NCBI RefSeq assembly: GCF_000470655.1 | Contig: NC_021921.1 | Coordinates: 1,240,001 to 1,304,000 of the forward strand | DNA from: Halorhabdus tiamatea SARL4B | GTDB taxonomy: Archaea; Halobacteriota; Halobacteria; Halobacteriales; Haloarculaceae | Length of the DNA: 64,000 nt | Direction of reading: 5' to 3' | Part shown: one piece after another, positions 1 to 64,000 of the stretch | How the letters are laid out: each line of letters begins with the position of its first letter | Numbering within the stretch: position 1 is the first letter of the stretch | The notes under the pieces: generated by a model | The model's input: the letters and a program-made list of their open reading frames with translations, nothing else | Database searches by the model: none | What the model was told of the DNA's origin: nothing | Position numbers and translations under genes: made by a program

Positions 1-111
1 GAACGTGAAAGCGAATGCACCACAAGCCAGCAAAAGGAGGCTGAGATACTCGCGAAGACCCGTCTGATCAGTTCCAAACAGGATGGCAAGCAGTTTGGGG
101 ATCAAATTCAT
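1..111 (-). CDS. N-terminus of a membrane protein (partial, off left edge)
   Basis: An ATG at 111-109 on the minus strand opens 37 codons without a stop up to the window edge. After a short basic/hydrophobic start (MNLIPKLLAILFG) comes a Leu/Ala-rich stretch that looks like a transmembrane helix. Only the start is visible and no family can be named. The upstream bases (about 130-160) are AT-richer, as expected for a promoter. It could be a chance reading frame. Confidence 0.35.
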   Translation of the reverse strand, partial: MNLIPKLLAILFGTDQTGLREYLSLLLLACGAFAFTF

Positions 112-359
112 GATGGGAAAATGTTTCCCCAGAATGCTAAAGTAACTATTGGAAGAGCTCCGTTTTCGGGGCGACCGACCACAAATCCAATAATGCGGCC
201 GCGCAGTGAGGATCCGGTGTCGATCGTACTACAGAAGTCCGGTGCTCGTCCTAGACTGTGACGAACTCACGGCCGACTCTGCGTTTCTGCGATTCCGACC
301 CGCCCTACCAGGAGGCGAAGCGGCCGTCACCCCCGAAAAGACACTGCGCTACCGACGCC

Positions 360-1691
360 TTACCATTCGCCGTCGAACCCCTCGTGGGAGAAGGGGAGCG
401 CGTCCTCGCCGGCGTAGGAGGCAACCAGGTGGCCGTCGCCTTCGAGGTAGTACTTGTAGGTCGTCAGCCCATCCAGGCCGACGGGCCCGCGGGCGTGGAT
501 CTTCCCCGTCGAGATGCCGACCTCCGCGCCCAGGCCGTAGCGATACCCGTCCGCGAAGCGCGTCGAGGCGTTGTGGAAGACGCTCGCGGCGTCGACGCCC
601 GTCATGAATGTCCGGGCCTTGGCGTCGTCCTCGGTCAGGATCGACTCGGTGTGTTTCGAGCCGTTTTCGTTGACGTGGTCGATGGCGTCCACCAGCGAAT
701 CGACGACCTTGATCGAGAGGATCAGGTCGCCGTATTCGGTGCGCCAGTCCTCGTCGGTCGCTTCGTTTACATCGACATCCGCGTCAACGAGAATCTCCCG
801 GGTGCGCTCGTCGCCACGCAACTCGACGCCGGCCGCGGCATAGCGATCGGCCATCTCGGGCAGGAAGTCCTCGGCGACGGCCTCGTGGACCAGCAGCGTC
901 TCGACGGCGTTGCAGACCGCGGGGTACTGGACTTTCGCGTCGAAGGCGACGTCCTCGGCCTCCGCGAGGTCGGCCTCGCTGTCGACGAAGACGTGACAGA
1001 CGCCCTCAGTGTGGCCCAGGACGGGGATCTGGGTGTTGTCCTGGACGTAGCTGACGAACGCCGAGGAGCCACGGGGCATCAGCAGGTCGATGTGTTCGTC
1101 CATTTCGAGGACGGTGTCGACGGCCTCGCGCGCCTCGATCAACTGGACCCAGCCCTCGGGGATGGCGTCGATCTCCTGAGCAGCCTCGCGGATGAGCTCG
1201 AAGAGTTCGCGGTTGGACTCGCTGGCCTCGCTGCCGCCTTTGAGGATGACCGCGTTGCCCGACTTCAGCGCGAGGGCGGCGATCTGGACCAAGGCGTCGG
1301 GCCGGGACTCGAAGACTGTCCCGATCACGCCGATGGGGACCGCGACCTTGTAGAGGTCCAGGTCGTCGTCGAGGTGGCGCGCTTCGAGGGTCTCGCCGAG
1401 GGGGTCGTCCATCGCCGCGACGCTCTCGACCATCTCGACGATGGAGTCGACCTTCGCGTCGTCGACCTTCAGGCGGTCGACTAAGGCCTGGGTGTACTCG
1501 CCGGCTTCGAGCAGCTCCTCGGCCGCTTCGACGTCCTCGTCGTTGACCGCGATGACGTCCTCGCGGTGGTCGTCGATAGCGTCGGCGATCGCTTCCAAGG
1601 CGGCGCTCCGGTCGGCGGCCTCGACGTTCGCGAGTTCGAGGGCCGCGCTCTCGGCGGCCTCGACCTTGGTTTCGGTATCCGTATCAGTCAT
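360..1691 (-). CDS. proA: gamma-glutamyl phosphate reductase
   Basis: Glutamate-5-semialdehyde dehydrogenase, the second step of proline synthesis: NADPH-dependent reduction of glutamyl-5-phosphate. About 443 residues, normal for ProA. The aldehyde-dehydrogenase fold is clear, with [16 protein letters not shown] near residue 130 and the catalytic-Cys segment [14 protein letters not shown] near residue 265. I chose the ATG at 1691 because it overlaps the proB stop (ATGACTGA), the usual coupled arrangement; a second ATG lies 12 bases upstream. It is the last gene of the proB-proA transcript. Confidence 0.95.
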
Positions 1692-2517
1692 CGTATGCTC
1701 CATTGACAGGCAAGAATATTGTGCCCACCGGTTCGGCCTCGGCGATGCGCTCGAGGACGTCCGGTTCGGCCGAGCCGGCGATCACCGCCGGGATCCCGTG
1801 CTCGTTGGCCGTCCGTGCGCCCTCGACTTTGGTCGTGATCCCGCCGAACCCCTCGGTCGTGCTCTGGGCGACGATCTCCTGGATCGCCCCGTAGTTGCTC
1901 CCGACGGCCTCGATCTTCGTGGCGTCAGGGTCGTCCTTGGGGTTGCCCGTGTAGACGCCGTCGACGTCGGTCAGCGTCACCAGCAGATCGGCGTCGATCC
2001 CGACCGCGATCGAGGACGAAAGCATGTCGTTGTCGCCGATCTGGATCTCCTCGATCGCGACGGCGTCGTTCTCGTTGACGATCGGAACGACCCCCCACGA
2101 GAGGAGCGTCTCGACGGTGTTGTGGAAGTTGGTGAACCGCTCGGGATCGTCGAGATCGGCCTGGGTGACGAGGATCTGGGCGACCTTCCGGTCGTAGCGC
2201 TCGAAACTTTCGGTGTACCGGCGCATCAGGTGGCTCTGTCCGACGGTCGAGAGCGCCTGGGACGCCTCGACCGTGTCGGTCTCGGCGTCGACGCGCCCCC
2301 GGCCGGCCCCGATCGCGGCCGAGGAGACCAGCAACACCTCCTTGCCGTGATCCAGCAGGTCGGCCACGTCGTCGACGAGTTTGTCGAGTTTCTCGTCGTC
2401 GAGGTTCGAGTCGGCGTCGGTCAGGGAGTTCGTCCCCGCCTTGACGACGACGCGCTCGGCGTCGGCAGCGAGTTCGCGCGTCCGCTCGATCTCGGCGGGG
2501 TCGACGGCGTCACTCAT
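1684..2517 (-). CDS. proB: glutamate 5-kinase
   Basis: Phosphorylates glutamate to glutamyl-5-phosphate, the first step of proline synthesis. The 277 residues are an amino-acid-kinase domain alone ([11 protein letters not shown] near the start, [10 protein letters not shown] near 65, NENDAVA near 145). The C-terminal PUA domain of bacterial ProB is absent, so this is the short form. It overlaps proA by 8 bases. Its start codon overlaps the stop of a proC-tail remnant (2510-2569), which shows that proC once lay directly upstream. Confidence 0.95.
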
Positions 2518-2569
2518 CGTCGACCTCGCTGGTGATCTCCACAGAATGACGCTCGATGGTTGCAGTGGT
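2510..2569 (-). pseudogene. remnant of a proC 3' end fused to the proB start
   Basis: In the frame ending at the TGA at 2512-2510 the minus strand reads [19 protein letters not shown]. Aligned without gaps to the C-terminus of the intact ProC at 4955 (AVAATEERSAEITAEIGDE), about 10 of 19 residues are identical and several others are conservative. The reading GATGAGTGA overlaps the proB ATG. I read it as the leftover end of the original proC, cut off when the 2.4-kb cassette entered. Homology fades upstream of about 2570. Confidence 0.65.
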
Positions 2570-2743
2570 CAGTGCCATCCCGTGTGTTGGATGTCCGCGT
2601 ACGGTGGCGACCGATGGGAGTACCGGATCTCATTGTAGTGGGTGAAATGGGCGACGGACAAACCTACTACGGTTCGCAACGAGTTGCCAGTCAGTACGCT
2701 ACAACACCCTCCAGCGTTGGGTATCGTTTACCGCCCTAGCGGA

Positions 2744-2873
2744 GACTATTGTTGATGGGACGCACTCTTACGATTCTGGTTTATCAGGGCGAAACGTGAA
2801 TTGTGCCAGAGAGACGTTCAAATCAGGGCTCGTCGGTTGCCTGCAGAATGTGGTGCCGTCATCAACAATAGTC
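2744..2873. repeat. 130-bp segment bounded by 14-bp inverted repeats
   Basis: GACTATTGTTGATG at 2744-2757 is matched by its perfect reverse complement at 2860-2873. The interior has no usable reading frame. The size and perfect ends suggest a MITE-like or solo element, but there is no obvious target duplication. It could instead be a regulatory structure of the cassette. Confidence 0.45.
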
Positions 2874-2904
2874 TTCAAGATAACTTTCTCTATTGCATTT
2901 CCTA

Positions 2905-2963
2905 AAACCATAATATATATATATATATATACTTCGTAGTGAAAATCCATTTTGGACGCAAGT
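2905..2963 (+). promoter_or_regulatory. AT-rich promoter with (AT)n run
   Basis: An almost pure alternating AT tract (about 2913-2931) lies some 33-50 bases before the ATG at 2964, at the position of an archaeal TATA box/BRE. Such a dinucleotide run is exceptional in this GC-rich genome and could vary in length by slippage. Confidence 0.5.
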
Positions 2964-3863
2964 ATGACTGATTCGAACCCATCGCGGCGATCCGTATTGA
3001 AGTCAATCAGTACAGGCACGGCTATGCTTGGTACCTCCGGCCTAGTTGCCGGAAAGCCAAACAATGGGAAAGGGCATGGGTCAGGTAACGGAAATAAGAA
3101 GAAGGAGCTAGATGATAAGGAACTAGAACGAATTGCCATTGAGACGGCCGCGAACCCAGTTCGGCCAGTTATCGCCTTCACAACCACGGTGTTTGGCGAC
3201 GGACTAGAACTCTATGTCGCCAAGGGAATCGAAGATCCAAGCGAGGTTCCCAAATCAATAACTCGGTTAACCAATTCAGAAGCAGGGGTCCATGGACCCT
3301 CTTGGGAGTCGCCCTCTCGGCTTCGTTACTCCCAGGATGGCCAGACCCTTGAGCGGACATCGATGGGTGCTTCGCAGGGCGGTGGAAATGTGAAAGTCGT
3401 CCACGACAACCCGTTGCCAGTTCGTCAAGACCAGGCCACAATCTTAAGTGGCTTCGTCTTCTGCTCGAATCTTCCGTTCGTTACGGACTATTGTATCCGG
3501 CTGGACGGTTCAGATTCGGGTCACTCACCCCAGTGTGCCAGTCACAGTCCACCCACGATGACCCACGGCCACTTCGCAATTTATCAGAAGGGCAACTATC
3601 GAAGCGGTATCAACATTTGGGTTGGACATAACGGTAACTGCTTTTGGGTCGGCGAAGAACACTATACAGAGTGGTGTACTCGAATCTGTGGCCCCGAAGG
3701 AGGAACTCCAAACCTCTCAGACTTGAAAAACGCCTTCGAAGAGGCGATAAATCGAGCTGCCAATGCGGCTGGCATCGCGATCCCAGGGATAGTCGTGACA
3801 GCGTTGGCGTATTACTTAGCAGCGAGTACGCTCGCGCCACCAACGGGCGTCCCAGGCGTGTGA
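2964..3863 (+). CDS. Tat-exported Cys-rich protein of unknown function
   Basis: 299 residues from the ATG at 2964; an in-frame TTG at 2952 is a less likely start. The N-terminus has a twin-arginine signal (SRRSVLK, then a hydrophobic stretch ending near GLVAG), followed by a Gly/Asn/Lys-rich linker (about residues 32-50). The middle carries six cysteines between about residues 167 and 245 and an aromatic, His-rich segment. The C-terminus has an amphipathic helix and a hydrophobic Ala/Ile/Leu stretch. I do not recognise the family. It is the first gene of a three-gene cassette inserted between proC and proB. An exported Cys-rich protein with a hydrophobic tail resembles halocin-type or other exported effectors in layout only, so that role is inference. 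Confidence 0.7.
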   Translation: MTDSNPSRRSVLKSISTGTAMLGTSGLVAGKPNNGKGHGSGNGNKKKELDDKELERIAIETAANPVRPVIAFTTTVFGDGLELYVAKGIEDPSEVPKSITRLTNSEAGVHGPSWESPSRLRYSQDGQTLERTSMGASQGGGNVKVVHDNPLPVRQDQATILSGFVFCSNLPFVTDYCIRLDGSDSGHSPQCASHSPPTMTHGHFAIYQKGNYRSGINIWVGHNGNCFWVGEEHYTEWCTRICGPEGGTPNLSDLKNAFEEAINRAANAAGIAIPGIVVTALAYYLAASTLAPPTGVPGV

Positions 3864-3867
3864 TCGT

Positions 3868-4593
3868 ATGAATATCGCTCCGGACGAAGCGCAGCCGAGC
3901 CACATATTGGTGTTCGGACCGATCGAAGAGACGAGTACCGAAATCGCTGTCGCGAATGCGGCCCTACAGCCGGCGCTGGATCGAGGCGTCGAAGCCTCGG
4001 TCCGCCTAAATGGCGAGCAGCTATCGACCGCGTATCCGGAGCACTTCGGCGTCTTCGAGGGCTGTTGTGACCGCGAGAGCGAGGGGCTGTATCACTGTTC
4101 GCTAGACGCATGTTCGGATCCGCTTGCTGGGCTACTGTCGATCGAAACCTGGCATCGGTTCGTCGCGATCGAGTCGCTCCGTATCGATGGGCCGTCGTGG
4201 TCGCTGTGGTACGTCCCCGACCACCGAACGTTCGAGCTGTTCGGCGGTGAAGATATCGCGACAGCGATCCGAACGGCGATCGAAGAGCAGCCGGCAGCGC
4301 TCCTCGCAGCCAGCGAACACATATCCTGGACGCAGGAAGGCCACCGATATGCGCTTGAGCTACCGTCACTGTGCGTCGAAAACCGGTGTTACGCGCTCTC
4401 AAAACTGCAGAAGATAGACATCGACCGTGAGACACAGTCGATCACCCTCTCGTGGGACGATTCGAACGGACTCGTCGGCCGCGTAATCGGACACCTGCGG
4501 ACGTCCCCGCCGAAGCACCTCTCGATCGCGGATACGGAAACGTTCGAGCGAGTTGCCGGATACTTTGAACAACTTCGCTCGGCATGGGAGTGA
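3868..4593 (+). CDS. soluble protein of unknown function, second gene of the cassette
   Basis: 241 residues, no signal peptide or membrane segment. It starts 4 bases after the stop of the exported Cys-rich protein gene, so the two are almost surely co-transcribed. The C-terminal third (IDIDRETQSITLSWDD through the final helix) alternates strands and ends in a helix, as PH-like domains do, but this is a weak impression. There are six cysteines, including a CC pair. No family recognised. Adjacency to a secreted protein makes an immunity, chaperone or regulatory role possible, unproven. Confidence 0.65.
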   Translation: MNIAPDEAQPSHILVFGPIEETSTEIAVANAALQPALDRGVEASVRLNGEQLSTAYPEHFGVFEGCCDRESEGLYHCSLDACSDPLAGLLSIETWHRFVAIESLRIDGPSWSLWYVPDHRTFELFGGEDIATAIRTAIEEQPAALLAASEHISWTQEGHRYALELPSLCVENRCYALSKLQKIDIDRETQSITLSWDDSNGLVGRVIGHLRTSPPKHLSIADTETFERVAGYFEQLRSAWE

Positions 4594-4630
4594 TCTAACA
4601 TATTAATAGATTCGGGAAATAAAGAGGCAT

Positions 4631-4912
4631 ATGGACTATAGAGTATCAAATGGGGTTGTCATTGGACTCTCCGTGGCCATTATCGGGTGGACCCTCCTGT
4701 GGCTTCAGCAACCAATATTCGGAATTGCAGTCGTCTCTGGTTTGACGACGTCATATACCACATGGCGACACGAAAAGCCCGGAGAGGCAGGGTTGCTCAT
4801 AGCCCTCTGGAATTTGATTGCGGTTGCTGCTTGGACAGCCAATCTACTATTCATCGCCGGATCAGTCGTCATAGCGGGAATTGTCTACTTCGCGTGGACA
4901 GTGAGAAAATAG
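4631..4912 (+). CDS. small membrane protein of the cassette
   Basis: 93 residues with three hydrophobic segments (about 8-40 as one or two helices, 55-68 and 72-90) separated by a short charged loop (TTWRHEKPGEAG). It lies 37 bases after the previous gene, behind an AT-rich leader (AACATATTAATAG), so it may have its own promoter. It has the size and topology of many small membrane immunity or accessory proteins, but no family is recognised. Confidence 0.6.
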   Translation: MDYRVSNGVVIGLSVAIIGWTLLWLQQPIFGIAVVSGLTTSYTTWRHEKPGEAGLLIALWNLIAVAAWTANLLFIAGSVVIAGIVYFAWTVRK

Positions 4913-4954
4913 GTGAGTAGTGTACAACGTCAGTGAGTCCACAGGATATCGCAC

Positions 4955-5725
4955 TCACTCATCGCCGATTTCTGCAGTGATCTCCGCCGACCGTTCTTCC
5001 GTGGCCGCCACTGCCTCGCCGAGGACGTCCGCGACGTCGCTGTCCCACAGCACCTCCATGCCCTCGATCGTCGTCCCGCCCTCCGTCGCGACGGCATCGA
5101 TCATTTCTTCGACACTCTCGTCGCTCTTGAGAACGATCTCGGCCGCCCCTTTGAACGTCTGGGCGGCGAGTGCGGCGGCGTCATCCGAGTCGAGGCCACC
5201 GTCAACTCCGGCGTCTTGCATCGCGCCGATCAGATGGAAGACGAACGCCGGCCCGCTGCCGTTGATCGCCGTCGCGAGGTCCATCTGGCCCTCCTCGATC
5301 GTGACGACAGTCCCCAGATCGTCGAGCACTGTCGCGACGTCGCCCGTGGGTTCGGGCGTGACTGCGGCGGCCATCTCGCCGTACTCGGCGGCGAGGTTCG
5401 GCATCATCCGGACGACGGCAGCGTCGGTCTTCGATTCGAGCATCGGCGTCGAGACGCCCGCGGCGACGGACACGACGGTCTGGTCGGCGTCGAGTTCCAG
5501 GTCTTCGAGTACGTCGCCGACGGCGTCCGGCCCGACCGCCAGCACGACGATCGGCGCTCCTGTCGCCGCTTCGAGGGCAGTGGTCGTCTCGTCGGCGACG
5601 CCCGCCAGGTCTTCGAGTGCCGATTCGTCGACGTCGCAGGCCGTCACCCGGTGGCCGGCCGACGAGAGCCCACGGACGAGTGCCCCGCCCATGTGTCCGC
5701 AGCCGAGAACGCTGACGTGAACCAT
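4955..5725 (-). CDS. proC: pyrroline-5-carboxylate reductase
   Basis: Final step of proline synthesis (P5C to proline, NAD(P)H). 256 residues, typical length. The N-terminal Rossmann motif reads VSVLGCGHMGGALVRGL, and the dimerisation/active-site region includes INGSGPAFVFHLIGAM and EGGTTIEGMEVL. In the ancestral layout proC would overlap proB; here a 2.4-kb cassette separates it from proB (see 2510-2569). A TnpB element carrying a further IS lies about 70 bases upstream of its start. Confidence 0.95.
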   Translation of the reverse strand: MVHVSVLGCGHMGGALVRGLSSAGHRVTACDVDESALEDLAGVADETTTALEAATGAPIVVLAVGPDAVGDVLEDLELDADQTVVSVAAGVSTPMLESKTDAAVVRMMPNLAAEYGEMAAAVTPEPTGDVATVLDDLGTVVTIEEGQMDLATAINGSGPAFVFHLIGAMQDAGVDGGLDSDDAAALAAQTFKGAAEIVLKSDESVEEMIDAVATEGGTTIEGMEVLWDSDVADVLGEAVAATEERSAEITAEIGDE

Positions 5726-5800
5726 TGGTTGGTTCCGTCTCCGAGGCGTTCGGATTTACCAACTGCGATATTGGGCGGGTGGGGACAGTCAGCTACCCAC

Positions 5801-5810
5801 CGCTGAAGCG
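5801..5810. repeat. 10-bp target-site duplication, left copy
   Basis: CGCTGAAGCG directly precedes the left terminal repeat of the IS at 5811; an identical copy follows the right end at 7473-7482. Tn5/IS50-type elements normally duplicate 9 bp, so one of the ten bases may be chance. Confidence 0.85.
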
Positions 5811-5863
5811 CTGTCTCTTACCCACAAGTCCTAATCGAGGAGCTGACGAACCAAGACTGGTAG

Positions 5864-7288
5864 ATGGGACGCCGCTCACGGAGTTGGAAGCCAGAACTCG
5901 ATGAGGATGGACAGCTGTGTGACATGGATGTTTCCGGGTGGATTCGAGCGGAGTTTCGGTCAGCTGAGTTTGGAGACAAGCGCCTGACTGACCGATTGGT
6001 TCAACTTGGGGATGAACTCGGCAGCTCACCTGCCGAGTCCATCCCCGCTGCCTGCGGAGACTGGGCCTCCACAAAAGCTACATACCGATTTTGCGATAAT
6101 GACAGTGTGGACCCCAACGAGGTTCTCTCTGCTCACAAGCAGCAACAGCAATCAAGAGTGAGTCGGTCAGACGAACTCTTGATTGTCTCCGATACCACCG
6201 AACTCGTGTTTCCGAGACATCCCTCCAAAGAGGGCCTCGGCGACATTGGCAATTCTGAAATGGATCTCGAAGGCGTCAAGCTACACTCCACGATCGGAAT
6301 CAATCCACGCACCCATCGGATGACTGGAGTCATCGATCAGCAGGCGCTGATCGAGGACCAGCAGGCTGGTGAGAAGTACGATGCCAACGGCAAAGCAGAG
6401 CCGATTCAACTTGACAATGAGCATGAGAAGTGGAGCCGTGGCGACAGGCAAGCCAGAGACTGGCTTGCCGACGATATCCGCCCGCTGTTCATTCATGACC
6501 GAGGCGCAGATTCATTCGCGTTCTACGAAGAAGTCACCGGAGAGATGGAAAGTGCTGGCTTTATCGTCCGAGCGAATCAAAACCGGCGGATTTGGACTGA
6601 TGATGGTGAACCTGAAAAACTCTTTGACTGGAGCAGCGACCTTGCCGAGCAAGGTCGCAAAACAATCGAGATTCAACAGGGAGGTGGGCGCGAAGCGAGA
6701 ACGGTGGAGTTGTCGATAGCCACTGGAACGTGTGAGTTGCGCGCACCAAGGAATAATCCTGAGCAAGAGGGTTCAATCGAGGCGAATGTCGTGAGAGTCG
6801 ACGAGGTCGGTGAAAATGACGACCCGATTCAGTGGGTGTTGCTCACCACTGAATCGGTCGAAGAGTTTGAAGAGACACTGACACTCATCGACTATTACGG
6901 CCTCCGCTGGCGAATTGAAGACTGGCATAAAGTGCTCAAGAGTGGCTGTAACATCGAAGAACGGCAACTGCAGACTTGGGAGCGGATGGAAGTTCTGTTG
7001 AGCATGTATTCAGTAATCGCGTGGAAAGTTCTGGAGTTACGAGAACTTGCCCGTGGTGATAGTTCAGTATCTCCGGCGGTCCTGCTGAGTGAGGCAGAGT
7101 GCACAATTCTGGAAACGAAATTTCCAGAATTGAGCGACCAAGATGGAAAATCATACGCAGTGAGCGTCGCTAAACTCGGCGGTTATCTTGATCGTGGTTC
7201 AGATCCGCCACCAGGGTGGGAGACGATGTGGAAAGGACTCCAGAAGCTACGCATGTGGGCTGAAGGATACGAACTCGGTGCTGAATGA
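5864..7288 (+). CDS. IS4-superfamily, Tn5-like transposase
   Basis: 474 residues, full length for Tn5-type transposases. The N-terminal domain resembles Tnp (AEFGDKRLTDRLVQLGDELG, then KATYRFCDN). The catalytic core shows DDE positions: Asp in LIVSDTTEL (about 105), Asp in FIHDRGADSF (about 210) and Glu in RIEDWHK within the Y-(2)-R-(3)-E signature (about 350). The ending WERMEVLLSMYSVIAW parallels the Tn5 C-terminal helices. No frameshift seen. Confidence 0.92.
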   Translation: MGRRSRSWKPELDEDGQLCDMDVSGWIRAEFRSAEFGDKRLTDRLVQLGDELGSSPAESIPAACGDWASTKATYRFCDNDSVDPNEVLSAHKQQQQSRVSRSDELLIVSDTTELVFPRHPSKEGLGDIGNSEMDLEGVKLHSTIGINPRTHRMTGVIDQQALIEDQQAGEKYDANGKAEPIQLDNEHEKWSRGDRQARDWLADDIRPLFIHDRGADSFAFYEEVTGEMESAGFIVRANQNRRIWTDDGEPEKLFDWSSDLAEQGRKTIEIQQGGGREARTVELSIATGTCELRAPRNNPEQEGSIEANVVRVDEVGENDDPIQWVLLTTESVEEFEETLTLIDYYGLRWRIEDWHKVLKSGCNIEERQLQTWERMEVLLSMYSVIAWKVLELRELARGDSSVSPAVLLSEAECTILETKFPELSDQDGKSYAVSVAKLGGYLDRGSDPPPGWETMWKGLQKLRMWAEGYELGAE

Positions 7289-7309
7289 GCGCGCTTCGCG
7301 GCTCATTCA
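7282..7309 (+). terminator. hairpin at the transposase 3' end
   Basis: TGAATGAGC (7282-7290) pairs with GCTCATTCA (7301-7309) around a GC-rich loop. It overlaps the stop codon of the transposase gene and likely shields the IS from read-through. Confidence 0.6.
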
Positions 7310-7442
7310 GCGGAACCCGTCGAAATAACGAGTTCAACTGAGCTTTTCACGCGGCTTCATCGAGACCTCTCTAATCTTGGGCAGATACTGATAGAGATTT
7401 GATTGATTTCTTCTTCTCATGCCTGATCTGGTTGAACTTACG

Positions 7443-8720
7443 CTATAGTATCGAGTTATGGGTAAGAGACAGCGCTGAAGCGGTGGGCTTGTCGGTGGAC
7501 TCCCGTTCAAACTCCAAGCTGGAGTGGACGTTGGACACGTCGCTCACGTTCAATGTCCCCGACTTCAGGGCAAGCTGACCGTTGCCCAACCCACCGGGAC
7601 GTTTGCCCGATGGTAAAGCTAACAGACGGAGGCCGACGTTTTTCGCCGCGTTGTAGTCGCCGTCTACTTCGTACCCACACTCGTTGCACGCGAACCAGCC
7701 CGTTGCGCCGTCGCGGTTCGTACTGGACTGGTGGCCGCACTTCGAGCAGGTCTGCGAAGAAAAGGCAGGGTTGACCGACTCAACGCGGATACCGTACTCG
7801 GCGGCCTTGTACGCAATTTGCTCTTGAAGTTCGCGGAACGCCCAGTTGTGCATCTGCCGCTTCAGGCGCTCGTTGTGGGCGTCCATTCGCTCGCGGATGT
7901 GGGTCAAGTCTTCGACGGCGATGTACGAACAGTCGTGGCGCAGGGCTTCCTCCACGATTCCACGCGAGATGTTGTGCAGGCGGTTCAGGACGAAGCGGTT
8001 TTCCCGTCCCGACAGTCGCCGTAACGCCTGCCGAGCGGAACGGGTGCCTTTGTCCTGAAGGCTCCGTCTCACGCGGAAATAGTGGTTCTGCCCCCACAGC
8101 AGTTCACCACCGTCGAAGAACCGTCCCGTGCTGGTCACGGCGACGTTCTTCAGGTTCAAGTCCACACCAAGCACACGGTCGCCATCACGCTGGTCTACCT
8201 CCTTCTGAATGACGATGTGGAGGTAGAACGTATCCTCGTCGGGACGGTAGTGGAGCGTCCCCATCCGCTTCTCGTAGTCGTCGTCTTCGAGGTACGACCG
8301 CTGGTACTCGCCAAGCACGAAGGCGGCTTCGACGCGCCCGTTGACCGTCGAGAGCGTGGCGTACTCGTCTTTGATGGTTAGCGTGCGCTTGTCGTAGACT
8401 GCGGATGGTTCATCGAACGAGGGGAGTGGGCGGCTGTTGCCCTTTTCCCACTCCGTGACGGTGCTTTTCATCGCTTCGACGGCCTTCGAGTAGGCCCGCA
8501 CCACGAGGTTTGCGGGGAGGTCGGTTTCGTCCCGGAGGTCGTGGTACACTTCGTCGTGGATGGTGGACTTGTTGAGAATCAGGTCGCCGTCGTCGCCTTT
8601 ACCGTGGTCGATAGTGTAGTTGGCGGCGGTGTTGAACTGCTGGATGGTCTGCTGGAGGTCGTCGCGCCGCTCCTCGGGCACATCGAGTTTGACGGGAACG
8701 GTGCGTTTGACCTCCATCAC
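7443..8720 (-). CDS. tnpB: TnpB, RNA-guided endonuclease of an IS605-type element (C-terminus altered by IS)
   Basis: 425 residues. TnpB/OrfB landmarks: RuvC-I Asp in VLGVDLNLKNVAV (about 196), RuvC-II Glu in YIAVEDLTHIRE (about 270), zinc ribbon CSKCGHQ...CNECG (about 335-355) and RuvC-III Asp in VDGDYNAAKNVG. The catalytic triad is complete. The last nine residues (LSLTHNSIL) come from the inserted Tn5-like IS; rejoining the target site predicts an ending of ...PTASAVGS. The guide RNA of such elements normally comes from the tnpB 3' end and right end, so this locus is probably disabled for guided cutting although the protein is nearly intact. Confidence 0.88.
   Translation of the reverse strand: MMEVKRTVPVKLDVPEERRDDLQQTIQQFNTAANYTIDHGKGDDGDLILNKSTIHDEVYHDLRDETDLPANLVVRAYSKAVEAMKSTVTEWEKGNSRPLPSFDEPSAVYDKRTLTIKDEYATLSTVNGRVEAAFVLGEYQRSYLEDDDYEKRMGTLHYRPDEDTFYLHIVIQKEVDQRDGDRVLGVDLNLKNVAVTSTGRFFDGGELLWGQNHYFRVRRSLQDKGTRSARQALRRLSGRENRFVLNRLHNISRGIVEEALRHDCSYIAVEDLTHIRERMDAHNERLKRQMHNWAFRELQEQIAYKAAEYGIRVESVNPAFSSQTCSKCGHQSSTNRDGATGWFACNECGYEVDGDYNAAKNVGLRLLALPSGKRPGGLGNGQLALKSGTLNVSDVSNVHSSLEFERESTDKPTASALSLTHNSIL
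7473..7482. repeat. 10-bp target-site duplication, right copy
   Basis: CGCTGAAGCG identical to 5801-5810, directly after the right end of the Tn5-like IS. It also forms the loop and half-stem of the TnpB-element right-end hairpin. Confidence 0.85.
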
Positions 8721-9138
8721 ACTCTCACATACGGACGCCTTGTTTATATATTCTGTGTCAGCGTTGGGGAGTCAGCCCTGCCATCGTCGGTGGTTTGCCC
8801 CACGGAGCTTACGCGCTTCCTCCCACCCGTGAACGGGTGGGCTTCCGCGCTGTACCGCTGTGATCTGGCCCGTCTGTGGGGGTGGCTTCGCCTGGTCGAG
8901 CCAACTCATACTGCCGGCTGTAACAGACTGAAGGAATTCGCCACCCCGGTGTGGCGAATATCTTTACGAACTTACAGCCGGCAGTATCAGCGCTGGTCTC
9001 GAACGCCCGCAGTCCGGACAGACTGTTCAGGGCCGGGACGGTCGTATTCGACGGTGTCGATCCTGCCGAAACCAGTTTGTGACAGATCGCTGCGTCGTGG
9101 GAAGGCCTCCGGCGGCTTTTTACAAAGAGCCGGAGAAC
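8721..9138. other. non-coding stretch between tnpB and the di-heme membrane protein
   Basis: Contains the tnpB promoter side (TTTATATATTC at about 8742), the left-end hairpin of the TnpB element (8822-8841) and the 80-bp MITE-like element at 8908-8987. No gene seen. Confidence 0.6.
8908..8987. repeat. 80-bp palindromic MITE-like element
   Basis: Perfect 16-bp terminal inverted repeats, ATACTGCCGGCTGTAA at 8908-8923 and its reverse complement at 8972-8987. Inside is a second perfect inverted repeat (ATTCGCCAC at 8936-8944 and GTGGCGAAT at 8951-8959). No coding capacity. The nested palindrome is typical of MITEs or of ends of an unseen IS. Confidence 0.65.
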
Positions 9139-9906
9139 ATGGGGTCCATGAGAGTGCGTCGTGGTCTTCGACTCAGCGTGATCGGATCTCTGCTCCTCGT
9201 GATGATCGTCGGGGCGGCCGGCGTTGGGGCGGCACAATCAGCCACGTCATCGGCGGAATCGGAGATACAGTCGACAATGGTGGCGTCCGGTTCCGATGGC
9301 ATGGTGGTACCAGCCCAACCGGAGGAGTGGGTCGGCCCAACCCGCCCCACGGCACAGATCGAAGAACCGATTGCAGACGAAGATGAGAACGAAGCGGATA
9401 CCGAAGACGAAACTGAGGGGGGGAGCATGCTCCTCGGCGAGTGGTGGGGTCTCGGTGGCGAAGCGAACGAGGCACCGTATATCGGTCTCGTCGAGATCGG
9501 TGTCGTGATACTGACACTCGGACTTGGCGGCTACATGCTCGGCAAACGAACATCGCTCGTGCCGATTCAGTACCGTCGGTATCTGTTGCCAGCACACGAG
9601 TGGTCGATGCTGCTCGGGACAGTGCTGACGGTGCCACACTTCCTCGCCGTCGAGGAGTGGGAAGGGCTGGGGCTCGCCGTCGGCGTGTTGCTCGCTGTCG
9701 AAGTCGTCAGTGGCGTCTACGGGCGACACCTCCATCGACACGTGATCCGCCTCGGCCGCGGGGACGAATCCCCGTCGATTTTCGGTGCCGTCATCGAGAC
9801 GTCCAACGAAACCCTCTTCTCACGGTGGCGATGGATCCACCGATCGCTCACGGTCGTCACCGCCATCGTCCTCGTGGCTCACATCGTGACGGCCATCGGT
9901 GATTAG
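9139..9906 (+). CDS. exported/membrane protein with predicted di-heme cytochrome b-like domain
   Basis: 255 residues from the ATG at 9139 (GGAG lies just upstream); an upstream in-frame start is less likely. An N-terminal signal peptide (RLSVIGSLLLVMIVGAAG) is followed by an acidic, disordered linker (about 35-95) and four hydrophobic helices. Two helices each hold histidines 14 apart: HEWSMLLGTVLTVPHF and HRSLTVVTAIVLVAH. That H-x13-H pattern on two helices is how ferric-reductase and cytochrome b561-like four-helix bundles bind two hemes. The heme role is inferred; no named family recognised. Confidence 0.6.
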   Translation: MGSMRVRRGLRLSVIGSLLLVMIVGAAGVGAAQSATSSAESEIQSTMVASGSDGMVVPAQPEEWVGPTRPTAQIEEPIADEDENEADTEDETEGGSMLLGEWWGLGGEANEAPYIGLVEIGVVILTLGLGGYMLGKRTSLVPIQYRRYLLPAHEWSMLLGTVLTVPHFLAVEEWEGLGLAVGVLLAVEVVSGVYGRHLHRHVIRLGRGDESPSIFGAVIETSNETLFSRWRWIHRSLTVVTAIVLVAHIVTAIGD

Positions 9907-9948
9907 GGCGCACGCACCTGAGAAGAGTCGGCGATCGAATCCCCATCC

Positions 9949-10626
9949 TCATCCGGCGTACTCGGCGACGTCCCGATCCGCGACGAGCAGATCCGTCGCG
10001 ACGAACTCGGCGATGGCGTCGCGCATCCGCCGGGTGGCGTCCTCGGCACCGAGGGTAACCTGATAGGTCCGGGCACCGACCATGGCGGTGTAGATCGCCT
10101 CACCGACGCGCTCGGGGTCGACGTCGCGAAACACGCCCGCCTCGATCCCGTCGGCGAGAATTTCGGCGACGGTTTCGACGTTGCGTTCGTAGTGCGAACG
10201 GAGTTTCTCGCGGAACTGGGGGTGGTGAACGGCCTGGACGCGCAGTTCGATAATCGCCAGGGCAAACGTCTGGCGGTCAGACTCGCCCGGTTCGATAACG
10301 AACCGATCGACGTACTCTTCGAGACGGGGGAGGGGGTCCTCGGTCTCCGTCTCGGCCAACCGATCCCCGATCCACCCCACCATCTGCTCGACGAACGCGA
10401 GCAGCAGGTCCTCCTTCGTGTCGTAGTGATAGTGCAACAGCGACCGGCTCTTGTCGAATTCGTCCGCGATGTCCTGCATCGTCAGGTTGGCGTAGCCGTG
10501 CTCACACAGCGCGCGATAGGTCGCACCCATGATCGCGTCCTGCGTGTCGGAAGCGGCGTCGCCCTCCCCAGCGCGGTTCCCGGGGTCATCCTCAGTGCTG
10601 TTCCCGGCGTCACCCTCCGTGTCCAT
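9949..10626 (-). CDS. TetR-family transcriptional regulator
   Basis: 225 residues from the ATG at 10626. After a Gly/Asp-rich N-terminal tail, the TetR HTH is clear (AIMGATYRALCEHGYANLTM, QDIADEFDKSRSLLHYHYDTKEDLL), followed by an all-helical ligand domain. It is divergent from the ABC exporter gene at 10720, with a perfect palindrome in the 93-bp gap. The simplest reading is a repressor of itself and the exporter, released by a transported compound. Confidence 0.88.
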   Translation of the reverse strand: MDTEGDAGNSTEDDPGNRAGEGDAASDTQDAIMGATYRALCEHGYANLTMQDIADEFDKSRSLLHYHYDTKEDLLLAFVEQMVGWIGDRLAETETEDPLPRLEEYVDRFVIEPGESDRQTFALAIIELRVQAVHHPQFREKLRSHYERNVETVAEILADGIEAGVFRDVDPERVGEAIYTAMVGARTYQVTLGAEDATRRMRDAIAEFVATDLLVADRDVAEYAG

Positions 10627-10667
10627 GTTCCCCCGGTCGAGGGGCAATCGGTAAAACCTTCCCAAAT

Positions 10668-10689
10668 CCTGACTGACGCGACAGTCAGG
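10668..10689. promoter_or_regulatory. palindromic operator for the TetR regulator
   Basis: CCTGACTG (10668-10675), 6-bp spacer, CAGTCAGG (10682-10689): a perfect 8+8 inverted repeat in the divergent intergenic region between the TetR gene and the ABC exporter. It lies about 30 bases before the exporter ATG, so a bound repressor would cover the exporter core promoter. Confidence 0.7.
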
Positions 10690-10719
10690 CTTTTGTGCAC
10701 TCCTACGTTACCAGGGGCC

Positions 10720-12675
10720 ATGTCCTGGGGCTTTTCGGGTGGCAACGACGACGCGGACACCTTCGAACACCTCCGGGAGGGTGTCGACCGCCCGATGTGG
10801 CGGCTCCTCAGCAGCTATGGCCGGGGGTACGTCCCGGAGTTCGTCCTGGGCGGGGTCGCGAGTGTCGTCGCGCGATTTCTCGAACTCATCCCGGCACTGG
10901 TCCTCGGGGTCGCGATCGACGCGCTGTTCGTGCCGACCCGTGATTTTTCGCTCCCGCTCGTCCCACAATCGGTCATTCCGGGGGACGAGCCAGGGCAGTT
11001 CTGGTTCGCCGTCGGGCTCGTCGGGGCCGTCTACATACTCACGGCTGCGCTGAACTGGATCAACGGATGGGCGTGGAACCGCTTCGCCCAACACCTCCAA
11101 CACGAGGTCCGGGTTGACACCTACGACGTCGTCCAGCGGATGCGCATGGGCTTTTTCGACGACAAACAGACCGGCGAGGTCATGTCGATCCTCAACAACG
11201 ACGTCAACCAACTCGAGAGTTTCCTCACCAACGACCTCAACGCCGGCATCCGGATCTCCGTGCTCGTCGTCGGTGTCGCGAGCGTGATGGTCTGGCTCAA
11301 CTGGCAACTCGCCGTCGTCGCGCTACTGTCGGTGCCGGTGCTCGCATTCGCGAGTTACCTCTTCGTCCAGCGCATCGGCCCCAAGTACGGCCGCGTCCGG
11401 CGGTCGGTCGGGGCGCTCAACTCCCGACTCGAGAACAACATCGGCGGGATCGAGGTCGTCAAGTCCTACGGCCGGGAGTCCTTCGAGCGCGACCGCGTCG
11501 AGGAGGCCTCTGAGGAGTACCTCGATGCCAACTGGGACGCGATTACGACCCGGATCAAGTTCTTCCCGACGCTGCGGATCATCACCGGAATGGGGTACGT
11601 GTTCACGTTCCTCGTCGGTGGCTACTGGCTGCTCTTTGGCCCGCCACAGGTCGGCCTCGCCGGGACGACCGTCGGGTTCACGGGCGGGATGACGCTTGGC
11701 GTGCTCACGCCGATGTTGCTGTACGCCCGGCGGTTCCTCTGGCCGATGCGTCAGTTCGGCAACGTGGTCAACAACTACCGCTACGCCTTCGCCGCGGCCG
11801 AACGCATCGTCGGCCTCATGGACTACCCGGGCACCGTCGACGATCCTGACGACGCGATCGGCCTCGATGGCGTCGACGGGCAAGTCGATTACGAGGACGT
11901 GACCTTCCGATATGTCGGAACCGACGAGCCATCAGTCGACGACGTGAGCTTCAGCGCCGAATCAGGGGACTTCGTCGGCCTCGTCGGGCCGACCGGCGCG
12001 GGCAAGACCACACTGCTCAAGCTCCTGGTGCGGCTGTACGACCCTGCGGACGGGACGATCCGCGTCGACGGCCACGACGTGCGGGACGTCTCACTCGCGA
12101 GCCTCCGGGCGCACGTGGGCTACGTCAGCCAGGAGCCGTACCTCTTCCACGGCACCGTCGCCGAGAACGTCGCCTACGGCATCGACGCCGGCGACGACGA
12201 GATCCGCGAGGCGCTCTCGATGGCCGGGGCCATGGAGTTCGTGTCCGAGTTGCCAGAGGGTATCGACACGATGGTCGGCGAGCGCGGCGTGAAGCTCTCG
12301 GGCGGGCAGCGCCAGCGCGTCGCCATCGCCAGGGCGATCCTCGAGGATCCGGAGATCCTGATCCTCGACGAGGCGACCTCCCACGTCGACAACGAGACCG
12401 AGGTCCTGATCCAGCGCTCCCTGGAGACGCTGACGGCCGATCGGACGACCTTCGCGATCGCCCACCGGCTCTCGACGGTCCGGGACGCCGACACGATCCT
12501 CGTCATGGACGAGGGGCGAGTCGTCGAGCGTGGGGCACACGAGGACCTGCTCGCGGCGGACGGGCTCTACGCCAACCTCTGGAGCGTTCAGGTCGGCGAG
12601 ATGGAGGCCCTCCCCGAGGAGTTCATCGAGCGCACGGCCGAGCGCGAGCGAGCGGGGACTGGCGACGACGACTGA
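10720..12675 (+). CDS. ABC exporter, fused permease and ATPase
   Basis: 652 residues from the ATG at 10720. Residues about 30-360 form a six-helix ABC exporter membrane domain (MsbA/Sav1866 type). The ATPase follows with Walker A GPTGAGKTT (about 420), Q-loop YVSQEP, signature KLSGGQRQRVAIARA, Walker B ILILDEATS and H-loop IAHRLSTV. As a half transporter it would dimerise. Substrate unknown. Control by the divergent TetR protein suggests efflux of a toxic or signalling compound. Confidence 0.93.
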   Translation: MSWGFSGGNDDADTFEHLREGVDRPMWRLLSSYGRGYVPEFVLGGVASVVARFLELIPALVLGVAIDALFVPTRDFSLPLVPQSVIPGDEPGQFWFAVGLVGAVYILTAALNWINGWAWNRFAQHLQHEVRVDTYDVVQRMRMGFFDDKQTGEVMSILNNDVNQLESFLTNDLNAGIRISVLVVGVASVMVWLNWQLAVVALLSVPVLAFASYLFVQRIGPKYGRVRRSVGALNSRLENNIGGIEVVKSYGRESFERDRVEEASEEYLDANWDAITTRIKFFPTLRIITGMGYVFTFLVGGYWLLFGPPQVGLAGTTVGFTGGMTLGVLTPMLLYARRFLWPMRQFGNVVNNYRYAFAAAERIVGLMDYPGTVDDPDDAIGLDGVDGQVDYEDVTFRYVGTDEPSVDDVSFSAESGDFVGLVGPTGAGKTTLLKLLVRLYDPADGTIRVDGHDVRDVSLASLRAHVGYVSQEPYLFHGTVAENVAYGIDAGDDEIREALSMAGAMEFVSELPEGIDTMVGERGVKLSGGQRQRVAIARAILEDPEILILDEATSHVDNETEVLIQRSLETLTADRTTFAIAHRLSTVRDADTILVMDEGRVVERGAHEDLLAADGLYANLWSVQVGEMEALPEEFIERTAERERAGTGDDD

Positions 12676-12698
12676 GACGAGCTATCGCCGGTCGACAC

Positions 12699-13052
12699 CT
12701 ACTCGCCGGTGGCCGACTCCGCAGGAACGACCGTCTCGTGTTCGATCTCGACGGCCGATTCCGCGAGACCGAGACGGCCGAACTGGGTTCGGACGTGCTC
12801 CTCGGCGGCCGCGATTGCCCGGTCGCGATCGGCGAACCCGCGCGGCGCGGGCGACTCGAAGGCCACGTTGATCGCGTCGCCGTCGACGTGCTGGACGGTT
12901 CCGCCGCTCTCGACCGCGTAGAAGGCATCACACACCCAGACGAACGGCGCGTCGGCGTCAGGCGCACCCTCGTAGCTCGGAGGCTCCTCGCCAGGTTCGT
13001 ACAGCGTCCCCGTCAGCGCCGTCCCGCCGGCCCGTCCACGGATGAGTCGCAT
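12699..13052 (-). CDS. conserved haloarchaeal protein, unknown function
   Basis: 117 residues, acidic, soluble, converging on the ABC exporter gene. Opens with LIRGRAGGTALTGTLYEPG, has a WVCDAFY segment around 40 and a C-terminal helical part. The pattern is familiar from single-copy haloarchaeal proteins of unknown function, but I cannot assign a role. Confidence 0.7.
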   Translation of the reverse strand: MRLIRGRAGGTALTGTLYEPGEEPPSYEGAPDADAPFVWVCDAFYAVESGGTVQHVDGDAINVAFESPAPRGFADRDRAIAAAEEHVRTQFGRLGLAESAVEIEHETVVPAESATGE

Positions 13053-13162
13053 ACGGAGTGTTGGTGACCGGCAAGTAAAAACAAGTCGGCCGGCGGGAGG
13101 AGAAACGACACCGTCGCAGAAAGGCAGTCTCTGTCGTCCAGCGCGATCGGGTACCGCGCTCG

Positions 13163-13291
13163 TCAGTGCTCGAGGAACACGAGGTGGTCATGTTCATCCT
13201 CGTGGACGCGCTTTGCATGTTCGGCCATGTCGCGCTTGGGCATCGGTCGTTCCCACTCGCAGTCCTGGCAGACAGCCACGTACTCGGCCAT
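13163..13291 (-). CDS. 42-residue zinc-finger-like microprotein
   Basis: ATG at 13291 to TGA at 13163. It begins MAEYVAVCQDCEW and has a C-x2-C pair followed by HAKRVH, giving a C2H2-type zinc-binding layout (Cys8, Cys11, His25, His30). It ends in an acidic/His-rich tail. Codon use is haloarchaeal. Small CxxC/HxxxxH proteins are common in Halobacteria and some affect biofilm or stress phenotypes; the role here is unknown. Confidence 0.65.
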   Translation of the reverse strand: MAEYVAVCQDCEWERPMPKRDMAEHAKRVHEDEHDHLVFLEH

Positions 13292-13406
13292 ACCGATACT
13301 ACTGGTCCCACCAGTATAATTCTGGTTTCAATCCTTGACAGCCGCCCATGGCTGACTCCCACTTTTCGGTTTCTGTGACCCCTCCCGTCAGGCGCGATTC
13401 GATCCG

Positions 13407-14210
13407 CTACCCCTCACCCGGACCGAGTTCGACCAGCACCGGCAGATGATCGGAGGGGAACCGACCGTCGTCGTAGACATCGCTGCAGACGCCGTGGGCT
13501 CCGACGGACACGTCGGGCGTCGTGAAGACGTGGTCGATCTTGCGATTCGGCACCAGGTTCTCGAAGTCCGTCACGGAGGTCGGCGGGCCGTGTGCGGGTT
13601 CGGACGATCGATCGCGCTCGTCACTGAGGGCGAGCGGGCTGTCCTCGCCGGTCAGAATCTCGTAGGGCTCTTCGCCCGCCACGCAGTTGAAATCGCCCGT
13701 GAGAACCACGGGGTCGTCCTCTCGCAAGTCCGCGAGCCGGTCGAGCAACAGACGGGCACTCTTCTGGCGTGCGCGCGGGCCGTCGTGCGAGAAGTGTGTG
13801 TTGGCGAAAAGGAGGGAATCACCAGTCCGCTGGTCGCGCAGGCGCGCCCAGGTCACGATCCGGGGGTGGCGGGCGTCCCAGCCGACAGAGCCAGGCTCGT
13901 CAGGGGTCTCCGAGAGCCAGAAGGTGTCGCTATCAACGCACTCGAACCGGTCGGTCCGGTAGCCGATCGGGGTGTGTTCGCCCTCGCTCTCGCCGTCGAC
14001 GCGGCCACAGCCGATCCACTCGAAACCAGGGAGAGCGTCGGCGACGTCGACCAGTTGGTGATCGAGTGGTTCCTGGAGGCCGACAACGTCGGGCGCGTGA
14101 AACCGGATCGTGCTCGCGACAGCCTCACGACGGTTCGCCCAGCGGTGCTCGCCGTCCTCGGCGTTGTCGTAGCGGACATTGTACGTCATGGCGCGAAGCC
14201 ACGCGGTCAT
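13407..14210 (-). CDS. endonuclease/exonuclease/phosphatase (EEP) family protein
   Basis: 267 residues covering a single EEP domain. Family motifs: MTYNVRYDN (metal-site Asn), DVVGLQEP (Glu), FANTHFSHDG, LTGDFNC (Asp/Asn) and the closing FPSDHLPV (Asp-His). The family cleaves phosphodiester bonds in nucleic acids, phosphoinositides or small metabolites. No signal peptide, so it is cytosolic; substrate open. Confidence 0.88.
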   Translation of the reverse strand: MTAWLRAMTYNVRYDNAEDGEHRWANRREAVASTIRFHAPDVVGLQEPLDHQLVDVADALPGFEWIGCGRVDGESEGEHTPIGYRTDRFECVDSDTFWLSETPDEPGSVGWDARHPRIVTWARLRDQRTGDSLLFANTHFSHDGPRARQKSARLLLDRLADLREDDPVVLTGDFNCVAGEEPYEILTGEDSPLALSDERDRSSEPAHGPPTSVTDFENLVPNRKIDHVFTTPDVSVGAHGVCSDVYDDGRFPSDHLPVLVELGPGEG

Positions 14211-14320
14211 CGGGAGTGGCTTGGGATGCCAGGGTAAGGACGTTTGGGGTCAGCGTTCCGAGGCGGAGTCTTCGACGTGGGGTCTTCGGAGTAAATAGTC
14301 CAGAGAGGCAGTGGATTTCG

Positions 14321-16072
14321 TCAATCCGACCCGGTTTCATCACTCGCGTCCCGCTCTGGCGCGGTCTGAATGTCGAGTTCGACAAGCTGGCCATGCGTGA
14401 GGTCCTCGGCGACTGACTCGTTGGTTAGCCGAAGTAACGTTACCCCGTCTCCCGCATCGACGACAGTCCCAGTGGTTCGGGTCCCGGTGACAGCGTCTTC
14501 GATCCGATCCAGTCGATCGAGGACCTCCGCAAACGAGTCGGTGCCGCTCTCGTCGTCAGCCTCTGCCGTGGAACCGTCGGGACACTGCTCGTTCTCGGGA
14601 CTGTCGGACCGGGACATCTCCTCTGCGGGGTCGGAAACCGACGCACCGTCCGCGAACGCGACGCTCTCGTCCGTGCGTTCCTCGGAGATGGCGACTGGCG
14701 ACTCCTCGAGGACAGCGGGGTCGAGACCGAGATCCTCGGCCAGCCGAGCTGTATCGATGCCTTCGGCGACCAGATCGACGTCGTCGTGGCGCTCCACCGT
14801 CGGTAGCGGGATGTCGGCGGTGTCGAACGATCCGCCGATGTCCGATCCGGCGTCCGTGTATCGTCTGGAGCGAACGCGTCGACGCGTGGCCTCGGTAACC
14901 CACGGGGGCCCGGACCAGCCATCGTCGTAGAGAGTGTACTGCGTGGCGTCGTCGGTCGCCCAGACGAAGCTGTCGTACTTGTCCTTGTACTGGTCAGCGA
15001 CGTAGCCCCGTTGATGCGTGACGACGACGTGGATCGGCTCCAGTGCTTCGACGACTGAATCGACCGTTTCTTCGGTCGGATGATTGCTCAGCTGATAGTC
15101 GTGGACCATACAGCCCGCGGACCGCTTCGGGTCGAACGCCCCGCTCGTCACCTGCACGAGCGTCGCCCCCGCGTCGTCCTCGATCGCGTCGAACAGACGT
15201 TCGCTGCTTCCAGCAATGGGAACCTCCGGCCCGGCAATCGTGATTCGGCCCGGCCCGAGGACCGCGTCCGGATCCTCGAACGTCGGGACGCATTCGACGC
15301 CTGGATGGTCGTACTCCAGGGCCTCCCAGAGGGTTGCCACCCGACCGGCGACTGTCACGGGATGCGTCAGGTCGGTAGCGCCAGCGACGTGCGCCAGCAG
15401 GTATGCGAGGTGGACACCGGTCGAACCACTGCTCGTCGTCAGTACCGTCGAGCCGGCGCTCGCTCGCTTGAGGACAGTCCCGACCGCGCCGGTCAGCTGG
15501 TCCCGGAAGTCCGTGTTCGTCGCTGCCGTGAGGAGCACCGCGTCGACCGGTAAATCCGTCCCGAGACCCGGATACCCAGCGGCCCGGCGTGTGGTAAAGT
15601 CACCCGTTGCGAGCAGATGATGGTGATCGTCGCCGTCGGCGAAGCGCACGACGAACCCGCAGCCACCAGGTGCATGCCCGGCTGGTACGGGATGGATCTG
15701 AACGTCGCTCGTGATCGTCGTCCAGTCCGTGATCGGTTCGATCGCCGCCGCCACGTCGCCCGGATTAGCCAGATCTGCGTGTTCGGCGTCGGTGTCGAGT
15801 CGCGTCGTGATCGCCGCCGCCGTCTCCGAGGTGGCGTAGATCGGTGCGCCGTCCCGAAGATTCGAGCCGAGCGTCCGGTAGTGGTCGAGGTGAGCGTGCG
15901 TCAGCAAGATCGCAGAGAGGTATTCGTCCTCTTCGAGGAGGTCATCGACATCGACTCCCGATCCGGCGTCGACGAGGATGCAAGTCGTCTGGTCGTGAAT
16001 CTCGTCGTGGAATCTGAGGAGGTGTGATTCTCGACCGTTGTAGGGATTCGCGTGCTGATAACTAACCTGCAT
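14321..16072 (-). CDS. metallo-beta-lactamase fold, beta-CASP-like hydrolase
   Basis: 583 residues. The metal site THAHLDH is near residue 60; a later HAPGGCGF and LATGDFTTR (metal Asp) follow. Residues about 200-400 look like a beta-CASP insert and return: STVLTTSSG, then YQLSNHPTEETVDSV and VVVTHQRGY in place of the classical SAHA and VHG motifs. A Ser/Asp/Glu-rich linker leads to a coiled coil (LDRLDRIEDAV) and a small C-terminal beta domain. Beta-CASP proteins are RNases or DNases. Divergent from the HerA-type ATPase at 16180 over about 107 bp, so the two may be co-regulated. Confidence 0.75.
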   Translation of the reverse strand: MQVSYQHANPYNGRESHLLRFHDEIHDQTTCILVDAGSGVDVDDLLEEDEYLSAILLTHAHLDHYRTLGSNLRDGAPIYATSETAAAITTRLDTDAEHADLANPGDVAAAIEPITDWTTITSDVQIHPVPAGHAPGGCGFVVRFADGDDHHHLLATGDFTTRRAAGYPGLGTDLPVDAVLLTAATNTDFRDQLTGAVGTVLKRASAGSTVLTTSSGSTGVHLAYLLAHVAGATDLTHPVTVAGRVATLWEALEYDHPGVECVPTFEDPDAVLGPGRITIAGPEVPIAGSSERLFDAIEDDAGATLVQVTSGAFDPKRSAGCMVHDYQLSNHPTEETVDSVVEALEPIHVVVTHQRGYVADQYKDKYDSFVWATDDATQYTLYDDGWSGPPWVTEATRRRVRSRRYTDAGSDIGGSFDTADIPLPTVERHDDVDLVAEGIDTARLAEDLGLDPAVLEESPVAISEERTDESVAFADGASVSDPAEEMSRSDSPENEQCPDGSTAEADDESGTDSFAEVLDRLDRIEDAVTGTRTTGTVVDAGDGVTLLRLTNESVAEDLTHGQLVELDIQTAPERDASDETGSD

Positions 16073-16179
16073 CCATCAGTCAAGCGTAGTGTTACACCGC
16101 CAACAAAATATAGTTTCGGAGAGATCACGGCCACCAGGGTTGGGAAACAGGTTTGTCCGTCGGCCCACACTGACGTGAT

Positions 16180-17991
16180 ATGTCCGACCTCGGGGATTTC
16201 ACGGAGTTCGACAACGACGCCGGCGAGCAAGCCTCCGAGGGGAGTGACGCCCCCGAACGAGCGACGAGCGACGACTTCGAGCGGGTCGAAACCACGCCGA
16301 CGGGCGAGGAACGCGGCATCGGCGTCCTCTCGGCCGCGGAGGGCCTGACCATCAGCGAGGACGGCGAGGACACCCGGCTGCGAGCGTACGTCACCGTCGG
16401 GAACCGCGCCGACGTCCGGATCGGCACCTATCTCCTCGCGCCCTATCCCGACAGCGCGACCGACGAGCGTCTCTTCTGTCGGATCACCGCCCTCGAATAC
16501 GCCCGGGAGTTCCGGGCCGACGACGCGACCGAGATCCACGCCCGGCGGGCGATGCGCGCCGAGGGCATCGACGAACAGGACTTCAAGTTCATGGCGACGC
16601 TGGAACCCGTCGCCATTCTATATCAGGATGACGGCGAGCTCCAGCGCCGGATGACCGACCGCGTCCCCAAGCCCGAGACGCCCGTCAGCCACGCCGACGA
16701 GCGATCGGCGATCAAGACCGGACTGAAGATTCCCGAAGACGGCGTCTTCCTCGGCCACCTCTCGGTCGGGGGCGAGAAGGTCCGAACGGCGGCCCAGCCC
16801 CCCACCATCGACTACCGGCTGAAGGACGCCTACGACGCCGGCGACCCGCTGGTCTTCCGGCACACGCTCGTCGCCGGCGGGACGGGATCGGGCAAGACCC
16901 ACCTCGCGAAGAACGTCCTCCGGCAGTTCCTCGCGTCGGAACGGTCCTACCCCGTCGAGACCGGCAGCGACCGGACAGTCCGGCCCGCCGTCGTGCAGTT
17001 CGACCCCCAGGACGAGTACGCTCAGATGCACGACGACGGCGACCTTTCGGCTGACTTCCGGCGGCGATGCGAACGCGAGGGCATCGCGTGTGGCGGTCAC
17101 GACGATACGGTTGCCTTCGTCCCCGAAGTCGGCGGCGCGACGTACGCCGCCGAGCACCACCGCGCCGAGCAGGTCGCCTTCACCATCCCGTTCTCGTTGG
17201 TCTACGACAACCCGTGGCTGATCGCCGGCAGCGGCCTCAACGACAACCAGTACGGGGCGCTGGTGAACGTCCTCCTTCCGCTGTTCCGTGATCAGTACGG
17301 CCGCGAAGGGACCTACGACCAGTTCACCTCGTTCCTCGACGATCCCGCGCTGAAGGAGGAACTCGACGAGACCGGCCGGGTCCACGAGGCGACCTACGAC
17401 GCCGTCCGCCGGCGGGCGCGTGGGTTCGGGAACATCTTCGATCAGGACGCCCGGCCGATTACCGATCTGATCCACGAGTTCGTCCGCCCGGGCGGGCTGA
17501 CGGTCGTCCCGACCTACCACATCAACGACTCGCGGGCGACCGAGACGGTCGTGCTCGCGCTGTCGTCGCTGCTCGTCGACGAGAAACTCTCGAACGACCC
17601 GACGTTCGATCGCATCGGGGAGACGCCGCTGGTCGTCGGCATGGACGAGGCCCACAACTTCCTGACCGACGCCGACAGCGTCCAGGCCCGGAAGGTCATC
17701 GGGAAGTTCACCGACGCCGCAAAGCAGGGCCGCAAGGAGCGCCTCGGCCTCTTTCTCATCACCCAGGACCCCCAGGACATCGCCGACCCCGTCTTCAAGC
17801 AGATCAACACCACCGTCGTCCTGAATCTCGGCGACGAAGACGCCATCTCGGCGGTGAATATTCCGAGTCATCTGGAGGCGAAAGTCCCCTACATGGAACA
17901 GGGCCAGCTGGTGGTCTACTCGCCGGACAATTCCGAGCCCGTCGAGCTGATCGGGCTGCCGGAGTGCGTGACGAGACACGGGCGGGAGTGA
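16180..17991 (+). CDS. HerA-type hexameric ATPase/DNA translocase
   Basis: 603 residues. After an acidic tail, residues about 45-120 resemble a HAS-barrel; the FtsK/HerA RecA-like core follows with Walker A AGGTGSGKTH (about 233), Walker B VVGMDEAHNF (about 490) and an Arg/Gln-rich sensor region LFLITQDPQDI. HerA proteins pump DNA, classically with the NurA nuclease in end resection. No NurA is seen here; the neighbour is a beta-CASP-like protein instead. It is probably not the main HerA-NurA copy. Confidence 0.85.
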   Translation: MSDLGDFTEFDNDAGEQASEGSDAPERATSDDFERVETTPTGEERGIGVLSAAEGLTISEDGEDTRLRAYVTVGNRADVRIGTYLLAPYPDSATDERLFCRITALEYAREFRADDATEIHARRAMRAEGIDEQDFKFMATLEPVAILYQDDGELQRRMTDRVPKPETPVSHADERSAIKTGLKIPEDGVFLGHLSVGGEKVRTAAQPPTIDYRLKDAYDAGDPLVFRHTLVAGGTGSGKTHLAKNVLRQFLASERSYPVETGSDRTVRPAVVQFDPQDEYAQMHDDGDLSADFRRRCEREGIACGGHDDTVAFVPEVGGATYAAEHHRAEQVAFTIPFSLVYDNPWLIAGSGLNDNQYGALVNVLLPLFRDQYGREGTYDQFTSFLDDPALKEELDETGRVHEATYDAVRRRARGFGNIFDQDARPITDLIHEFVRPGGLTVVPTYHINDSRATETVVLALSSLLVDEKLSNDPTFDRIGETPLVVGMDEAHNFLTDADSVQARKVIGKFTDAAKQGRKERLGLFLITQDPQDIADPVFKQINTTVVLNLGDEDAISAVNIPSHLEAKVPYMEQGQLVVYSPDNSEPVELIGLPECVTRHGRE

Positions 17992-18156
17992 GCGCGCAGG
18001 GCGGGCGCTACTGGTTGGCCATCCGGACTGCATGCAGCCGACGCCGGTCGGCGAAAACCAGACACGCCTCCCGCTGATGAATGACGACTCGTTATCCACC
18101 TCCAATATGATTTTATACCAAAACGTATATTCAATTGGTACGTATATGTGGCAAAT
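17992..18156. other. intergenic region with promoter of the surface-protein locus
   Basis: Falls from GC-rich to AT-rich. AACGTATATTCAATTGG at about 18121-18137 could supply the TATA element for the gene starting at 18157. No gene seen. Confidence 0.5.
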
Positions 18157-19347
18157 ATGTCCGCGAGTGGTGGGCGGCGGGAATTGTTCGCGATTGTATT
18201 ATCAATCCTCATGATCGTCTCGATGTTGCCGGCGGGAACGGTGTCTGCCGAGACGGTTTCCGAAACCGCGGGGAATACAGCGCCGGCTGACACTGTCCCC
18301 GAGGTATCCATGGACGGGCCGCCGGTAATACTGAAAGCCCAGGCCATGGAGCGCATCGAGAATTTCTCGGCTCCCTCGAATCAGCTCGAAGCAGCCAAAG
18401 AGCGCGCCCGCTCGCGGCTGAACGATTCCTTCGCGTATTACCAGGATCAGACACGCATCGGCGACCAGCACGCGTTCATTCGCGATTCGGAAGTGCTCCG
18501 GGCGCTGACTGACTTCGCTGGGACCGACCAAGACGAGCGACTCGATCAGGTCGTCGAGTTGGTGACACGGGCGGACAATCAGTCTGCCCGGCAGGTAATT
18601 CGTGACGCTGAGAATGCCTTCACAGCGACTGAAGAGACCCTCGGCCAGGGGAGGACGGATAGCGTCAAGGCTCACATCGATAACGCCCGGCGACAGCTCG
18701 ACCGTGCCGAGCAGATCCGGGACCGCGCAGAGGACAGATCGGGAGCGCAGTCGATTCGGACGACTGCGCGGGCGGTCCGGACGTACGGCTCGGCGGTCAA
18801 CCAGGCTCACACTGCCTTGGGAATGATCGATGGCGAGGTCGGTCCGGAGGTGTCGTTGACACGGCGGACGGATCCGATCCGTAATGGAAGCGAACGGGCA
18901 CAGTATACGCTCGTCGGGAACGTGACGAATCCGACCGGGCTGGACGCCGTGAACGTCACCACGACGGTCAACGACGACCGCACGGTCGATCTCCCGCTTC
19001 GCGGTGACTACGCAAACGCCACCTTCGCAAAAACGATCAACCTCACCGACCGTGTGAATACGATCGAAATTACGGCTGGCGAAAGTGACGACGGCCAGGA
19101 GGCGGACAATGGCAAGCAGAAGGGCAACAACGGCAACAGTGGTGCGTCGTCCGGACAGAACCAGACGAGCACAGTCGTCCTTCGCTTGGACGGTGACGGC
19201 CTACCCGATACCTACGAGGAGAATGTGACGGGTACGGATCCGCTGGATCCCGATAGTGATTCGAGCCTGACTGATGCTGATGACAGCGATGACGGGGTTA
19301 TCGACGGTATAGAAGACTTCGATGACGACAATCTGGTAGCATACTAG
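18157..19347 (+). pseudogene. N-terminal part of a large secreted surface protein, cut by an IS
   Basis: 396 residues remain. A signal peptide (LFAIVLSILMIVSMLPAGTVSA) is followed by a long helical region (about 55-215), a beta-sandwich-like domain (about 225-300) and the start of thrombospondin-type-3-like calcium repeats (DGDGLPDTYEENVTGTDP, then SDSSLTDADDSDDG). The reading stops five residues after the last acidic repeat, and its TAG uses the first base of the IS5-like element at 19347. VWA and further calcium-repeat pieces at 21681-22075 and 23638 onwards look like the continuation. Expressed, it would give a truncated secreted product. Confidence 0.7.
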
Positions 19348-20409
19348 AGCGTGTCATAGAATCCATCTCATAACTTCTCACAGCCCGGTCCGTTTCCTCG
19401 CTCGTAGTTGGTGATGGCGACGACGATCCGGAGACACAGCGCAAGAAATACTTCTGTTCGTGCGTGGACGCGGCCTCGGGCGCGGACGTGCCCGAGGCCG
19501 CAGTCCTTGACTGCATCGTTGGTTCGTTCGACTCCTGTCCGGTCGTTGTACGTCTCATCTAGGATGGACTGTTTCAGCCGGATGTCCTCGCTATGTTTCT
19601 TGATGCGGTCTTCGACTCTGTACTTGATGTCTTTCGGGTCGTCGGTGTTTCGCGGATTGTACGGAGCGATTGGCACGACCCCTGCGGCCAGCAGGAGGTC
19701 GTGCCAATCGAGGATGTCGTAGGCGCTGTCTCCAAGCATCCAGATCGGTGTATCGACGGCGAGCGCGTCACGGGTGACGCGCATCGCCGTCTCTTTGTTT
19801 GCTTGTTTGGCCTGTGTGAACTCCGCTGCTATCGGGATCTTTGCGCCGGTCGAGACGATCGTACAGCCGAAGCCGTAGTAGTACTCCTCAGCCGTTGGAT
19901 CGTAGTTCCATGACGCTGCATCGTTGTATTGAATCGCTTCAACGTGTGTCGAATCGATAGAGTACGTGGAGTCGAGCAGGCCGCGGGCGGCGGCCTGCTC
20001 GACGAGGCTGTCGAAGACATCGTCGATAACGTGTTCGAGATCAGTGAGAAAGCGATCAACCGTGTCTCTTGATGGCGGTTTGTCGAGCCCGCAATAGTAC
20101 CAGACGAGGCCGTGCTGAAGTTCTCGTGCAACCGGGCGTGTCCCGTAGACATCCTTGTAGTAGCAGTGCAGAAAGCCGCGAAAGAGGTCTGGTGGCTGAT
20201 GCACTCGTGTTCGCCCCCTCGAAGCGGGGGCGAACACGTCATACTCCAGCAGAAACTCGAACTCAAGATGCTCGAACAGCGGTACTGTCTCGGTAGCCGC
20301 CGCATTCAAGAAGTCGTCTACCGAAGTTACGTCTTGCAGGGTGCTGGCGCTCGTAGACACAGTTCCAACACCCTGCTGCCTTCCCTGAGAATGTTTCTAT
20401 GACACGCTC
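19347..20409 (-). mobile_element. IS5-like insertion sequence
   Basis: 1,063 bp with 15-bp perfect terminal inverted repeats (GAGCGTGTCATAGAA at 19347 and its reverse complement ending at 20409) around one complete transposase gene. I find no target duplication: the left flank is a surface-protein gene and the right flank an unrelated reading frame. That suggests a deletion or recombination after insertion. Confidence 0.85.
19368..20360 (-). CDS. IS5-family-like DDE transposase
   Basis: 330 residues, apparently complete. DDE landmarks: Asp in YSIDSTHVEAIQ (about 138), Asp in WMLGDSAYDILDWH (about 210), and the C-terminal E region GVERTNDAVKDCGLGHVRARG (about 280) followed by the conserved ending in LALCLRIVVAITNY. 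The N-terminus holds the usual helical DNA-binding part. The exact IS family needs comparison. Confidence 0.85.
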   Translation of the reverse strand: MSTSASTLQDVTSVDDFLNAAATETVPLFEHLEFEFLLEYDVFAPASRGRTRVHQPPDLFRGFLHCYYKDVYGTRPVARELQHGLVWYYCGLDKPPSRDTVDRFLTDLEHVIDDVFDSLVEQAAARGLLDSTYSIDSTHVEAIQYNDAASWNYDPTAEEYYYGFGCTIVSTGAKIPIAAEFTQAKQANKETAMRVTRDALAVDTPIWMLGDSAYDILDWHDLLLAAGVVPIAPYNPRNTDDPKDIKYRVEDRIKKHSEDIRLKQSILDETYNDRTGVERTNDAVKDCGLGHVRARGRVHARTEVFLALCLRIVVAITNYERGNGPGCEKL

Positions 20410-20613
20410 ATTACACTCAAAGAGTGGGCCAAAGGTGAACTAAATCCGGTACCAACTGATGTTCCGGGAGGTATAGTAGCAGCGGAAGTACAAGCGATTC
20501 GAATGTTCGCAGACAAGGTTACTGCCGAGATGCATAATTCGGAGTTGAAAGCTATCGCTGGTGAAGATACAATTGTCATAATGATGGGACCAACTATTGT
20601 CAGAGCAAACTGA
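20410..20613 (+). pseudogene. C-terminal fragment of an unidentified protein
   Basis: Open frame from the IS edge to TGA at 20611, reading about 68 residues (starting ITLKEWAKGELNPVP and ending IMMGPTIVRAN). The TGA overlaps the ATG of the PQQ lipoprotein gene at 20613 (TGATG), so the two were translationally coupled. The 5' part is missing, removed at the IS5-like element. No family recognised. Confidence 0.55.
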
Positions 20614-21680
20614 TGACACGATATATCTCACGGCGGGCAGTAATCGCTGGCTGTGTCGGGATCGGAGGGTCACTCGCAGGCTGTTCGGTTATCCAACCGA
20701 ATACGCCGACTGTCCGCTGGAGATACAATGCGTTGGGTGCAATCGGTTCGCCCGCAATCGGTGACGGGACAGTGTATACCGGCTCAACGCATACGAGTTG
20801 CTACGCGATAGATCTCGAAAGCGGCGAGAAAGAGTGGGAGTTCGAATCGTTAGATTCGGGCCTCAACGGCGTGACCGTTCGACAGGACCTCATCATCGGC
20901 GGGAATGACCGCGGATCAGTATATGGAATCGGAGTAGACGGGAGAAAACGATGGCAGACGACGCTCGAAGGTGCCGTCCAGTGCCAACAGCCCCTGGTTA
21001 TTGGGGAAACAGTCCTCATCAATGCGCGAAACGGGACTGTCTATGGCATCGATCTGAAGGATGGTTCGATCAAATGGGAAACACCTGTCGTGGAGTCGAT
21101 CCCGGATGAATGGGAAGATCTCTCTGCCCGGCCAATATCGGCTGATGGGTTGGCAGTCGTCGCTTCGTACGACGATCGCGTCCGCGCGATCGATCCATCG
21201 GATGGTGAGATAAAATGGGACGTAACGTTGAACGGAAACATCGGCACAACCGTTGCCCAGGGTCAAAAGCTCGTTGCGGGATCGACAGACGGCGATGTCG
21301 TCGGAATCGATCCGCCTTCGGGCGAGGTGTTGTGGCGAAAATCACTTTCATCCGGAGTCTCCACCGATCCAGCCTGTACAGATGGACAAGCATATGTCCC
21401 AACCGCAGATGATGGGTTGTTCGCTCTTGACGTGAACAACGGCAGTACTATCTGGAAGAAAGAGACCCCAGTGCTCGGAGACGTATCCGCAAATGCGGGC
21501 CTCGTTGTCTTCGGGACAGCGAACGAACGACGGCTCCAAGCGCTTGGCACGGATGGATCTCCCCGCTGGCAATATAGTGACTCCTTCCGAGCCGGTGTCT
21601 CTCCACCACGGATCACGGAAAACGAAGTTATCGTCGCAGGATTTGATGGATATATTCATGTACTTGAATATTCGAAATGA
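20613..21680 (+). CDS. PQQ-repeat beta-propeller lipoprotein
   Basis: 355 residues. Tat signal (SRRAVIAGCVGIGG) with lipobox SLAGC, so it is exported folded and lipid-anchored at the outer face. The rest is a BamB-like PQQ propeller with repeats such as GTVYTGSTH-TSCYAIDLESGEKEWEFES, GSVYGIGVDGRKRW, GTVYGIDLKDGSIKWE, VRAIDPSDGEIKWD, VVGIDPPSGEVLWR and LFALDVNNGSTIWK. It is complete and coupled to a truncated upstream gene. Probably a binding or scaffold protein; no enzyme residues are evident. Confidence 0.85.
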   Translation: MTRYISRRAVIAGCVGIGGSLAGCSVIQPNTPTVRWRYNALGAIGSPAIGDGTVYTGSTHTSCYAIDLESGEKEWEFESLDSGLNGVTVRQDLIIGGNDRGSVYGIGVDGRKRWQTTLEGAVQCQQPLVIGETVLINARNGTVYGIDLKDGSIKWETPVVESIPDEWEDLSARPISADGLAVVASYDDRVRAIDPSDGEIKWDVTLNGNIGTTVAQGQKLVAGSTDGDVVGIDPPSGEVLWRKSLSSGVSTDPACTDGQAYVPTADDGLFALDVNNGSTIWKKETPVLGDVSANAGLVVFGTANERRLQALGTDGSPRWQYSDSFRAGVSPPRITENEVIVAGFDGYIHVLEYSK

Positions 21681-22075
21681 ATGCTAAAGTCGGTGGAAAG
21701 TGTAGATTCGTCCGGCGAGACGGGTATGGGGGAGGACTACGACGTGCAAACAGCCATTTCGCGTCAAACAGCAACGATTCTCGTGCCCAGTATACGGTGC
21801 TCCTCACAGACGGACAAGGTGGGGGCGGAATCACGGAAGCGAACACTGCGGCTGACCGTGGGACAACCATCTATACCATCGGCTTCGGCGATGCAGATGA
21901 GGACAAACTACAGCAGATTGCAGATATCACGTCGGGTGGATACTCGTCTGTTGACGATGCCAGTGACTTGCCGGACGTCTTCTCACGTGTTGCGGAGGAT
22001 ATTGGCCCAACGCACTCGGATGACGATGGCTTCTCTGACTCGCTGGAGAATGATGGGATTCCCATTTCGCCATTT
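21681..22075 (+). pseudogene. VWA-domain fragment of the broken surface protein (frameshifted)
   Basis: Begins right after the PQQ gene. One frame reads LKSVESVDSSGETGMGEDYDV, the end of the MIDAS motif region of a VWA domain. Near 21750 the homology jumps frame to NDSRAQYTVLLTDGQGGGG, then TIYTIGFGDADEDKLQQIA and a calcium-repeat start THSDDDGFSDSLENDG. So one frameshift plus missing upstream VWA sequence. It stops at the left end of the TnpB element at 22076, and its frame resumes at 23638. Confidence 0.7.
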
Positions 22076-22229
22076 ATACGCGGAGCAGGCGCAATACCAC
22101 GGTCTTCAGGCCGTGGATACGCGCCGTCACTTAGTGACATATTCTACCGATATCGACAGCCCCGGATATTCCCCGTCAAACATCGCATTTAATACACTCT
22201 GATTCATAATGTGTTATGAAGTTAGTACG

Positions 22230-23539
22230 ATGCTGGAGACAACCCGTACTTACGTCGCACGCATCACGAACCACAGTCAGGTTCGTGACGATCTCGACCA
22301 GTGCGGGTTCTCCGCCTCGAAACTGTGGAACGTCGGACGCTACTATATCCAAGGCCGATGGGATGAGGACGATGAGATACCCGACGAAGCCGAACTGAAA
22401 TCGGAGTTGAAAGACCACGAACGCTACAGTGACCTGCATTCTCAGTCAAGTTCGTTCGAGAGACTTCGTCTCTCGTGATGCCAAAAATCTCCGATTTTTG
22501 AGCACAGCGAGTTCTCGAAGAGCTTGCTGAGGCGTTCAACGGGTGGTACAACTCTGACGACGGCAACAACCCGCCGGGCTACCGGAAACGTGGCGACCGA
22601 CACCCACGCTCCACTGTGACGTGGAAACAAAAAGGCATCAAACACGACGACAAGCACGGTCAACTCCGCCTCTCGAAAGGATGGAACCTGAAAGACGGGA
22701 GGTCTGACTTCATCCTCGCGGAGTACGAAACCCGCCCCGACGTACAGGTAGAGAATATCCAGCAAGTACGTGCCGTCTACAACGGCGACCGCTGGGAACT
22801 CCACCTCGTCTGTGAGAAACAGATTCCCGTTGAGGACGCTCCCGGTGAACAGACGGCGGGTATTGATCTCGGCATCAGCAACTACCTCGCCATCGACTAC
22901 GAGAATGGCCCTTCGGAGTTGTATCCGGGGAACGTGCTGAAAGAAGACAAGCACTACTTCACCCGCGAAGAGTACCAGACCGAAGGCGAGCACGGGCCGT
23001 CCAAGCGGACATTAAAGGCTCGGCGGAAACTCTCCCGACGCAAAGACCACTTCTTCCACACCCTCTCGAAACACATCGTTCAACGCTGTGTCGAAGAGGG
23101 CGTGGCGGAGATAGCAGTTGGAGACCTCAGTGACATCCGCGAAGACGAGAACGGCGACTCGCGGAACTGGGGGCCGTCGGGCAACAAGAAACTCCACGGA
23201 TGGGCGTTTGACCGCTTCACAAACCTGCTCGAATACAAAGCCGAGGAACACGGCATCCTCGTTGATCGTGTAGACGAGGAGAACACGAGCAAGACCTGTT
23301 CGTGTTGCGGACAGATTCGGGATAGCAACCGTGTGGAGCGTGGTCTGTACGTCTGTTCGTCGTGCGAGACGACGATGAACGCGGACGTGAATGGTGCAGT
23401 GAACATCCGCAGAAAGATAACTCAGAGTCCCCCGACAGGGGATATGAGTAACGGCTGGTTGGCACAGCCCGGAGTCTTCCTGTTCGACCGCGAGAGCGGA
23501 CGGTTCACACCGAGAGAACAGGGAGTCTGCAAACCCTAA
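22230..23539 (+). pseudogene. tnpB: tnpB interrupted by a short palindromic insertion
   Basis: The first part (MLETTRTYVARITNHSQ... to DLHSQSS, ending about 22453) and the second part (RVLEELAEAFNGWYNSDD, from about 22508) belong to one TnpB. They are separated by about 55 bp holding two perfect hairpins, which shift the frame and bring in stops. The second part is otherwise complete: RuvC-I TAGIDLGISNYLA, zinc ribbon CSCCGQ...CSSCE and RuvC-III NADVNGAVN. The usual RuvC-II Glu is replaced: AEIAVGDLSDIRED. Non-functional as a single protein. Confidence 0.8.
22453..22505. repeat. dispersed double-hairpin element inside tnpB
   Basis: Two perfect hairpins: CGAGAGAC-TTC-GTCTCTCG (22457-22475) and AAAAATC-TCC-GATTTTT (22483-22499), joined by TGATGCC. 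The reverse complement closely matches 37446-37494 in the same order and spacing. It interrupts a tnpB frame, so it moved in after the element did. Confidence 0.7.
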
Positions 23540-23637
23540 TATCCCAACGCTGAGCAAATCGGAGATTTGCGATGTACGCGAATCTTCGATTCGCTTGACT
23601 CGGGATTCCTCCGCCTTCAGGCGGAGGAGGATGTCAA
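23540..23637 (+). ncRNA. candidate guide-RNA scaffold (right end of TnpB element)
   Basis: Downstream of tnpB are three perfect stem-loops: GCAAATC/GATTTGC (23554-23570), GCGAATC/GATTCGC (23578-23594) and the terminal hairpin at 23608-23627, then GGATGTCAA. TnpB systems use a transcript from here, with the guide taken from the bases just outside the right end, here CGAGTGAACAGTGATCC. This is assignment by position and structure only. Confidence 0.5.
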
Positions 23638-24437
23638 CGAGTGAACAGTGATCCAACGGATCCGAACTCCGACGACACTGGACTGAACGACTCGGCGGAG
23701 ATCGAACGTGGTTCGAATCCACTCATGCGAGAGAACCTCATGGTGTCAGTTAAGTTGCCAAATACTCTCGAAGCGAATGAAACAGGTGACTTCGATGTAG
23801 CTGAGCGTCTTAATGATAGACGCCTCCTCGCGTTCGCTGACAAATATGAACCCAGTTCTGATCACTTCAGCAACCCACCAGCATGGTTGAGCAGCTACAA
23901 TATAGAGTCCGACAGCAAACACGCCTACAATCAGGCGTCTACACGGGTCCAATTTTGCTTCAATGATATGTTGGTGAGGCCCACTGGCAGTTCAACACTG
24001 GTGCGTATGTGTTTTCCTCACCAACGATAGCTGACGGAACTGTCTTCGTCGGATCTGGGGACAATAACGTCTACTCGCTGGATGGCGAAACAGGCAAGGA
24101 AAACTGGCATTTCGAAACCGGCGGTTGGGTCCGGTCGTCACCGATTGTGGTCGATGGAACAGTGTTCGTGGGGAGTCGAGACTCGAAGGTCTACGCGCTG
24201 GAAGCAGATGTCTCTGGTTCGAGCGAGGGATCACGCACAAGGCTGGGGACGCTCAATCATCACGACGACTGGCGGTACGCCGATCAATCGATCGAACCCA
24301 AAGAAGAAGACCAAAGACAAGAAGACGGACTGCTCCCCTGGCTCGGTGCTGGTGGAACAGCTGCCGGGCTTGGCGGGGCAGCATACCTTTATCGGCGTCA
24401 CAAGAGATCAACGGATGGGCATGAATCCACAGAGTAG
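23638..24437 (+). pseudogene. C-terminal remains of the surface protein: calcium repeats, then PQQ repeats and anchor
   Basis: Starts in the frame continued from the VWA fragment (VNSDPTDPNSDDTGLNDSAEIERGS), then loses recognisable homology at about 23800-23960. From about 23968, in another frame, come two PQQ repeats (TVFVGSGDNNVYSLDGETGKENWHF and TVFVGSRDSKVYALEA), a charged linker and a C-terminal Gly/Ala-rich transmembrane segment with a basic tail (LYRRHKRS). So at least one deletion or frameshift lies between. The 3' end overlaps the next gene by 17 bases. Confidence 0.6.
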
Positions 24438-25800
24438 TCGCAGTGTGTCACGCTATTCTCGGCGCGAAGTTTGCCTCCTCGCATGTTCGACAGCTCTTGC
24501 TCCACTCACCGGCTGTGCGTTTTCGCCCCCGACAGCAAGGGACGATCAAAGCGGTATAGAAACGCTCGTCGCTACAGACGGAGAAACCCGTGACAGATTT
24601 GGGTATTCACTCGACATCACGAACGACGGACGGACCCTGCTCGTCGGAAGTAATCTCGATACGAACTCGAACGGTCGAATGGCTGGCGGAGTCTACGTGT
24701 TTCGTCGTGACCAAGACGGCTGGCACCAATCGGCGAAACTCATGGCAGATGATGGGGATCGCCATGATTGGTTTGGGTCCACTATCTCGATTTCGGATAC
24801 TGGTGACACCGCACTCGTCGGAGCAGTAGCTGAAGAAGATCCGAATGGAGCAGAAGGGGGCGCTGCCTATGTCTATCAAAAAGAGAATCAAGAGTGGCAT
24901 CAGCAAAGTAAACTCAGTGCTCCTGACGATGCATTTGACCAGTTCTCTCGATCCCAAATATTGACTTCGAATGGAGACACCGCCTATATTGGGGCACCAT
25001 TCAAAGAAGATTCGAGTGGTATCGAGGCGGGAGCCGTCTACGAATATTCGCGTGAGCCTGACGGCTGGAATTTGGTAAATACCCTTCCTAATGATAGTTC
25101 TCCGATTCGATCATTCGGGTATGCAATGGACGTATCGAAGGGTGGCCAGATCCTCATTGTCTCAAGTATGGTCGTCTCGGATTCAGAAACAGCTGCAGTA
25201 AACGTCTTCGAGAAGTCGGGCGGTGAGTGGGTCCGACAGGCCACACTCACTGCCAGCGATAGAGATAGAAACGATTACTTCGGGGAGACTGTCCCCGTCT
25301 CGGAGGACGGACAAACCGTTCTCGTCGGTGCGTCGAACGACGAAAATCCAAACGGCGAACACGGTGGTTCGGTCTATCTCTTCGAGAACCAAGATGGTGA
25401 GTGGCACCAAGCACAGAAACTCACGCCCGCTGATCCCGGGCAGTACGAACGATTCGGCCTGTCGCTCGCCATGACGAGCGACCCGAAATCAATTCTCATC
25501 GGGGCCCCGGGCGAATCGTCCGACACGGGTGAGCAGAGCCGGATTTGCGTCTTCAAGTGGGATGACGACCACTGGCAACAAGATCGTGTCATCTCTGCCC
25601 CCGAAAAAGACCCGACCGATCACTTTGGGACCCGAGTCACGGTGTCGGGGGAGACAGGTATTGCTGCCGTGAGTGCTCCGGAAGCGGACGGAAATAAAGA
25701 ATCGACTGGTGCAGTGTACGTGTCTGATTGTGAGGCATCGAATGAGGCGAGACGATTATCAAGACACCAGTTTCATCACTTAGATCCTGACACGATCTAG
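24421..25800 (+). CDS. FG-GAP beta-propeller lipoprotein
   Basis: 459 residues from the ATG at 24421 (another ATG is six bases upstream), overlapping the end of the broken upstream gene. Tat signal with SRREV and lipobox-like LTGC. Seven repeats follow, each with a FG-x-S or similar start and a LVG/IG end: DRFGYSLDITNDG, DWFGSTISISDTG, DQFSRSQILTSNG, RSFGYAMDVSKGG, DYFGETVPVSEDG, ERFGLSLAMTSDP and DHFGTRVTVSGE. That equals one seven-bladed integrin-alpha-type propeller. Likely a cell-surface binding protein. Confidence 0.82.
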   Translation: MNPQSSRSVSRYSRREVCLLACSTALAPLTGCAFSPPTARDDQSGIETLVATDGETRDRFGYSLDITNDGRTLLVGSNLDTNSNGRMAGGVYVFRRDQDGWHQSAKLMADDGDRHDWFGSTISISDTGDTALVGAVAEEDPNGAEGGAAYVYQKENQEWHQQSKLSAPDDAFDQFSRSQILTSNGDTAYIGAPFKEDSSGIEAGAVYEYSREPDGWNLVNTLPNDSSPIRSFGYAMDVSKGGQILIVSSMVVSDSETAAVNVFEKSGGEWVRQATLTASDRDRNDYFGETVPVSEDGQTVLVGASNDENPNGEHGGSVYLFENQDGEWHQAQKLTPADPGQYERFGLSLAMTSDPKSILIGAPGESSDTGEQSRICVFKWDDDHWQQDRVISAPEKDPTDHFGTRVTVSGETGIAAVSAPEADGNKESTGAVYVSDCEASNEARRLSRHQFHHLDPDTI

Positions 25801-25858
25801 ATAGAGACACTAGCTAGCATACCGTAAGATTAAGACGGAGGCACTCGAAGACGCAGAT

Positions 25859-26287
25859 ATGGGCAAGCGCATTCTGGTGCCGGTCGACGGCAGCGAGCAG
25901 GCCCGGGAGGCAGTCGACTTCGCACTCGCGGAGTTCCCGGACGCCGAGATGCACCTGCTGCACGTCATCAACCCGGCCGATGCGGGCTACAGCGTCCAGG
26001 CGTCGATGCCGACGTTCTCCGAGGAGTGGTACGACCGCCAGAAGGAACAGGCCGAAAACCTCTTCAGCGAGGTCGAATCCGGGGCGACCGACTTCGCGGG
26101 CACTTTTGAGGAGTTCGTCGAGGTCGGCAAGCCCACCCACACGATCGTCCAGCACGCCGAAGAGCACGACGTCGATCAGATCGTGATGGGGAGCCACGGC
26201 CGTTCGGGCGTCACACGCATCCTGCTCGGCAGCGTCGCCGAGACCGTCGTCCGGCGCTCGCCCGTCCCGATCACGGTCGTTCGCTGA
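25859..26287 (+). CDS. universal stress protein, UspA family
   Basis: 142 residues, a single Usp domain. The ATP-binding Asp is in ILVPVDGS at the start, and the C-terminal G-2x-G-9x-G(S) motif reads GSHGRSGVTRILLGSVAE. Cytosolic, single gene behind an AT-rich promoter. Haloarchaea have many paralogues, so the exact role is open. Confidence 0.93.
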   Translation: MGKRILVPVDGSEQAREAVDFALAEFPDAEMHLLHVINPADAGYSVQASMPTFSEEWYDRQKEQAENLFSEVESGATDFAGTFEEFVEVGKPTHTIVQHAEEHDVDQIVMGSHGRSGVTRILLGSVAETVVRRSPVPITVVR

Positions 26288-26309
26288 CGCGTCGCGGCTG
26301 TTGTCGCTA

Positions 26310-27674
26310 TCAGGCGACGGCGTCGACGGCTTCTTTGACGGTCTCGCGGACCTCTTCGAGCAGCGCCGTCGCGTCGTCGCTCTCGGCGTAGACGCGGATG
26401 TACGGCTCGGTGCCACTCGGCCGGACGAGGAACCACGACGCGTCGGGAAGTTCGATCCGGACGCCATACTCCAGGGAGACGTCGCCGTCGGGGAACTGTT
26501 CAGGCAGCGCACTTTCTAGGCGTTCCATCGCCGCGTCCTTCGCCTCCTCCGGGCAGTCGACCGGCTTTTTCTCCAGCGGGCGCTCGGTGACGGGTTCGAG
26601 CAGCGAATCGAGTCCGTCGGCGGCGATGAGTCGCGTCAGCACGGCGGCGCTCGCGATGCCGTCTGTCCAGATACCCATGTCGGGGTGGATGCACTTCCAG
26701 GGTTCGCCCGCGAAGGCGACCGTCGTCTCGTCGTCGCCGGCGTCGAGGACGTCGGCGATGCCCTCGTGGAGCAGGCCAAGCGCGGTCCGTTCGACACGGC
26801 CGCCGGCCGCCCGGACTGCCTCGTCGACGCGACCCGAGACGTTCGGCGTTGTCACGACGACGGGGTCCGCGGCGTCGCTCTCCTCGACGAAGTACGACGA
26901 GAGCACCGCCAGGATCGTGTCCTCGTGGACGATCGTGCCGTCTTCGTCGACGACGACGATCCGGTCGGCGTCGCCGTCGTGGGCGATCCCGAGGTCGACG
27001 GCGTCGCGCTCGCGGACGTACTGGGTCAGATCGGTGATGTTCTCGGGGGTGGGCTTGCTCGGCCGACCCGGGAAGTGGCCGGTGACGTTCGCGTGTAAGG
27101 TGTGGACGCTCGCACCGAGTCGCCGGAGGACTTCGGGCGTGCCCAGCGCGGCGACGCCGTTACCGGCGTCGACCGCGATCGTCATGCCGTCGAGTGGGTT
27201 ACCGTGCTCGCGGGCGTACGCGACGACAGCGTCGAGGTAGGCGTCGAGCGGTTCCTCGCTCGTCTGTCGGCCCCACTCGTCCCAGGTTGCCGGCTCGGCG
27301 TCGCTGGCGACCCGTTCCTCGATGCGCTCCTCGTCGGCGGTGGTGTACTCCTCGCCGTCGACGAAGAACTTGATGCCGTTGTCGGGCGAGGGGTTGTGGC
27401 TCGCGGTGATCATGACGCCGTGACGGCCGTCGGAAGCAAACCCGAGCGCCGGGGTCGGCAACATGCCAGCCCGCACGACGTCCGCGCCGGCGCTTTCGAG
27501 TCCCGCTTCGAGCGCGGCGGCGATGGCGACGCCGGTCTCCCGCCCGTCGCGGGCGATCACGAACTCCTCGCCGTACTTACCGGCCGCGCGGCCGACCGAC
27601 AGCGCGAGTTCGGGGGTGACTTTCGTCGCGACCGGCCCGCGGATTCCCGTCGTCCCGAATAGATCCTTGCTCAT
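26310..27674 (-). CDS. phosphohexomutase-family enzyme, candidate phosphopentomutase
   Basis: 454 residues with the four alpha-D-phosphohexomutase domains: catalytic phosphoserine loop TASHNPSPDNG (about 92), metal loop DGDADR (about 235), and the C-terminal phosphate-binding RPSGTEPYIRVYAES. The sugar-binding loop, GEMSGH or GEQSGH in PMM/PGM and GlmM, is GEPWKCIHP here. The gene is 10 bases downstream of a uridine phosphorylase gene on the same strand, in a nucleoside-salvage region. An archaeal phosphopentomutase is known from this superfamily, so ribose/deoxyribose-1-phosphate to 5-phosphate conversion is a good alternative to GlmM. Confidence 0.8.
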   Translation of the reverse strand: MSKDLFGTTGIRGPVATKVTPELALSVGRAAGKYGEEFVIARDGRETGVAIAAALEAGLESAGADVVRAGMLPTPALGFASDGRHGVMITASHNPSPDNGIKFFVDGEEYTTADEERIEERVASDAEPATWDEWGRQTSEEPLDAYLDAVVAYAREHGNPLDGMTIAVDAGNGVAALGTPEVLRRLGASVHTLHANVTGHFPGRPSKPTPENITDLTQYVRERDAVDLGIAHDGDADRIVVVDEDGTIVHEDTILAVLSSYFVEESDAADPVVVTTPNVSGRVDEAVRAAGGRVERTALGLLHEGIADVLDAGDDETTVAFAGEPWKCIHPDMGIWTDGIASAAVLTRLIAADGLDSLLEPVTERPLEKKPVDCPEEAKDAAMERLESALPEQFPDGDVSLEYGVRIELPDASWFLVRPSGTEPYIRVYAESDDATALLEEVRETVKEAVDAVA

Positions 27675-27684
27675 GGTTTCCTCG

Positions 27685-28509
27685 TTAGTAGTCGAGTTCC
27701 AGGCCCGGATGCCAGTGATCGACGCCGGCCTCGGCCTTGATCTGATCCATGCGCGCGAGCAGCTTCGTCGCCAGCGAGGCGACTTCGGAGGCGCGCTGGT
27801 CGCTCTCGGTCCGGAACTCGCCGGTCACCCGGTTGGCGTAGACGGCACAGATCGCGCCGGCCCGCAGATCGTAGACGTTGGCGATCGTCAGGATGGCGCT
27901 TGCCTCCATCTCGATGTTGGTGACGTTGACCTCCTGGAGGTCCTCGACGAGTGTGTCACTGTCGGGAGCCTCGAAGTCCTCGAAGCCGGGTCGACCCTGA
28001 CCGGGGTAGAAGCTGTCGGCGCTCAGGGTCGTCCCGAGGTGGTAGTCGTAGTCGAGGCGTTCGGCCGCGGCCACCAGCGCGGAGACGACCTCGTGGTCGG
28101 CGGTCGCGGGGTAGTCCTCGCGGACGTACTCCTTGCTGGTGCCCTCCTGGCGGACCGCACCGGTCGTGATGACGAGGTCGCCGACCGAGACTTCCTCGCG
28201 GATCGACCCGGTCGAACCCACACGGATGAACGTGTCCGCGCCCACGCGGGCGAGTTCCTCGACGGCGATCGACGCGCCGGGCCCGCCGATCCCGGTCGAG
28301 GTCACCGAGATGGGCGTCCCGTCGTACTCGCCGGTGACCGTCCGGTACTCGCGATGGTGGGCCTTCTCCTCTGCGCCGTCCCAGAAGCGAGTGATCTTCT
28401 CGATGCGCTCCGGATTCCCCGGGAGCAACACGGTATCGGCCACGTCCTCGGGCGACACGGCGAGGTGATACTGTTCGTCTTCGTTGGGATCCTCACTGTC
28501 TCCGGGCAT
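27685..28509 (-). CDS. udp: uridine phosphorylase (PNP/UDP family)
   Basis: 274 residues from the ATG at 28509. It splits uridine with phosphate into uracil and ribose-1-phosphate. Motifs: TVLLPGNPERIEKI near the start, STGIGGPGASIAVEEL and FIRVGSTGSI (phosphate site), NIEMEASAILTIA (ribose-binding Glu/Met region) and ICAVYANR. Co-directional with the mutase behind it and next to the nucleoside ABC importer, which it faces divergently. Confidence 0.88.
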   Translation of the reverse strand: MPGDSEDPNEDEQYHLAVSPEDVADTVLLPGNPERIEKITRFWDGAEEKAHHREYRTVTGEYDGTPISVTSTGIGGPGASIAVEELARVGADTFIRVGSTGSIREEVSVGDLVITTGAVRQEGTSKEYVREDYPATADHEVVSALVAAAERLDYDYHLGTTLSADSFYPGQGRPGFEDFEAPDSDTLVEDLQEVNVTNIEMEASAILTIANVYDLRAGAICAVYANRVTGEFRTESDQRASEVASLATKLLARMDQIKAEAGVDHWHPGLELDY

Positions 28510-28862
28510 GCTACTACCCTTTTTAAGCTGGAATTTTATATAATATTCGCCATCGGGACGGGGAGCCATCACGAGCCGCCACCCAGTGGCAGGACAAATA
28601 TAGCCCATAGAGACCACGAATCGCGCAATTTCCTCAGTATCGACAGAGAGAGTCGGCGGTCGACTGTGCCGGCACACCGATCCGTATCGGATCGTAACAC
28701 GAACAGAGCACGACGCCAGCGATCGGGATTGAGACGATCTAAATACGGTATTATGGCGGTGTAGGGTGGTTCACCCCCGGGGACTCTTTTAAGTGAACAG
28801 ACGGTATTAAAAAGCGGAAAGCAACATAACTATTATCACTATTCGATCCACAAGCCAAATGT
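28510..28862. promoter_or_regulatory. divergent control region of nucleoside salvage and import genes
   Basis: No gene in these 353 bases. A direct repeat ACGGTATTA occurs at 28745-28753 and 28801-28809, and a TTCAC...GTGAA inverted pair brackets TCTTTTAAGT at about 28770-28796. On the other strand AAATTCCAGC and TTATATAA near 28529-28545 would serve the udp-mutase transcript. A shared regulator is plausible but not identified. Confidence 0.45.
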
Positions 28863-29975
28863 ATGCCTCGGAGTTACGACCGGCGATCAGTCATCAAGGG
28901 TATCGCTGTCAGTGGACTCGGCGTCTCGCTGGCAGGCTGTTCAGGCGACGGAACCGAGACGACAGAGCCGTCGGGCAACGGTGACGAGAACGGTGACACC
29001 GGTGGCGAGCCCCACCAGGTCGGGATGGTGTACTCGACGGGTGGCCTCGGTGACAACTCGTTCAACGACATGGCCCACCAGGGAATCCAGGCGGCTGCAG
29101 AACAGTACAACGTCGAGTTCCAGAACGCCGAACCGGAGTCCCCGAGCGAGTTCAGCACGTTCCAGCGGCAGTTCGCGACCTCGTCGAACCCCGAGTACGA
29201 CCAGATCTTCGCGATCGGGCTCTCCCAGAAGAGTGCCCTCCAGGAAGTCGCGCCGGACTTCCCGGACATGAAGTTCACGTTCATCGACGCGACGACCGAG
29301 TTGGACAACGTCGCGAACTACGTCTTCAAGGAACACGAGGGGTCCTTCCAGGCAGGCATTCTGGCCGGTATGCTGACGAGCAAAGAGTTCTCAGCCGGTC
29401 CGAGTCAGACGAACACCGACGCGAACACCATCGGGTTCGTCGGTGGGAAGGAGACGAACCTGATCAAGAAGTTCGAAGCCGGCTACCGATTCGGTGCACA
29501 GCGAGTCAACGAAGACGTCGAGATCCGCTCGGCGTACGCGGGGGCCTGGAGCGAACCGAGCACGGGCCAGTCGATCGCCAATTCGATGATCGACAACGGC
29601 GCGGACGTCCTCTATCACGCCGCAGGCGGGACGGGCGTCGGCGTCCTGCAGGCAGCCTACGAGCGGGGCGTCTTCGGGATCGGTGTCGACGCGCGCCAGT
29701 CCGAGACGCTCACTGAATACAACGGGGCGATCCTCGGGAGCATGGTCAAACAGGTCGACGAGGCAGTCGTCGAGTCTGTCGGGAAGGCGATCGACGGCGA
29801 GTTCAACGGCGGCGAGACAACTACGCTCGGACTCGCCGAAGAGGGCGTCGCAATGCTTTACGGTACGGAGATCGGCGACCAGATCCCCCAGGAGATCAAA
29901 GACGAGATCGAGGCCCAGAGCCAGACGGTCGTCGACGGCGACCTGACGGTGCCGTCCCATCCCGACGACATCTGA
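28863..29975 (+). CDS. BMP-family nucleoside-binding lipoprotein of an ABC importer
   Basis: 370 residues. Tat signal (YDRRSVIKGIAVSGLG) with lipobox SLAGC, then a short Gly/Asp/Glu linker. The body is a periplasmic-binding-protein type I fold of the BMP/PnrA/Med family: VGMVYSTGGLGDNSFNDMAHQG, KFTFIDATTELDNVANYVFKEHEGSFQAG and LYHAAGGTGVGVLQAA. BMP proteins bind nucleosides. First gene of the importer operon, with ATPase and two permeases behind it. Confidence 0.9.
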   Translation: MPRSYDRRSVIKGIAVSGLGVSLAGCSGDGTETTEPSGNGDENGDTGGEPHQVGMVYSTGGLGDNSFNDMAHQGIQAAAEQYNVEFQNAEPESPSEFSTFQRQFATSSNPEYDQIFAIGLSQKSALQEVAPDFPDMKFTFIDATTELDNVANYVFKEHEGSFQAGILAGMLTSKEFSAGPSQTNTDANTIGFVGGKETNLIKKFEAGYRFGAQRVNEDVEIRSAYAGAWSEPSTGQSIANSMIDNGADVLYHAAGGTGVGVLQAAYERGVFGIGVDARQSETLTEYNGAILGSMVKQVDEAVVESVGKAIDGEFNGGETTTLGLAEEGVAMLYGTEIGDQIPQEIKDEIEAQSQTVVDGDLTVPSHPDDI

Positions 29976-30016
29976 TCGGCCCCAGTCGCACCGGTTATCG
30001 AACCTAATTTGATACG

Positions 30017-31606
30017 ATGGCACAAACGACACAACCACCGGAAGACGATACCGGAGGGAGTACAGACCCGGGTCCGGCGGTCAGGATGGAGAACATCACC
30101 AAGCGGTTTCCGGGCGTCGTCGCGAACGACCAGGTGACCCTCGAGGTAGAGCGCGGTTCGGTCCACACGTTACTCGGCGAGAACGGCGCGGGGAAGTCAA
30201 CGCTGATGAACGTTCTCTACGGGCTCTACCAGCAGGAGGAGGGGACGGTCTACCTCAACGGCGAGGAGATGAACTTCCAGACGCCCCAGGATGCGATCGA
30301 CGCCGGGATCGGGATGATCCACCAGCACTTCATGCTGGTCGATACGATGACCGTCGCCGAGAACGTCACGCTCGGTAACGAACCACGCAAGTGGAACGGA
30401 CTCGCCTACGACGCAAAGCGCGCCCGCGAGGCCGTCCGGGAACTGAGTGAGACGTACAACTTCGATCTCGATCCGACCGCCAGGATCGAGGACATCAGCG
30501 TCGGGGAGAAACAGCGCGTCGAGATCCTCAAGACGCTGTATCGTGGGGCCGACGTGTTGATCTTCGACGAGCCGACGGCCGTGCTCACCCCACAGGAGGT
30601 CGACGAACTGTTCCGGATCGTCGAGGAGTTGACCGAACAAGGCAAGACACTGATCTTCATCACCCACAAGCTCGGCGAGGCGATGGAGATCTCAGACGAC
30701 ATCACCGTCCTCCGGGACGGGGAAAACGTCGGGACAGCCGACCCCGCGACCGCGACGCGGGAAAGTCTCGCGGAACTGATGGTCGGCCGGGAAGTGATGC
30801 TCGACGTCGAGAAAGACGACGTCGAGGCCGGCAAGCCGTCGCTCTCGGTCTCCGATCTCGTCGTCGAGGACGACGACGGTGTCCGGCAGGTCGACGAGGT
30901 CGATCTGACAGTCCACGAGGGCGAGATCCTCGGGATCGCCGGCGTCGACGGCAACGGCCAGTCACAGCTCGTCGACTCGGTCGTCGGTCTCGAGGTGCCG
31001 GACGAGGGCACCGTCGAGCTCTACGGCGAGGACGTGACCGACGTCTCCAGGCGTGAACACATCGCGCGCGGGATGTCCTTCGTGCCCGAGGACCGCCAGG
31101 CACGCGGGCTGGTGATGGACTTCGACCTCGTCGAGAACGCGCTGCTGGGCAACCAGTACGACCCGGCATACACGAACGGGCCCCGGGTCGACTGGGGGAC
31201 GACTCGCGAGCACGCCGAGGACATCATCGACAAGTACGACGTCCGGACGCCGAACGCCGGGACGGCCTCCGAATCGCTCTCCGGCGGGAACCAGCAGAAG
31301 TTCATCGTCGGTCGCGAGATCCTTCGGGACTCCGACGTGATCGTCGCCTCGCACCCGACTCGTGGGGTCGACGTCGGGAGCATCGAGTTCATCCACGACC
31401 AGATGCTCGAACTTCGCGAGGAGGGCAAAGGCGTCTTGCTCGTCTCCTCGAAACTCGACGAGGTACAGCAACTCTCGGACCGGATCGCCGTCATCTACGA
31501 GGGCGAGATCGTCGACGTGGTTGATCCCGACGAAGTGACCGATCGGGACATCGGCCTGCTGATGGCCGGCGAGATGCCTGATGAGTACGGAGGTGAGAGC
31601 GAATGA
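30017..31606 (+). CDS. nucleoside ABC importer, double ATPase
   Basis: 529 residues with two ABC domains. Domain 1: Walker A GENGAGKST (about 54), signature ISVGEKQRVEIL, Walker B VLIFDEPTAVLTPQE. Domain 2: degenerate Walker A GVDGNGQSQL (about 310), signature LSGGNQQKFIVGREI and RGVDVGSIE in place of a normal Walker B. One competent and one degenerate site is the rule for the sugar/nucleoside CUT2-like class. Its stop overlaps the start of the first permease. Confidence 0.93.
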   Translation: MAQTTQPPEDDTGGSTDPGPAVRMENITKRFPGVVANDQVTLEVERGSVHTLLGENGAGKSTLMNVLYGLYQQEEGTVYLNGEEMNFQTPQDAIDAGIGMIHQHFMLVDTMTVAENVTLGNEPRKWNGLAYDAKRAREAVRELSETYNFDLDPTARIEDISVGEKQRVEILKTLYRGADVLIFDEPTAVLTPQEVDELFRIVEELTEQGKTLIFITHKLGEAMEISDDITVLRDGENVGTADPATATRESLAELMVGREVMLDVEKDDVEAGKPSLSVSDLVVEDDDGVRQVDEVDLTVHEGEILGIAGVDGNGQSQLVDSVVGLEVPDEGTVELYGEDVTDVSRREHIARGMSFVPEDRQARGLVMDFDLVENALLGNQYDPAYTNGPRVDWGTTREHAEDIIDKYDVRTPNAGTASESLSGGNQQKFIVGREILRDSDVIVASHPTRGVDVGSIEFIHDQMLELREEGKGVLLVSSKLDEVQQLSDRIAVIYEGEIVDVVDPDEVTDRDIGLLMAGEMPDEYGGESE

Positions 31607-32820
31607 GCGAGCGCCGATATCCCGAACCGATCCAGCGCTTCCTTCGGTTTTTCGTCGGGAACTCGGTCGGCGAACGGATCCTGATCAGCGTCGCCGCGCT
31701 GGTGACGGCCGTCATCGTCAGCAGCCTCATCGTCCTCGTCGCCGGGTATCTCTCCGGGGAGGCCTACAACCCACTCGAGATCTTCGCCGTGCTGGTCAAC
31801 GGGGCCTTCGGCTCACCCTTCGATCTCGACTCGGCCCGGCTGTTCACCGAAGGCTGGTCGCCGATCAACTTCTCGATGGGCACGACCCTGAAGGAGACGA
31901 CGCTGCTGATCTTCGCCGGCCTCGCTGTCGCCGTCGCGTTCCGGGGCGACCTGTTCAACATCGGCGTCCAGGGCCAGTTGGTCCTGGGTGGGCTCGCGGC
32001 CGCGCTCGCGCTGGTCTGGGTCGCACCGTTCGTCCCGGACGGGATCGTCGGGACAGTCCTGTTGGTCCCGTTCGGGCTGCTGGTCGGCGCGATCGTCGGC
32101 GGACTCTACGGCGCGATACCGGGGGCGTTGAAGGCTTACTTCGACGCCAACGAGGTGATCACGACGATCATGCTCAACACCATCGCGACCGGGTCGGCGT
32201 TCTTCCTCGTCTCGTCGTACTTCGCCGATCCGACGCTCCAGAGTGTCAAGACCCGGTCGATCCCCGAGTTCGCCCGGCTCAACGGAATCGTCTTCCCGCA
32301 GGGCGGCCAGTTCTCGCTGGTCGCGCTCGCACTCGCACTCGTCGCGGCCGTCGGGATCTACTACGTCCTGCGATACACGAGCTTCGGGTACGACCTGCGC
32401 GTCTCGGGAAAACAGGCGAAAGCAGCGCTGTACGGCGGTGCCAACGCCGAACGGATGGTCGTCTCGACGATGACGCTGTCGGGCGCACTCGGTGGTATCG
32501 CCGGGGCGATGTGGTCGATGATGGTCATCGGTGCGTGGCGACAGGGCGTCCCCTCGATCGGCTTCGACGGCATCACCGTCTCGGTGCTCGCCGGGAACAA
32601 CCCGATCGGCGTCATCCCCGCCAGCCTGCTCTTTGGCGTCCTGAAAGGCGGTTCGAACGCCATCAACTTCCAGCTCGGCGTCCCGCCGGAGCTGGTCGCG
32701 GTCCTCCGCGGGATGATCATCCTGTTCATCGCGATGCCGGAGGCGTTCCGGATGCTCGGCAACTGGCTGGGTGTCAAACCGGACCCGGCTGCGGCAACTG
32801 GAGGTGACAACAATGAGTAG
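31603..32820 (+). CDS. nucleoside ABC importer, permease 1
   Basis: 405 residues, about ten hydrophobic segments, BPD_transp_2 family. Typical motifs: LFNIGVQGQLVLGG (about 115), IPGALKAYFDANEVITTIMLNTIA (about 170) and YTSFGYDLRVSGKQAKAALYGG (about 260). Overlaps the ATPase gene by four bases (ATGA) behind a GGAGGTGAG ribosome-binding site, so it is translationally coupled. Confidence 0.92.
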   Translation: MSERRYPEPIQRFLRFFVGNSVGERILISVAALVTAVIVSSLIVLVAGYLSGEAYNPLEIFAVLVNGAFGSPFDLDSARLFTEGWSPINFSMGTTLKETTLLIFAGLAVAVAFRGDLFNIGVQGQLVLGGLAAALALVWVAPFVPDGIVGTVLLVPFGLLVGAIVGGLYGAIPGALKAYFDANEVITTIMLNTIATGSAFFLVSSYFADPTLQSVKTRSIPEFARLNGIVFPQGGQFSLVALALALVAAVGIYYVLRYTSFGYDLRVSGKQAKAALYGGANAERMVVSTMTLSGALGGIAGAMWSMMVIGAWRQGVPSIGFDGITVSVLAGNNPIGVIPASLLFGVLKGGSNAINFQLGVPPELVAVLRGMIILFIAMPEAFRMLGNWLGVKPDPAAATGGDNNE

Positions 32821-33931
32821 CGCACCGGCCGCCAGTGGCGGACTCGAAACGATTTACGAGTGGTATGAAAAGGTTGGACGAATCCCGCGACTCGTCATCG
32901 GGTCGTTGCTCGTCGCCGCAGTCTTCGGGGCGGTGATCAACGTCACGATGCCGGGAACGCGCGCCTCGACTGTCGTTGGCATCTTCGACACCAGCTTCGT
33001 CGAGTCGACACTCCGGATCGCCGTCCCGATCGTCTTCGCGGGGCTTGGCGGTATCTTCGCCGAGAAGAGCGGCGTCATCAACATCGGCCTCGAAGGACTC
33101 CTAATCATCTCGGCGTTCACCGCCGTCGCGGTCACTCACCTCGTCTCGGGAGGTTCCGCCGCGTCTCAGTCGACGGTCTGGATCGGCCTGTTTGCCGGCG
33201 TGCTCGCGAGTACGCTCCTCGCGCTGGTGTTCGCCGTGCTCGTCATCGAGTTCCGGGCCGACCAGATCATCGCCGGCCTCGCCGTCTGGCTGGTCGGACT
33301 CGGCCTCGGGCCGTTCCTCAGCATCGTGATCTGGGGGTCGGTCAACAGCGCGAGCATCTCGACGCTGAACACGGTGACGGTCCCGGGACTGTCGCAAATC
33401 CCGGTCCTCGGGCCGATCGTCTTCGACGCCAGCCCGATCGTCATCCTGATGCTCGTGACGATCGTCGCCTCGTGGTTCGTCCTCAACCACACGAGCTTCG
33501 GCCGGTGGATCGAGGCCAGCGGGGAGAACCCCTCGGCGCTCGACACCGCCGGCGTCGACGTCCACCGCGTCCGGTACGTCGGTGTCATCCTCTCGGGCGT
33601 CCTTTCGGGCTTCGGCGGTGCCGGCCTGGTCGTCGGTCGCGCCGGTCGCTTCATCGGGAGTGGCCAGACGATGATCGCCGGGGACGGGTTCATCGCGATC
33701 ACGACCTACCTCTTTGGCAACTACAACCCGATCGGGACCGCCGCAGCAGGGATCCTCTTTGCGGGACTGGACGCCCTGCAGATCCGCCTCCAGCAGATCG
33801 CGTTCATCCCGGCACCGACCGAGCTGATCCGGCTTGTGCCGTACGTCTCGGTCATCATCGTGCTCGCGTTCGTCGGCTACACGCGGGTTCCGAGCGAGGC
33901 CGGCGAACACTACGAGTCCGGAGAAGAGTAG
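32813..33931 (+). CDS. nucleoside ABC importer, permease 2
   Basis: 372 residues from the ATG at 32813, chosen because GGAGGTGA lies a few bases upstream and the start overlaps the stop of permease 1 (ATGAGTAG). BPD_transp_2 family: FAEKSGVINIGLEGLLIISAF near 85, LNHTSFGRWIEASGENPSALDTAGV near 225, and the GRAGRFIGSGQTMIAGDGF loop. Forms the channel with permease 1. Confidence 0.92.
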   Translation: MSSAPAASGGLETIYEWYEKVGRIPRLVIGSLLVAAVFGAVINVTMPGTRASTVVGIFDTSFVESTLRIAVPIVFAGLGGIFAEKSGVINIGLEGLLIISAFTAVAVTHLVSGGSAASQSTVWIGLFAGVLASTLLALVFAVLVIEFRADQIIAGLAVWLVGLGLGPFLSIVIWGSVNSASISTLNTVTVPGLSQIPVLGPIVFDASPIVILMLVTIVASWFVLNHTSFGRWIEASGENPSALDTAGVDVHRVRYVGVILSGVLSGFGGAGLVVGRAGRFIGSGQTMIAGDGFIAITTYLFGNYNPIGTAAAGILFAGLDALQIRLQQIAFIPAPTELIRLVPYVSVIIVLAFVGYTRVPSEAGEHYESGEE

Positions 33932-34071
33932 CCGCGTCGTCGTCGTTTCTGTTTTTGCCGTCTCGAGATCATCTACGCCAGGACAGCCGTCCGGCTGGAC
34001 ACTTGACGGCATAGAGAACCGACGTACCAATACCAGTCCACGCTGTCACCGACCAGAAACGTAAGAACGGT

Positions 34072-34470
34072 TCAGCGGTCCTGGAGGTTCCCGGGCTTCA
34101 TCGCGTCGGGGAGCAGTCCGCCGAGCGTGTACTCCTTGATTTCTCCGTGGTCTTCGGTGTAAATCTCGAAAGAATCGTCACAGAACTCGGCGAAGGTCTG
34201 GCGACACATTCCACAGGGCGTGACGCCGTCGTGCTCGGCCGAGACGACCGCGACCCGCTCGAAATCGGTGTGGCCGTCGCGGATCGCGCCCATGACGGCG
34301 AGTTCCTCGGCGTGGAAGCTGTTGGAGTAGTTGACGATCTCGACGTTGAATCCCCGGTAGACCTCGCCGCTCGCCGTCTCGAGGGCCGCACCGACCGGAT
34401 ACTCGGAGTACGGGACGTAGGCCTCTTTGCGAGCCTCGTGGGCTTGCTCGATGAGTGCTTCGGGTTCCAT
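34072..34470 (-). CDS. cdd: cytidine deaminase
   Basis: 132 residues, the small homotetrameric type. Converts (deoxy)cytidine to (deoxy)uridine, feeding the uridine phosphorylases here. Zinc site: FHAEELAV (Cys replaced by His, as in part of the family, with catalytic Glu) and PCGMCRQ (two Cys). Substrate segment YPVGAALETASG. Converges on the nucleoside importer operon. Confidence 0.9.
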   Translation of the reverse strand: MEPEALIEQAHEARKEAYVPYSEYPVGAALETASGEVYRGFNVEIVNYSNSFHAEELAVMGAIRDGHTDFERVAVVSAEHDGVTPCGMCRQTFAEFCDDSFEIYTEDHGEIKEYTLGGLLPDAMKPGNLQDR

Positions 34471-34564
34471 GTGTTGACTGACGGGTGGAGCCCACTATAA
34501 AGTACCGCTTTATAAGTCTATGCCCATATAATACTTTTTCCGTGCCAGCGTGCGAAGCTCGCCC

Positions 34565-36019
34565 ATGGAAGACGACGCTACCGGCGCGACAAGCGGACTC
34601 GAGATCCGGACAGTACTAAATGCCATGCCGATTCCGGCGTATATACTCGATAGCGACCACACGGTGATCCATTGGAGCGACGGACTGGAGCCGCTGCTGG
34701 GCTTGTCCCGGGAGGAAATGCTGGGGACCGACGAGTACTTCGGCCGAGACGAAGACGGAAACCAGATCAAAGTACTCGCAAATCGGGTGATCGAGGACCC
34801 CTTTGAAGCAGACAAGCAGGAGCGAACCGAGCGAGTTGACTCGGAGTATACTGACGCTCCGGTCTATGAATCCGTCCACTGGTTGGAAAACGACGCGGGT
34901 GAAGAACGGTACATCCGGTTCAATGCGATGCCGATCTTCGAGGACGAGGAGCTCTCGGCGGTCATCCAGCTCTGTCGGGACGAGACCGATCGCCAGCGCA
35001 GACAGGAAACAACCGAGGCGCTCGTCGAGGAAGTCATCGAGACGATGGCGGCGTTGAGCAACGGCTCTCTCGGTGCGCGAGCGAGCTTCGAGGAGACCGG
35101 TCACGTCCCGGAGCACCTACTGGACATTCTCGAGCAGGTCAACGAGACCGCGAGACGGCTCGAAGACATTGTCGAGCGAGTCGAAACGCAGGCCGCGGAT
35201 CTAACCGAGTCAGCGACCGAGACCGCCACTGAGGCAGACCACATCACCGACCTCGTCGACGATCAGGCCCGCGAACTCGAGGAGGCAGTGACCGAACTCG
35301 AGAACTTCAGCGCCCGGATGGAAGAGGTCGCCGCCAACTCCGACCAGATCGCGACCGCCGCCGACCGGAGCCAGGAGACCGCGGAAGACGGGATCGAGTC
35401 CGGGAACCGCGCCCGGGAGAGCGCGTCGGAACTCGCAAACACCGGCGACGAACTCGTCGAGACGGTCGAGGCACTGGAAGACCGGACGGCCGAAATCGAG
35501 ACGATCGTCGAGGTAATCCAGGACGTCGCCGACCAGACGAACATGCTCGCGTTGAACGCCTCGATCGAGGCTGCTCGCGCCGGCGAGGCTGGGGAAGGGT
35601 TCGAGGTCGTCGCCGAGGAGGTCAAGGCCCTGGCCGAAGAGACGGGCGAACACGCCGAAGACATCGCCGATCAGGTCGAGACCGTAGAGGCCCAGACGGA
35701 CCGAACCGCCGCGGCCATCGAACGCGCCACGGCGGAGATCGACGCGACCGCCAAGGAGGTCGAGGCAGTCCAGGACGCCTTCACCGAGATTGAAACCGAG
35801 ATCGAGGAGGTCTCCACGGGCATCGCCGAGATCGCCGACGCGAACGACGACCAGGCGGCCGCCATCGAGGAAGTGACGACGACTCTTGAGGGCGTGCGCG
35901 ATCGCGCACGAGAGGCCAGCGAGGCGAGCCAGTCGATCAACGAACGCACCGACGCCCAGCGGGAGTCGATCGAACGACTCGCAGAACTCGTCGCGGAACT
36001 CGACGGCGAGCAAGACTGA
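34565..36019 (+). CDS. soluble methyl-accepting transducer with PAS domain
   Basis: 484 residues from the ATG at 34565. Residues about 10-130 form a PAS domain ([19 protein letters not shown], ending [12 protein letters not shown]). The rest is a long coiled coil with the signalling tip [22 protein letters not shown] and [13 protein letters not shown], which contacts CheA and CheW. No transmembrane helices, so it is a cytosolic Htr-type sensor, perhaps of redox or a metabolite. Being next to nucleoside genes does not prove that ligand. Confidence 0.9.
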
Positions 36020-36175
36020 GCGTCGTCTCTCAGGACCATCAACCGAACAACTGCGGAGTCTTCTATAGTAATAGCACCCCTATCGGACGGCAGCGAGAAC
36101 GCAAGCGGAGAAAGCGCCCGACGAACGGTCACTCGAAGGTGAGAACGCACGGCCCGACCGACCAGTCCATGACGA

Positions 36176-36370
36176 TTACAGGCCGAGCGCGTCGAGCAGG
36201 TCGATCCCGTACGGGAGGGAACTCATCAGCCGGTACCCCAGGAAGATGCCGACGATCCCCATCACGCCGGCCAGACTCGGCGGAGCCGGGATCGGCACGT
36301 CGAAGAACCCGAAGACGATCCCGGTCAGCAGGCCGGTCAGCGTCGCGAGCGCGACCAGCGTGACGTTCAT
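36176..36370 (-). CDS. XapX-domain small membrane protein
   Basis: 64 residues with two transmembrane helices. The sequence GIVFGFFDVPIPAPPSLAG, then VMGIVGIFLGYRL, matches the short XapX family (function unknown, often linked with nucleoside or sugar genes such as xapA in bacteria). ATG at 36370 follows a GC-rich leader. Confidence 0.75.
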   Translation of the reverse strand: MNVTLVALATLTGLLTGIVFGFFDVPIPAPPSLAGVMGIVGIFLGYRLMSSLPYGIDLLDALGL

Positions 36371-36605
36371 AGTGCCACCCCGGGCGCGGGCCGCGTCTGA
36401 TTCGAACGCTGGCGGTCCAGCGGGACGGGCTCTGCTGACGAACCGATCCGGGGCTCGCCCGACCAGGCGTCACCTGGCGAGCCGACACGCCCCCGGCGAC
36501 TGTCGCGTGGCAATGTGCTCATAGACAGGTGGTTTTAGTCGGATTTCACTGATAAATACTGCGATCCATTATAAGGATATTCAGTATATAAAAGAACGGC
36601 GGCGT
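36371..36605. other. intergenic region without a gene
   Basis: The left half is GC-rich. The right half (36540-36600) is AT-rich with ATACTG...CAGTAT as an inverted pair and a run TATATAAAAG. It lies behind the nucleoside phosphorylase stop and before the XapX start. Nothing else seen. Confidence 0.5.
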
Positions 36606-37331
36606 TCAAAGCTGCGTCGCCGCGTCGAGGGCGATCTCGATCGCCCGGCCGATGTTGTTCTTGGCTTTGTCGGGGAGTTCGCGCTTGTCGGTCGCGCCCT
36701 TCTGGGTTCCTTCGACGAGGTTGCCGTCGACAGTACAGATCGCACCGGCGCGGATCCCACGGCGGCGAGCGAGCGTGAACAGCGCCGAGGCCTCCATCTC
36801 GACGGCGAGGATCCCAGCGTCCTCCCAGTCGGCGACGATCTCCTCGGTCTCGTTGTAGAAGGCGTCGTCGGTGGCGATCGGGCCGACGTGGACGTCCTCG
36901 TCGTTTTCCTCGGCCGTCTCGACCAGAGACGTGAGGACGTCGTAATCGGCGACAGCGGGGTATTCGGTCGACTCGTAGCGGTCGCTCGTCCCCTCGTTTT
37001 TCGCGGCGGCGGTCGCGACCACCATGTCCCCGATCTCGATGCCGTCCTGAAGACCGCCCGTCGAGCCGACCCGGATGATCGTCTCGACGCCGACGTTTGC
37101 GAGTTCCTCGATCGCGATGGCGGCCGAGGGCGCGCCGATCCCGGTCGAGGCGATCGTGAGGTCCGTCCCCTCGTAGGTCGCGTTGAGGACGTTGTACTCG
37201 CGGTTCTGGGCGACCTGTTCGACGTCGGTGCAGTAGGTGGCGATCCGGTCGACGCGGTCGGGGTCTCCCGGGAGCAAGGCGATGTCGGCCAGTTGGTCCA
37301 TCTCGATCTGGAGGTGGGACTGTTTCAGCAT
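36606..37331 (-). CDS. second nucleoside phosphorylase (PNP/UDP family)
   Basis: 241 residues: ADIALLPGDPDRVDRIA at the start, STGIGAPSAAIAIEEL and IIRVGSTGGLQDG (phosphate site), and ILAVEMEASALFTLA (ribose site). Paralogous to the one at 27685 but shorter, closer to classical uridine/guanosine phosphorylases. It makes ribose-1-phosphate from a nucleoside; base preference cannot be read. A TATA-like TTTTAAC lies about 25 bases before the ATG, and the third TnpB element is inserted just upstream of that. Confidence 0.85.
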   Translation of the reverse strand: MLKQSHLQIEMDQLADIALLPGDPDRVDRIATYCTDVEQVAQNREYNVLNATYEGTDLTIASTGIGAPSAAIAIEELANVGVETIIRVGSTGGLQDGIEIGDMVVATAAAKNEGTSDRYESTEYPAVADYDVLTSLVETAEENDEDVHVGPIATDDAFYNETEEIVADWEDAGILAVEMEASALFTLARRRGIRAGAICTVDGNLVEGTQKGATDKRELPDKAKNNIGRAIEIALDAATQL

Positions 37332-37445
37332 GGCATACCCTATCGGAGGGAACGTTAAAATACTATCTTGATTCAGCGAGAGAATCCCGCCCTTCCCGCG
37401 AAGGACGAGCGTTCCGACGCTCAGTCGGAACCGAGGACTGAGTCG

Positions 37446-37494
37446 TTCGAAAATCAGAGATTTTCGTGATCACGAGAGACGAAGTCTCTCGGAC
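37446..37494. repeat. second copy of the double-hairpin element
   Basis: CGAAAATC-AGA-GATTTTCG (37448-37466) followed by CGAGAGAC-GAA-GTCTCTCG (37473-37491). It matches the reverse complement of 22453-22505 with few differences. Sits in the left-end region of the third TnpB element. Confidence 0.7.
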
Positions 37495-37540
37495 GACAGG
37501 GCGGGAGTGAATCGCGTAAGTTCTGGTGAGAGCCGCCGTG

Positions 37541-37684
37541 TTACTGCTGGTCTTGAGTCTCTAACGTGTCGAGTCCGGCTTCTAACAACTCTGTATAGGC
37601 TTCTGATAGCGACAGGTCACGTTCTTCCGCGAAGTCTTTGATACGTCCCTGTAACGTGTGAGTTATTTCTACGTTTGGTCGCAT
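37541..37684 (-). CDS. small ribbon-helix-helix protein divergent from tnpB
   Basis: 47 residues, ATG at 37684 to TAA at 37541. It opens with a beta strand (MRPNVEITHTL), then helix GRIKDFAEERDL and helix LSEAYTELLEAGLDTL, the classical Arc/MetJ/CopG fold. A divergent 44-bp gap separates it from tnpB, so it could repress tnpB. Lies inside the mobile element, between left end and tnpB. Confidence 0.7.
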   Translation of the reverse strand: MRPNVEITHTLQGRIKDFAEERDLSLSEAYTELLEAGLDTLETQDQQ

Positions 37685-37728
37685 AGTCCAACAGTCTTTT
37701 ATGCACGACGACCTAACAATCTGTCGTC

Positions 37729-39069
37729 GTGAAGCGCACCAACACGTTCGCCGTGCGACCGCTCACTGACGACGATGAGCGGGTGCTACGCGACCTGTTG
37801 GACGCTTCCGCCGCTCTCTGGAACGAGATTAATTACCAGCGCCTCATGCGCTACAACGACGAGGACGGCTTCGAGGGCGACGTATGGGACGCCGATACCG
37901 GCGCTCTCGAAGGCAAATACAAAGGCGTTCTCGGCGCGTCCACCGCTCAAACTGTCCGGCGAGCAAACACCGAAGCGTGGCGCGGGTTCTTCAACACGAA
38001 GAACAAGTACCACGACGAGTCGAACACGTCGGTCACGGAACACCCGGAACCGCCGGGCTTCCGTGGCAATGAAGACGACGGACGTGTCCTCAAAGGCGTC
38101 GTCCGAAAGGATGCCTACACCGTCGAATGGGGCGACCGCTCTCGGCTTGAGATGGTTGTCGGCAAAGAACTCCGTGACAGGCACAACAGCCCGAAAAGCC
38201 GTCTCCGGTTGGAAATCGTTGGCGACCCGAACTGGCCTGACTACGAAGACCAAGGCCGACTAGAACTGTGGTACGACGAGACTGATAGCACTTTCAGAGC
38301 TTCGCAACCCGTGACGGTTTCTGCCGATACACGGGACACTCCACTGGCCGACGAAAAGGCCGCTCTGGACATTGGTGCAAACAATCTCGTCGCCTGTACC
38401 ACCACGACTGGCGAGCAATACCTGTACGAAGGCCGTGAGTTGTTCCAGCGATTCCGTGAGACGACACGAGAAATCGCCCGGTTACAGTCCAAGCTCAAAG
38501 AAAACAGGTACACTAGCAAGCGTATCCGGCGGCTGTACCGAAAGCGAACCCGTCGCCGCGACCACGCCCAAGAAGCACTGTGTCGTGATCTGCTCGAACG
38601 ACTGTACGCCGAGGGCGTGGACACGGTGTATGTCGGTGGCTTGACTGACGTACTCGAAACGCACTGGTCGGTCAAGGTGAACGCGAAGACCCACAACTTT
38701 TGGGCGTTCAAGCAATTCACCGAGCGACTGGCGTGTACCGCTGAAGAATACGGCATCTCGGTGGAAGTTCGGTCGGAAGCGTGGACCAGCCAAGAGTGCC
38801 CACAGTGTGGCGGCACAGACCGAACGACACGGCATCAGGACACGCTCACCTGTCAGTGTGGGTTCGAGGGGCACGCCGACCTTACGGCTTCAGAAACGTT
38901 CCTCAAGCGGCACACCACGAAAGAAGTCAGGCCGATGGCACGGCCCGTGCGGTTCGAGTGGGACGACCACAACTGGTCGGAGTCACCACGCTCTCACCGT
39001 CCCAAAGAACAGCGCACAGACCCGAGTACCGTCCACCCGGGCGGGAATGTTGCTTCCGGCGAGTCGTAG
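37729..39069 (+). CDS. tnpB: TnpB with substituted RuvC-II glutamate
   Basis: 446 residues, uninterrupted. RuvC-I Asp in [12 protein letters not shown] (about 222), zinc ribbon CPQCGG...TCQCG (about 363-385) and RuvC-III Asp in [13 protein letters not shown]. Where RuvC-II normally reads V-E-(D/N)-L the sequence is [15 protein letters not shown], so the standard Glu is Gly; a Glu seven residues on could replace it. Start taken at the GTG at 37729 (it encodes [12 protein letters not shown]), which follows a TATA-like TCTTTTATG. The nuclease may be dead, reprogrammed or use a shifted Glu. Confidence 0.85.
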
Positions 39070-39171
39070 ACCGGCTGAGACTCTCACGGAGGAAACCCCG
39101 TCGTCGTCGGGCAAGGCCCGACTGCCTGAGGGATCTTTGATCCCTCTCTGTTCACGACGGGGAGGATGTCA
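39070..39171 (+). ncRNA. candidate guide-RNA scaffold of the third TnpB element
   Basis: A long-range stem CCCCGTCGT (39096-39104) / ACGACGGGG (39154-39162) encloses two perfect hairpins, CGGGC/GCCCG (39108-39120) and AGGGATC/GATCCCT (39129-39145), then GGATGTCA. It looks like a folded RNA ending at the element boundary. The guide would be the bases after 39171. Inferred from structure and position. Confidence 0.55.
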
Positions 39172-39220
39172 TGTCCTCCCACGAAAGCGGCCGAATTACC
39201 GTGGAGAGATCGGACCGCGA

Positions 39221-40084
39221 TCAGCGGTCGACGTACGCCGAGACGAGGGGCTCGACCCGTCGGAACGTCTCTTCGGGGATGGCGTCGGCGTCGGTGTTGA
39301 TCGTCCCCTCGAGAGCAGTGTGACACTCGCAGGTGTGCTCGTCCGGCAGCGTCTCGACGGCGTGCTGGACAGCCTCCTTGATGACGGCCTCGTTTGCGGC
39401 CGCGTTCTCGAGCACTCCCTCGAGTGAAACCTCGGCGTCGTCCTTCCAGACGTCCCAGTCAGTGACGCCGGCGATCGTCGCGTAGCTGAGTTCGGCCTCG
39501 CGGGCGAGTTTCGCCTCCGGAATGGCTGTCATCCCGACGACGTCCCAGCCCTGGTCCCGGAAGAACTCGCTCTCTGCGCGCGTCGAGTACTGCGGTCCTT
39601 CGATGCAGACGTACGTCCCGCCGCGCCGGGCGGTCGTCTCGGTGGCTTCGTCGACGGCGTCGGCGAGGTGGCTCGCGAGATCGGGACAGAACGGCTCGGC
39701 GAAGCCCTGGTGGACGACGATGCCGTCGCCAAAGAAAGTGAACCCACGGTGGCGCGTCCGGTCAAACAGCTGGTCTGGCACGACGATCGTCTGTGGCGGG
39801 ATGTCGGCGTCGAGACTCCCGACGGCGTTCGTCGCGATGACGTGAGAGACACCGAGGTCCTTCAGCGCGTAGATGTTCGCGCGGTAGGGAACCTCGGTCG
39901 GCGAGTATTCGTGGTTCTCGCCGTGACGTGGGACGAACGCAATCTCGCGGTCGGTACCGGCGAGCGTCCCGATCGTGATCGGGGCGCTCGGGTCGCCGTA
40001 GGGCGTCTCGACGTCGATCGTACGCGTCTCTTCGAGCGGGAGCGCGTCGTAGATACCGCTGCCTCCGATGAAGCCGATCGGCAT
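39221..40084 (-). CDS. mtnP: S-methyl-5'-thioadenosine phosphorylase
   Basis: 287 residues from the ATG at 40084; codons further upstream are not conserved-looking. Cleaves methylthioadenosine with phosphate to adenine and methylthioribose-1-phosphate. Motifs: IGFIGGSGIYD at the start, FVPRHGENHEYSPTEVPYRANIYALK (about 55), VCIEGPQYSTRAE (about 180) and VVGMTAIPEAKLAREAELSYA. Divergent from the R15P isomerase gene. Confidence 0.92.
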   Translation of the reverse strand: MPIGFIGGSGIYDALPLEETRTIDVETPYGDPSAPITIGTLAGTDREIAFVPRHGENHEYSPTEVPYRANIYALKDLGVSHVIATNAVGSLDADIPPQTIVVPDQLFDRTRHRGFTFFGDGIVVHQGFAEPFCPDLASHLADAVDEATETTARRGGTYVCIEGPQYSTRAESEFFRDQGWDVVGMTAIPEAKLAREAELSYATIAGVTDWDVWKDDAEVSLEGVLENAAANEAVIKEAVQHAVETLPDEHTCECHTALEGTINTDADAIPEETFRRVEPLVSAYVDR

Positions 40085-40207
40085 GGCCCTGTATACCGCC
40101 ACCAGTCCTAAAGACGTGGTGGTCGACTCCCCGGACGACCGGCCAGGCAGAGCCCTCCCGCCCGAAACCCAGCGGATTCTTAACGGGTGCGGGACTACGT
40201 TCGGCCA

Positions 40208-41152
40208 ATGACCCATCAGCGAGTCCGCACAGTCTCGGAACAGATCGAGAACCGGGACATCCGTGGGACCGCGACCATCGCCCGCGAGACGGCTCAGGCG
40301 ATCGAGGTCGCGGCGGACGACGCCGAGGCCGAAACGCCGGCCGAATTCCGCGAGACCATCCGGGTGGCCGCCCGAACGCTTCACGAGGCCCGGCCGGACG
40401 ACGACAGCCTCTCGAACGCGCTCAGATATCTCTTCAAACGCATGGACGGTGAGACAGTCGCGACTCTCCAGGAGTCAGTGACGAGCGCTGCCCGGCGATT
40501 CCAGGAGAACATCGACCGGGCGCGCGAGACGCTCGGCCAGATCGGGGCCCGTCGGTTGCAGGACGGCGATACAGTCATGGTTCACTCCCACTCGGCGGAC
40601 GCGCTGGCGACGATCGAGCACGCCCTCGAAGCCGGCAAGGAGATCGACGCGATCGTCAAGGAGACACGCCCCCGGAAACAGGGTCACATCGCCGCCCAGC
40701 AACTCCAGGAGTGGGGCGTCCCGACGACCCTGATCGTCGACAGCGCGGCACGGCGGTACCTCGACGAGACCGACCAGGTCGTCGTCGGAGCGGACAGCAT
40801 CGCCGCCGACGGGTCGGTCGTCAACCGGATCGGGACCAGCGATCTGGCGGTCATCGCCCGCGAACGCGGCGTCCCGGTCACCGTCGCCGCCCAGACGGTG
40901 CGTCTCCATCCGGACTCGCTGACGGGTCACAGCGCCGGTATCGAAAATCGCCCCGAACGCGAGGTTCTGGACGACGCCACGCGCAAGCAGATCGGCGAGG
41001 TCAGCGTCGAGAACCCGGCCTTCGACGTGACGCCCGCCCGGTACGTCGACGCCATCGTCACCGAACGCGGCCAGTATCCACCCGAGAGCGTCGTCACGCT
41101 AATGAGAGAACTCTACGGCGGGTCGGCCAGAGACCCCTGGCTCGAGGAGTGA
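40208..41152 (+). CDS. ribose-1,5-bisphosphate isomerase (eIF2B-like family)
   Basis: 314 residues from the ATG at 40208. Family of archaeal R15P isomerases related to eIF2B and MtnA: VMVHSHSADALATIEHA (about 135), KETRPRKQGHIAAQQL, VVVGADSIAADGSVVNRIGTSDLAVIARE (catalytic Asp) and the ending NPAFDVTPARYVDAIVTERG. It turns ribose-1,5-bisphosphate into ribulose-1,5-bisphosphate in nucleoside breakdown. In haloarchaea a non-carboxylating pentose bisphosphate route has been described that uses this step. Partner enzymes R1P kinase and RuBisCO are not in the window. Confidence 0.88.
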   Translation: MTHQRVRTVSEQIENRDIRGTATIARETAQAIEVAADDAEAETPAEFRETIRVAARTLHEARPDDDSLSNALRYLFKRMDGETVATLQESVTSAARRFQENIDRARETLGQIGARRLQDGDTVMVHSHSADALATIEHALEAGKEIDAIVKETRPRKQGHIAAQQLQEWGVPTTLIVDSAARRYLDETDQVVVGADSIAADGSVVNRIGTSDLAVIARERGVPVTVAAQTVRLHPDSLTGHSAGIENRPEREVLDDATRKQIGEVSVENPAFDVTPARYVDAIVTERGQYPPESVVTLMRELYGGSARDPWLEE

Positions 41153-41220
41153 CGCCAGGCGGCTCCGGAGCGACTGCGTGGCGGGCCTTTTATATGCGAT
41201 GCACTATTTAATATACGCCT

Positions 41221-41862
41221 ATGGACGACGTCCTCCAGCGGATCGAACACACGGTACTCGGCCCCGAAACGACACCGGCAGACGTCGAGGCTGTCCTCGA
41301 CGACGCCAGCGAATACGGCCTGCGCGCGTGCATCCCGCCGTGCTATCTCGAATTGGCGGGCGAGTATGCCCCCGACGTCGAGGTGTCGACTGTAATCGGG
41401 TTCCCGCACGGCAATCACACCACGGCGGCCAAGGTCGCGGAGGCCGAGGACGCCGTCGACGCCGGCGCGGACGAACTCGACATGGTGATGAACGTCGGAC
41501 TCCTCAAGGCGGGCGAGGACGAGGCCGTCCGCGAGGACATCGAACGCGTGGTCGCAGCCACGGTGAAGCCGGTGAAGGTCATCATCGAGACGCCGCTTTT
41601 GACCGACGAGGAGAAGCACCGCGCCAGTCAGCTGGTCGCCGACGCGGGCGCTGACTTCGTGAAGACGGCAACGGGCTTTGGCGGCGGCGGTGCCACGGTC
41701 CCCGACGTCGAACTCATGAGCGAGTACGCCCCCGTGAAAGCCAGCGGCGGCGTCGGCTCCTGGGCGGACGCCGAAGCGATGTTCGACGCCGGCGCGGAGC
41801 GCATCGGTGCCTCGAGTGGCGACGTGATCGCCGAGGAGTACCTCGAACAGAACGAGCACTAA
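41221..41862 (+). CDS. deoC: deoxyribose-phosphate aldolase
   Basis: 213 residues, standard length. Splits deoxyribose-5-phosphate into acetaldehyde and glyceraldehyde-3-phosphate. TIM-barrel motifs: [22 protein letters not shown] (Asp of the proton relay), [11 protein letters not shown] (catalytic region), [17 protein letters not shown] (Schiff-base Lys) and [21 protein letters not shown]-like CTTTTATATG lies at about 41190. Completes deoxynucleoside salvage if the mutase at 26310 makes deoxyribose-5-phosphate. Confidence 0.93.
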
Positions 41863-41929
41863 CACTCCCCCTCCACAGGACGATAACTAGTCGGCCACGC
41901 TAGCATCGTCGAGCAAAGCGAGACGTTCA

Positions 41930-42018
41930 CTGCGCACGAGCATCGCGAGTGCGCAGGTAGTTTTTCCCCAAGTTTTTGCGACGAGCGGTTCGATCGCGAC
42001 GGGTAGAGCGATCGAACC
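41930..42018. terminator. two strong hairpins between convergent genes
   Basis: CTGCGCAC...GTGCGCAG (41930-41956) followed by a T-run, then an 11-bp perfect stem GGTTCGATCGC (41987-41997) / GCGATCGAACC (42008-42018). They separate deoC and the KaiC-like gene, which converge, and likely terminate both. Confidence 0.6.
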
Positions 42019-42036
42019 CGAGGAGTAAAAAGTGGG

Positions 42037-43164
42037 TTAGAATATACTGGCCTGCTGATAGACGTCGATGCCGTCGAGCGTGATCGCGTAGGGTTTCGTG
42101 GCGCGTGAGTGGTTGGCGTTGCGGATCTTCTGGATCTCGACAGCGAGGCGGGTCTCCTGAGTGTCGCCGCGGACGTACTGGAGAACGAAGACGGCGTCGG
42201 TCAGGTACTCGATGATGCCGTGTCTCGAGGCGTAGGGGTTGTCCTCGTTGGCCTCGCTGGTGAACATCGTGGTGACGCCGGCCCCCTTCAGCGAGCGCGT
42301 GAAGTCGAAGACCTCCGTCCGGCGGCGGGCCTGATCGTCGTACATCATCTCGAGCAGCGAGACGGAGTCGAGCACGAGTCGGTCGGCACCGAACTCCCGA
42401 ATGAGCTCGGGGAACTCTCCCCGGATGTTCTCCAGGCTGTTGGCCATCTCGACCGGGTCGAGGTCGACGATCGCGAGTCGGTCCTCGCGTTCGTAGCGAT
42501 CGAACTCCCAGCCACGTTCGTCGGCGGTGTCGAGGATGCTCTCACGGCTCTGTTCGAGCGTGATGAAGACGACGTTCTCGCCCTGCTCGAGGCCGTGATG
42601 GAGAAACTGGAGCCCGAACGTGGTTTTGCCGGTCCCCGGCGACCCGATGACGACCATCAGGTGACGGCTCGGGATCCCGCCCTGGATCATCTGATCGAGC
42701 CCCTCGATCCCGAGGTCGATACGAGGGATCACCGACTCGAAGGGCTCTTCGTCGAAATCACCTTCAGACGGGACAGCCGCGTCACCGCCACCACCGGGTT
42801 CGCCGGCCGACTGCAGTGCACTCCCGAAGTCCTCGTCGAACAACGACCCCCCACTGTCTGCTGTAGCCGCGTCGGACGCCCCGGCGGCACTCGTGTCTGC
42901 CCTGTTCTCGGCCGACGCGTCCGCCTCGCTACTCTGGCCCCCTGGTGGGGCGTCGCTCGCCTCGATTCCCGTCTCACTCGGCTCCGCCTCGAACTCGTCG
43001 GTCCCGTCGGAACCGTCGTCCGGAGACTGGAGATCGTCTCCCTCGAACCAGTCGTCGTCGGAATTCTCGGCGGAGGCGTCTGTCGTCTCCGCCGGAGCGT
43101 CCTCGCTCGCGTCGTCCTCGGAGAGCGCCCGCTCGAACCAGTCGTCCTCGGCGTCCTCGCTCAT
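42037..43164 (-). CDS. KaiC-like RecA-superfamily ATPase with acidic N-terminal extension
   Basis: 375 residues from the ATG at 43164. Residues 1-135 are low-complexity Asp/Glu/Ser/Ala with repeated DDWFE motifs (DDWFERAL, DDWFEGDD). The remaining 240 form one KaiC-type domain: Walker A GSPGTGKTTFGLQ (about 175), VFITLEQSRESIL, Walker B DRLVLDSVSLLEMMY and a C-terminal LAVEIQKIRNANHSR. Single-domain KaiC-like proteins are common in archaea, with signalling or regulatory roles and partners mostly unknown. Confidence 0.85.
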   Translation of the reverse strand: MSEDAEDDWFERALSEDDASEDAPAETTDASAENSDDDWFEGDDLQSPDDGSDGTDEFEAEPSETGIEASDAPPGGQSSEADASAENRADTSAAGASDAATADSGGSLFDEDFGSALQSAGEPGGGGDAAVPSEGDFDEEPFESVIPRIDLGIEGLDQMIQGGIPSRHLMVVIGSPGTGKTTFGLQFLHHGLEQGENVVFITLEQSRESILDTADERGWEFDRYEREDRLAIVDLDPVEMANSLENIRGEFPELIREFGADRLVLDSVSLLEMMYDDQARRRTEVFDFTRSLKGAGVTTMFTSEANEDNPYASRHGIIEYLTDAVFVLQYVRGDTQETRLAVEIQKIRNANHSRATKPYAITLDGIDVYQQASIF

Positions 43165-43280
43165 GCGCTGGCTCCCGGACTGGTCCCGCCAGTCATGTCC
43201 CGGAGTTAGGTACACACCTCAATAACTCTGTCCGTCGGAAATGAGACGATTTTATCAGGGCCGGCGAGCAACGCCGGGGT

Positions 43281-44156
43281 ATGGAACTCGGACTCGTCGG
43301 ACAGAAGGACAACCCGCGTGCCCGCTCGCTCGTCGAGGCCATCCGGATGGACCTCGCGGACGAAGACGTCTCGATCGTCGTCGACGAGGTGACGGCCGCG
43401 GCGCTCGACGACGACCGCCACGACACCTACGGCGGTGTCGCGACGCCCGAGATCGACGCCCCGGCGAGCGTCTCGATCGAGGAGATCGACGAGACGGATC
43501 TGATCGTCTCGATCGGCGGCGACGGCACGTTCCTCTATGCCGCACGCGGGGCCAACGGCACCCCGATCATGGGCGTCAACCTCGGCGAGGTCGGCTTCCT
43601 GAACGCCGTCTCGCCGAACGACGCGATCGACGTGATCCGCGATGTCGTCGCCGACATCCGCGAAAACGGCGAGACGGAGACGCGAGACCTCCCGCGCCTC
43701 CAGGCGAGCGGCGACGGATGGGAACTCCCGCCCGCGCTGAACGAAGTCGTGATCCAGGGGCCCCAGCGCGGGCACGGCAACGGCGTCGGCACGACGGTCC
43801 GGGTCGACGACGCGCTGTACACCAGCGGCCACGCCGACGGCGTCTTACTCGCGACGCCGACGGGCAGCACGGCCTACAACCTCAGCGAGGACGGCCCGCT
43901 CGTCCACCCTGACGTCCCGGTGTTCGTCGTCACGGAGATGGCCGCCGAGCGCCCGATGCCGCCGCTGGTGGTCGACGAGGGCACCACGATCACCGTCCGC
44001 GTCGAGGACGCCGAGTCGGCCTCGGTCGTCAGCGACGGCCGGACCACTCACGAAATCGAACCGCCGACCCAGATCACCGTCGAGCAGGCCGACCAGCCGG
44101 TCCACGTCGCCGGCCCACCTCTGGAGTTCTTCACCGCACTCGGCAAGCTCGAGTGA
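43281..44156 (+). CDS. nadK: NAD kinase
   Basis: 291 residues. Makes NADP from NAD. Motifs: IVSIGGDGTFLYAARG (catalytic GGDGT, about 75), GVNLGEVGFLN (about 95), GVLLATPTGSTAYNLSEDGPLVHP (about 190) and ITPI-like C-terminal VFVVTEMAAERPMPPLV. Divergent from the KaiC-like gene. Confidence 0.93.
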   Translation: MELGLVGQKDNPRARSLVEAIRMDLADEDVSIVVDEVTAAALDDDRHDTYGGVATPEIDAPASVSIEEIDETDLIVSIGGDGTFLYAARGANGTPIMGVNLGEVGFLNAVSPNDAIDVIRDVVADIRENGETETRDLPRLQASGDGWELPPALNEVVIQGPQRGHGNGVGTTVRVDDALYTSGHADGVLLATPTGSTAYNLSEDGPLVHPDVPVFVVTEMAAERPMPPLVVDEGTTITVRVEDAESASVVSDGRTTHEIEPPTQITVEQADQPVHVAGPPLEFFTALGKLE

Positions 44157-44194
44157 GAACTGTCGAAAGCGTCAGGAGAAATACCGGCCGCCGT

Positions 44195-44503
44195 TCAAGC
44201 TGGCGTCGCCGACCGTTTTGCCGTCGTATACAGCACGGGCCCGGCCAGCAACAGGACCAGCCCGAAAAACTTGTACTGCATGACCGACCCGAGCAGACTC
44301 CCGTCGCCAGGCTGCAGCGCACCGCCCGGCGTCACCATCAGAATGAGGCCGAAGGCGATCGCCTGCGAGGCGAGTACCTTTCGCGATCGCAGCGCCAGCG
44401 CAGCTAGAATCGAGAGGCCGAGCACCAACAGCAGGACGTCCCCCACGTTGTAGTTGAGGAGGATCGTGTCGACGAGTTGGATCGGCACCAGTGTCCCGGT
44501 CAT
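44195..44503 (-). CDS. small three-helix membrane protein
   Basis: 102 residues from the ATG at 44503, with three hydrophobic helices (about 18-36, 42-60, 75-95). Function unknown. Converges on nadK. Part of a run of four very small genes at 44.2-45.4 kb typical of haloarchaeal chromosomes. Confidence 0.6.
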   Translation of the reverse strand: MTGTLVPIQLVDTILLNYNVGDVLLLVLGLSILAALALRSRKVLASQAIAFGLILMVTPGGALQPGDGSLLGSVMQYKFFGLVLLLAGPVLYTTAKRSATPA

Positions 44504-44587
44504 TGCCGAACACTCGCCCCGACGCGGGCTTGAACGTTCCGCTACCACTCGTTTTGGCCGCCTCCGCGTCGCGTGGGGCCTGCCGGC

Positions 44588-44776
44588 CTAGATCCCGGTC
44601 ATATCGAGGTGGCGGACCCAGCCGTACCACACGACGAACATCGTCGCGAGATACCCGCCGCCCCAGACGACCATCCCGGCCGTGCCGTAGCCCGCGCTCG
44701 TCAGCGCGTAATCGGCCAGCCCGAAGCCGACGACGCCGCCGACCAGAATCGCCATGAAGAGGAGTCTCCGGTCCAT
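44588..44776 (-). CDS. small two-helix membrane protein
   Basis: 62 residues from the ATG at 44776: helix LLFMAILVGGVVGFGLADYAL, then a second (AGMVVWGGGYLATMFVVWYGW). No known domain recognised. Confidence 0.55.
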   Translation of the reverse strand: MDRRLLFMAILVGGVVGFGLADYALTSAGYGTAGMVVWGGGYLATMFVVWYGWVRHLDMTGI

Positions 44777-44859
44777 TCGATCAGGGACACCTCGGTCCGC
44801 CACCCGCCTGAATCTCACGGTCCCGGCAGTCGACACGAAGCGTCGGCCGGCACGGCGGT

Positions 44860-45084
44860 TCACCAGTCCGTACACTCCTCACACACGAGACTGCCGTCCT
44901 GTTGCCACCGGCGATCGACCGTGCGACCGCAAGACGCACACTCGGCTCCGTCTGGAACGAACTCGTAGGTCGTCGTCGCCGGTTCGACGGACTCCTCGGC
45001 CGATTCGCCGGCAGGTTCGGTCTCGGTCGCTGGCTCCCCGTCCTTGTCGCCGAGAAACTCCTCGAGGGACGCGTCGTCGCCCAT
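44860..45084 (-). CDS. small acidic zinc-ribbon protein
   Basis: 74 residues. SLEEFLGD at the N-terminus, a Glu/Ala/Thr-rich linker, and a C-terminal zinc ribbon with two C-x2-C knuckles (ECASCGR and VCEECTDW). Probably a DNA-, RNA- or protein-binding adaptor; haloarchaea encode many of this form. Confidence 0.7.
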   Translation of the reverse strand: MGDDASLEEFLGDKDGEPATETEPAGESAEESVEPATTTYEFVPDGAECASCGRTVDRRWQQDGSLVCEECTDW

Positions 45085-45203
45085 ACCGGAGCGAGTCCGT
45101 CGACACCTTTAGCCCTGACGCCGGCCAGGTTGTGCCGGACGAACGCAACCCGAGAGATCGCCGCCGCCCAAGCATCCAAGTAGCGGGCCTGCGAACTGCT
45201 CCC

Positions 45204-45407
45204 ATGATCACACTGTCCATCGTCTCGTTTCTGGAGCGACTCCTCGGTAGCATCGGCGAGATGCCGTTTCGATTCGCCGACGTCGTGACACACGATCCGA
45301 TCAGCGCCGTCCTGGTCGGAATCGGCGCACTCGTGATGACGCTCACGCTCGGGACCGGCGCGTACCTGACCCTCGGCGCAGTCGTCGATTTCGTCACGCC
45401 GTCGTAG
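45204..45407 (+). CDS. small membrane protein
   Basis: 67 residues from the ATG at 45204. An amphipathic N-terminus (LSIVSFLERLLGSIGEMPFRF) is followed by one transmembrane helix (ISAVLVGIGALVMTLTLG). Function unknown; divergent from the zinc-ribbon gene. Confidence 0.5.
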   Translation: MITLSIVSFLERLLGSIGEMPFRFADVVTHDPISAVLVGIGALVMTLTLGTGAYLTLGAVVDFVTPS

Positions 45408-45427
45408 CGCCGAGAGCAACGCTGTCC

Positions 45428-46408
45428 TTACTCCGCCGTCGCCGTTTCGAGCGCCTCGGCCGCCAGATCGATCGCCGTCTCCAGGTCCGGCCCGAGCGGC
45501 GACGCGACGACGAAGCTGTCGACGTACGCCATTGCCGCCTCGATCCGATCGGCGACTGTCGCTTTCGACCCGGCGATCGCGAAGGCGTCGATCATCGCCG
45601 GCGTGACCGCCTCGAAGGCCGTCTCGAAGTCTCCACGCTCGATGGCGTCGCCGATCCGCCCCGCGCGGTCGTGATCCAGGTCGTGTCGGTCGAGGACCGG
45701 CGGCGCGGTGCTCCCGACGATGAACGCCACCGGCGGTCGGGCGGCCTCTCTGGCGCGATCTTCGTCCTCGGCGACGCTGACGCTCGCGTAGGCGGCGATG
45801 TCGAAGTCACCACGGTCGTCGGGTCGCTCGGCCCGTCCCTCCGCGATCCGGTCGGCCGACCACGAGAGGTCCGCCGGGTGGGCGGCGTTGACGAGCACGC
45901 CGTCTGCGTGTTTCCCGCTCATCCGCAGCATGTGAGGGCCCTGTGCGCCGACGTAGACGGGGATCTCCCCCACCTCGTAGTTCAGGCTCGCGTCCCGGGC
46001 GACGAACTGGCCGTCGTGATCGACGGTCTCGCCGGCCCAGAGCCGCTGGGCGACTTTGAACGTCTCCAGGACCCGGCGCAGGGGCGAGTCGCGCTCGACG
46101 CCGAGGTTGGCGAGCGTCGAGGCGTCGCCGGCCCCGATCCCGAAGACGCCCCGGCCGTCGCTGGACTCGTCGAGTGTGGCCATCCGCGAGGCGAGTCTAA
46201 CGGGATGGGTCTCGTAGGGGTTGACGACACCCGGGCCGAGTCGGGCCGTCTCCGTCCCGGCCGCGATCGACGACAGCGTCTGGAACGGATCGCGGTTGTT
46301 GTAGTGATTGCTCGCGAAGATGGTGTCGAAGCCGGCGCGTTCGGCGCGCTCGGCCAGTCGCCGTACCGTTTCGACCGGCTGCTCGGGCGTGAGTTCGATG
46401 GCTTTCAT
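45428..46408 (-). CDS. F420-dependent LLM-class oxidoreductase
   Basis: 326 residues, luciferase-like TIM barrel. Motifs: RAGFDTIFASNHYNNRDPFQTL, ARLGPGVVNPYETHPVRLASRMATLDE and RGVFGIGAGDAS, then GEIPVYVGAQGPHMLRMSGKHADGVL. Close to the Mer-like (methylene-tetrahydromethanopterin reductase-type) branch, so it likely moves hydride with F420. It lies 105 bases downstream of cofE on the same strand, which supports an F420 cofactor. Confidence 0.85.
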   Translation of the reverse strand: MKAIELTPEQPVETVRRLAERAERAGFDTIFASNHYNNRDPFQTLSSIAAGTETARLGPGVVNPYETHPVRLASRMATLDESSDGRGVFGIGAGDASTLANLGVERDSPLRRVLETFKVAQRLWAGETVDHDGQFVARDASLNYEVGEIPVYVGAQGPHMLRMSGKHADGVLVNAAHPADLSWSADRIAEGRAERPDDRGDFDIAAYASVSVAEDEDRAREAARPPVAFIVGSTAPPVLDRHDLDHDRAGRIGDAIERGDFETAFEAVTPAMIDAFAIAGSKATVADRIEAAMAYVDSFVVASPLGPDLETAIDLAAEALETATAE

Positions 46409-46513
46409 GGTGGTGTGTGCTGTGTCAGTCGCGGGATTCGGACCGCCGCTGTCGGCCTGTTTCCGGAGTTCATCGTTCGATCACTCGGGGTCGTTTCGTT
46501 CGGCATCGTTCGA

Positions 46514-47269
46514 TCACTCGGAGTGATACTCGAAGTCGGCGAGTGCCTGCCGGACGAGATCGCCGTCCCGATCCCGGAACAGGTGGTCGTGGCCGTCGTG
46601 GTCGCCGAACTCCCAGTCGCGCACGACCGCCACGGGCCGGCCGTCGTCGCCCTCGCCCGTGACGAGGTTGGTCGCCGCCGCGAGTTCGTCGACGACGGCC
46701 TCGACGGTCGCCGTGAGTTCGCGGCCCTCGCGGTCGTGTTCGCCCCGCCAGTCCCGCATCGCCGGGAGGCCGGCCCACCCGATCGCGACGCCGCGCTGGC
46801 CCTGCCGAAAGGGCCGACCCGAGGTATCGGTCACGACGACGGGAACCCCGAGCGCGTCGGACAGGCGGCGCGCGCTCGCCGAGGGGTCCTCGGGCAACAG
46901 GAGCAGGTCCGCGCCGGGGACGTTCGAGCGGTCGATTCCGGCATTGACGGTGATATGCCCGAAACGGGTCACCGCCAGGATGAACGGGGCCGCCATGACG
47001 AGTTCCTCGCTCTCCTCGATGACCGCCTGGGCGAAGCGCGGATCCTTGCGCTCGCCGGCGATTTCACCGATCTGATCCGCGATGTCGCGGGCGTGCTCGC
47101 CGGCCTCGAAGTCCGACAGATCCGCCCCCCTCCCTTCGGCCTTCGAGACGACCGTGCTGGCGACCGTGAGGACGTCACCCTCACGCAGGTCGACGCGCTC
47201 GTCGATCAGTGTCGCCAGGTCGTCACCCGGTTCGATCTCCGGGATATCGGGGACCGCGAAGACCTCCAT
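46514..47269 (-). CDS. cofE: coenzyme F420:L-glutamate ligase
   Basis: 251 residues. Adds glutamates to F420-0 with GTP. Family motifs: DVLTVASTVVSKAEGR (about 35), VMAAPFILAVTRFGHITVNAGIDRSNVPG (about 95) and VVVTDTSGRPFRQGQRGVAIGWAGLP (about 150). Start at 47269 (MEVFAVPDIPEI). Grouped with an F420-type oxidoreductase gene. Confidence 0.92.
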   Translation of the reverse strand: MEVFAVPDIPEIEPGDDLATLIDERVDLREGDVLTVASTVVSKAEGRGADLSDFEAGEHARDIADQIGEIAGERKDPRFAQAVIEESEELVMAAPFILAVTRFGHITVNAGIDRSNVPGADLLLLPEDPSASARRLSDALGVPVVVTDTSGRPFRQGQRGVAIGWAGLPAMRDWRGEHDREGRELTATVEAVVDELAAATNLVTGEGDDGRPVAVVRDWEFGDHDGHDHLFRDRDGDLVRQALADFEYHSE

Positions 47270-47357
47270 ACCCCGAGTCGGCCCGGAGCCGCCAAAAGTC
47301 GCCCGGTAGCGTCGCGTTCGTCCGGCGTCGAAAGTCGAAGCGAGCCGCGGAGAGACC

Positions 47358-47864
47358 CTACGCGATTTCGGACTCGCGGTGGACAGTCACCGAGAGGTCG
47401 CCGTCGCTGGCCGTCGCCGTCAGCATCGTGGCCTCGCTGGCCGGCGACGCGCCCGTAACGCTGCCGGGATTGAGCAGCCGAACGCCGTCGACCGTCGTAT
47501 CCAGGCACTCGTGGGTGTGACCCGCGACGCCGACGGTCGGCCCCTCGCTCCCCTCCTCTGCGACGATCCCGGCGACTCGCTGCTCGTAGTTGTGTCGCGA
47601 TCCAGTACCGTGGGTCACGACGAACTCGACGCCGCCGAGTGAGACGGTCTCGACGTCTGGCAGGCCGAGCGCACGCGGGTCCATGTTCCCGGCGACGGCG
47701 GTGAGCCGGCTCGCCGCGGCCCGGACGTCCGCGAGCGCGGCCGATGAGTCGAAGTCCCCGGCGTGGATAACGTGGTCGGCCGTGCGAACGCGTTCGAGCG
47801 CCCAGTCGGGGATCGCCGGTTCACGGGAGGGAACGTGTGAATCGCTGATGATCGCAACGTCCAT
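47358..47864 (-). CDS. YfcE/MJ0936-type metallophosphoesterase
   Basis: 168 residues. Calcineurin-like metal motifs: IISDSHVP (DxH), VIHAGDFDS (GD), VAGNMDPR (GNxD), VVTHGTG and VGVAGHTHE (GHTH). Small cytosolic phosphodiesterase/phosphatase; substrate unknown. Confidence 0.9.
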   Translation of the reverse strand: MDVAIISDSHVPSREPAIPDWALERVRTADHVIHAGDFDSSAALADVRAAASRLTAVAGNMDPRALGLPDVETVSLGGVEFVVTHGTGSRHNYEQRVAGIVAEEGSEGPTVGVAGHTHECLDTTVDGVRLLNPGSVTGASPASEATMLTATASDGDLSVTVHRESEIA

Positions 47865-47947
47865 ACTGGTGAAAAAACCTCGATCGGTTTTCCGTTGTCG
47901 GCTCGCCGCCCCCTCGCTTCATTGAGTAGGGGGGCATACGTCCCGAC

Positions 47948-49204
47948 ATGGACGAGGTACACGTCGTCACCTGCTTCCTTCGGAACCACGGCGAGGTTCT
48001 CCTCCTGCGTCGGAGCGACGCCGTCGGCTCGTACGCAGGACAGTGGGGGGCCGTCTCCGGACACGCCGAGGGTGATCCCGACGCAATGGCCCGAGAAGAG
48101 ATCGCCGAGGAGACTGGACTCGCCGACGCCGTGACCCTTCGGCGGGGCGGTGCTCCCTTCGACGTCGTGGATGCCGAACGGGGGGCGCGGTGGATCGTCC
48201 ACCCCTTCCTCTTCGAGGTGGACGATCGGACGGTCGAACCCAACGACGAGACGGCCGAGTACGAGTGGGTCCATCCGACGGCGATCCTCCGCCGGGAGAC
48301 CGTCCCGGATCTCTGGGCGTCATACGACCGGGTTCGGCCGACCGTCGAGGCCGTCCGCGAGGATCGCGACCACGGGTCGGCGTGGCTGTCGATCCGGGCG
48401 CTAGAGATCCTCCGCGACGAAGCGGGCGTCCGGACGTGGGGAGAGGGGAGTGGCGGGTGGGACGCCGTGGCCGCGATCGCCCGCGATCTTCGGGACGCCC
48501 GCCCCTCGATGCCCGTCGTCGCAAACCGGGTAAATCGGGTGATGGCGCGAGCGGATCGGTCGCCGGCGGCTGTCGAGCACATCGCTCGCGAGGGGCTCGA
48601 AGCCGCCTTCGCGGCCGACGGCGGGGCGGCCGAACACGCTGCCGAGTTGCTCCCGGATCGGATCGCGACGCTCTCGCGCTCGGGAACGGTCCGGACGGCG
48701 ATCGAACGCGCCGATCCCGAGGCGGTGCTGGTCGCCCAGTCGCGACCGGGCGGCGAGGGAGTCGGTGTGGCCGAAGAGTTGGCGGGGGAGCGAGACGTGA
48801 CCATCGCCGCCGACGCCGATCTGGCGTGGGCGATCCACGAGTGGGAATCGGGTGCGGTCATCGTCGGAGCCGACGCGATCCGGCCGGACGGCGGAGTGCT
48901 GAACAAGGCCGGGACGCGTTCGGCGGCGCTCGCTGCCGCCCACGAGGGCGTGCCCGTCCTCGTCGCGGCGGCAGCCGACAAGGTGGACGCCGATGGAGAG
49001 CGTGAGATCGAATCCGTCGATCCCGGACGAATCTACGACGGGACGGCGGATCTGACCGTCCGATCGCCGCTGTTCGACGTGACGCCGCCGGAGTTGGTCG
49101 ACGCGATCTGTACGGACCGGGGTGTGCTCGAACCGGAGGATATTGAGGCGGTCGCAGCGGAGCACCGGGCGAACGCCGAGTGGGAAGACCGATTGAATAG
49201 TTGA
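47948..49204 (+). CDS. NUDIX domain fused to eIF2B/R15P-isomerase-like domain
   Basis: 418 residues with two parts. Residues 1-135: NUDIX hydrolase, box G-x5-E-x7-REUxEE visible as SGHAEGDPDAMAREEIAEETGL. Residues about 160-415: eIF2B alpha/beta/delta-like fold, with IVGADAIRPDGGVLNKAGTRSAALAAAHEG and PLFDVTPPELVDAICTDRG, the same signature as the R15P isomerase at 40208. The basic catalytic region GSHS is degenerate (VLVAQSRPGGEG). A fused phosphohydrolase/isomerase-like enzyme acting on a sugar-nucleotide is inferred. Confidence 0.8.
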   Translation: MDEVHVVTCFLRNHGEVLLLRRSDAVGSYAGQWGAVSGHAEGDPDAMAREEIAEETGLADAVTLRRGGAPFDVVDAERGARWIVHPFLFEVDDRTVEPNDETAEYEWVHPTAILRRETVPDLWASYDRVRPTVEAVREDRDHGSAWLSIRALEILRDEAGVRTWGEGSGGWDAVAAIARDLRDARPSMPVVANRVNRVMARADRSPAAVEHIAREGLEAAFAADGGAAEHAAELLPDRIATLSRSGTVRTAIERADPEAVLVAQSRPGGEGVGVAEELAGERDVTIAADADLAWAIHEWESGAVIVGADAIRPDGGVLNKAGTRSAALAAAHEGVPVLVAAAADKVDADGEREIESVDPGRIYDGTADLTVRSPLFDVTPPELVDAICTDRGVLEPEDIEAVAAEHRANAEWEDRLNS

Positions 49205-49286
49205 GAGATAGCGACAAGAACAACCCTATCCCAGACCGCCCTGAGAGCGAACCGAACGATTATGACCCGGCATCACGTGTTGGTCA

Positions 49287-49430
49287 ATGAGAATGGCCGC
49301 CGAAAGTGATGACTCCGAGCTTCCGAAAGACCTCTCACCCAAGGAAGCCAGGCGATATCTGATCCGATACCTCGGAAAACGGGACCTTGAGGAGCACGAG
49401 GAGATCTACGAAGAACTCGCTCACGAGTGA
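49287..49430 (+). CDS. 47-residue acidic helical microprotein
   Basis: ATG at 49287 to TGA at 49430. A short Ser/Asp-rich start, then LSPKEARRYLIRYLGKRDLEE and EIYEELAHE, charged amphipathic helices with haloarchaeal codon use. No family named. It sits alone between the NUDIX-eIF2B fusion and the GH43 gene. Confidence 0.45.
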   Translation: MRMAAESDDSELPKDLSPKEARRYLIRYLGKRDLEEHEEIYEELAHE

Positions 49431-49637
49431 CTCCCGTTGGAATTCGATAGACGAGTTTTTCCGGGGGGATAGTCTATTGCCCAATGGTGGCGATGACGAG
49501 CAGTTACCCCCACTGAGCCCCTTCTGATGAGACGTTTACCCGAGCCACCATCTCACCACACCGAAGCCGACCCGATCGTCTCTCCGAGCCACAGCAGACC
49601 GCAAGGAATTATAACCGACGGCCGAGTGCCCTCCGGC

Positions 49638-51164
49638 ATGCAGTATCACAATCCCGTTCTGCCGGGCATGCATCCCGACCCGACCATCGCGCGCGCCGGC
49701 GAGGACTTCTACCTCGCCGTCTCGTCGTTCGAGTACTTCCCCGGTGTCCCGCTGTTTCACAGCACGGACCTGGTCTCCTGGGAGCGGGTCGGGCACTGTC
49801 TCACCCGCGACAGCCAACTCGACCTCCGCGGCCGCGAGGCTTCCGACGGCATCTACGCCCCAACCTTGCGCCATCACGACGGCACGTTCTACATGGTCAC
49901 GACCGACGTCGGTGGTGACGACGGTGGCCACTTCATCGTGACCGCCGACGATCCCGCCGGCGAGTGGTCCGATCCGCTGTACGTCGACGCCGGGGGGATC
50001 GACCCCGACCTCTTCTTCGATACGGACGGGACCGCGTACTTTCAGTATACCGACGGCGAGGCGCTCCCGGAATACCGGATCAGACAGGCCGAGATCGACC
50101 TCGACACCGGCGAACTCGGCGACGTCCGCCAGCTCTGGCGGGGCATCGAAGGCGGGTTCGCCGAAGCACCGCACATCTACGAACGCGACGGGATCTACTA
50201 CCTCATCACCGCCGAGGGCGGGACCCACACGGATCACATGGTCACCGTCGGCCGGAGCGACGACCCGACCGGCCCGTTCGAACCCCATCCCGACAACCCA
50301 GTGCTCTCCCATCGCGGTCGGCCGATGCACCCACTCAGCGCGATGGGCCACGCCGACATGATCCAGGCCCCGGACGGCTCGTGGTGGATGGTGTTCCTCG
50401 GGATCCGCCAGTACGGCCCCAACCCTGGCGTCCACCACCTCGGCCGGGAGACGTTCCTCGCCCCGGTCACCTGGGAGGACGGCTGGCCGATCGTCAACGA
50501 CGGCGAGCCGATCGACCCCGATATGACCGTCGAGTCGCTGCCCGGCGATTCACCCGGCGGGCTGGCGAGTCCGGCCCGACCGTTCGAAACGACCTTCGAC
50601 GGCGAACTCGACGACAGCTGGCAGTTCCGCCGGAACCCGGACCCGGCGACGTACTCGCTCCCGGGCGAGGGACTGTCGCTCGTGGGAAAGACCGACACTC
50701 TCGACGATCCGGCGTCGACGTTCGTCGGCCGCCCGCAGTCCCACTTCGATTGCCGAGCCGAGATCGATCTCGGGTTCGATCCCGACGACGGTGAGGAGGC
50801 CGGTCTCGCGCTCGTGATGAACGAGTCCCACCACTACGAGATCGGCGTGGGTCGTGAGGGTGGCGAGACGGTCGCTCGCGTCCGGCTCCGGATCGGCGAG
50901 GTTGCTGAGACGGTCGCGTCCATCCCCGCCGCGGGCGAGGACCACCGGCTGGTCGTCGACGTGACGACTGAGGAATACACGTTCCGCTACGACGACGGCG
51001 ACGGCGAGCCGACCGAACTCGCCACGGCGGCCACACGGTACCTGTCGACGGAAGTCGCGGGCGGGTTCACCGGCGTCTATATCGGTCCGTACGCACTTGG
51101 AGCAGGAACAGAAACGGTAACGCCGGCCCAGGTCCGGCGCTTCGCATACGAGCCGGCGGAGTGA
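49638..51164 (+). CDS. GH43-family glycoside hydrolase, beta-xylosidase/arabinofuranosidase type
   Basis: 508 residues from the ATG at 49638 (behind TATAACC at about 49608). N-terminal five-bladed propeller: base Asp in MHPDPTIARAGEDFYLAVSSF, the central Asp region GIDPDLFFDTDGTAYFQY, and acid Glu in GGFAEAPHIYERDGIYYL. The C-terminal half (from about 350) is a concanavalin-like beta sandwich as in two-domain GH43 xylosidases. No signal peptide, so it cleaves imported oligosaccharides. Confidence 0.92.
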   Translation: MQYHNPVLPGMHPDPTIARAGEDFYLAVSSFEYFPGVPLFHSTDLVSWERVGHCLTRDSQLDLRGREASDGIYAPTLRHHDGTFYMVTTDVGGDDGGHFIVTADDPAGEWSDPLYVDAGGIDPDLFFDTDGTAYFQYTDGEALPEYRIRQAEIDLDTGELGDVRQLWRGIEGGFAEAPHIYERDGIYYLITAEGGTHTDHMVTVGRSDDPTGPFEPHPDNPVLSHRGRPMHPLSAMGHADMIQAPDGSWWMVFLGIRQYGPNPGVHHLGRETFLAPVTWEDGWPIVNDGEPIDPDMTVESLPGDSPGGLASPARPFETTFDGELDDSWQFRRNPDPATYSLPGEGLSLVGKTDTLDDPASTFVGRPQSHFDCRAEIDLGFDPDDGEEAGLALVMNESHHYEIGVGREGGETVARVRLRIGEVAETVASIPAAGEDHRLVVDVTTEEYTFRYDDGDGEPTELATAATRYLSTEVAGGFTGVYIGPYALGAGTETVTPAQVRRFAYEPAE

Positions 51165-51191
51165 TCGCCGCCGCGGTGGACGGTCCCGACG

Positions 51192-51515
51192 TCAGCGACC
51201 GTCGCCCATTTTCAGGTCGCCGTCCCACCCGTCGACGCCACACGAGAGACTTTCGACGGGGCCGTCGATCCCTTCGTAGGCAGCAACGAGCCGAGCGGCC
51301 TGGATGCTCGCCTGGCCGTGCGCACAGACCGTGACGACGTGAGCAGCGCCGTCGAGGCGGTCGACCTCGTTCGTGAGCGTGGCCAGCGGAACGTTCTCGC
51401 TGCCGGGGATGTGACCGCGTTCGAAGGCCGCCGGTGGTCGAACATCCACGATGCGTACGTCCTGCTCGCCGTCCAGCAGCGACTTGAGATCCGCCGCCGA
51501 GCACTCGCCGTCCAT
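51192..51515 (-). CDS. rhodanese-like sulfurtransferase
   Basis: 107 residues, single rhodanese domain: VRIVDVRPPAAFERGHIPGSENVPLA and active-site loop VVTVCAHGQAS with the persulfide Cys. Moves sulfane sulfur; cytosolic. Confidence 0.88.
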   Translation of the reverse strand: MDGECSAADLKSLLDGEQDVRIVDVRPPAAFERGHIPGSENVPLATLTNEVDRLDGAAHVVTVCAHGQASIQAARLVAAYEGIDGPVESLSCGVDGWDGDLKMGDGR

Positions 51516-51620
51516 GGGAGTCCGTCACATATCCATCCTCATAACCGCACCGATCGAGCCTGTATCACACGATCTATCGTCGGTGAAGGGGTCAACAGAA
51601 GTGAGACCGCCCGCTGACGA

Positions 51621-52166
51621 TCACAGCAGGCCGTCTTCCCTGGCGAGCAGGATCCCCTCGATGGTCGCGTCGTTGGCCGGGTCGGCTCGCGCCCGGTCGA
51701 GCGCGTTCTCGATCGGGACCGTCGTGACTTCGAGGAACTCGTTGTCGTCGAGATCGGTCTCGACGGGTTCGAGTCCCTCGGCGAAGACGATCCCACGCTG
51801 GTGGCGCATCGCGCCCGTCGCGACCCAGAAGTCCTCGAGCAGCGAAACGCCGGCGGGGTCGAATCCAGTCTCCTCGCGGAGTTCCCGCGCGCCCGCCTCG
51901 GTGTAGGACTCGCCGTCCTCGACGATCCCGGCCGGGAGTTCGAGGCAGTGCTCGCGGATCGCCGGCCGGTACTGCTCGACCATCACGATTTCGCCGTCGA
52001 CGATCGGAACGACGACGACCGCCGGTGGCAGTGCGGCCCAGTAGTACTTCTTTTCGGTGCCGTCGGGCTGCTCGACCAGATCGTAGCCCCCCTCGTACCA
52101 GCCCGTCTGGTACTCGGCGCGCGATTCGAGAATCGGCCAGTCGTGGCCCGCGTGTTCTTCAGTCAT
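51621..52166 (-). CDS. NUDIX hydrolase, ADP-ribose pyrophosphatase-like
   Basis: 181 residues. NUDIX box: GIVEDGESYTEAGARELREETGFD (about 90-113). PAVVVVPIVDGEIVMVEQYRPAIREHCLELPAG fits the ADP-ribose/sugar-nucleotide subgroup. Cleans up nucleotide sugars. Confidence 0.88.
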   Translation of the reverse strand: MTEEHAGHDWPILESRAEYQTGWYEGGYDLVEQPDGTEKKYYWAALPPAVVVVPIVDGEIVMVEQYRPAIREHCLELPAGIVEDGESYTEAGARELREETGFDPAGVSLLEDFWVATGAMRHQRGIVFAEGLEPVETDLDDNEFLEVTTVPIENALDRARADPANDATIEGILLAREDGLL

Positions 52167-52242
52167 TGGCGGTCCGTTTCACTCGGCCCTTGATACGTGC
52201 ATTGGCTCGGCACACGGCTGGGCCGCGAGCAGTTGGGCCGAC

Positions 52243-52635
52243 CTACCGCTCGACGGTCAGTCGATAGTGGGCGTCCTCGACCCGGACGAACACCGCGCCC
52301 GGCCCGTCGACCGCCGCCGTCGATCGCTGCTGAAGCGCGGTGAGTTCGTCGAACGGCGAGTGGGTAAAGGCCTCCTTGAATCCGACGTAGCCCTTCCAGT
52401 ACGGCGATGAGTGACCCGGTTCCTCGGCAGTGGCGTCGTCGATCGCCGCCGTCGTGTAGGGGTACCGGCGCTCGTCGAGGTCACTCGCGTTGACGGCCGC
52501 CTGTTCCTCGACCGGCGTCGCCGTCATGTAGTGGGGATCGCCGGCCTTGATGAAACTCGGGAGTGCGCCAAGGGCGAGCAGGAGGACCACGACGGCCAAA
52601 ATGGCGAGAGAGGCGAGTTTCGTCCGTCGGCGCAT
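52243..52635 (-). CDS. membrane-anchored protein of unknown function
   Basis: 130 residues. One N-terminal helix (LAILAVVVLLLALGALPSF) then an exposed domain with Tyr/His-rich segments and a C-terminal VFVRVEDAHYRLTVE. Ends next to the gene at 52636 (same strand, adjacent), so the two are co-transcribed. Confidence 0.65.
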   Translation of the reverse strand: MRRRTKLASLAILAVVVLLLALGALPSFIKAGDPHYMTATPVEEQAAVNASDLDERRYPYTTAAIDDATAEEPGHSSPYWKGYVGFKEAFTHSPFDELTALQQRSTAAVDGPGAVFVRVEDAHYRLTVER

Positions 52636-53115
52636 TCAACTCGCCCCCTGGTCGTCGCCACGCCCGGCGGTGTCCGGCTCGTTCCCTCCTGACTCGTCCG
52701 TCTCGAGGACGTCCCGGTAGAGCCGCCCGAACGCTTGCCGGCGAAGGGTCCCGATCGCGGCTTCCTCGGCGTCCTGAAACGTCGTCGCGACGATCGTCTC
52801 GGCGAATCCCGGCGCGTGCCAGACGACGCCCTCGACGTGTTCGCTGCCGGTCTGGACGACCTCGCCGTCGTGGTCGTCACAGAACGCGTCGAACTCCTCG
52901 TGGGTGCCGACGTGGACGGCAAGGAGCGAGGCGAATACCGCATTCTGGGCGGTCAGGACGACGTCGTCGGTGACGCGGCGGTCGTACGCCGCGCCGTCGA
53001 GATCCATCGCCCGCGCGACCTCCCGAACGACGACGTCGGCCGTCGAGGCGAGATCGTCGTAGCGCTGTCGGGCCTCGGCGGGCGTCTCGGGTGCGAGCAG
53101 CCCCTCGGTGTGCAT
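52636..53115 (-). CDS. haloarchaeal DUF5809-type protein
   Basis: 159 residues. TPAEARQRYDDLASTADVVVREVARAMDLD at the start and HVEGVVWHAPGFAETIVATTFQDAEEAAI later. I recall this as a DUF5809-type family, usually paired with the DUF5810 type that lies directly upstream here. Cytosolic, unknown role. Confidence 0.75.
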   Translation of the reverse strand: MHTEGLLAPETPAEARQRYDDLASTADVVVREVARAMDLDGAAYDRRVTDDVVLTAQNAVFASLLAVHVGTHEEFDAFCDDHDGEVVQTGSEHVEGVVWHAPGFAETIVATTFQDAEEAAIGTLRRQAFGRLYRDVLETDESGGNEPDTAGRGDDQGAS

Positions 53116-53139
53116 ACAGCCGGGTTCGGGACGCGGCCA

Positions 53140-53622
53140 CTATTCCGTTTCGCCCGCGTCAGCGTCGGCCGACTCCTCCTGGGCACGCTCGCGACGGACG
53201 CGGGTCATCTCGTAGGCTTCTCGAAGAGCGTTCTTCGCGTCTGCGTCGAGAGTTGGATCGGATCGTGCCGTCGGACCGTCACCGAAATCGTCGAAGGTCA
53301 CACCCGGGTCGTGGTCGTCGATCGTATCCGGACCGCCGCCAGCCAGGTCGCCGGGCCGGTCGACGTCGCCTGCGAACTCGCCGTCTCCGTTTCGCTGGCT
53401 CGTATGTTCGTGTCCCACAGATTCCGAGAGGTCGACCGCCGTCGCGTGTTCGACGACGAGCGCGGCGAGGCCCTCGTCGTCCTCCTGATCCCACCCCGGG
53501 GCGTGTTCTTCGAGCCAGGCCTCGTGGTCGTCGTCACCCAGCAACGCAGTGAACGCCAGGTGATTCGCCAGGTGTCTGGCGTCGACCTGGGGGGCCTCAC
53601 ACACCGGACACGCGTATCCCAT
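53140..53622 (-). CDS. haloarchaeal DUF5810-type zinc-finger protein
   Basis: 160 residues from the ATG at 53622. N-terminal MGYACPVCEAPQVDARHLANHLAF has a C-x2-C and two His, a likely zinc finger, followed by an acidic linker. It ends in a basic/acidic helix. Neighbour of a DUF5809-type gene and rimI. Confidence 0.78.
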   Translation of the reverse strand: MGYACPVCEAPQVDARHLANHLAFTALLGDDDHEAWLEEHAPGWDQEDDEGLAALVVEHATAVDLSESVGHEHTSQRNGDGEFAGDVDRPGDLAGGGPDTIDDHDPGVTFDDFGDGPTARSDPTLDADAKNALREAYEMTRVRRERAQEESADADAGETE

Positions 53623-53682
53623 ACGTCGAGACACGCTCTCGGGAGTGAAAGGTGTTCGCCGAGCGTTCCACCCGAGAAGAGA

Positions 53683-54168
53683 CTACGGTGAGCGAACCAT
53701 CACCAGCGCGGTCTCGCCGTCGTTGTAGTAGCCGGGGATCGTCCGACGGTGAACGAACCCCTCACTCCGGTAGAGGTGTCTGGCCGCGGCGTTGCTCTCC
53801 CGGACTTCGAGTTTGATTGTGGCAATGGCGCTGGCTCCGAGCGCAAGGATTGCACGCTGGAGCAACAGCCGGCCGACGCCGCCGTTCCGACGGTCAGGGT
53901 GGACGGCGATATCTTTGACGTGGCCGAGCGGTCGGCCGTCGTTGGGGATCGCGTCCGCGACGACGTAGCCGATCACCGGCCTGGCTGCCGGGGACGTCTG
54001 CTCGACGGCGACGAGAAACGCCGGGGCGTCGAGAAAGCGCTCGAAGGCACTCCTCGGCCAGGGCTGGGGAAACGACTGGCGTTCGATCTCCACCACGCCG
54101 AGGAGATCCTTCCGGGTCGCAGGTCGAACGAGGGGCCCGGCCCCCCGTTCGGACGCGACGGTCGTCAC
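53683..54168 (-). CDS. rimI: GNAT acetyltransferase, RimI type
   Basis: 161 residues. Start chosen at GTG 54168 (VTTVASERGAGPLVRP), since the segment further upstream is not conserved-looking. GNAT motifs: VKDIAVHPDRRNGGVGRLLLQ (acetyl-CoA binding, Q/RxxGxG/A-like) and LEVRESNAAARHLYRSEGF, followed by YYNDGETALVM. RimI-type enzymes acetylate N-termini; in archaea it is the broad NAT. Confidence 0.88.
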   Translation of the reverse strand: MTTVASERGAGPLVRPATRKDLLGVVEIERQSFPQPWPRSAFERFLDAPAFLVAVEQTSPAARPVIGYVVADAIPNDGRPLGHVKDIAVHPDRRNGGVGRLLLQRAILALGASAIATIKLEVRESNAAARHLYRSEGFVHRRTIPGYYNDGETALVMVRSP

Positions 54169-54391
54169 AGTCGCCGATAGAAGCCCCGAACACATACGCG
54201 TGGCGACCCGAAATCACCCGAGGACACAAGATTCATAGCAACGCATCGGTTACCCCCGAACGCACCCAATTCGGGTGCCACCCCACCCCCCATTCCCCCA
54301 CTTTCGGCGCGTTCGGCCGGTTTTTCGGCCGTTCGTGCTCTCCGGCGGCCTATCGAGGCGGCCGGATCGCTTTTGACCTCGTGGAGATGCC

Positions 54392-54637
54392 TCACGTATC
54401 GTCTGAGTCCTCGACAGTGACGAGCGCACCGACGAGTCGACTCGCGACCCGCTGGGGAATCTCCCCCGGTGTGATGACGTACCGTTCGATCGCGAGGATG
54501 AGACCGACGATGCCCAGGAACGCGATCCCGCCGACGTGGTTACCCCGAATCAGGAAATCGACACCGAGCAGGGCAATCGGTGCGACGACGACCGCTGTGC
54601 CGACCCGACTCAGCGTCTCGATAATGCCAGCCGCCAT
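54392..54637 (-). CDS. small membrane protein
   Basis: 81 residues from the ATG at 54637. Two hydrophobic helices (VGTAVVVAPIALLGVDFLI and VGGIAFLGIVGLILAIE), then a cytosolic TPGEIPQRVAS. Resembles short haloarchaeal-only membrane proteins. The 196 bp between it and rimI holds nothing evident. Confidence 0.6.
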   Translation of the reverse strand: MAAGIIETLSRVGTAVVVAPIALLGVDFLIRGNHVGGIAFLGIVGLILAIERYVITPGEIPQRVASRLVGALVTVEDSDDT

Positions 54638-54660
54638 GGTCGACGGTACGTGCCGACGAG

Positions 54661-55704
54661 TCAAAGGCTGTCCGGTCGGTCGCGTCGATTCGAGGGGTCG
54701 AACTCGGCGAGATCGGGTTCGAACGAACGGCTCCTCCGTGCACGGGCTCGATGGTACGTCTGCCGATACGTCCGAAGTTTCCGGACGAGGACGTACCCGA
54801 ACAGACCGTCGTAGACGATCACGAACCCGACGAAAGCGAGAAACGGCGAGACGCCGAGTCCGGTTGCGAGCACCGACGGGAGCGCAGAGACGGCCGCGTT
54901 GTACGTCGCGTGGACGAACGCAGCGATCATCAGCCCCTTGACGACGATGGGGCCAGCCTGGTCGGGGTTGAACTTCGCCAGCCCGAGGTAATAGCCCGCG
55001 AACGCCGAGTAGATGACGTGGCCCGGTCCAGCCAGCGCCCGCACGGTGACGACGCTCCCGCCGGCGGCGAAGACGCCCATCCCGACGTCACCAGTCGCTT
55101 GCGTGATGTACAGCGCGTTCTCGATGGTGGCAAAGCCGAGGCCGGCGAGGGCCCCGTAGACGGCCCCGTCGACGACGGCATCGAAGCGGGCGTCCCTGAA
55201 GGCGTACAGTCGGACAGCCAGGAGTTTGACTCCCTCCTCGACCGGGCCGACGATAACGTAGAAGAAGAGTAACAGGCCAAGCGCCTCGACGCCGACGACG
55301 TCGGCGAACACGAACGCGGCGGGGGCGAACATGGCGTTGATGACGGCCGCGAAGCCGGCAAAGAGAACGCCGAGGAGAAACGTCGCGACGAGCAACGAGA
55401 GGGGCTCTCGGCTCGTGACGTCGGCCCGCCAGACGTAGCCAGCCAGCCCCACAGCGGGCACAACCGACAGGACGGTGACCGTTCCGACGACAGGGTCCGT
55501 GATCGCGCCGAGTCCGCCGAGGACGAACTGCGAGACGAGGATCGAGACCGCGAGGAGAACGATGGTCACCCGGCCGAGGGTGAGCGCACTCGCGTGTACG
55601 GCCACGGCGAGCCGATCGAGCGGCCCACGGACCTCCCAGTCGGCGACGTCGTACAGATCCAGCGAGCCGTCGGCGGCGGCCTCGATCGGATCGCGCTGTG
55701 GCAT
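54661..55704 (-). CDS. PrsW-family intramembrane metalloprotease
   Basis: 347 residues from the ATG at 55704. About eight helices with the PrsW residues: GPVEEGVKLLAV (EE), FATIENALYI (E), GPGHVIYSAFAGYYLG (H) and HATYNAAVS (H). Members cut membrane-bound regulators such as anti-sigma factors in bacteria; in archaea targets are unknown. An Arg-rich C-terminal tail follows. Confidence 0.85.
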   Translation of the reverse strand: MPQRDPIEAAADGSLDLYDVADWEVRGPLDRLAVAVHASALTLGRVTIVLLAVSILVSQFVLGGLGAITDPVVGTVTVLSVVPAVGLAGYVWRADVTSREPLSLLVATFLLGVLFAGFAAVINAMFAPAAFVFADVVGVEALGLLLFFYVIVGPVEEGVKLLAVRLYAFRDARFDAVVDGAVYGALAGLGFATIENALYITQATGDVGMGVFAAGGSVVTVRALAGPGHVIYSAFAGYYLGLAKFNPDQAGPIVVKGLMIAAFVHATYNAAVSALPSVLATGLGVSPFLAFVGFVIVYDGLFGYVLVRKLRTYRQTYHRARARRSRSFEPDLAEFDPSNRRDRPDSL

Positions 55705-55825
55705 GGTCGCCTCTGTGTGGGCCCGACTCAAGGATGTGTCGCCAGTCTGGATCGACGTGCCGGAGAGCCTCGGGGCCGCGTCTCGGAAGAGAGCGTTTTT
55801 CGTCCTCGGACTGCTACACCGAGAC

Positions 55826-56419
55826 ATGACGAGTACCGCCGGCGTGATCGCCGTCCAGGGCGACGTCAGCGAACACGCGAGCGCCCTCAAGGCGGCCGCG
55901 AACGCCCACGACGAGACGGTCGAAGTCGTCGAGATACGCGAGTCCGGGATCGTGCCCGAGTGTGACGTCCTGTTGCTCCCCGGCGGAGAGTCGACGACGA
56001 TCTCCCGGCTGTTACGCGAGGAAGCCATTGCTCCGGAGATCCGCGACCACGTCGCTGCCGGCAAGCCGGTGCTCGCGACTTGTGCCGGGCTGATCGTGGC
56101 AGCGCGTGACGCCGGCGACGACCGCGTCGAGACCCTCGACTTGCTCGACGTCACCGTCGAACGCAACGCCTTCGGCCGCCAGAAGGACAGCTTCGAGGCC
56201 TCACTCGACGTTGTCGGCCTCGACGAACCCTTCCCTGCCGTGTTCATCCGCGCGCCGGCCATCGGCGAGGTCGGCGACGCCGAGGTGCTCTCGTCGATCG
56301 ACGGCCGACCGGTCGCCGTCCGGGACGGCCCCGTCGTCGGGACCGCCTTCCACCCGGAACTGACGGGCGACCACCGGATCCACGACCTCGCCTTCTTCGA
56401 CGCCCGAAATAACCGCTAA
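55826..56419 (+). CDS. pdxT: pyridoxal 5'-phosphate synthase glutaminase subunit
   Basis: 197 residues from the ATG at 55826. Class I glutaminase: GVIAVQGDVSEHASAL, LLLPGGESTTISRLL, catalytic Cys in VLATCAGLIVA and the His-Glu pair in GTAFHPELTGDH. Feeds ammonia to PdxS, which is not in the window. Divergent from the PrsW gene. Confidence 0.95.
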   Translation: MTSTAGVIAVQGDVSEHASALKAAANAHDETVEVVEIRESGIVPECDVLLLPGGESTTISRLLREEAIAPEIRDHVAAGKPVLATCAGLIVAARDAGDDRVETLDLLDVTVERNAFGRQKDSFEASLDVVGLDEPFPAVFIRAPAIGEVGDAEVLSSIDGRPVAVRDGPVVGTAFHPELTGDHRIHDLAFFDARNNR

Positions 56420-56535
56420 TATTTGCAGGTTTTTCAACTTCAATTGGCGGACTCGTAAAATACGTTCGCATATTTCCAGTCGCCAGGAGGAACACGCGGA
56501 CTTATTGACCTGGACTCCGAATCGCGCGCCAACGA

Positions 56536-58005
56536 ATGCAGCCAGCCACTCAACTCCTCGACGGCGCGCTCGGCGTGGGGACGGCGCTGGATGGGACAGT
56601 CCTGTTCCTGCCAGTGGATCTCGCGAGCAGGGCCCAGTTCGGGTGGACGATCAGCGTCCACATCCTGTTTGCGGCCCTCTCGATCGGGCTCGCGCCGTTC
56701 ATCATATACTTCACGTGGAAAGACGTCAGGACCGGCAGCGAACGCTACGCCAGGTTGCGATCGTTCTGGCTGAAAGTCTTCGCCGTCGGGTTCGTGATGG
56801 GGACCGTAACGGGAATCCCCATGAGCTTCCAGTTCGGGACGAATTTCCCGGGTTTTTCGGCACTCGCCGGCGAGTTGATCGGCGGGCCGCTGGCCTTCGA
56901 GGCGAAGATGGCCTTTTTCCTCGAGGCCGTCTTCCTCGGGATATTGCTGTTCGGCCGCGAGAAGGTGAGCGATCGGACCTATTTCCTCTCGTCGGTCCTG
57001 ACGGGCTTCGGGGCGTGGCTCTCGGGCTTCTGGATCCTCGTGGTCAACGCCTGGATGCAGACCCCCCAGGGCTACGAGATGATTACCCGAAACGGCATGG
57101 AAGTCGCCAAACTGACCGACCCCATCGCCGCGTTCTTCACCCCGCGAATGACGTGGATGTACGTCCACATGATCAACGCGTCGGTGATCTCGGTGGCGCT
57201 GCTGGTCGGCGGCGTCGCCGCCTACATCGTCTGGAAGAAACGCGACGCGAAAGCATGGAGCACGGCGCTGAAGATCGCCGTCCTCATCCTGATCGTCGCC
57301 GCGCCGCTGCAGGCCGTCCACGGCGACGCCTACGGTCGCCACGTCGAGGACACCCAACCCCAGAAGTTCGCCGCGATGGAGGGTCACTACGAGACGGGGA
57401 CCGCCGACCTCCACCTCTTTGCGATCCCGACGGACTTCGACGCGTTCATGCACCCCAGCGACGAGAACCTCTTCGCGATCAGTCTCCCGAGAGTCGGTTC
57501 GTTCCTCGCGAGTGGGGGAGACTTCGACGCGGTCGTACAGGGGCTCGACGAGTACGAGCAGAACCCGCCGGTCCCGCTCGTGTTCTGGTCGTTCCGACTC
57601 ATGGTCGGCCTCGGGTTCCTGTTCATCGGGTTGGCCTTCTGGGGCGGGTATCTCGTCTACCGCGACCGATTGACAGCGAGCAGCCGGTACCTGAAGGCGA
57701 TGATCGCCGCCTCACCGCTCGGGTACGCTGCGTTGCTCACGGGGTGGTACGTCACGGAGATCGGTCGCCAGCCCTGGGTCGTCCAGGACGTGCTCAAGAC
57801 GGGTGAAGCCGTCTCCTCGACGCTGACCTCGGCGGAGGCGACCGCGAGCCTGCTCGCGTTCGTCGTCATCTACATCGGGTTGATACTGGCTGCGCTGTAC
57901 ACCCTCCGGTGGTTGATCGAGGGCGAACTCGACGAACTCGGCGTCGAGAAGTCCTCGAACGGGCACTGGTACGGCCCGCTTCCGGGGGTGACCAGTGATG
58001 ATTAA
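56536..58005 (+). CDS. cydA: cytochrome bd-type oxidase subunit I
   Basis: 489 residues. Heme-bearing subunit: RAQFGWTISVHILF (heme-ligand His), FEAKMAFFLEAVFLGILLFG (proton-channel Glu), the quinol-side segment and GRQPWVVQDVLKTGEAV (GRQPW). The loop after helix 6 is short, as in the CIO-like short-Q-loop group. The stop overlaps cydB by 8 bases. Confidence 0.94.
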   Translation: MQPATQLLDGALGVGTALDGTVLFLPVDLASRAQFGWTISVHILFAALSIGLAPFIIYFTWKDVRTGSERYARLRSFWLKVFAVGFVMGTVTGIPMSFQFGTNFPGFSALAGELIGGPLAFEAKMAFFLEAVFLGILLFGREKVSDRTYFLSSVLTGFGAWLSGFWILVVNAWMQTPQGYEMITRNGMEVAKLTDPIAAFFTPRMTWMYVHMINASVISVALLVGGVAAYIVWKKRDAKAWSTALKIAVLILIVAAPLQAVHGDAYGRHVEDTQPQKFAAMEGHYETGTADLHLFAIPTDFDAFMHPSDENLFAISLPRVGSFLASGGDFDAVVQGLDEYEQNPPVPLVFWSFRLMVGLGFLFIGLAFWGGYLVYRDRLTASSRYLKAMIAASPLGYAALLTGWYVTEIGRQPWVVQDVLKTGEAVSSTLTSAEATASLLAFVVIYIGLILAALYTLRWLIEGELDELGVEKSSNGHWYGPLPGVTSDD

Positions 58006-59002
58006 GCCCCTCCTGTTGCCGGTCGAGACCTATCTCGTTCCATCGCTGCCGGAAGTCTGGTTCGGCGTCGTCATGTTCGCGCTGACAATGTACGTGGTCC
58101 TCGACGGCTTCGACTTCGGGATCGGGATGCTGTACGCGACCCGCGACGACGAGGCTGATCGGGAGACGATGCTCGCCGCGTTCGGGCCGATCTGGGACGC
58201 CAACGAGGTGTGGCTGATCGCCTTCGGGACGATGACCCTCGCCGCGTTCCCGGATGTCTACTCCCGACTGCTGGCGGACAATTACCTGATCGCGCTCGGG
58301 TTCGTGCTGGCGCTGCTGTTCCGGGGCCTCGGTCCGGAGATGCGCGAACAGCGCGAGGACGAGTCCTGGAGGCGGGCGTGTGACCGCTCCTTCGTCGGCG
58401 GGAGTGTGCTCGCGCCGTTCCTCTTCGGCGTGCTGGCCGGCTCCTGGGTGTTCAGCGTGGGAGCGATCTCGCTGCCCGCGATCCTGACCGGCGTCGGCCT
58501 GGTGGCCGTCTCGGCGGTCACCGGCGCGGCCTTTCTGGCTGCGAAGACCGGGCCTGCTCTCGCCGGCGAGATGCGCGACCTCGGCGTCCTCGCGACGCTC
58601 GCGTACCTCGGCGGCGTGGTGGTTCTGCTCGCAGTCGTCATCTACACCGACGCCGGCAATGCTGCCGGGACGATCCTCTCGATTCCCGGGATCGCCATCG
58701 TCGGGCTCTCCGTGGTCGCGGGCGTGAGTGGGATCGTCCTCGCGCTCCGTGATCGCTATCGGGCGTGGCTCGGGTTCGCGCTCGCCCTCCCCGTGCTGTT
58801 GAGTCTACTCGTCGCGCTCCTGCTGTATCCGACGATCTACCCGGCGACCGGCCTCACCGTGAGTGACGCCGTGGTCTCGCCACTCGCGCTCAATCTCACG
58901 ACCGTCCTCGGGTTCCCCGTCCTCGTCATCGTGCTGTGGTACTTCAAGTTCCTCTATGGCGTCTTCAGCGGGCCGATCGAGGCCGAGGGCTACGGCGCGT
59001 AG
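57998..59002 (+). CDS. cydB: cytochrome bd-type oxidase subunit II
   Basis: 334 residues from the ATG at 57998, which overlaps the cydA stop (ATGATTAA); a GTG lies one codon before. Eight to nine helices. Typical start FALTMYVVLDGFDFGIGMLY and a WDANEVWLIAFGTMTLAAFP segment. Completes the quinol oxidase, which gives high-affinity oxygen respiration. Confidence 0.93.
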   Translation: MIKPLLLPVETYLVPSLPEVWFGVVMFALTMYVVLDGFDFGIGMLYATRDDEADRETMLAAFGPIWDANEVWLIAFGTMTLAAFPDVYSRLLADNYLIALGFVLALLFRGLGPEMREQREDESWRRACDRSFVGGSVLAPFLFGVLAGSWVFSVGAISLPAILTGVGLVAVSAVTGAAFLAAKTGPALAGEMRDLGVLATLAYLGGVVVLLAVVIYTDAGNAAGTILSIPGIAIVGLSVVAGVSGIVLALRDRYRAWLGFALALPVLLSLLVALLLYPTIYPATGLTVSDAVVSPLALNLTTVLGFPVLVIVLWYFKFLYGVFSGPIEAEGYGA

Positions 59003-59077
59003 CGCCCAGATCGTCCGCTGAGACTCCGGGGGACTCGCTTCGACGCGCTTAGGGGCCGGCCCCGCGTGGACTCGGGC

Positions 59078-59368
59078 ATGACCGACCAAGCCATACTCGA
59101 CGAACTGTTCGCGGTGATCGAGGACCGCAAGGAAACGCTTCCCGAGGACTCCTACACGGCCGACCTGTTCACCCACGAGAAGGGCGAGAACGCCGTCCTG
59201 GAGAAGCTGGGCGAGGAGTCGACGGAACTGTTGCTCGCCGCCAAGGACGACGACCGCGAGGAGATTGCCCACGAGAGCGCCGACTTCGTCTATCACCTGC
59301 TGGTGCTGCTGGCTATGAAAGGCATGGATCTTAAAGATCTGCGGGCGGCGTTGCGGGAACGGCGGTAG
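59078..59368 (+). CDS. hisE: phosphoribosyl-ATP pyrophosphatase
   Basis: 96 residues from the ATG at 59078. Second step of histidine synthesis. All-alpha MazG-like fold: SYTADLFTHEKGENAVLEKLGEESTELLLAAKDDD and IAHESADFVYHLLVLLA. Downstream hairpin cluster likely terminates it. Confidence 0.93.
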   Translation: MTDQAILDELFAVIEDRKETLPEDSYTADLFTHEKGENAVLEKLGEESTELLLAAKDDDREEIAHESADFVYHLLVLLAMKGMDLKDLRAALRERR

Positions 59369-59654
59369 CGAGGCTCGAACGAAGTGAGAGCCTCGTAAAA
59401 TACGAGCGGGGAACACAGTGACCCGCGAGCAGTGAGGTCGAGCGAAGCGAGACCTCGAAACAAGCGAGCGGGAGGTTTTGATCAGGCTTTTTCGACGAGT
59501 GAGTCCTTGCGACCCCGAGGAGTAACCGACACGCCTTGCGGAGCTGCAGGAGCGCAGCGTCCTCGACATCGAGATCCTGTTCGATTTCCCGTGGTGGCCG
59601 ATCGAACGCGGCTTGCACATCGTCGATGAGCTGTTCGATGCGGGTACTACTCAT
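59331..59654 (-). pseudogene. truncated helical partner of the nucleotidyltransferase gene
   Basis: Starts with an ATG overlapping the stop of the NTase gene (ATGAGTAG). Only the first ~55 residues look coding: STRIEQLIDDVQAAFDRPPREIEQDLDVEDAALLQLRKACRLLLGVARTHSSKK, all helical and acidic. After that the frame runs through the hairpin cluster into hisE antisense. By position this would be the HEPN-like partner of a MNT/HEPN pair that has lost its C-terminal part. Confidence 0.5.
59369..59456. repeat. cluster of GC-rich hairpins
   Basis: CGAGGCTC (59369-59376) / GAGCCTCG (59388-59395) and GAGGTC (59434-59439) / GACCTC (59451-59456), each with a GAA(C/G)GA(A)G-type loop. A related GCGAGACCTC fragment recurs at about 60427. 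Possible terminators for hisE and the opposite-strand gene, or a dispersed palindrome. Confidence 0.5.
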
Positions 59655-60336
59655 CGGCGAACACCGCCTTGCGGATGGACTGCAGCTGATCGTCACCGTA
59701 GACGGTGAGTCCCTCTTCGAAGACTTCCTGCAGTTTTTCCCTGGCCCGCTTCGCACTCGCGGCCGATTCGACGTACGGCTCGAAGTCGAACCGATCGCCG
59801 TCGAAGCGCTGCCCACGGAGGTCGCCGACAACGTCGGTCACGAGCCGTCTCGCCGTCGTTCGATCACCATCGACGACGACGAACAGGTCGATGTCACTCC
59901 CTCTGTCGGCGGTCCCCCGGGCGACACTCCCGAAGACGACGATCCCCACCAAACCCTCGATGGCGTCGGCTTCCTCGACCGACTCTCGGACCCGGTGGAC
60001 GAAGGCTCGCACCGGGGCCTGGAACACAGGCTGTTCGATGGCGAGAATCGGGTCGTCTTTTTGGAGCCGCTCCGGGTCGATGGCGACGTAGTTCCGCTGT
60101 GGCGTCTCTCTGATGCGAACGACGCCGATACTGTCGAGGAGATCGACGGCCCGCCAGACGGTCGATCGGGCGGCCCCGGTCACGTCGACGAGCTCGGCGA
60201 TCGTGAATTCCGTCTCGTGAGCGTCCGCAAGCAGACGGAGTATCTGGTCAGCCGCCCCGATGCGGAAGACGTCGACGTCGCTCCCTAGACGGACATCGAT
60301 GCAGGCCTTTATTCCTTGTTTTGTATTATCGGACAC
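59647..60336 (-). CDS. winged-helix nucleotidyltransferase (MNT type)
   Basis: 229 residues. N-terminal winged helix (VFRIGAADQILRLLADAHETEFTIAELVDVTGAARSTVWRAVDLL), then a minimal nucleotidyltransferase domain with GIVVFGSVARGTADRGSDIDLFVVV (GS...D-x-D) and a C-terminal helical part. MNT proteins of this type are often antitoxins that AMPylate a HEPN toxin encoded next door; here the neighbour is truncated. Confidence 0.82.
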   Translation of the reverse strand: MSDNTKQGIKACIDVRLGSDVDVFRIGAADQILRLLADAHETEFTIAELVDVTGAARSTVWRAVDLLDSIGVVRIRETPQRNYVAIDPERLQKDDPILAIEQPVFQAPVRAFVHRVRESVEEADAIEGLVGIVVFGSVARGTADRGSDIDLFVVVDGDRTTARRLVTDVVGDLRGQRFDGDRFDFEPYVESAASAKRAREKLQEVFEEGLTVYGDDQLQSIRKAVFADE

Positions 60337-60519
60337 TATCCGAATTTGTGCAACGACGTATAAATAGATGGCGGCTGTAACCAGCTAAGCCGGAGATAGG
60401 AGGTGTAAACGGCGAGCAGAGCGAGACCTCAGATGGGGCGAACGAGACAGGACAGCGAGGGGCGGATTACACGGCTCGCGACCGCCGAAGATCCGTTCCG
60501 GTGACGATCGAGTGAAATC

Positions 60520-61047
60520 TCAGTCTGCCCGGACCATTTCCTCGAACCGTTCACGCACCGTCTCGACCTTCGGCGCGGCGTGCATCTGACAGTAGGCGTC
60601 GGATGGATTCTTCTCGAAATAGTCCTGATGTTTCTCCTCGGCACGGTAGAACGTTTCCAGGTCGGTGAGTTCCGTCACGACCTCGTCGTCGTACTCCGCG
60701 TCCAGCGCCTCGATGTAGGCGGCGGCCGTCTCGCGCTGGGCATCGTCGTGATAGAGGACGATCGAGCGATACTGCGTGCCCACGTCGGGGCCCTGGCGGT
60801 TGAGTTGCGTCGGGTCGTGCGTGGCGAAGAACACCTCCAGCAACTCGTCGTACGTGATCACGTCGGGGTCGTACTCGACCTGCACCACCTCGGCATGGCC
60901 GGTGTCGCCCGAACAGACTGCCCGGTAGCTGGGGTTCTCGGCGTGCCCGCCGGCATACCCGGACGTCACCGAGGCGACGCCGTCGAGCTCCTTCATCGCT
61001 GCCTCGGTACACCAGAAACACCCGCCGCCGAACGTCGCGAATTCCAT
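60520..61047 (-). CDS. msrA: peptide methionine sulfoxide reductase A
   Basis: 175 residues. Active site GGGCFWCTEAAMKELDGV, then SGYAGGHAENPSYRAVCSGDTGHAEVVQVEYDP. Repairs oxidised Met (S-sulfoxide) with thioredoxin; a thioredoxin reductase gene lies about 110 bases upstream on the same strand. Confidence 0.95.
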   Translation of the reverse strand: MEFATFGGGCFWCTEAAMKELDGVASVTSGYAGGHAENPSYRAVCSGDTGHAEVVQVEYDPDVITYDELLEVFFATHDPTQLNRQGPDVGTQYRSIVLYHDDAQRETAAAYIEALDAEYDDEVVTELTDLETFYRAEEKHQDYFEKNPSDAYCQMHAAPKVETVRERFEEMVRAD

Positions 61048-61155
61048 ACCTTGCGTAGGGTCGCGAGGCGTATCAGGGTGACGAGCGCGGCGAAAGCCGC
61101 GGAGACCGAGGCCGGCGAAAGCCGCGGAGAACGTCGATCGGGGTCCGGATCGGCT

Positions 61156-62208
61156 TCAGTCGTCAGTCTCGGCGACGCCGGCCGCAGGCGTCTCGGCCGG
61201 TTCGAGGTCGTCCAGATAGTCGTCGGCGTCCAGGGCGGCCTGGCTGCCCATCCCGGCGGCCGTGACGGCCTGCTGGTAGTGGTAGTCGACGACGTCGCCC
61301 GCCCCGAAGACCCCAGGGACGGCCGTCTCGGTCTGGCCGCCGCCGTGGCCGCCCACGGTTCGGATGTAGCCCGTCTCGTCGAGTTCGACGTCGGTGTCTT
61401 CGAGATACCCGGTGTTGGGCGTGTGGCCGATCGCGAGGAAGACCGCGCCGACGTCGTGCTCGAAGTGCTCGACTTCCTCGGCCTGCTCGGTGTCCAGTTT
61501 CTCTTTTGGGTGGCCGTCCGGATGGCGGATCAGCGAGACGTGATCGATGCCCTCCTCGCGAGAGCCGTGGATCTCGGTCGCCTCGGTGTTGCGCATGATC
61601 TCGACGTCGCCCGAATCGACGTGTTCGGTGATCCGGTCGACCCAGTAGTCCTCGGCGCGGAACGCCTCGCGGCGGTGGGCGATGTAGACCGTGTCGGCGA
61701 ACTTCGTCAGGAAGGAAGCCTCCTCCATGGCGGCGTCGCCCCCGCCGATGACGAGCATGTCCTCGTCGCGGAAGAACGCGCCGTCGCAGGTCGCACACGT
61801 CGAGACGCCGTAGCCCATGAGGTCGCCTTCGCCGGGGATGCCGAGCGTGCGCGCGCTCGCCCCGCTGGCGGCGATAAAGGCGTCGCAGGTGTAGACCGTG
61901 CCGTCGGACAGTTCGACCCGAAACGGTCGCGTGTCGTCGTCGATCGACTCGACGAAACCCGTCTCGACGTCCGCGCCGAACTGTTTGGCCTGTTCCTTCA
62001 TTCGGTTGATCAGCTCCGTGCCGTTGATCCCCTCCGGGAAGCCGGGGAAGTTCGCGACGTCGGTCGTCAGCGTGAGCTGGCCGCCGGGTTCGTCGCCCTC
62101 CAGGACGAGCGGCTCGTTGTTCGCGCGGCCGGCATAGATCGCAGCCGTCAGCCCCGCGGTCCCCGATCCGGCGATGATGAGTCGACGGTGTTCGATTTCG
62201 TCAGTCAT
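61156..62208 (-). CDS. trxB: thioredoxin reductase
   Basis: 350 residues from the ATG at 62208. FAD motif IIAGSGTAGLTAAIYAGRA, redox-active CATCDG (about 138), NAD(P) motif MLVIGGGDAAMEEASFL and the FAD motif GVFGAGDVVD. A C-terminal Asp-rich tail (ALDADDYLDDLEPAE) is a halophilic extension. Supplies reducing power for MsrA. Confidence 0.93.
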   Translation of the reverse strand: MTDEIEHRRLIIAGSGTAGLTAAIYAGRANNEPLVLEGDEPGGQLTLTTDVANFPGFPEGINGTELINRMKEQAKQFGADVETGFVESIDDDTRPFRVELSDGTVYTCDAFIAASGASARTLGIPGEGDLMGYGVSTCATCDGAFFRDEDMLVIGGGDAAMEEASFLTKFADTVYIAHRREAFRAEDYWVDRITEHVDSGDVEIMRNTEATEIHGSREEGIDHVSLIRHPDGHPKEKLDTEQAEEVEHFEHDVGAVFLAIGHTPNTGYLEDTDVELDETGYIRTVGGHGGGQTETAVPGVFGAGDVVDYHYQQAVTAAGMGSQAALDADDYLDDLEPAETPAAGVAETDD

Positions 62209-62298
62209 GCCCGTGGGTACCGGTGGCGAGCGTTTGTAGCTTGCGCCGCAGGTCAATGTCGCGGGAGACTGTTCGGAGAAACGCTGAACGTGCGGTCG

Positions 62299-62988
62299 TC
62301 AGGCCTCTGGGCGCTCGCGAGTCTGCTGACCGAGCGCCCGGGCGAGCGCGATGATCACGCCCAGCCCGGCCTTGACGTCGGGGTCACGGGTGGCCTTCAT
62401 CAGGCCGAGGACACCGAGTTCGTCGGGTTCCTCGCTGCTCGCCTCACCGAGGGCCGTCAGCACGTCGTCGAGTCCACGCGCGACGTCCTCGTCGGTCGCC
62501 GTGTCGGCGAGTTCGCCCACACGTGTGCCGGTCGAGGCCAGTGACATGATCATCTCGTCGTCGGCCGCGCCCCGAAGCAACGAGGCGAGTTCGGCCATCT
62601 CCAGCAGGTCATCGAGGGTGCCCGTCCGCTGGAGTTCGGCGACCTTCTCGACGCCTTCGGCGAGTTCGTCGGCGTTCTCGCCGACCGTCTCGCCCAAGTG
62701 GACGGTCTCCTCGGTCGCCATCCCGTCGGCGGCCATCGCGAGGTTCGTCCCCGTACCCGACAGCGACTGGACCATCTCGTCGTCCATCGCCGAGGTCGCG
62801 ACCGCCGTCGCGTCGAGCAGGTCGTTGACCAGATCGAGTCGGTCGAGGAACCGGGCGACCGCCTCGGGGTTGTCCTCGATCAGCGATTCGAGGTCGGTCG
62901 ACTGGTCGACCCCAGCGCCTGTCGCGTCGCCCGTCGACTCGGCCGTGTCGTCCGTCGGCTCGTCCGCAGAGTCGCTCACGTCGACCAC
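62299..62988 (-). CDS. DUF1641-domain protein
   Basis: 229 residues, helical, with an acidic Ser/Asp/Thr-rich N-terminus. Repetitive internal segments (NPEAVARFLDRLDLVNDLLDAT, ELAEGVEKVAELQRTGTLDDLLEMAELASLLRGA) and a C-terminal GVLGLMKATRDPDVKAGLGVIIALARALG typical of DUF1641. Sits one base after the SQR-like gene, a usual pairing; suggests a membrane-associated redox accessory. Confidence 0.85.
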   Translation of the reverse strand: MVDVSDSADEPTDDTAESTGDATGAGVDQSTDLESLIEDNPEAVARFLDRLDLVNDLLDATAVATSAMDDEMVQSLSGTGTNLAMAADGMATEETVHLGETVGENADELAEGVEKVAELQRTGTLDDLLEMAELASLLRGAADDEMIMSLASTGTRVGELADTATDEDVARGLDDVLTALGEASSEEPDELGVLGLMKATRDPDVKAGLGVIIALARALGQQTRERPEA

Positions 62989-62989
62989 C

Positions 62990-64000
62990 TCACATCAGGC
63001 CTCTGGCGGTCAGCCAGTAGGCCTCGTTGTAGCCCAGCTTCGCCCAGTGGACGGGCGCAGACGGTTCACGCATCGTCGGTCCGCTCTGGTAGTCGAAGTC
63101 GACGAACGTCGCCTCGTCCATTCCGGTCTCGATGAAGCAGATCGTCTTGCCGTCGTAGGCTGCCGTCGGCGTCTCGCCGCGGACGCGGCTCGCGATCCGG
63201 TCGGCGATCGTCGTCGACTCGTAGTGGGCGACGCTGCCGGCCTTACTCGTCGGGACGTCCGCGACGTCGCCGATGGCGTAGACGTCCTCGGCGTCTTCGG
63301 CTTCGAGCGTGTGGTTGTCGACGGCGACCCAGCCGTCGTCGCCCAGTCCGGCGTCGCTGACGAGCTCACTGCCCTCGTGGGGGACGATCCCGACCAGCAG
63401 GTCGTAGTCCATTTCGTTGCCTTCCATGGTCTCTAAGACCTGGTCGTCGGGATCGACCGAGTCGACGTTGAAGAACGTCTCGACGTTGATGTCGCGCTCC
63501 TCGAGTTTCGGCGTCGCCCACTCGGCGATCTCTTCGAGGCCGTGGGCGCGCTGGATCGGGTAGGTGTAGGTGATCTCGACGTCCTCACGGAGCCCGCGCT
63601 TGCGCAGCCAGTCGTCGGCCATGAAGACGAACTCCAGTGGGGCGGCCGGACACATGTGCGGCACACCGATGACCGACAGGACGAGATGCCCCCCCTCGAA
63701 GTCGGCCAGTTCCTCCCGGAGGGCCTGTGCCCCCTCGGGACTGTAGAAGTGGTGACCGCCTTCGGCGAGACCCGGCACCTTCTCGGGCGCGAGGTTCGCC
63801 CCCGTCGCGAGCACGAGATGGTCGTAGGTGAGGTCGTCGCCGTCGTCCAGGGCGACTGTCTTCCCGTCGGTATCGAGTTCGGTCACGCGGCCGTCCCGGA
63901 AGTCCGCCCGGCGATCGAGGAGGTCCGCGATCGGTCGCTTTGCCTCCTCGACGCTCTTCTTGCCGAAGGGGACGTACAGATAGGCCGGCTTGTAGTACTG
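62990..64000 (-). CDS. SQR-like FAD oxidoreductase (partial, off right edge)
   Basis: 337 C-terminal residues of a type II FAD pyridine-nucleotide-disulfide oxidoreductase; the start lies beyond the window. Visible: YDHLVLATGANLAPEKVPGL, VLSVIGVPHMCPAAPLEFVFMAD, DVYAIGDVADVPTSKAGSVAH and AKLGYNEAYWLT. Closest to sulfide:quinone oxidoreductases or type II NADH dehydrogenases. The single Cys at HMCPAAP fits SQR-type enzymes. Operon with DUF1641. Confidence 0.88.
   Translation of the reverse strand, partial: QYYKPAYLYVPFGKKSVEEAKRPIADLLDRRADFRDGRVTELDTDGKTVALDDGDDLTYDHLVLATGANLAPEKVPGLAEGGHHFYSPEGAQALREELADFEGGHLVLSVIGVPHMCPAAPLEFVFMADDWLRKRGLREDVEITYTYPIQRAHGLEEIAEWATPKLEERDINVETFFNVDSVDPDDQVLETMEGNEMDYDLLVGIVPHEGSELVSDAGLGDDGWVAVDNHTLEAEDAEDVYAIGDVADVPTSKAGSVAHYESTTIADRIASRVRGETPTAAYDGKTICFIETGMDEATFVDFDYQSGPTMREPSAPVHWAKLGYNEAYWLTARGLM

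Follow-up and report, generated by a model that had tools for sequence, protein, structure and literature searches.

The question raised by this locus is what a nucleotide-cleaving domain gains from being joined to a relative of eIF2B. In a 64,000-nucleotide stretch of DNA from Halorhabdus tiamatea SARL4B (hereafter, the window), one open reading frame encodes a NUDIX domain followed by a domain with the fold of eIF2B and R15P isomerase (R15Pi). The initial annotation took this fusion to predict sequential chemistry, wherein the NUDIX part cleaves a nucleotide-sugar and the second domain acts on the freed sugar phosphate. The gene and its two domains lie at the following positions.

47948..49204, forward strand: NUDIX-IF2B fusion gene encoding 418 amino acids, recognized by an open reading frame with an ATG start, Pfam matches, relatives, and a structure model
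47963..48313, forward strand: NUDIX domain, residues 6-122 (PF00293, E = 4.4e-12, 46.6 bits, cut-off 21.1)
48371..49135, forward strand: IF-2B domain with the eIF2B/R15Pi fold, residues 142-396 (PF01008, E = 2.3e-41, 142.3 bits, cut-off 22.4)

Judging from near-full-length homologues within the genus and a wide presence in the class, this frame is a real gene. Both domains exceed their Pfam cut-offs in a single open reading frame, which bears out the claimed fusion. An AlphaFold model of the 418-residue protein, built with a 30-row alignment, has a pLDDT of 95.1 and a pTM of 0.92. In fold searches, the IF-2B region of this model matched R15Pi (5yfx; Z 31.5, rmsd 2.8 over 285), the aIF2B-alpha protein PH0440 (1vb5; Z 29.4, rmsd 2.8 over 262), and human eIF2B-alpha (Z 26.6), and the NUDIX region resembled MutT-like folds (Z about 17). 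A genome search returned two PF01008 genes, both inside the window: the fusion and an R15Pi homologue at 40187-41149. The description of the fusion as a second eIF2B-like fold therefore also stands. The fusion is homologous over nearly its whole length in four other searched genomes of the genus (65-82% identity), and its closest named relatives are those of H. amylolytica (71%) and H. salina (68%). By hand count at E<1e-40, 153 of the 194 class genomes carry an orthologue and 41 have none, where the larger number takes in some copies that are broken or have no NUDIX part.

Whether the second domain could be an enzyme depends on the residues that line its pocket, among them the following.

48500..48502, forward strand: Arg185, equivalent to R15Pi Arg65 (1-phosphate ligand), kept in 167/172 aligned sequences
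48674..48676, forward strand: Ser243, replacing the R15Pi catalytic Cys; Ser in 92/92 distinct members and 172/172 aligned sequences
48755..48757, forward strand: Glu270, replacing R15Pi Gln166 (1-phosphate ligand); Glu in 92/92 distinct members and 172/172 aligned sequences
48872..48874, forward strand: Asp309, equivalent to R15Pi Asp204 (second catalytic residue), kept in 171/172 with one gap
48902..48907, forward strand: Asn319-Lys320, equivalent to R15Pi Asn214-Lys215 (sugar ligands), each in 172/172
48980..48982, forward strand: Lys345, equivalent to R15Pi Lys240 (5-phosphate ligand), in 171/172; here equated with human eIF2B-alpha Lys234

According to the available excerpts of PMC5789824, Pyrococcus R15Pi holds the 1-phosphate through Arg22, Arg65, Gln166, and Lys215 and the 5-phosphate through Ser137, Lys240, and backbone amides; the sugar is contacted by Asp204, Asn214, and Lys215, and catalysis is carried out by Cys135 and Asp204 (the catalytic Cys is Cys133 in the Tk enzyme and Cys135 in the Ph enzyme). 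The same excerpts state that the C135S Pyrococcus enzyme binds R15P and leaves it unreacted, and that eIF2B-alpha is without the Cys and the 1-phosphate ligands while retaining the sugar and 5-phosphate ligands (PMC5789824).

In the window protein, the catalytic Asp and the sugar and 5-phosphate ligands are all present (D309, N319, K320, S245, and K345). The 1-phosphate set is incomplete, with His142, Arg185, and Glu270 standing where R15Pi has Arg22, Arg65, and Gln166, and of these three only the Arg65 equivalent kept. Across the family, the Arg22 position is His in 162 of 172 members, the equivalent of Ser137 is kept in all 172, and S243, S245, T247, E270, N319, and K320 are each found in 172/172. 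This 172-sequence alignment counts some species twice, as these were reached by two routes, and the 92 distinct haloarchaeal members were counted as a set of their own; five of 97 and five of 177 sequences, respectively for the smaller and the larger set, were left aside, being three stand-alone NUDIX genes and the broken fusion frames L096 and L101.

As read from these alignments, the second domain has lost the isomerase Cys, has a changed 1-phosphate site, and has kept the sugar and 5-phosphate residues. The remark that the catalytic region is altered was correct: Ser243 replaces the isomerase Cys, and Glu270 replaces Gln166. Because the Cys is Ser in 92/92 distinct members and C135S R15Pi is described as unreactive in the available text (PMC5789824), sequential isomerase chemistry is rejected: a second domain without a usable active site was one of the outcomes that the initial annotation had named as refuting its proposal, and chemical action on a freed sugar phosphate is not supported.

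The IF-2B domain is also under the cut-offs of the curated models for the named families. It scores 75.6 bits against TIGR00511 (R15P isomerase; cut-off 314.1), 84.6 bits against NF004326 (MtnA, MTR1P isomerase; cut-off 271), and 70.1 bits against NF006210 (aIF-2B alpha; cut-off 339). MtnA also works through Cys/Asp, and the aligned MtnA rows carry Cys where the fusion family has Ser. In an IQ-TREE analysis of 48 rows, a branch with 98/92 support separates R15Pi and MtnA from the domain, which sits with PH0440, paralogues of the HVO_2706 type, and two genes from proteobacteria; PH0440 is one long branch of unsure exact placement in this tree, which leaves out human eIF2B-alpha and the partial G601 IF-2B sequence. 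The same tree did not unite the NUDIX-linked IF-2B domains in a single clade, yet such a clade was not rejected (p 0.10).

With R15P isomerase (TK0185, PH0208; TIGR00511), the domain has in common its fold (Z 31.5) and, at the sugar and 5-phosphate sites, Asp, Asn, Ser, and two Lys residues, but it is without the catalytic Cys and has its 1-phosphate residues replaced. The likeness to PH0440 (1vb5) extends to the replaced Cys itself, to the motifs PSM, SxSSTV, EG, GAD, and NKAGT, to the Lys, and to the side of the tree. In the available excerpts, eIF2B-alpha is reported to bind sugar phosphates without catalysis, with F6P bound at a micromolar Kd (PMC8187479, PMC8576121), and the bound sugar is described as solvent-exposed at its 1′ position, such that UMP or AMP could fit (PMC8187479).

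The other PF01008 gene of the window has changes of its own.

40187-41149, forward strand: R15Pi homologue (PF01008)

In this homologue, the motif with the catalytic Cys has changed from HCHS to HSHS, and two ligand Lys residues are gone as well (NKIGT to NRIGT and AQTxK to AQTVR). The two other genomes of the genus with an R15Pi homologue (L223 and L224) read HSHS, NQIGT, and AQTLR, and the 30 other haloarchaeal R15Pi sequences read (L113-L142) keep the Cys and Lys residues. From these motifs, the Halorhabdus homologue looks like a conserved pseudoenzyme. It is flanked by genes for a nucleoside phosphorylase (39224-40384, reverse strand) and a DeoC-family aldolase (41221-41859, forward strand), and an OrfB_IS605/TnpB-like transposase gene (37729-39066, forward strand) lies about 1.1 kb before it.

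Membership of the fusion in the halophile pentose bisphosphate pathway was also considered and rejected, as the fusion does not track R15Pi. An R15Pi match over the cut-off was found in 96 of 153 fusion-bearing versus 34 of 41 fusion-lacking genomes, a negative association (Fisher p 0.015, from a hand-counted table uncorrected for kinship).

The NUDIX half presents a different picture, with its metal site intact in the window.

48059..48121, forward strand: NUDIX box, residues 38-58, with metal glutamates E51, E54, and E55 present in alignments
48248..48250, forward strand: Glu101, likely fourth metal ligand, in 141/142 box-intact versus 7/30 box-broken members

We take Glu101 to correspond to MutT Glu98 on the basis of spacing. 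The domain resembles the NTP pyrophosphohydrolases MutT and NudI in fold (Z about 17) and in its metal glutamates, but differs from them in a box that by eye is shorter than the classical one, in having no Arg before the first Glu, and in having no curated model near its cut-off. Glu50 sits where the classical REUXEE motif has Arg, a residue found there in 40 of the 146 sequences with an EEE triad. The nearest profiles are NudI, 3grn, 3ees, and a NudG-type CTP pyrophosphohydrolase; the curated models listed (NudI, dihydroneopterin-triphosphate, pyrimidine-NTP, and IPP-isomerase) are all far under cut-off, and models of the ADP-ribose or NAD type match weakly in 3 to 8 of 16 family members. With its metal residues intact, the NUDIX domain is apparently working in the window species. 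Its closest affinities appear to be with NTP pyrophosphohydrolases of the NudI and MutT type, and the cleavage of a nucleotide-sugar proposed earlier is the less favored alternative.

Across the family, the triad is kept in 142 of 172 members and not in the remaining 30, which include one genome of the same genus (L007) and a few with just one substitution or a conservative one, such as L056 (EDE). When intact and broken states were placed on a tree of 86 IF-2B domains (60 intact and 26 broken, after six near-copies had been thinned from 92), 12 changes were counted, of which at least six are forced by starred branches; this is a quick tree with SH-aLRT support alone, and the count does not tell gain from loss. 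The IF-2B pocket residues are fixed throughout, whether the NUDIX box is intact or broken, and two loci (L091 and L092) carry the IF-2B part without any NUDIX at the same mer-cofE place. NUDIX catalysis thus looks dispensable in many relatives, and any mechanism that depends on hydrolysis is weakened accordingly.

Comparison of the window gene with four same-genus orthologues gives a dN/dS of 0.15-0.16 in the NUDIX part versus 0.23-0.31 in the IF-2B part, with synonymous sites close to saturation for two of the four, and by this measure the NUDIX half is more strongly constrained than the IF-2B half. For the pair L006/L007, of which L007 has the broken box, the ratios are 0.25 for the NUDIX part versus 0.22 for the rest, and here the same type of estimate shows no tighter constraint on the NUDIX part than elsewhere in the protein. 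In two haloarchaeal genomes (L101, 4995-6235; L096, from 4968), the fusion is split into two frames; these are perhaps pseudogenes or assembly errors.

The same two parts also occur as separate genes. In archaeon G218, which belongs to another class of the same phylum, an IF-2B gene starts inside a NUDIX gene that encodes 136 aa, and the same overlap is found in archaeon G227 at a contig edge. A type I phosphodiesterase gene lies upstream on the same strand at the non-halophilic archaeal locus L097 (3126-4420), where the NUDIX and IF-2B genes overlap. In place of the NKxGT of others, the archaeal split pair has NGAPT.

A set of 369 genomes from the class of G716, which is that of the gammaproteobacterial metagenome-assembled genomes (MAGs) named below, contains nine with a NUDIX of the fusion family (E<=1e-18). 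In six of these nine, an IF-2B gene lies downstream on the same strand: candidate starts overlap in G716, G592, G601, G793, and G722, and in G851 the genes are spaced, with other frames between. Split pairs therefore number two in archaea and six in gammaproteobacteria, always with the NUDIX gene first and with overlapping candidate starts in seven of eight. No IF-2B gene was present within the stretch read for the other three gammaproteobacteria or for archaea L098 and L099, which have the NUDIX. When 398 genomes from the phylum of these gammaproteobacteria were searched with an IF-2B query, three matches were obtained at E<=1e-25, one being the source of the query and the other two being genes with no fusion-family NUDIX next to them. 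With nine NUDIX matches in 369 genomes and three IF-2B matches in 398, the pair is rare in bacteria. At the position of the catalytic Cys, Ser is found in 12/12 aligned IF-2B rows, five of which were extracted by a pattern that requires Ser; the same sequences were also read without the pattern. Ser-type IF-2B genes (HSASSVV, GCDTW) occur in other proteobacteria at L271 (5965-6825) and L272 (5983-6834), and no fusion-family NUDIX was found in the stretch read around either. The proposal that the two domains belong together gains from their recurrence, in the same order, as neighboring and mostly overlapping genes in a few bacteria and in non-halophilic archaea.

The full fusion is also encoded in four gammaproteobacterial MAGs, with 46-50% identity and an intact NUDIX triad.

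L184, 5588-6829: gammaproteobacterial MAG fusion
L192, 9747-10991: gammaproteobacterial MAG fusion
L198, 3130-4374: gammaproteobacterial MAG fusion
L209, 3568-4812: gammaproteobacterial MAG fusion

These genes adjoin a GGDEF-EAL-like gene (by eye), with a divergent iron alcohol dehydrogenase gene and a Usp gene further on. The neighbors of L184 and L192 look bacterial (by eye, with Usp and alcohol dehydrogenase assigned by Pfam), and similar neighbors were not found among the haloarchaeal loci examined. Two MAG fusions fall in one tree group with the haloarchaeal fusions (100/100). Because the bacterial fusions group with haloarchaeal ones and have bacterial-looking neighbors, the fused gene was probably transferred between Archaea and Bacteria, in either direction.

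Upstream of the fusion in the window are three divergent genes that recur at related loci.

47358..47864, reverse strand: calcineurin-like phosphoesterase, within 5 kb in 30/77 loci
46514..47269, reverse strand: CofE-type F420 glutamate ligase, within 5 kb in 58/77 loci (opposite strand in 56/58)
45428..46408, reverse strand: luciferase-like oxidoreductase, within 5 kb in 54/77 loci (opposite strand in 53/54)

The phosphoesterase is presumably YfcE-type, and we take the oxidoreductase to be mer-like. At 80 named loci, cofE is found in 49 (opposite strand in 48/49) and mer in 47 (opposite strand in 46/47). A link to the F420 pathway was nevertheless rejected. The cofE and mer genes run the opposite way, and the four bacterial fusion loci, which differ from the haloarchaeal ones in this respect, gave no cofE, mer, or phosphoesterase match; we therefore read the arrangement as conserved synteny rather than a shared pathway.

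Bacterial loci have other company. In G716 and G592, a DksA-like gene is followed by a hibernation-factor/cold-shock gene, then by the NUDIX and IF-2B genes. At gammaproteobacterial locus L248 (2132-4695), these four are consecutive on one strand, and L261 is arranged likewise. Usp and DksA-like genes surround the pair in G722, two Usp genes, an Hsp20 gene, and a CBS gene surround that in G601, and a Usp gene lies 4 to 6 kb from each of the four MAG fusions. Stress genes are thus near eight of ten bacterial loci with IF-2B beside or fused to NUDIX, and none of those sought was found in G793 or on the short G851 contig; the calls were made by Pfam for L248, L249, and L192 and by phmmer for the rest. 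This tally is a raw count, and we treat it as a lead only.

The architecture itself is already known, having been described as HVO_1934 of Haloferax volcanii, which is annotated as a "NUDIX family hydrolase/eIF-2B domain protein" (PMC3828320, PMC8576121). HVO_1934 has the same two domains as the window gene and belongs to the same family, and the orthologue from another Haloferax species, H. profundi (L220), has the NUDIX triad EEE, as in the window. In the available excerpts of PMC3828320, deletion of HVO_1934, alone or with HVO_2706, is described as having no phenotype, and the legend of the double-mutant figure mentions conditions with phenotypic differences. The corresponding parts of PMC8576121 give at most one or two initiation-factor contacts for HVO_1934, do not support an aIF2B complex, and record a single one-way co-isolation with an RNA polymerase subunit. 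As far as these excerpts go, the published work asked about a role as an initiation factor, not about substrate, ligand, or pocket. The portion available of PMC10663502 contained no match to HVO or eIF-2B terms, and no functional study of a NUDIX and IF-2B/eIF2B pair was found in the literature searched. Kinship with a translation factor was the other outcome that the initial annotation had named as refuting its proposal. By fold and tree this kinship holds, on the PH0440 side, but the Haloferax knock-outs are reported without a growth or translation phenotype (PMC3828320), and the fusion to a NUDIX domain sets the protein apart from eIF2B-alpha and aIF2B-alpha.

Several functions could be imagined for such a protein. 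We consider it highly improbable that the fusion is a bifunctional enzyme whose NUDIX part frees a sugar phosphate that the second domain isomerizes. R15P isomerase is the closest fold (Z 31.5), Asp309 and the sugar residues are kept, and the parts are coupled as operon or fusion. However, the catalytic Cys is missing in 92/92 members, the changes of Gln166 to Glu and Arg22 to His take away 1-phosphate ligands, the IF-2B pocket persists in members with a broken or lost NUDIX, an R15Pi over the cut-off is missing from 57 of 153 genomes that carry the fusion (hand count), and C135S Pyrococcus R15Pi is dead in the excerpts consulted (PMC5789824). The invariance of S243, S245, T247, E270, N319, and K320 at 172/172 is stricter than a mere scaffold needs, and might instead indicate a new enzyme in which Ser243 and Asp309 carry out another reaction on a sugar-5-phosphate or nucleotide. 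This is rather unlikely, given that R15Pi catalysis is described as running via Cys/Asp (excerpts of PMC5789824) and that eIF2B-alpha has the same pattern of loss with binding only (excerpts of PMC5789824, PMC8187479).

A role in translation or ribosome hibernation, with an aIF2B-type subunit whose NUDIX half senses nucleotides, appears unlikely. It would fit the placement with PH0440 (a long branch) in the tree, the position of the G716 and G592 split genes immediately after a hibernation-factor/cold-shock gene that itself follows a DksA-like gene, the Usp genes near others, and the single one-way co-isolation with an RNA polymerase subunit (PMC8576121, in part). It fits less well with the absence of the fusion from 41 of 194 class genomes (hand count), with initiation-factor contacts limited to one or two and an unsupported aIF2B complex (PMC8576121, in part), and with Haloferax single and double deletions described without difference, though a legend mentions phenotypic differences (PMC3828320, in part). 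That the IF-2B domain is a mere oligomerization scaffold for the NUDIX is very unlikely: a scaffold would not hold pocket residues invariant, nor would it outlast NUDIX breakage or full NUDIX loss (L091/L092), even though Pyrococcus R15Pi is a hexamer (PMC5789824) and eIF2B-alpha a dimer (PMC8187479) in the excerpts available.

With moderate confidence, we favor a NUDIX pyrophosphohydrolase coupled to a non-catalytic, eIF2B-alpha-like domain that binds a sugar 5′-phosphate and is probably regulatory or product-sensing. The NUDIX part, probably of NTP type, would yield a nucleoside 5′-monophosphate or a ribose-5-phosphate-like product. The second domain would not isomerize, yet would still hold a sugar with a 5′-phosphate, and may bind the NUDIX product or a related metabolite such as a 5′-NMP, ribose-5-phosphate, or hexose-6-phosphate. 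Through such binding it would control the NUDIX enzyme or else a partner, in the way that eIF2B is controlled by sugar phosphates via eIF2B-alpha. A NUDIX predicted to make 5′-monophosphates beside a pocket for 5′-phosphate sugars suggests the sensing of a product or metabolite, and the fixed pocket of box-broken lineages suggests that it is the sensing half that cannot be dispensed with. NrtR regulators provide precedent for a NUDIX domain as the ligand sensor within a fusion, but in NrtR it is the NUDIX half that is dead, and its partner is a DNA-binding domain. The persistence of the two parts side by side in several lineages is a hint of a common sensing device, not of an enzyme that works in two steps.

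We speculate further, while regarding the idea as possible but doubtful, that a NUDIX and a dead isomerase form an ancient two-part metabolite switch common to Archaea and Bacteria, wherein the NUDIX degrades a damaged NTP or a nucleotide signal, and the 5′-phosphate product is read by the eIF2B-alpha-like part, which so sets a stress or dormancy state. If this were true, eukaryotic eIF2B-alpha would be one branch of an older family of non-catalytic sensors used outside translation. Proteins of this type should in any case not be annotated as sugar-phosphate isomerases. For the archaeal relatives of eIF2B, the question is what regulatory-type subunits do without catalytic ones. The family described here, fused in haloarchaea and encoded by neighboring genes in a few bacteria, is a concrete candidate answer for one branch: a putative non-catalytic sugar-5′-phosphate pocket paired with a nucleotide-cleaving enzyme.
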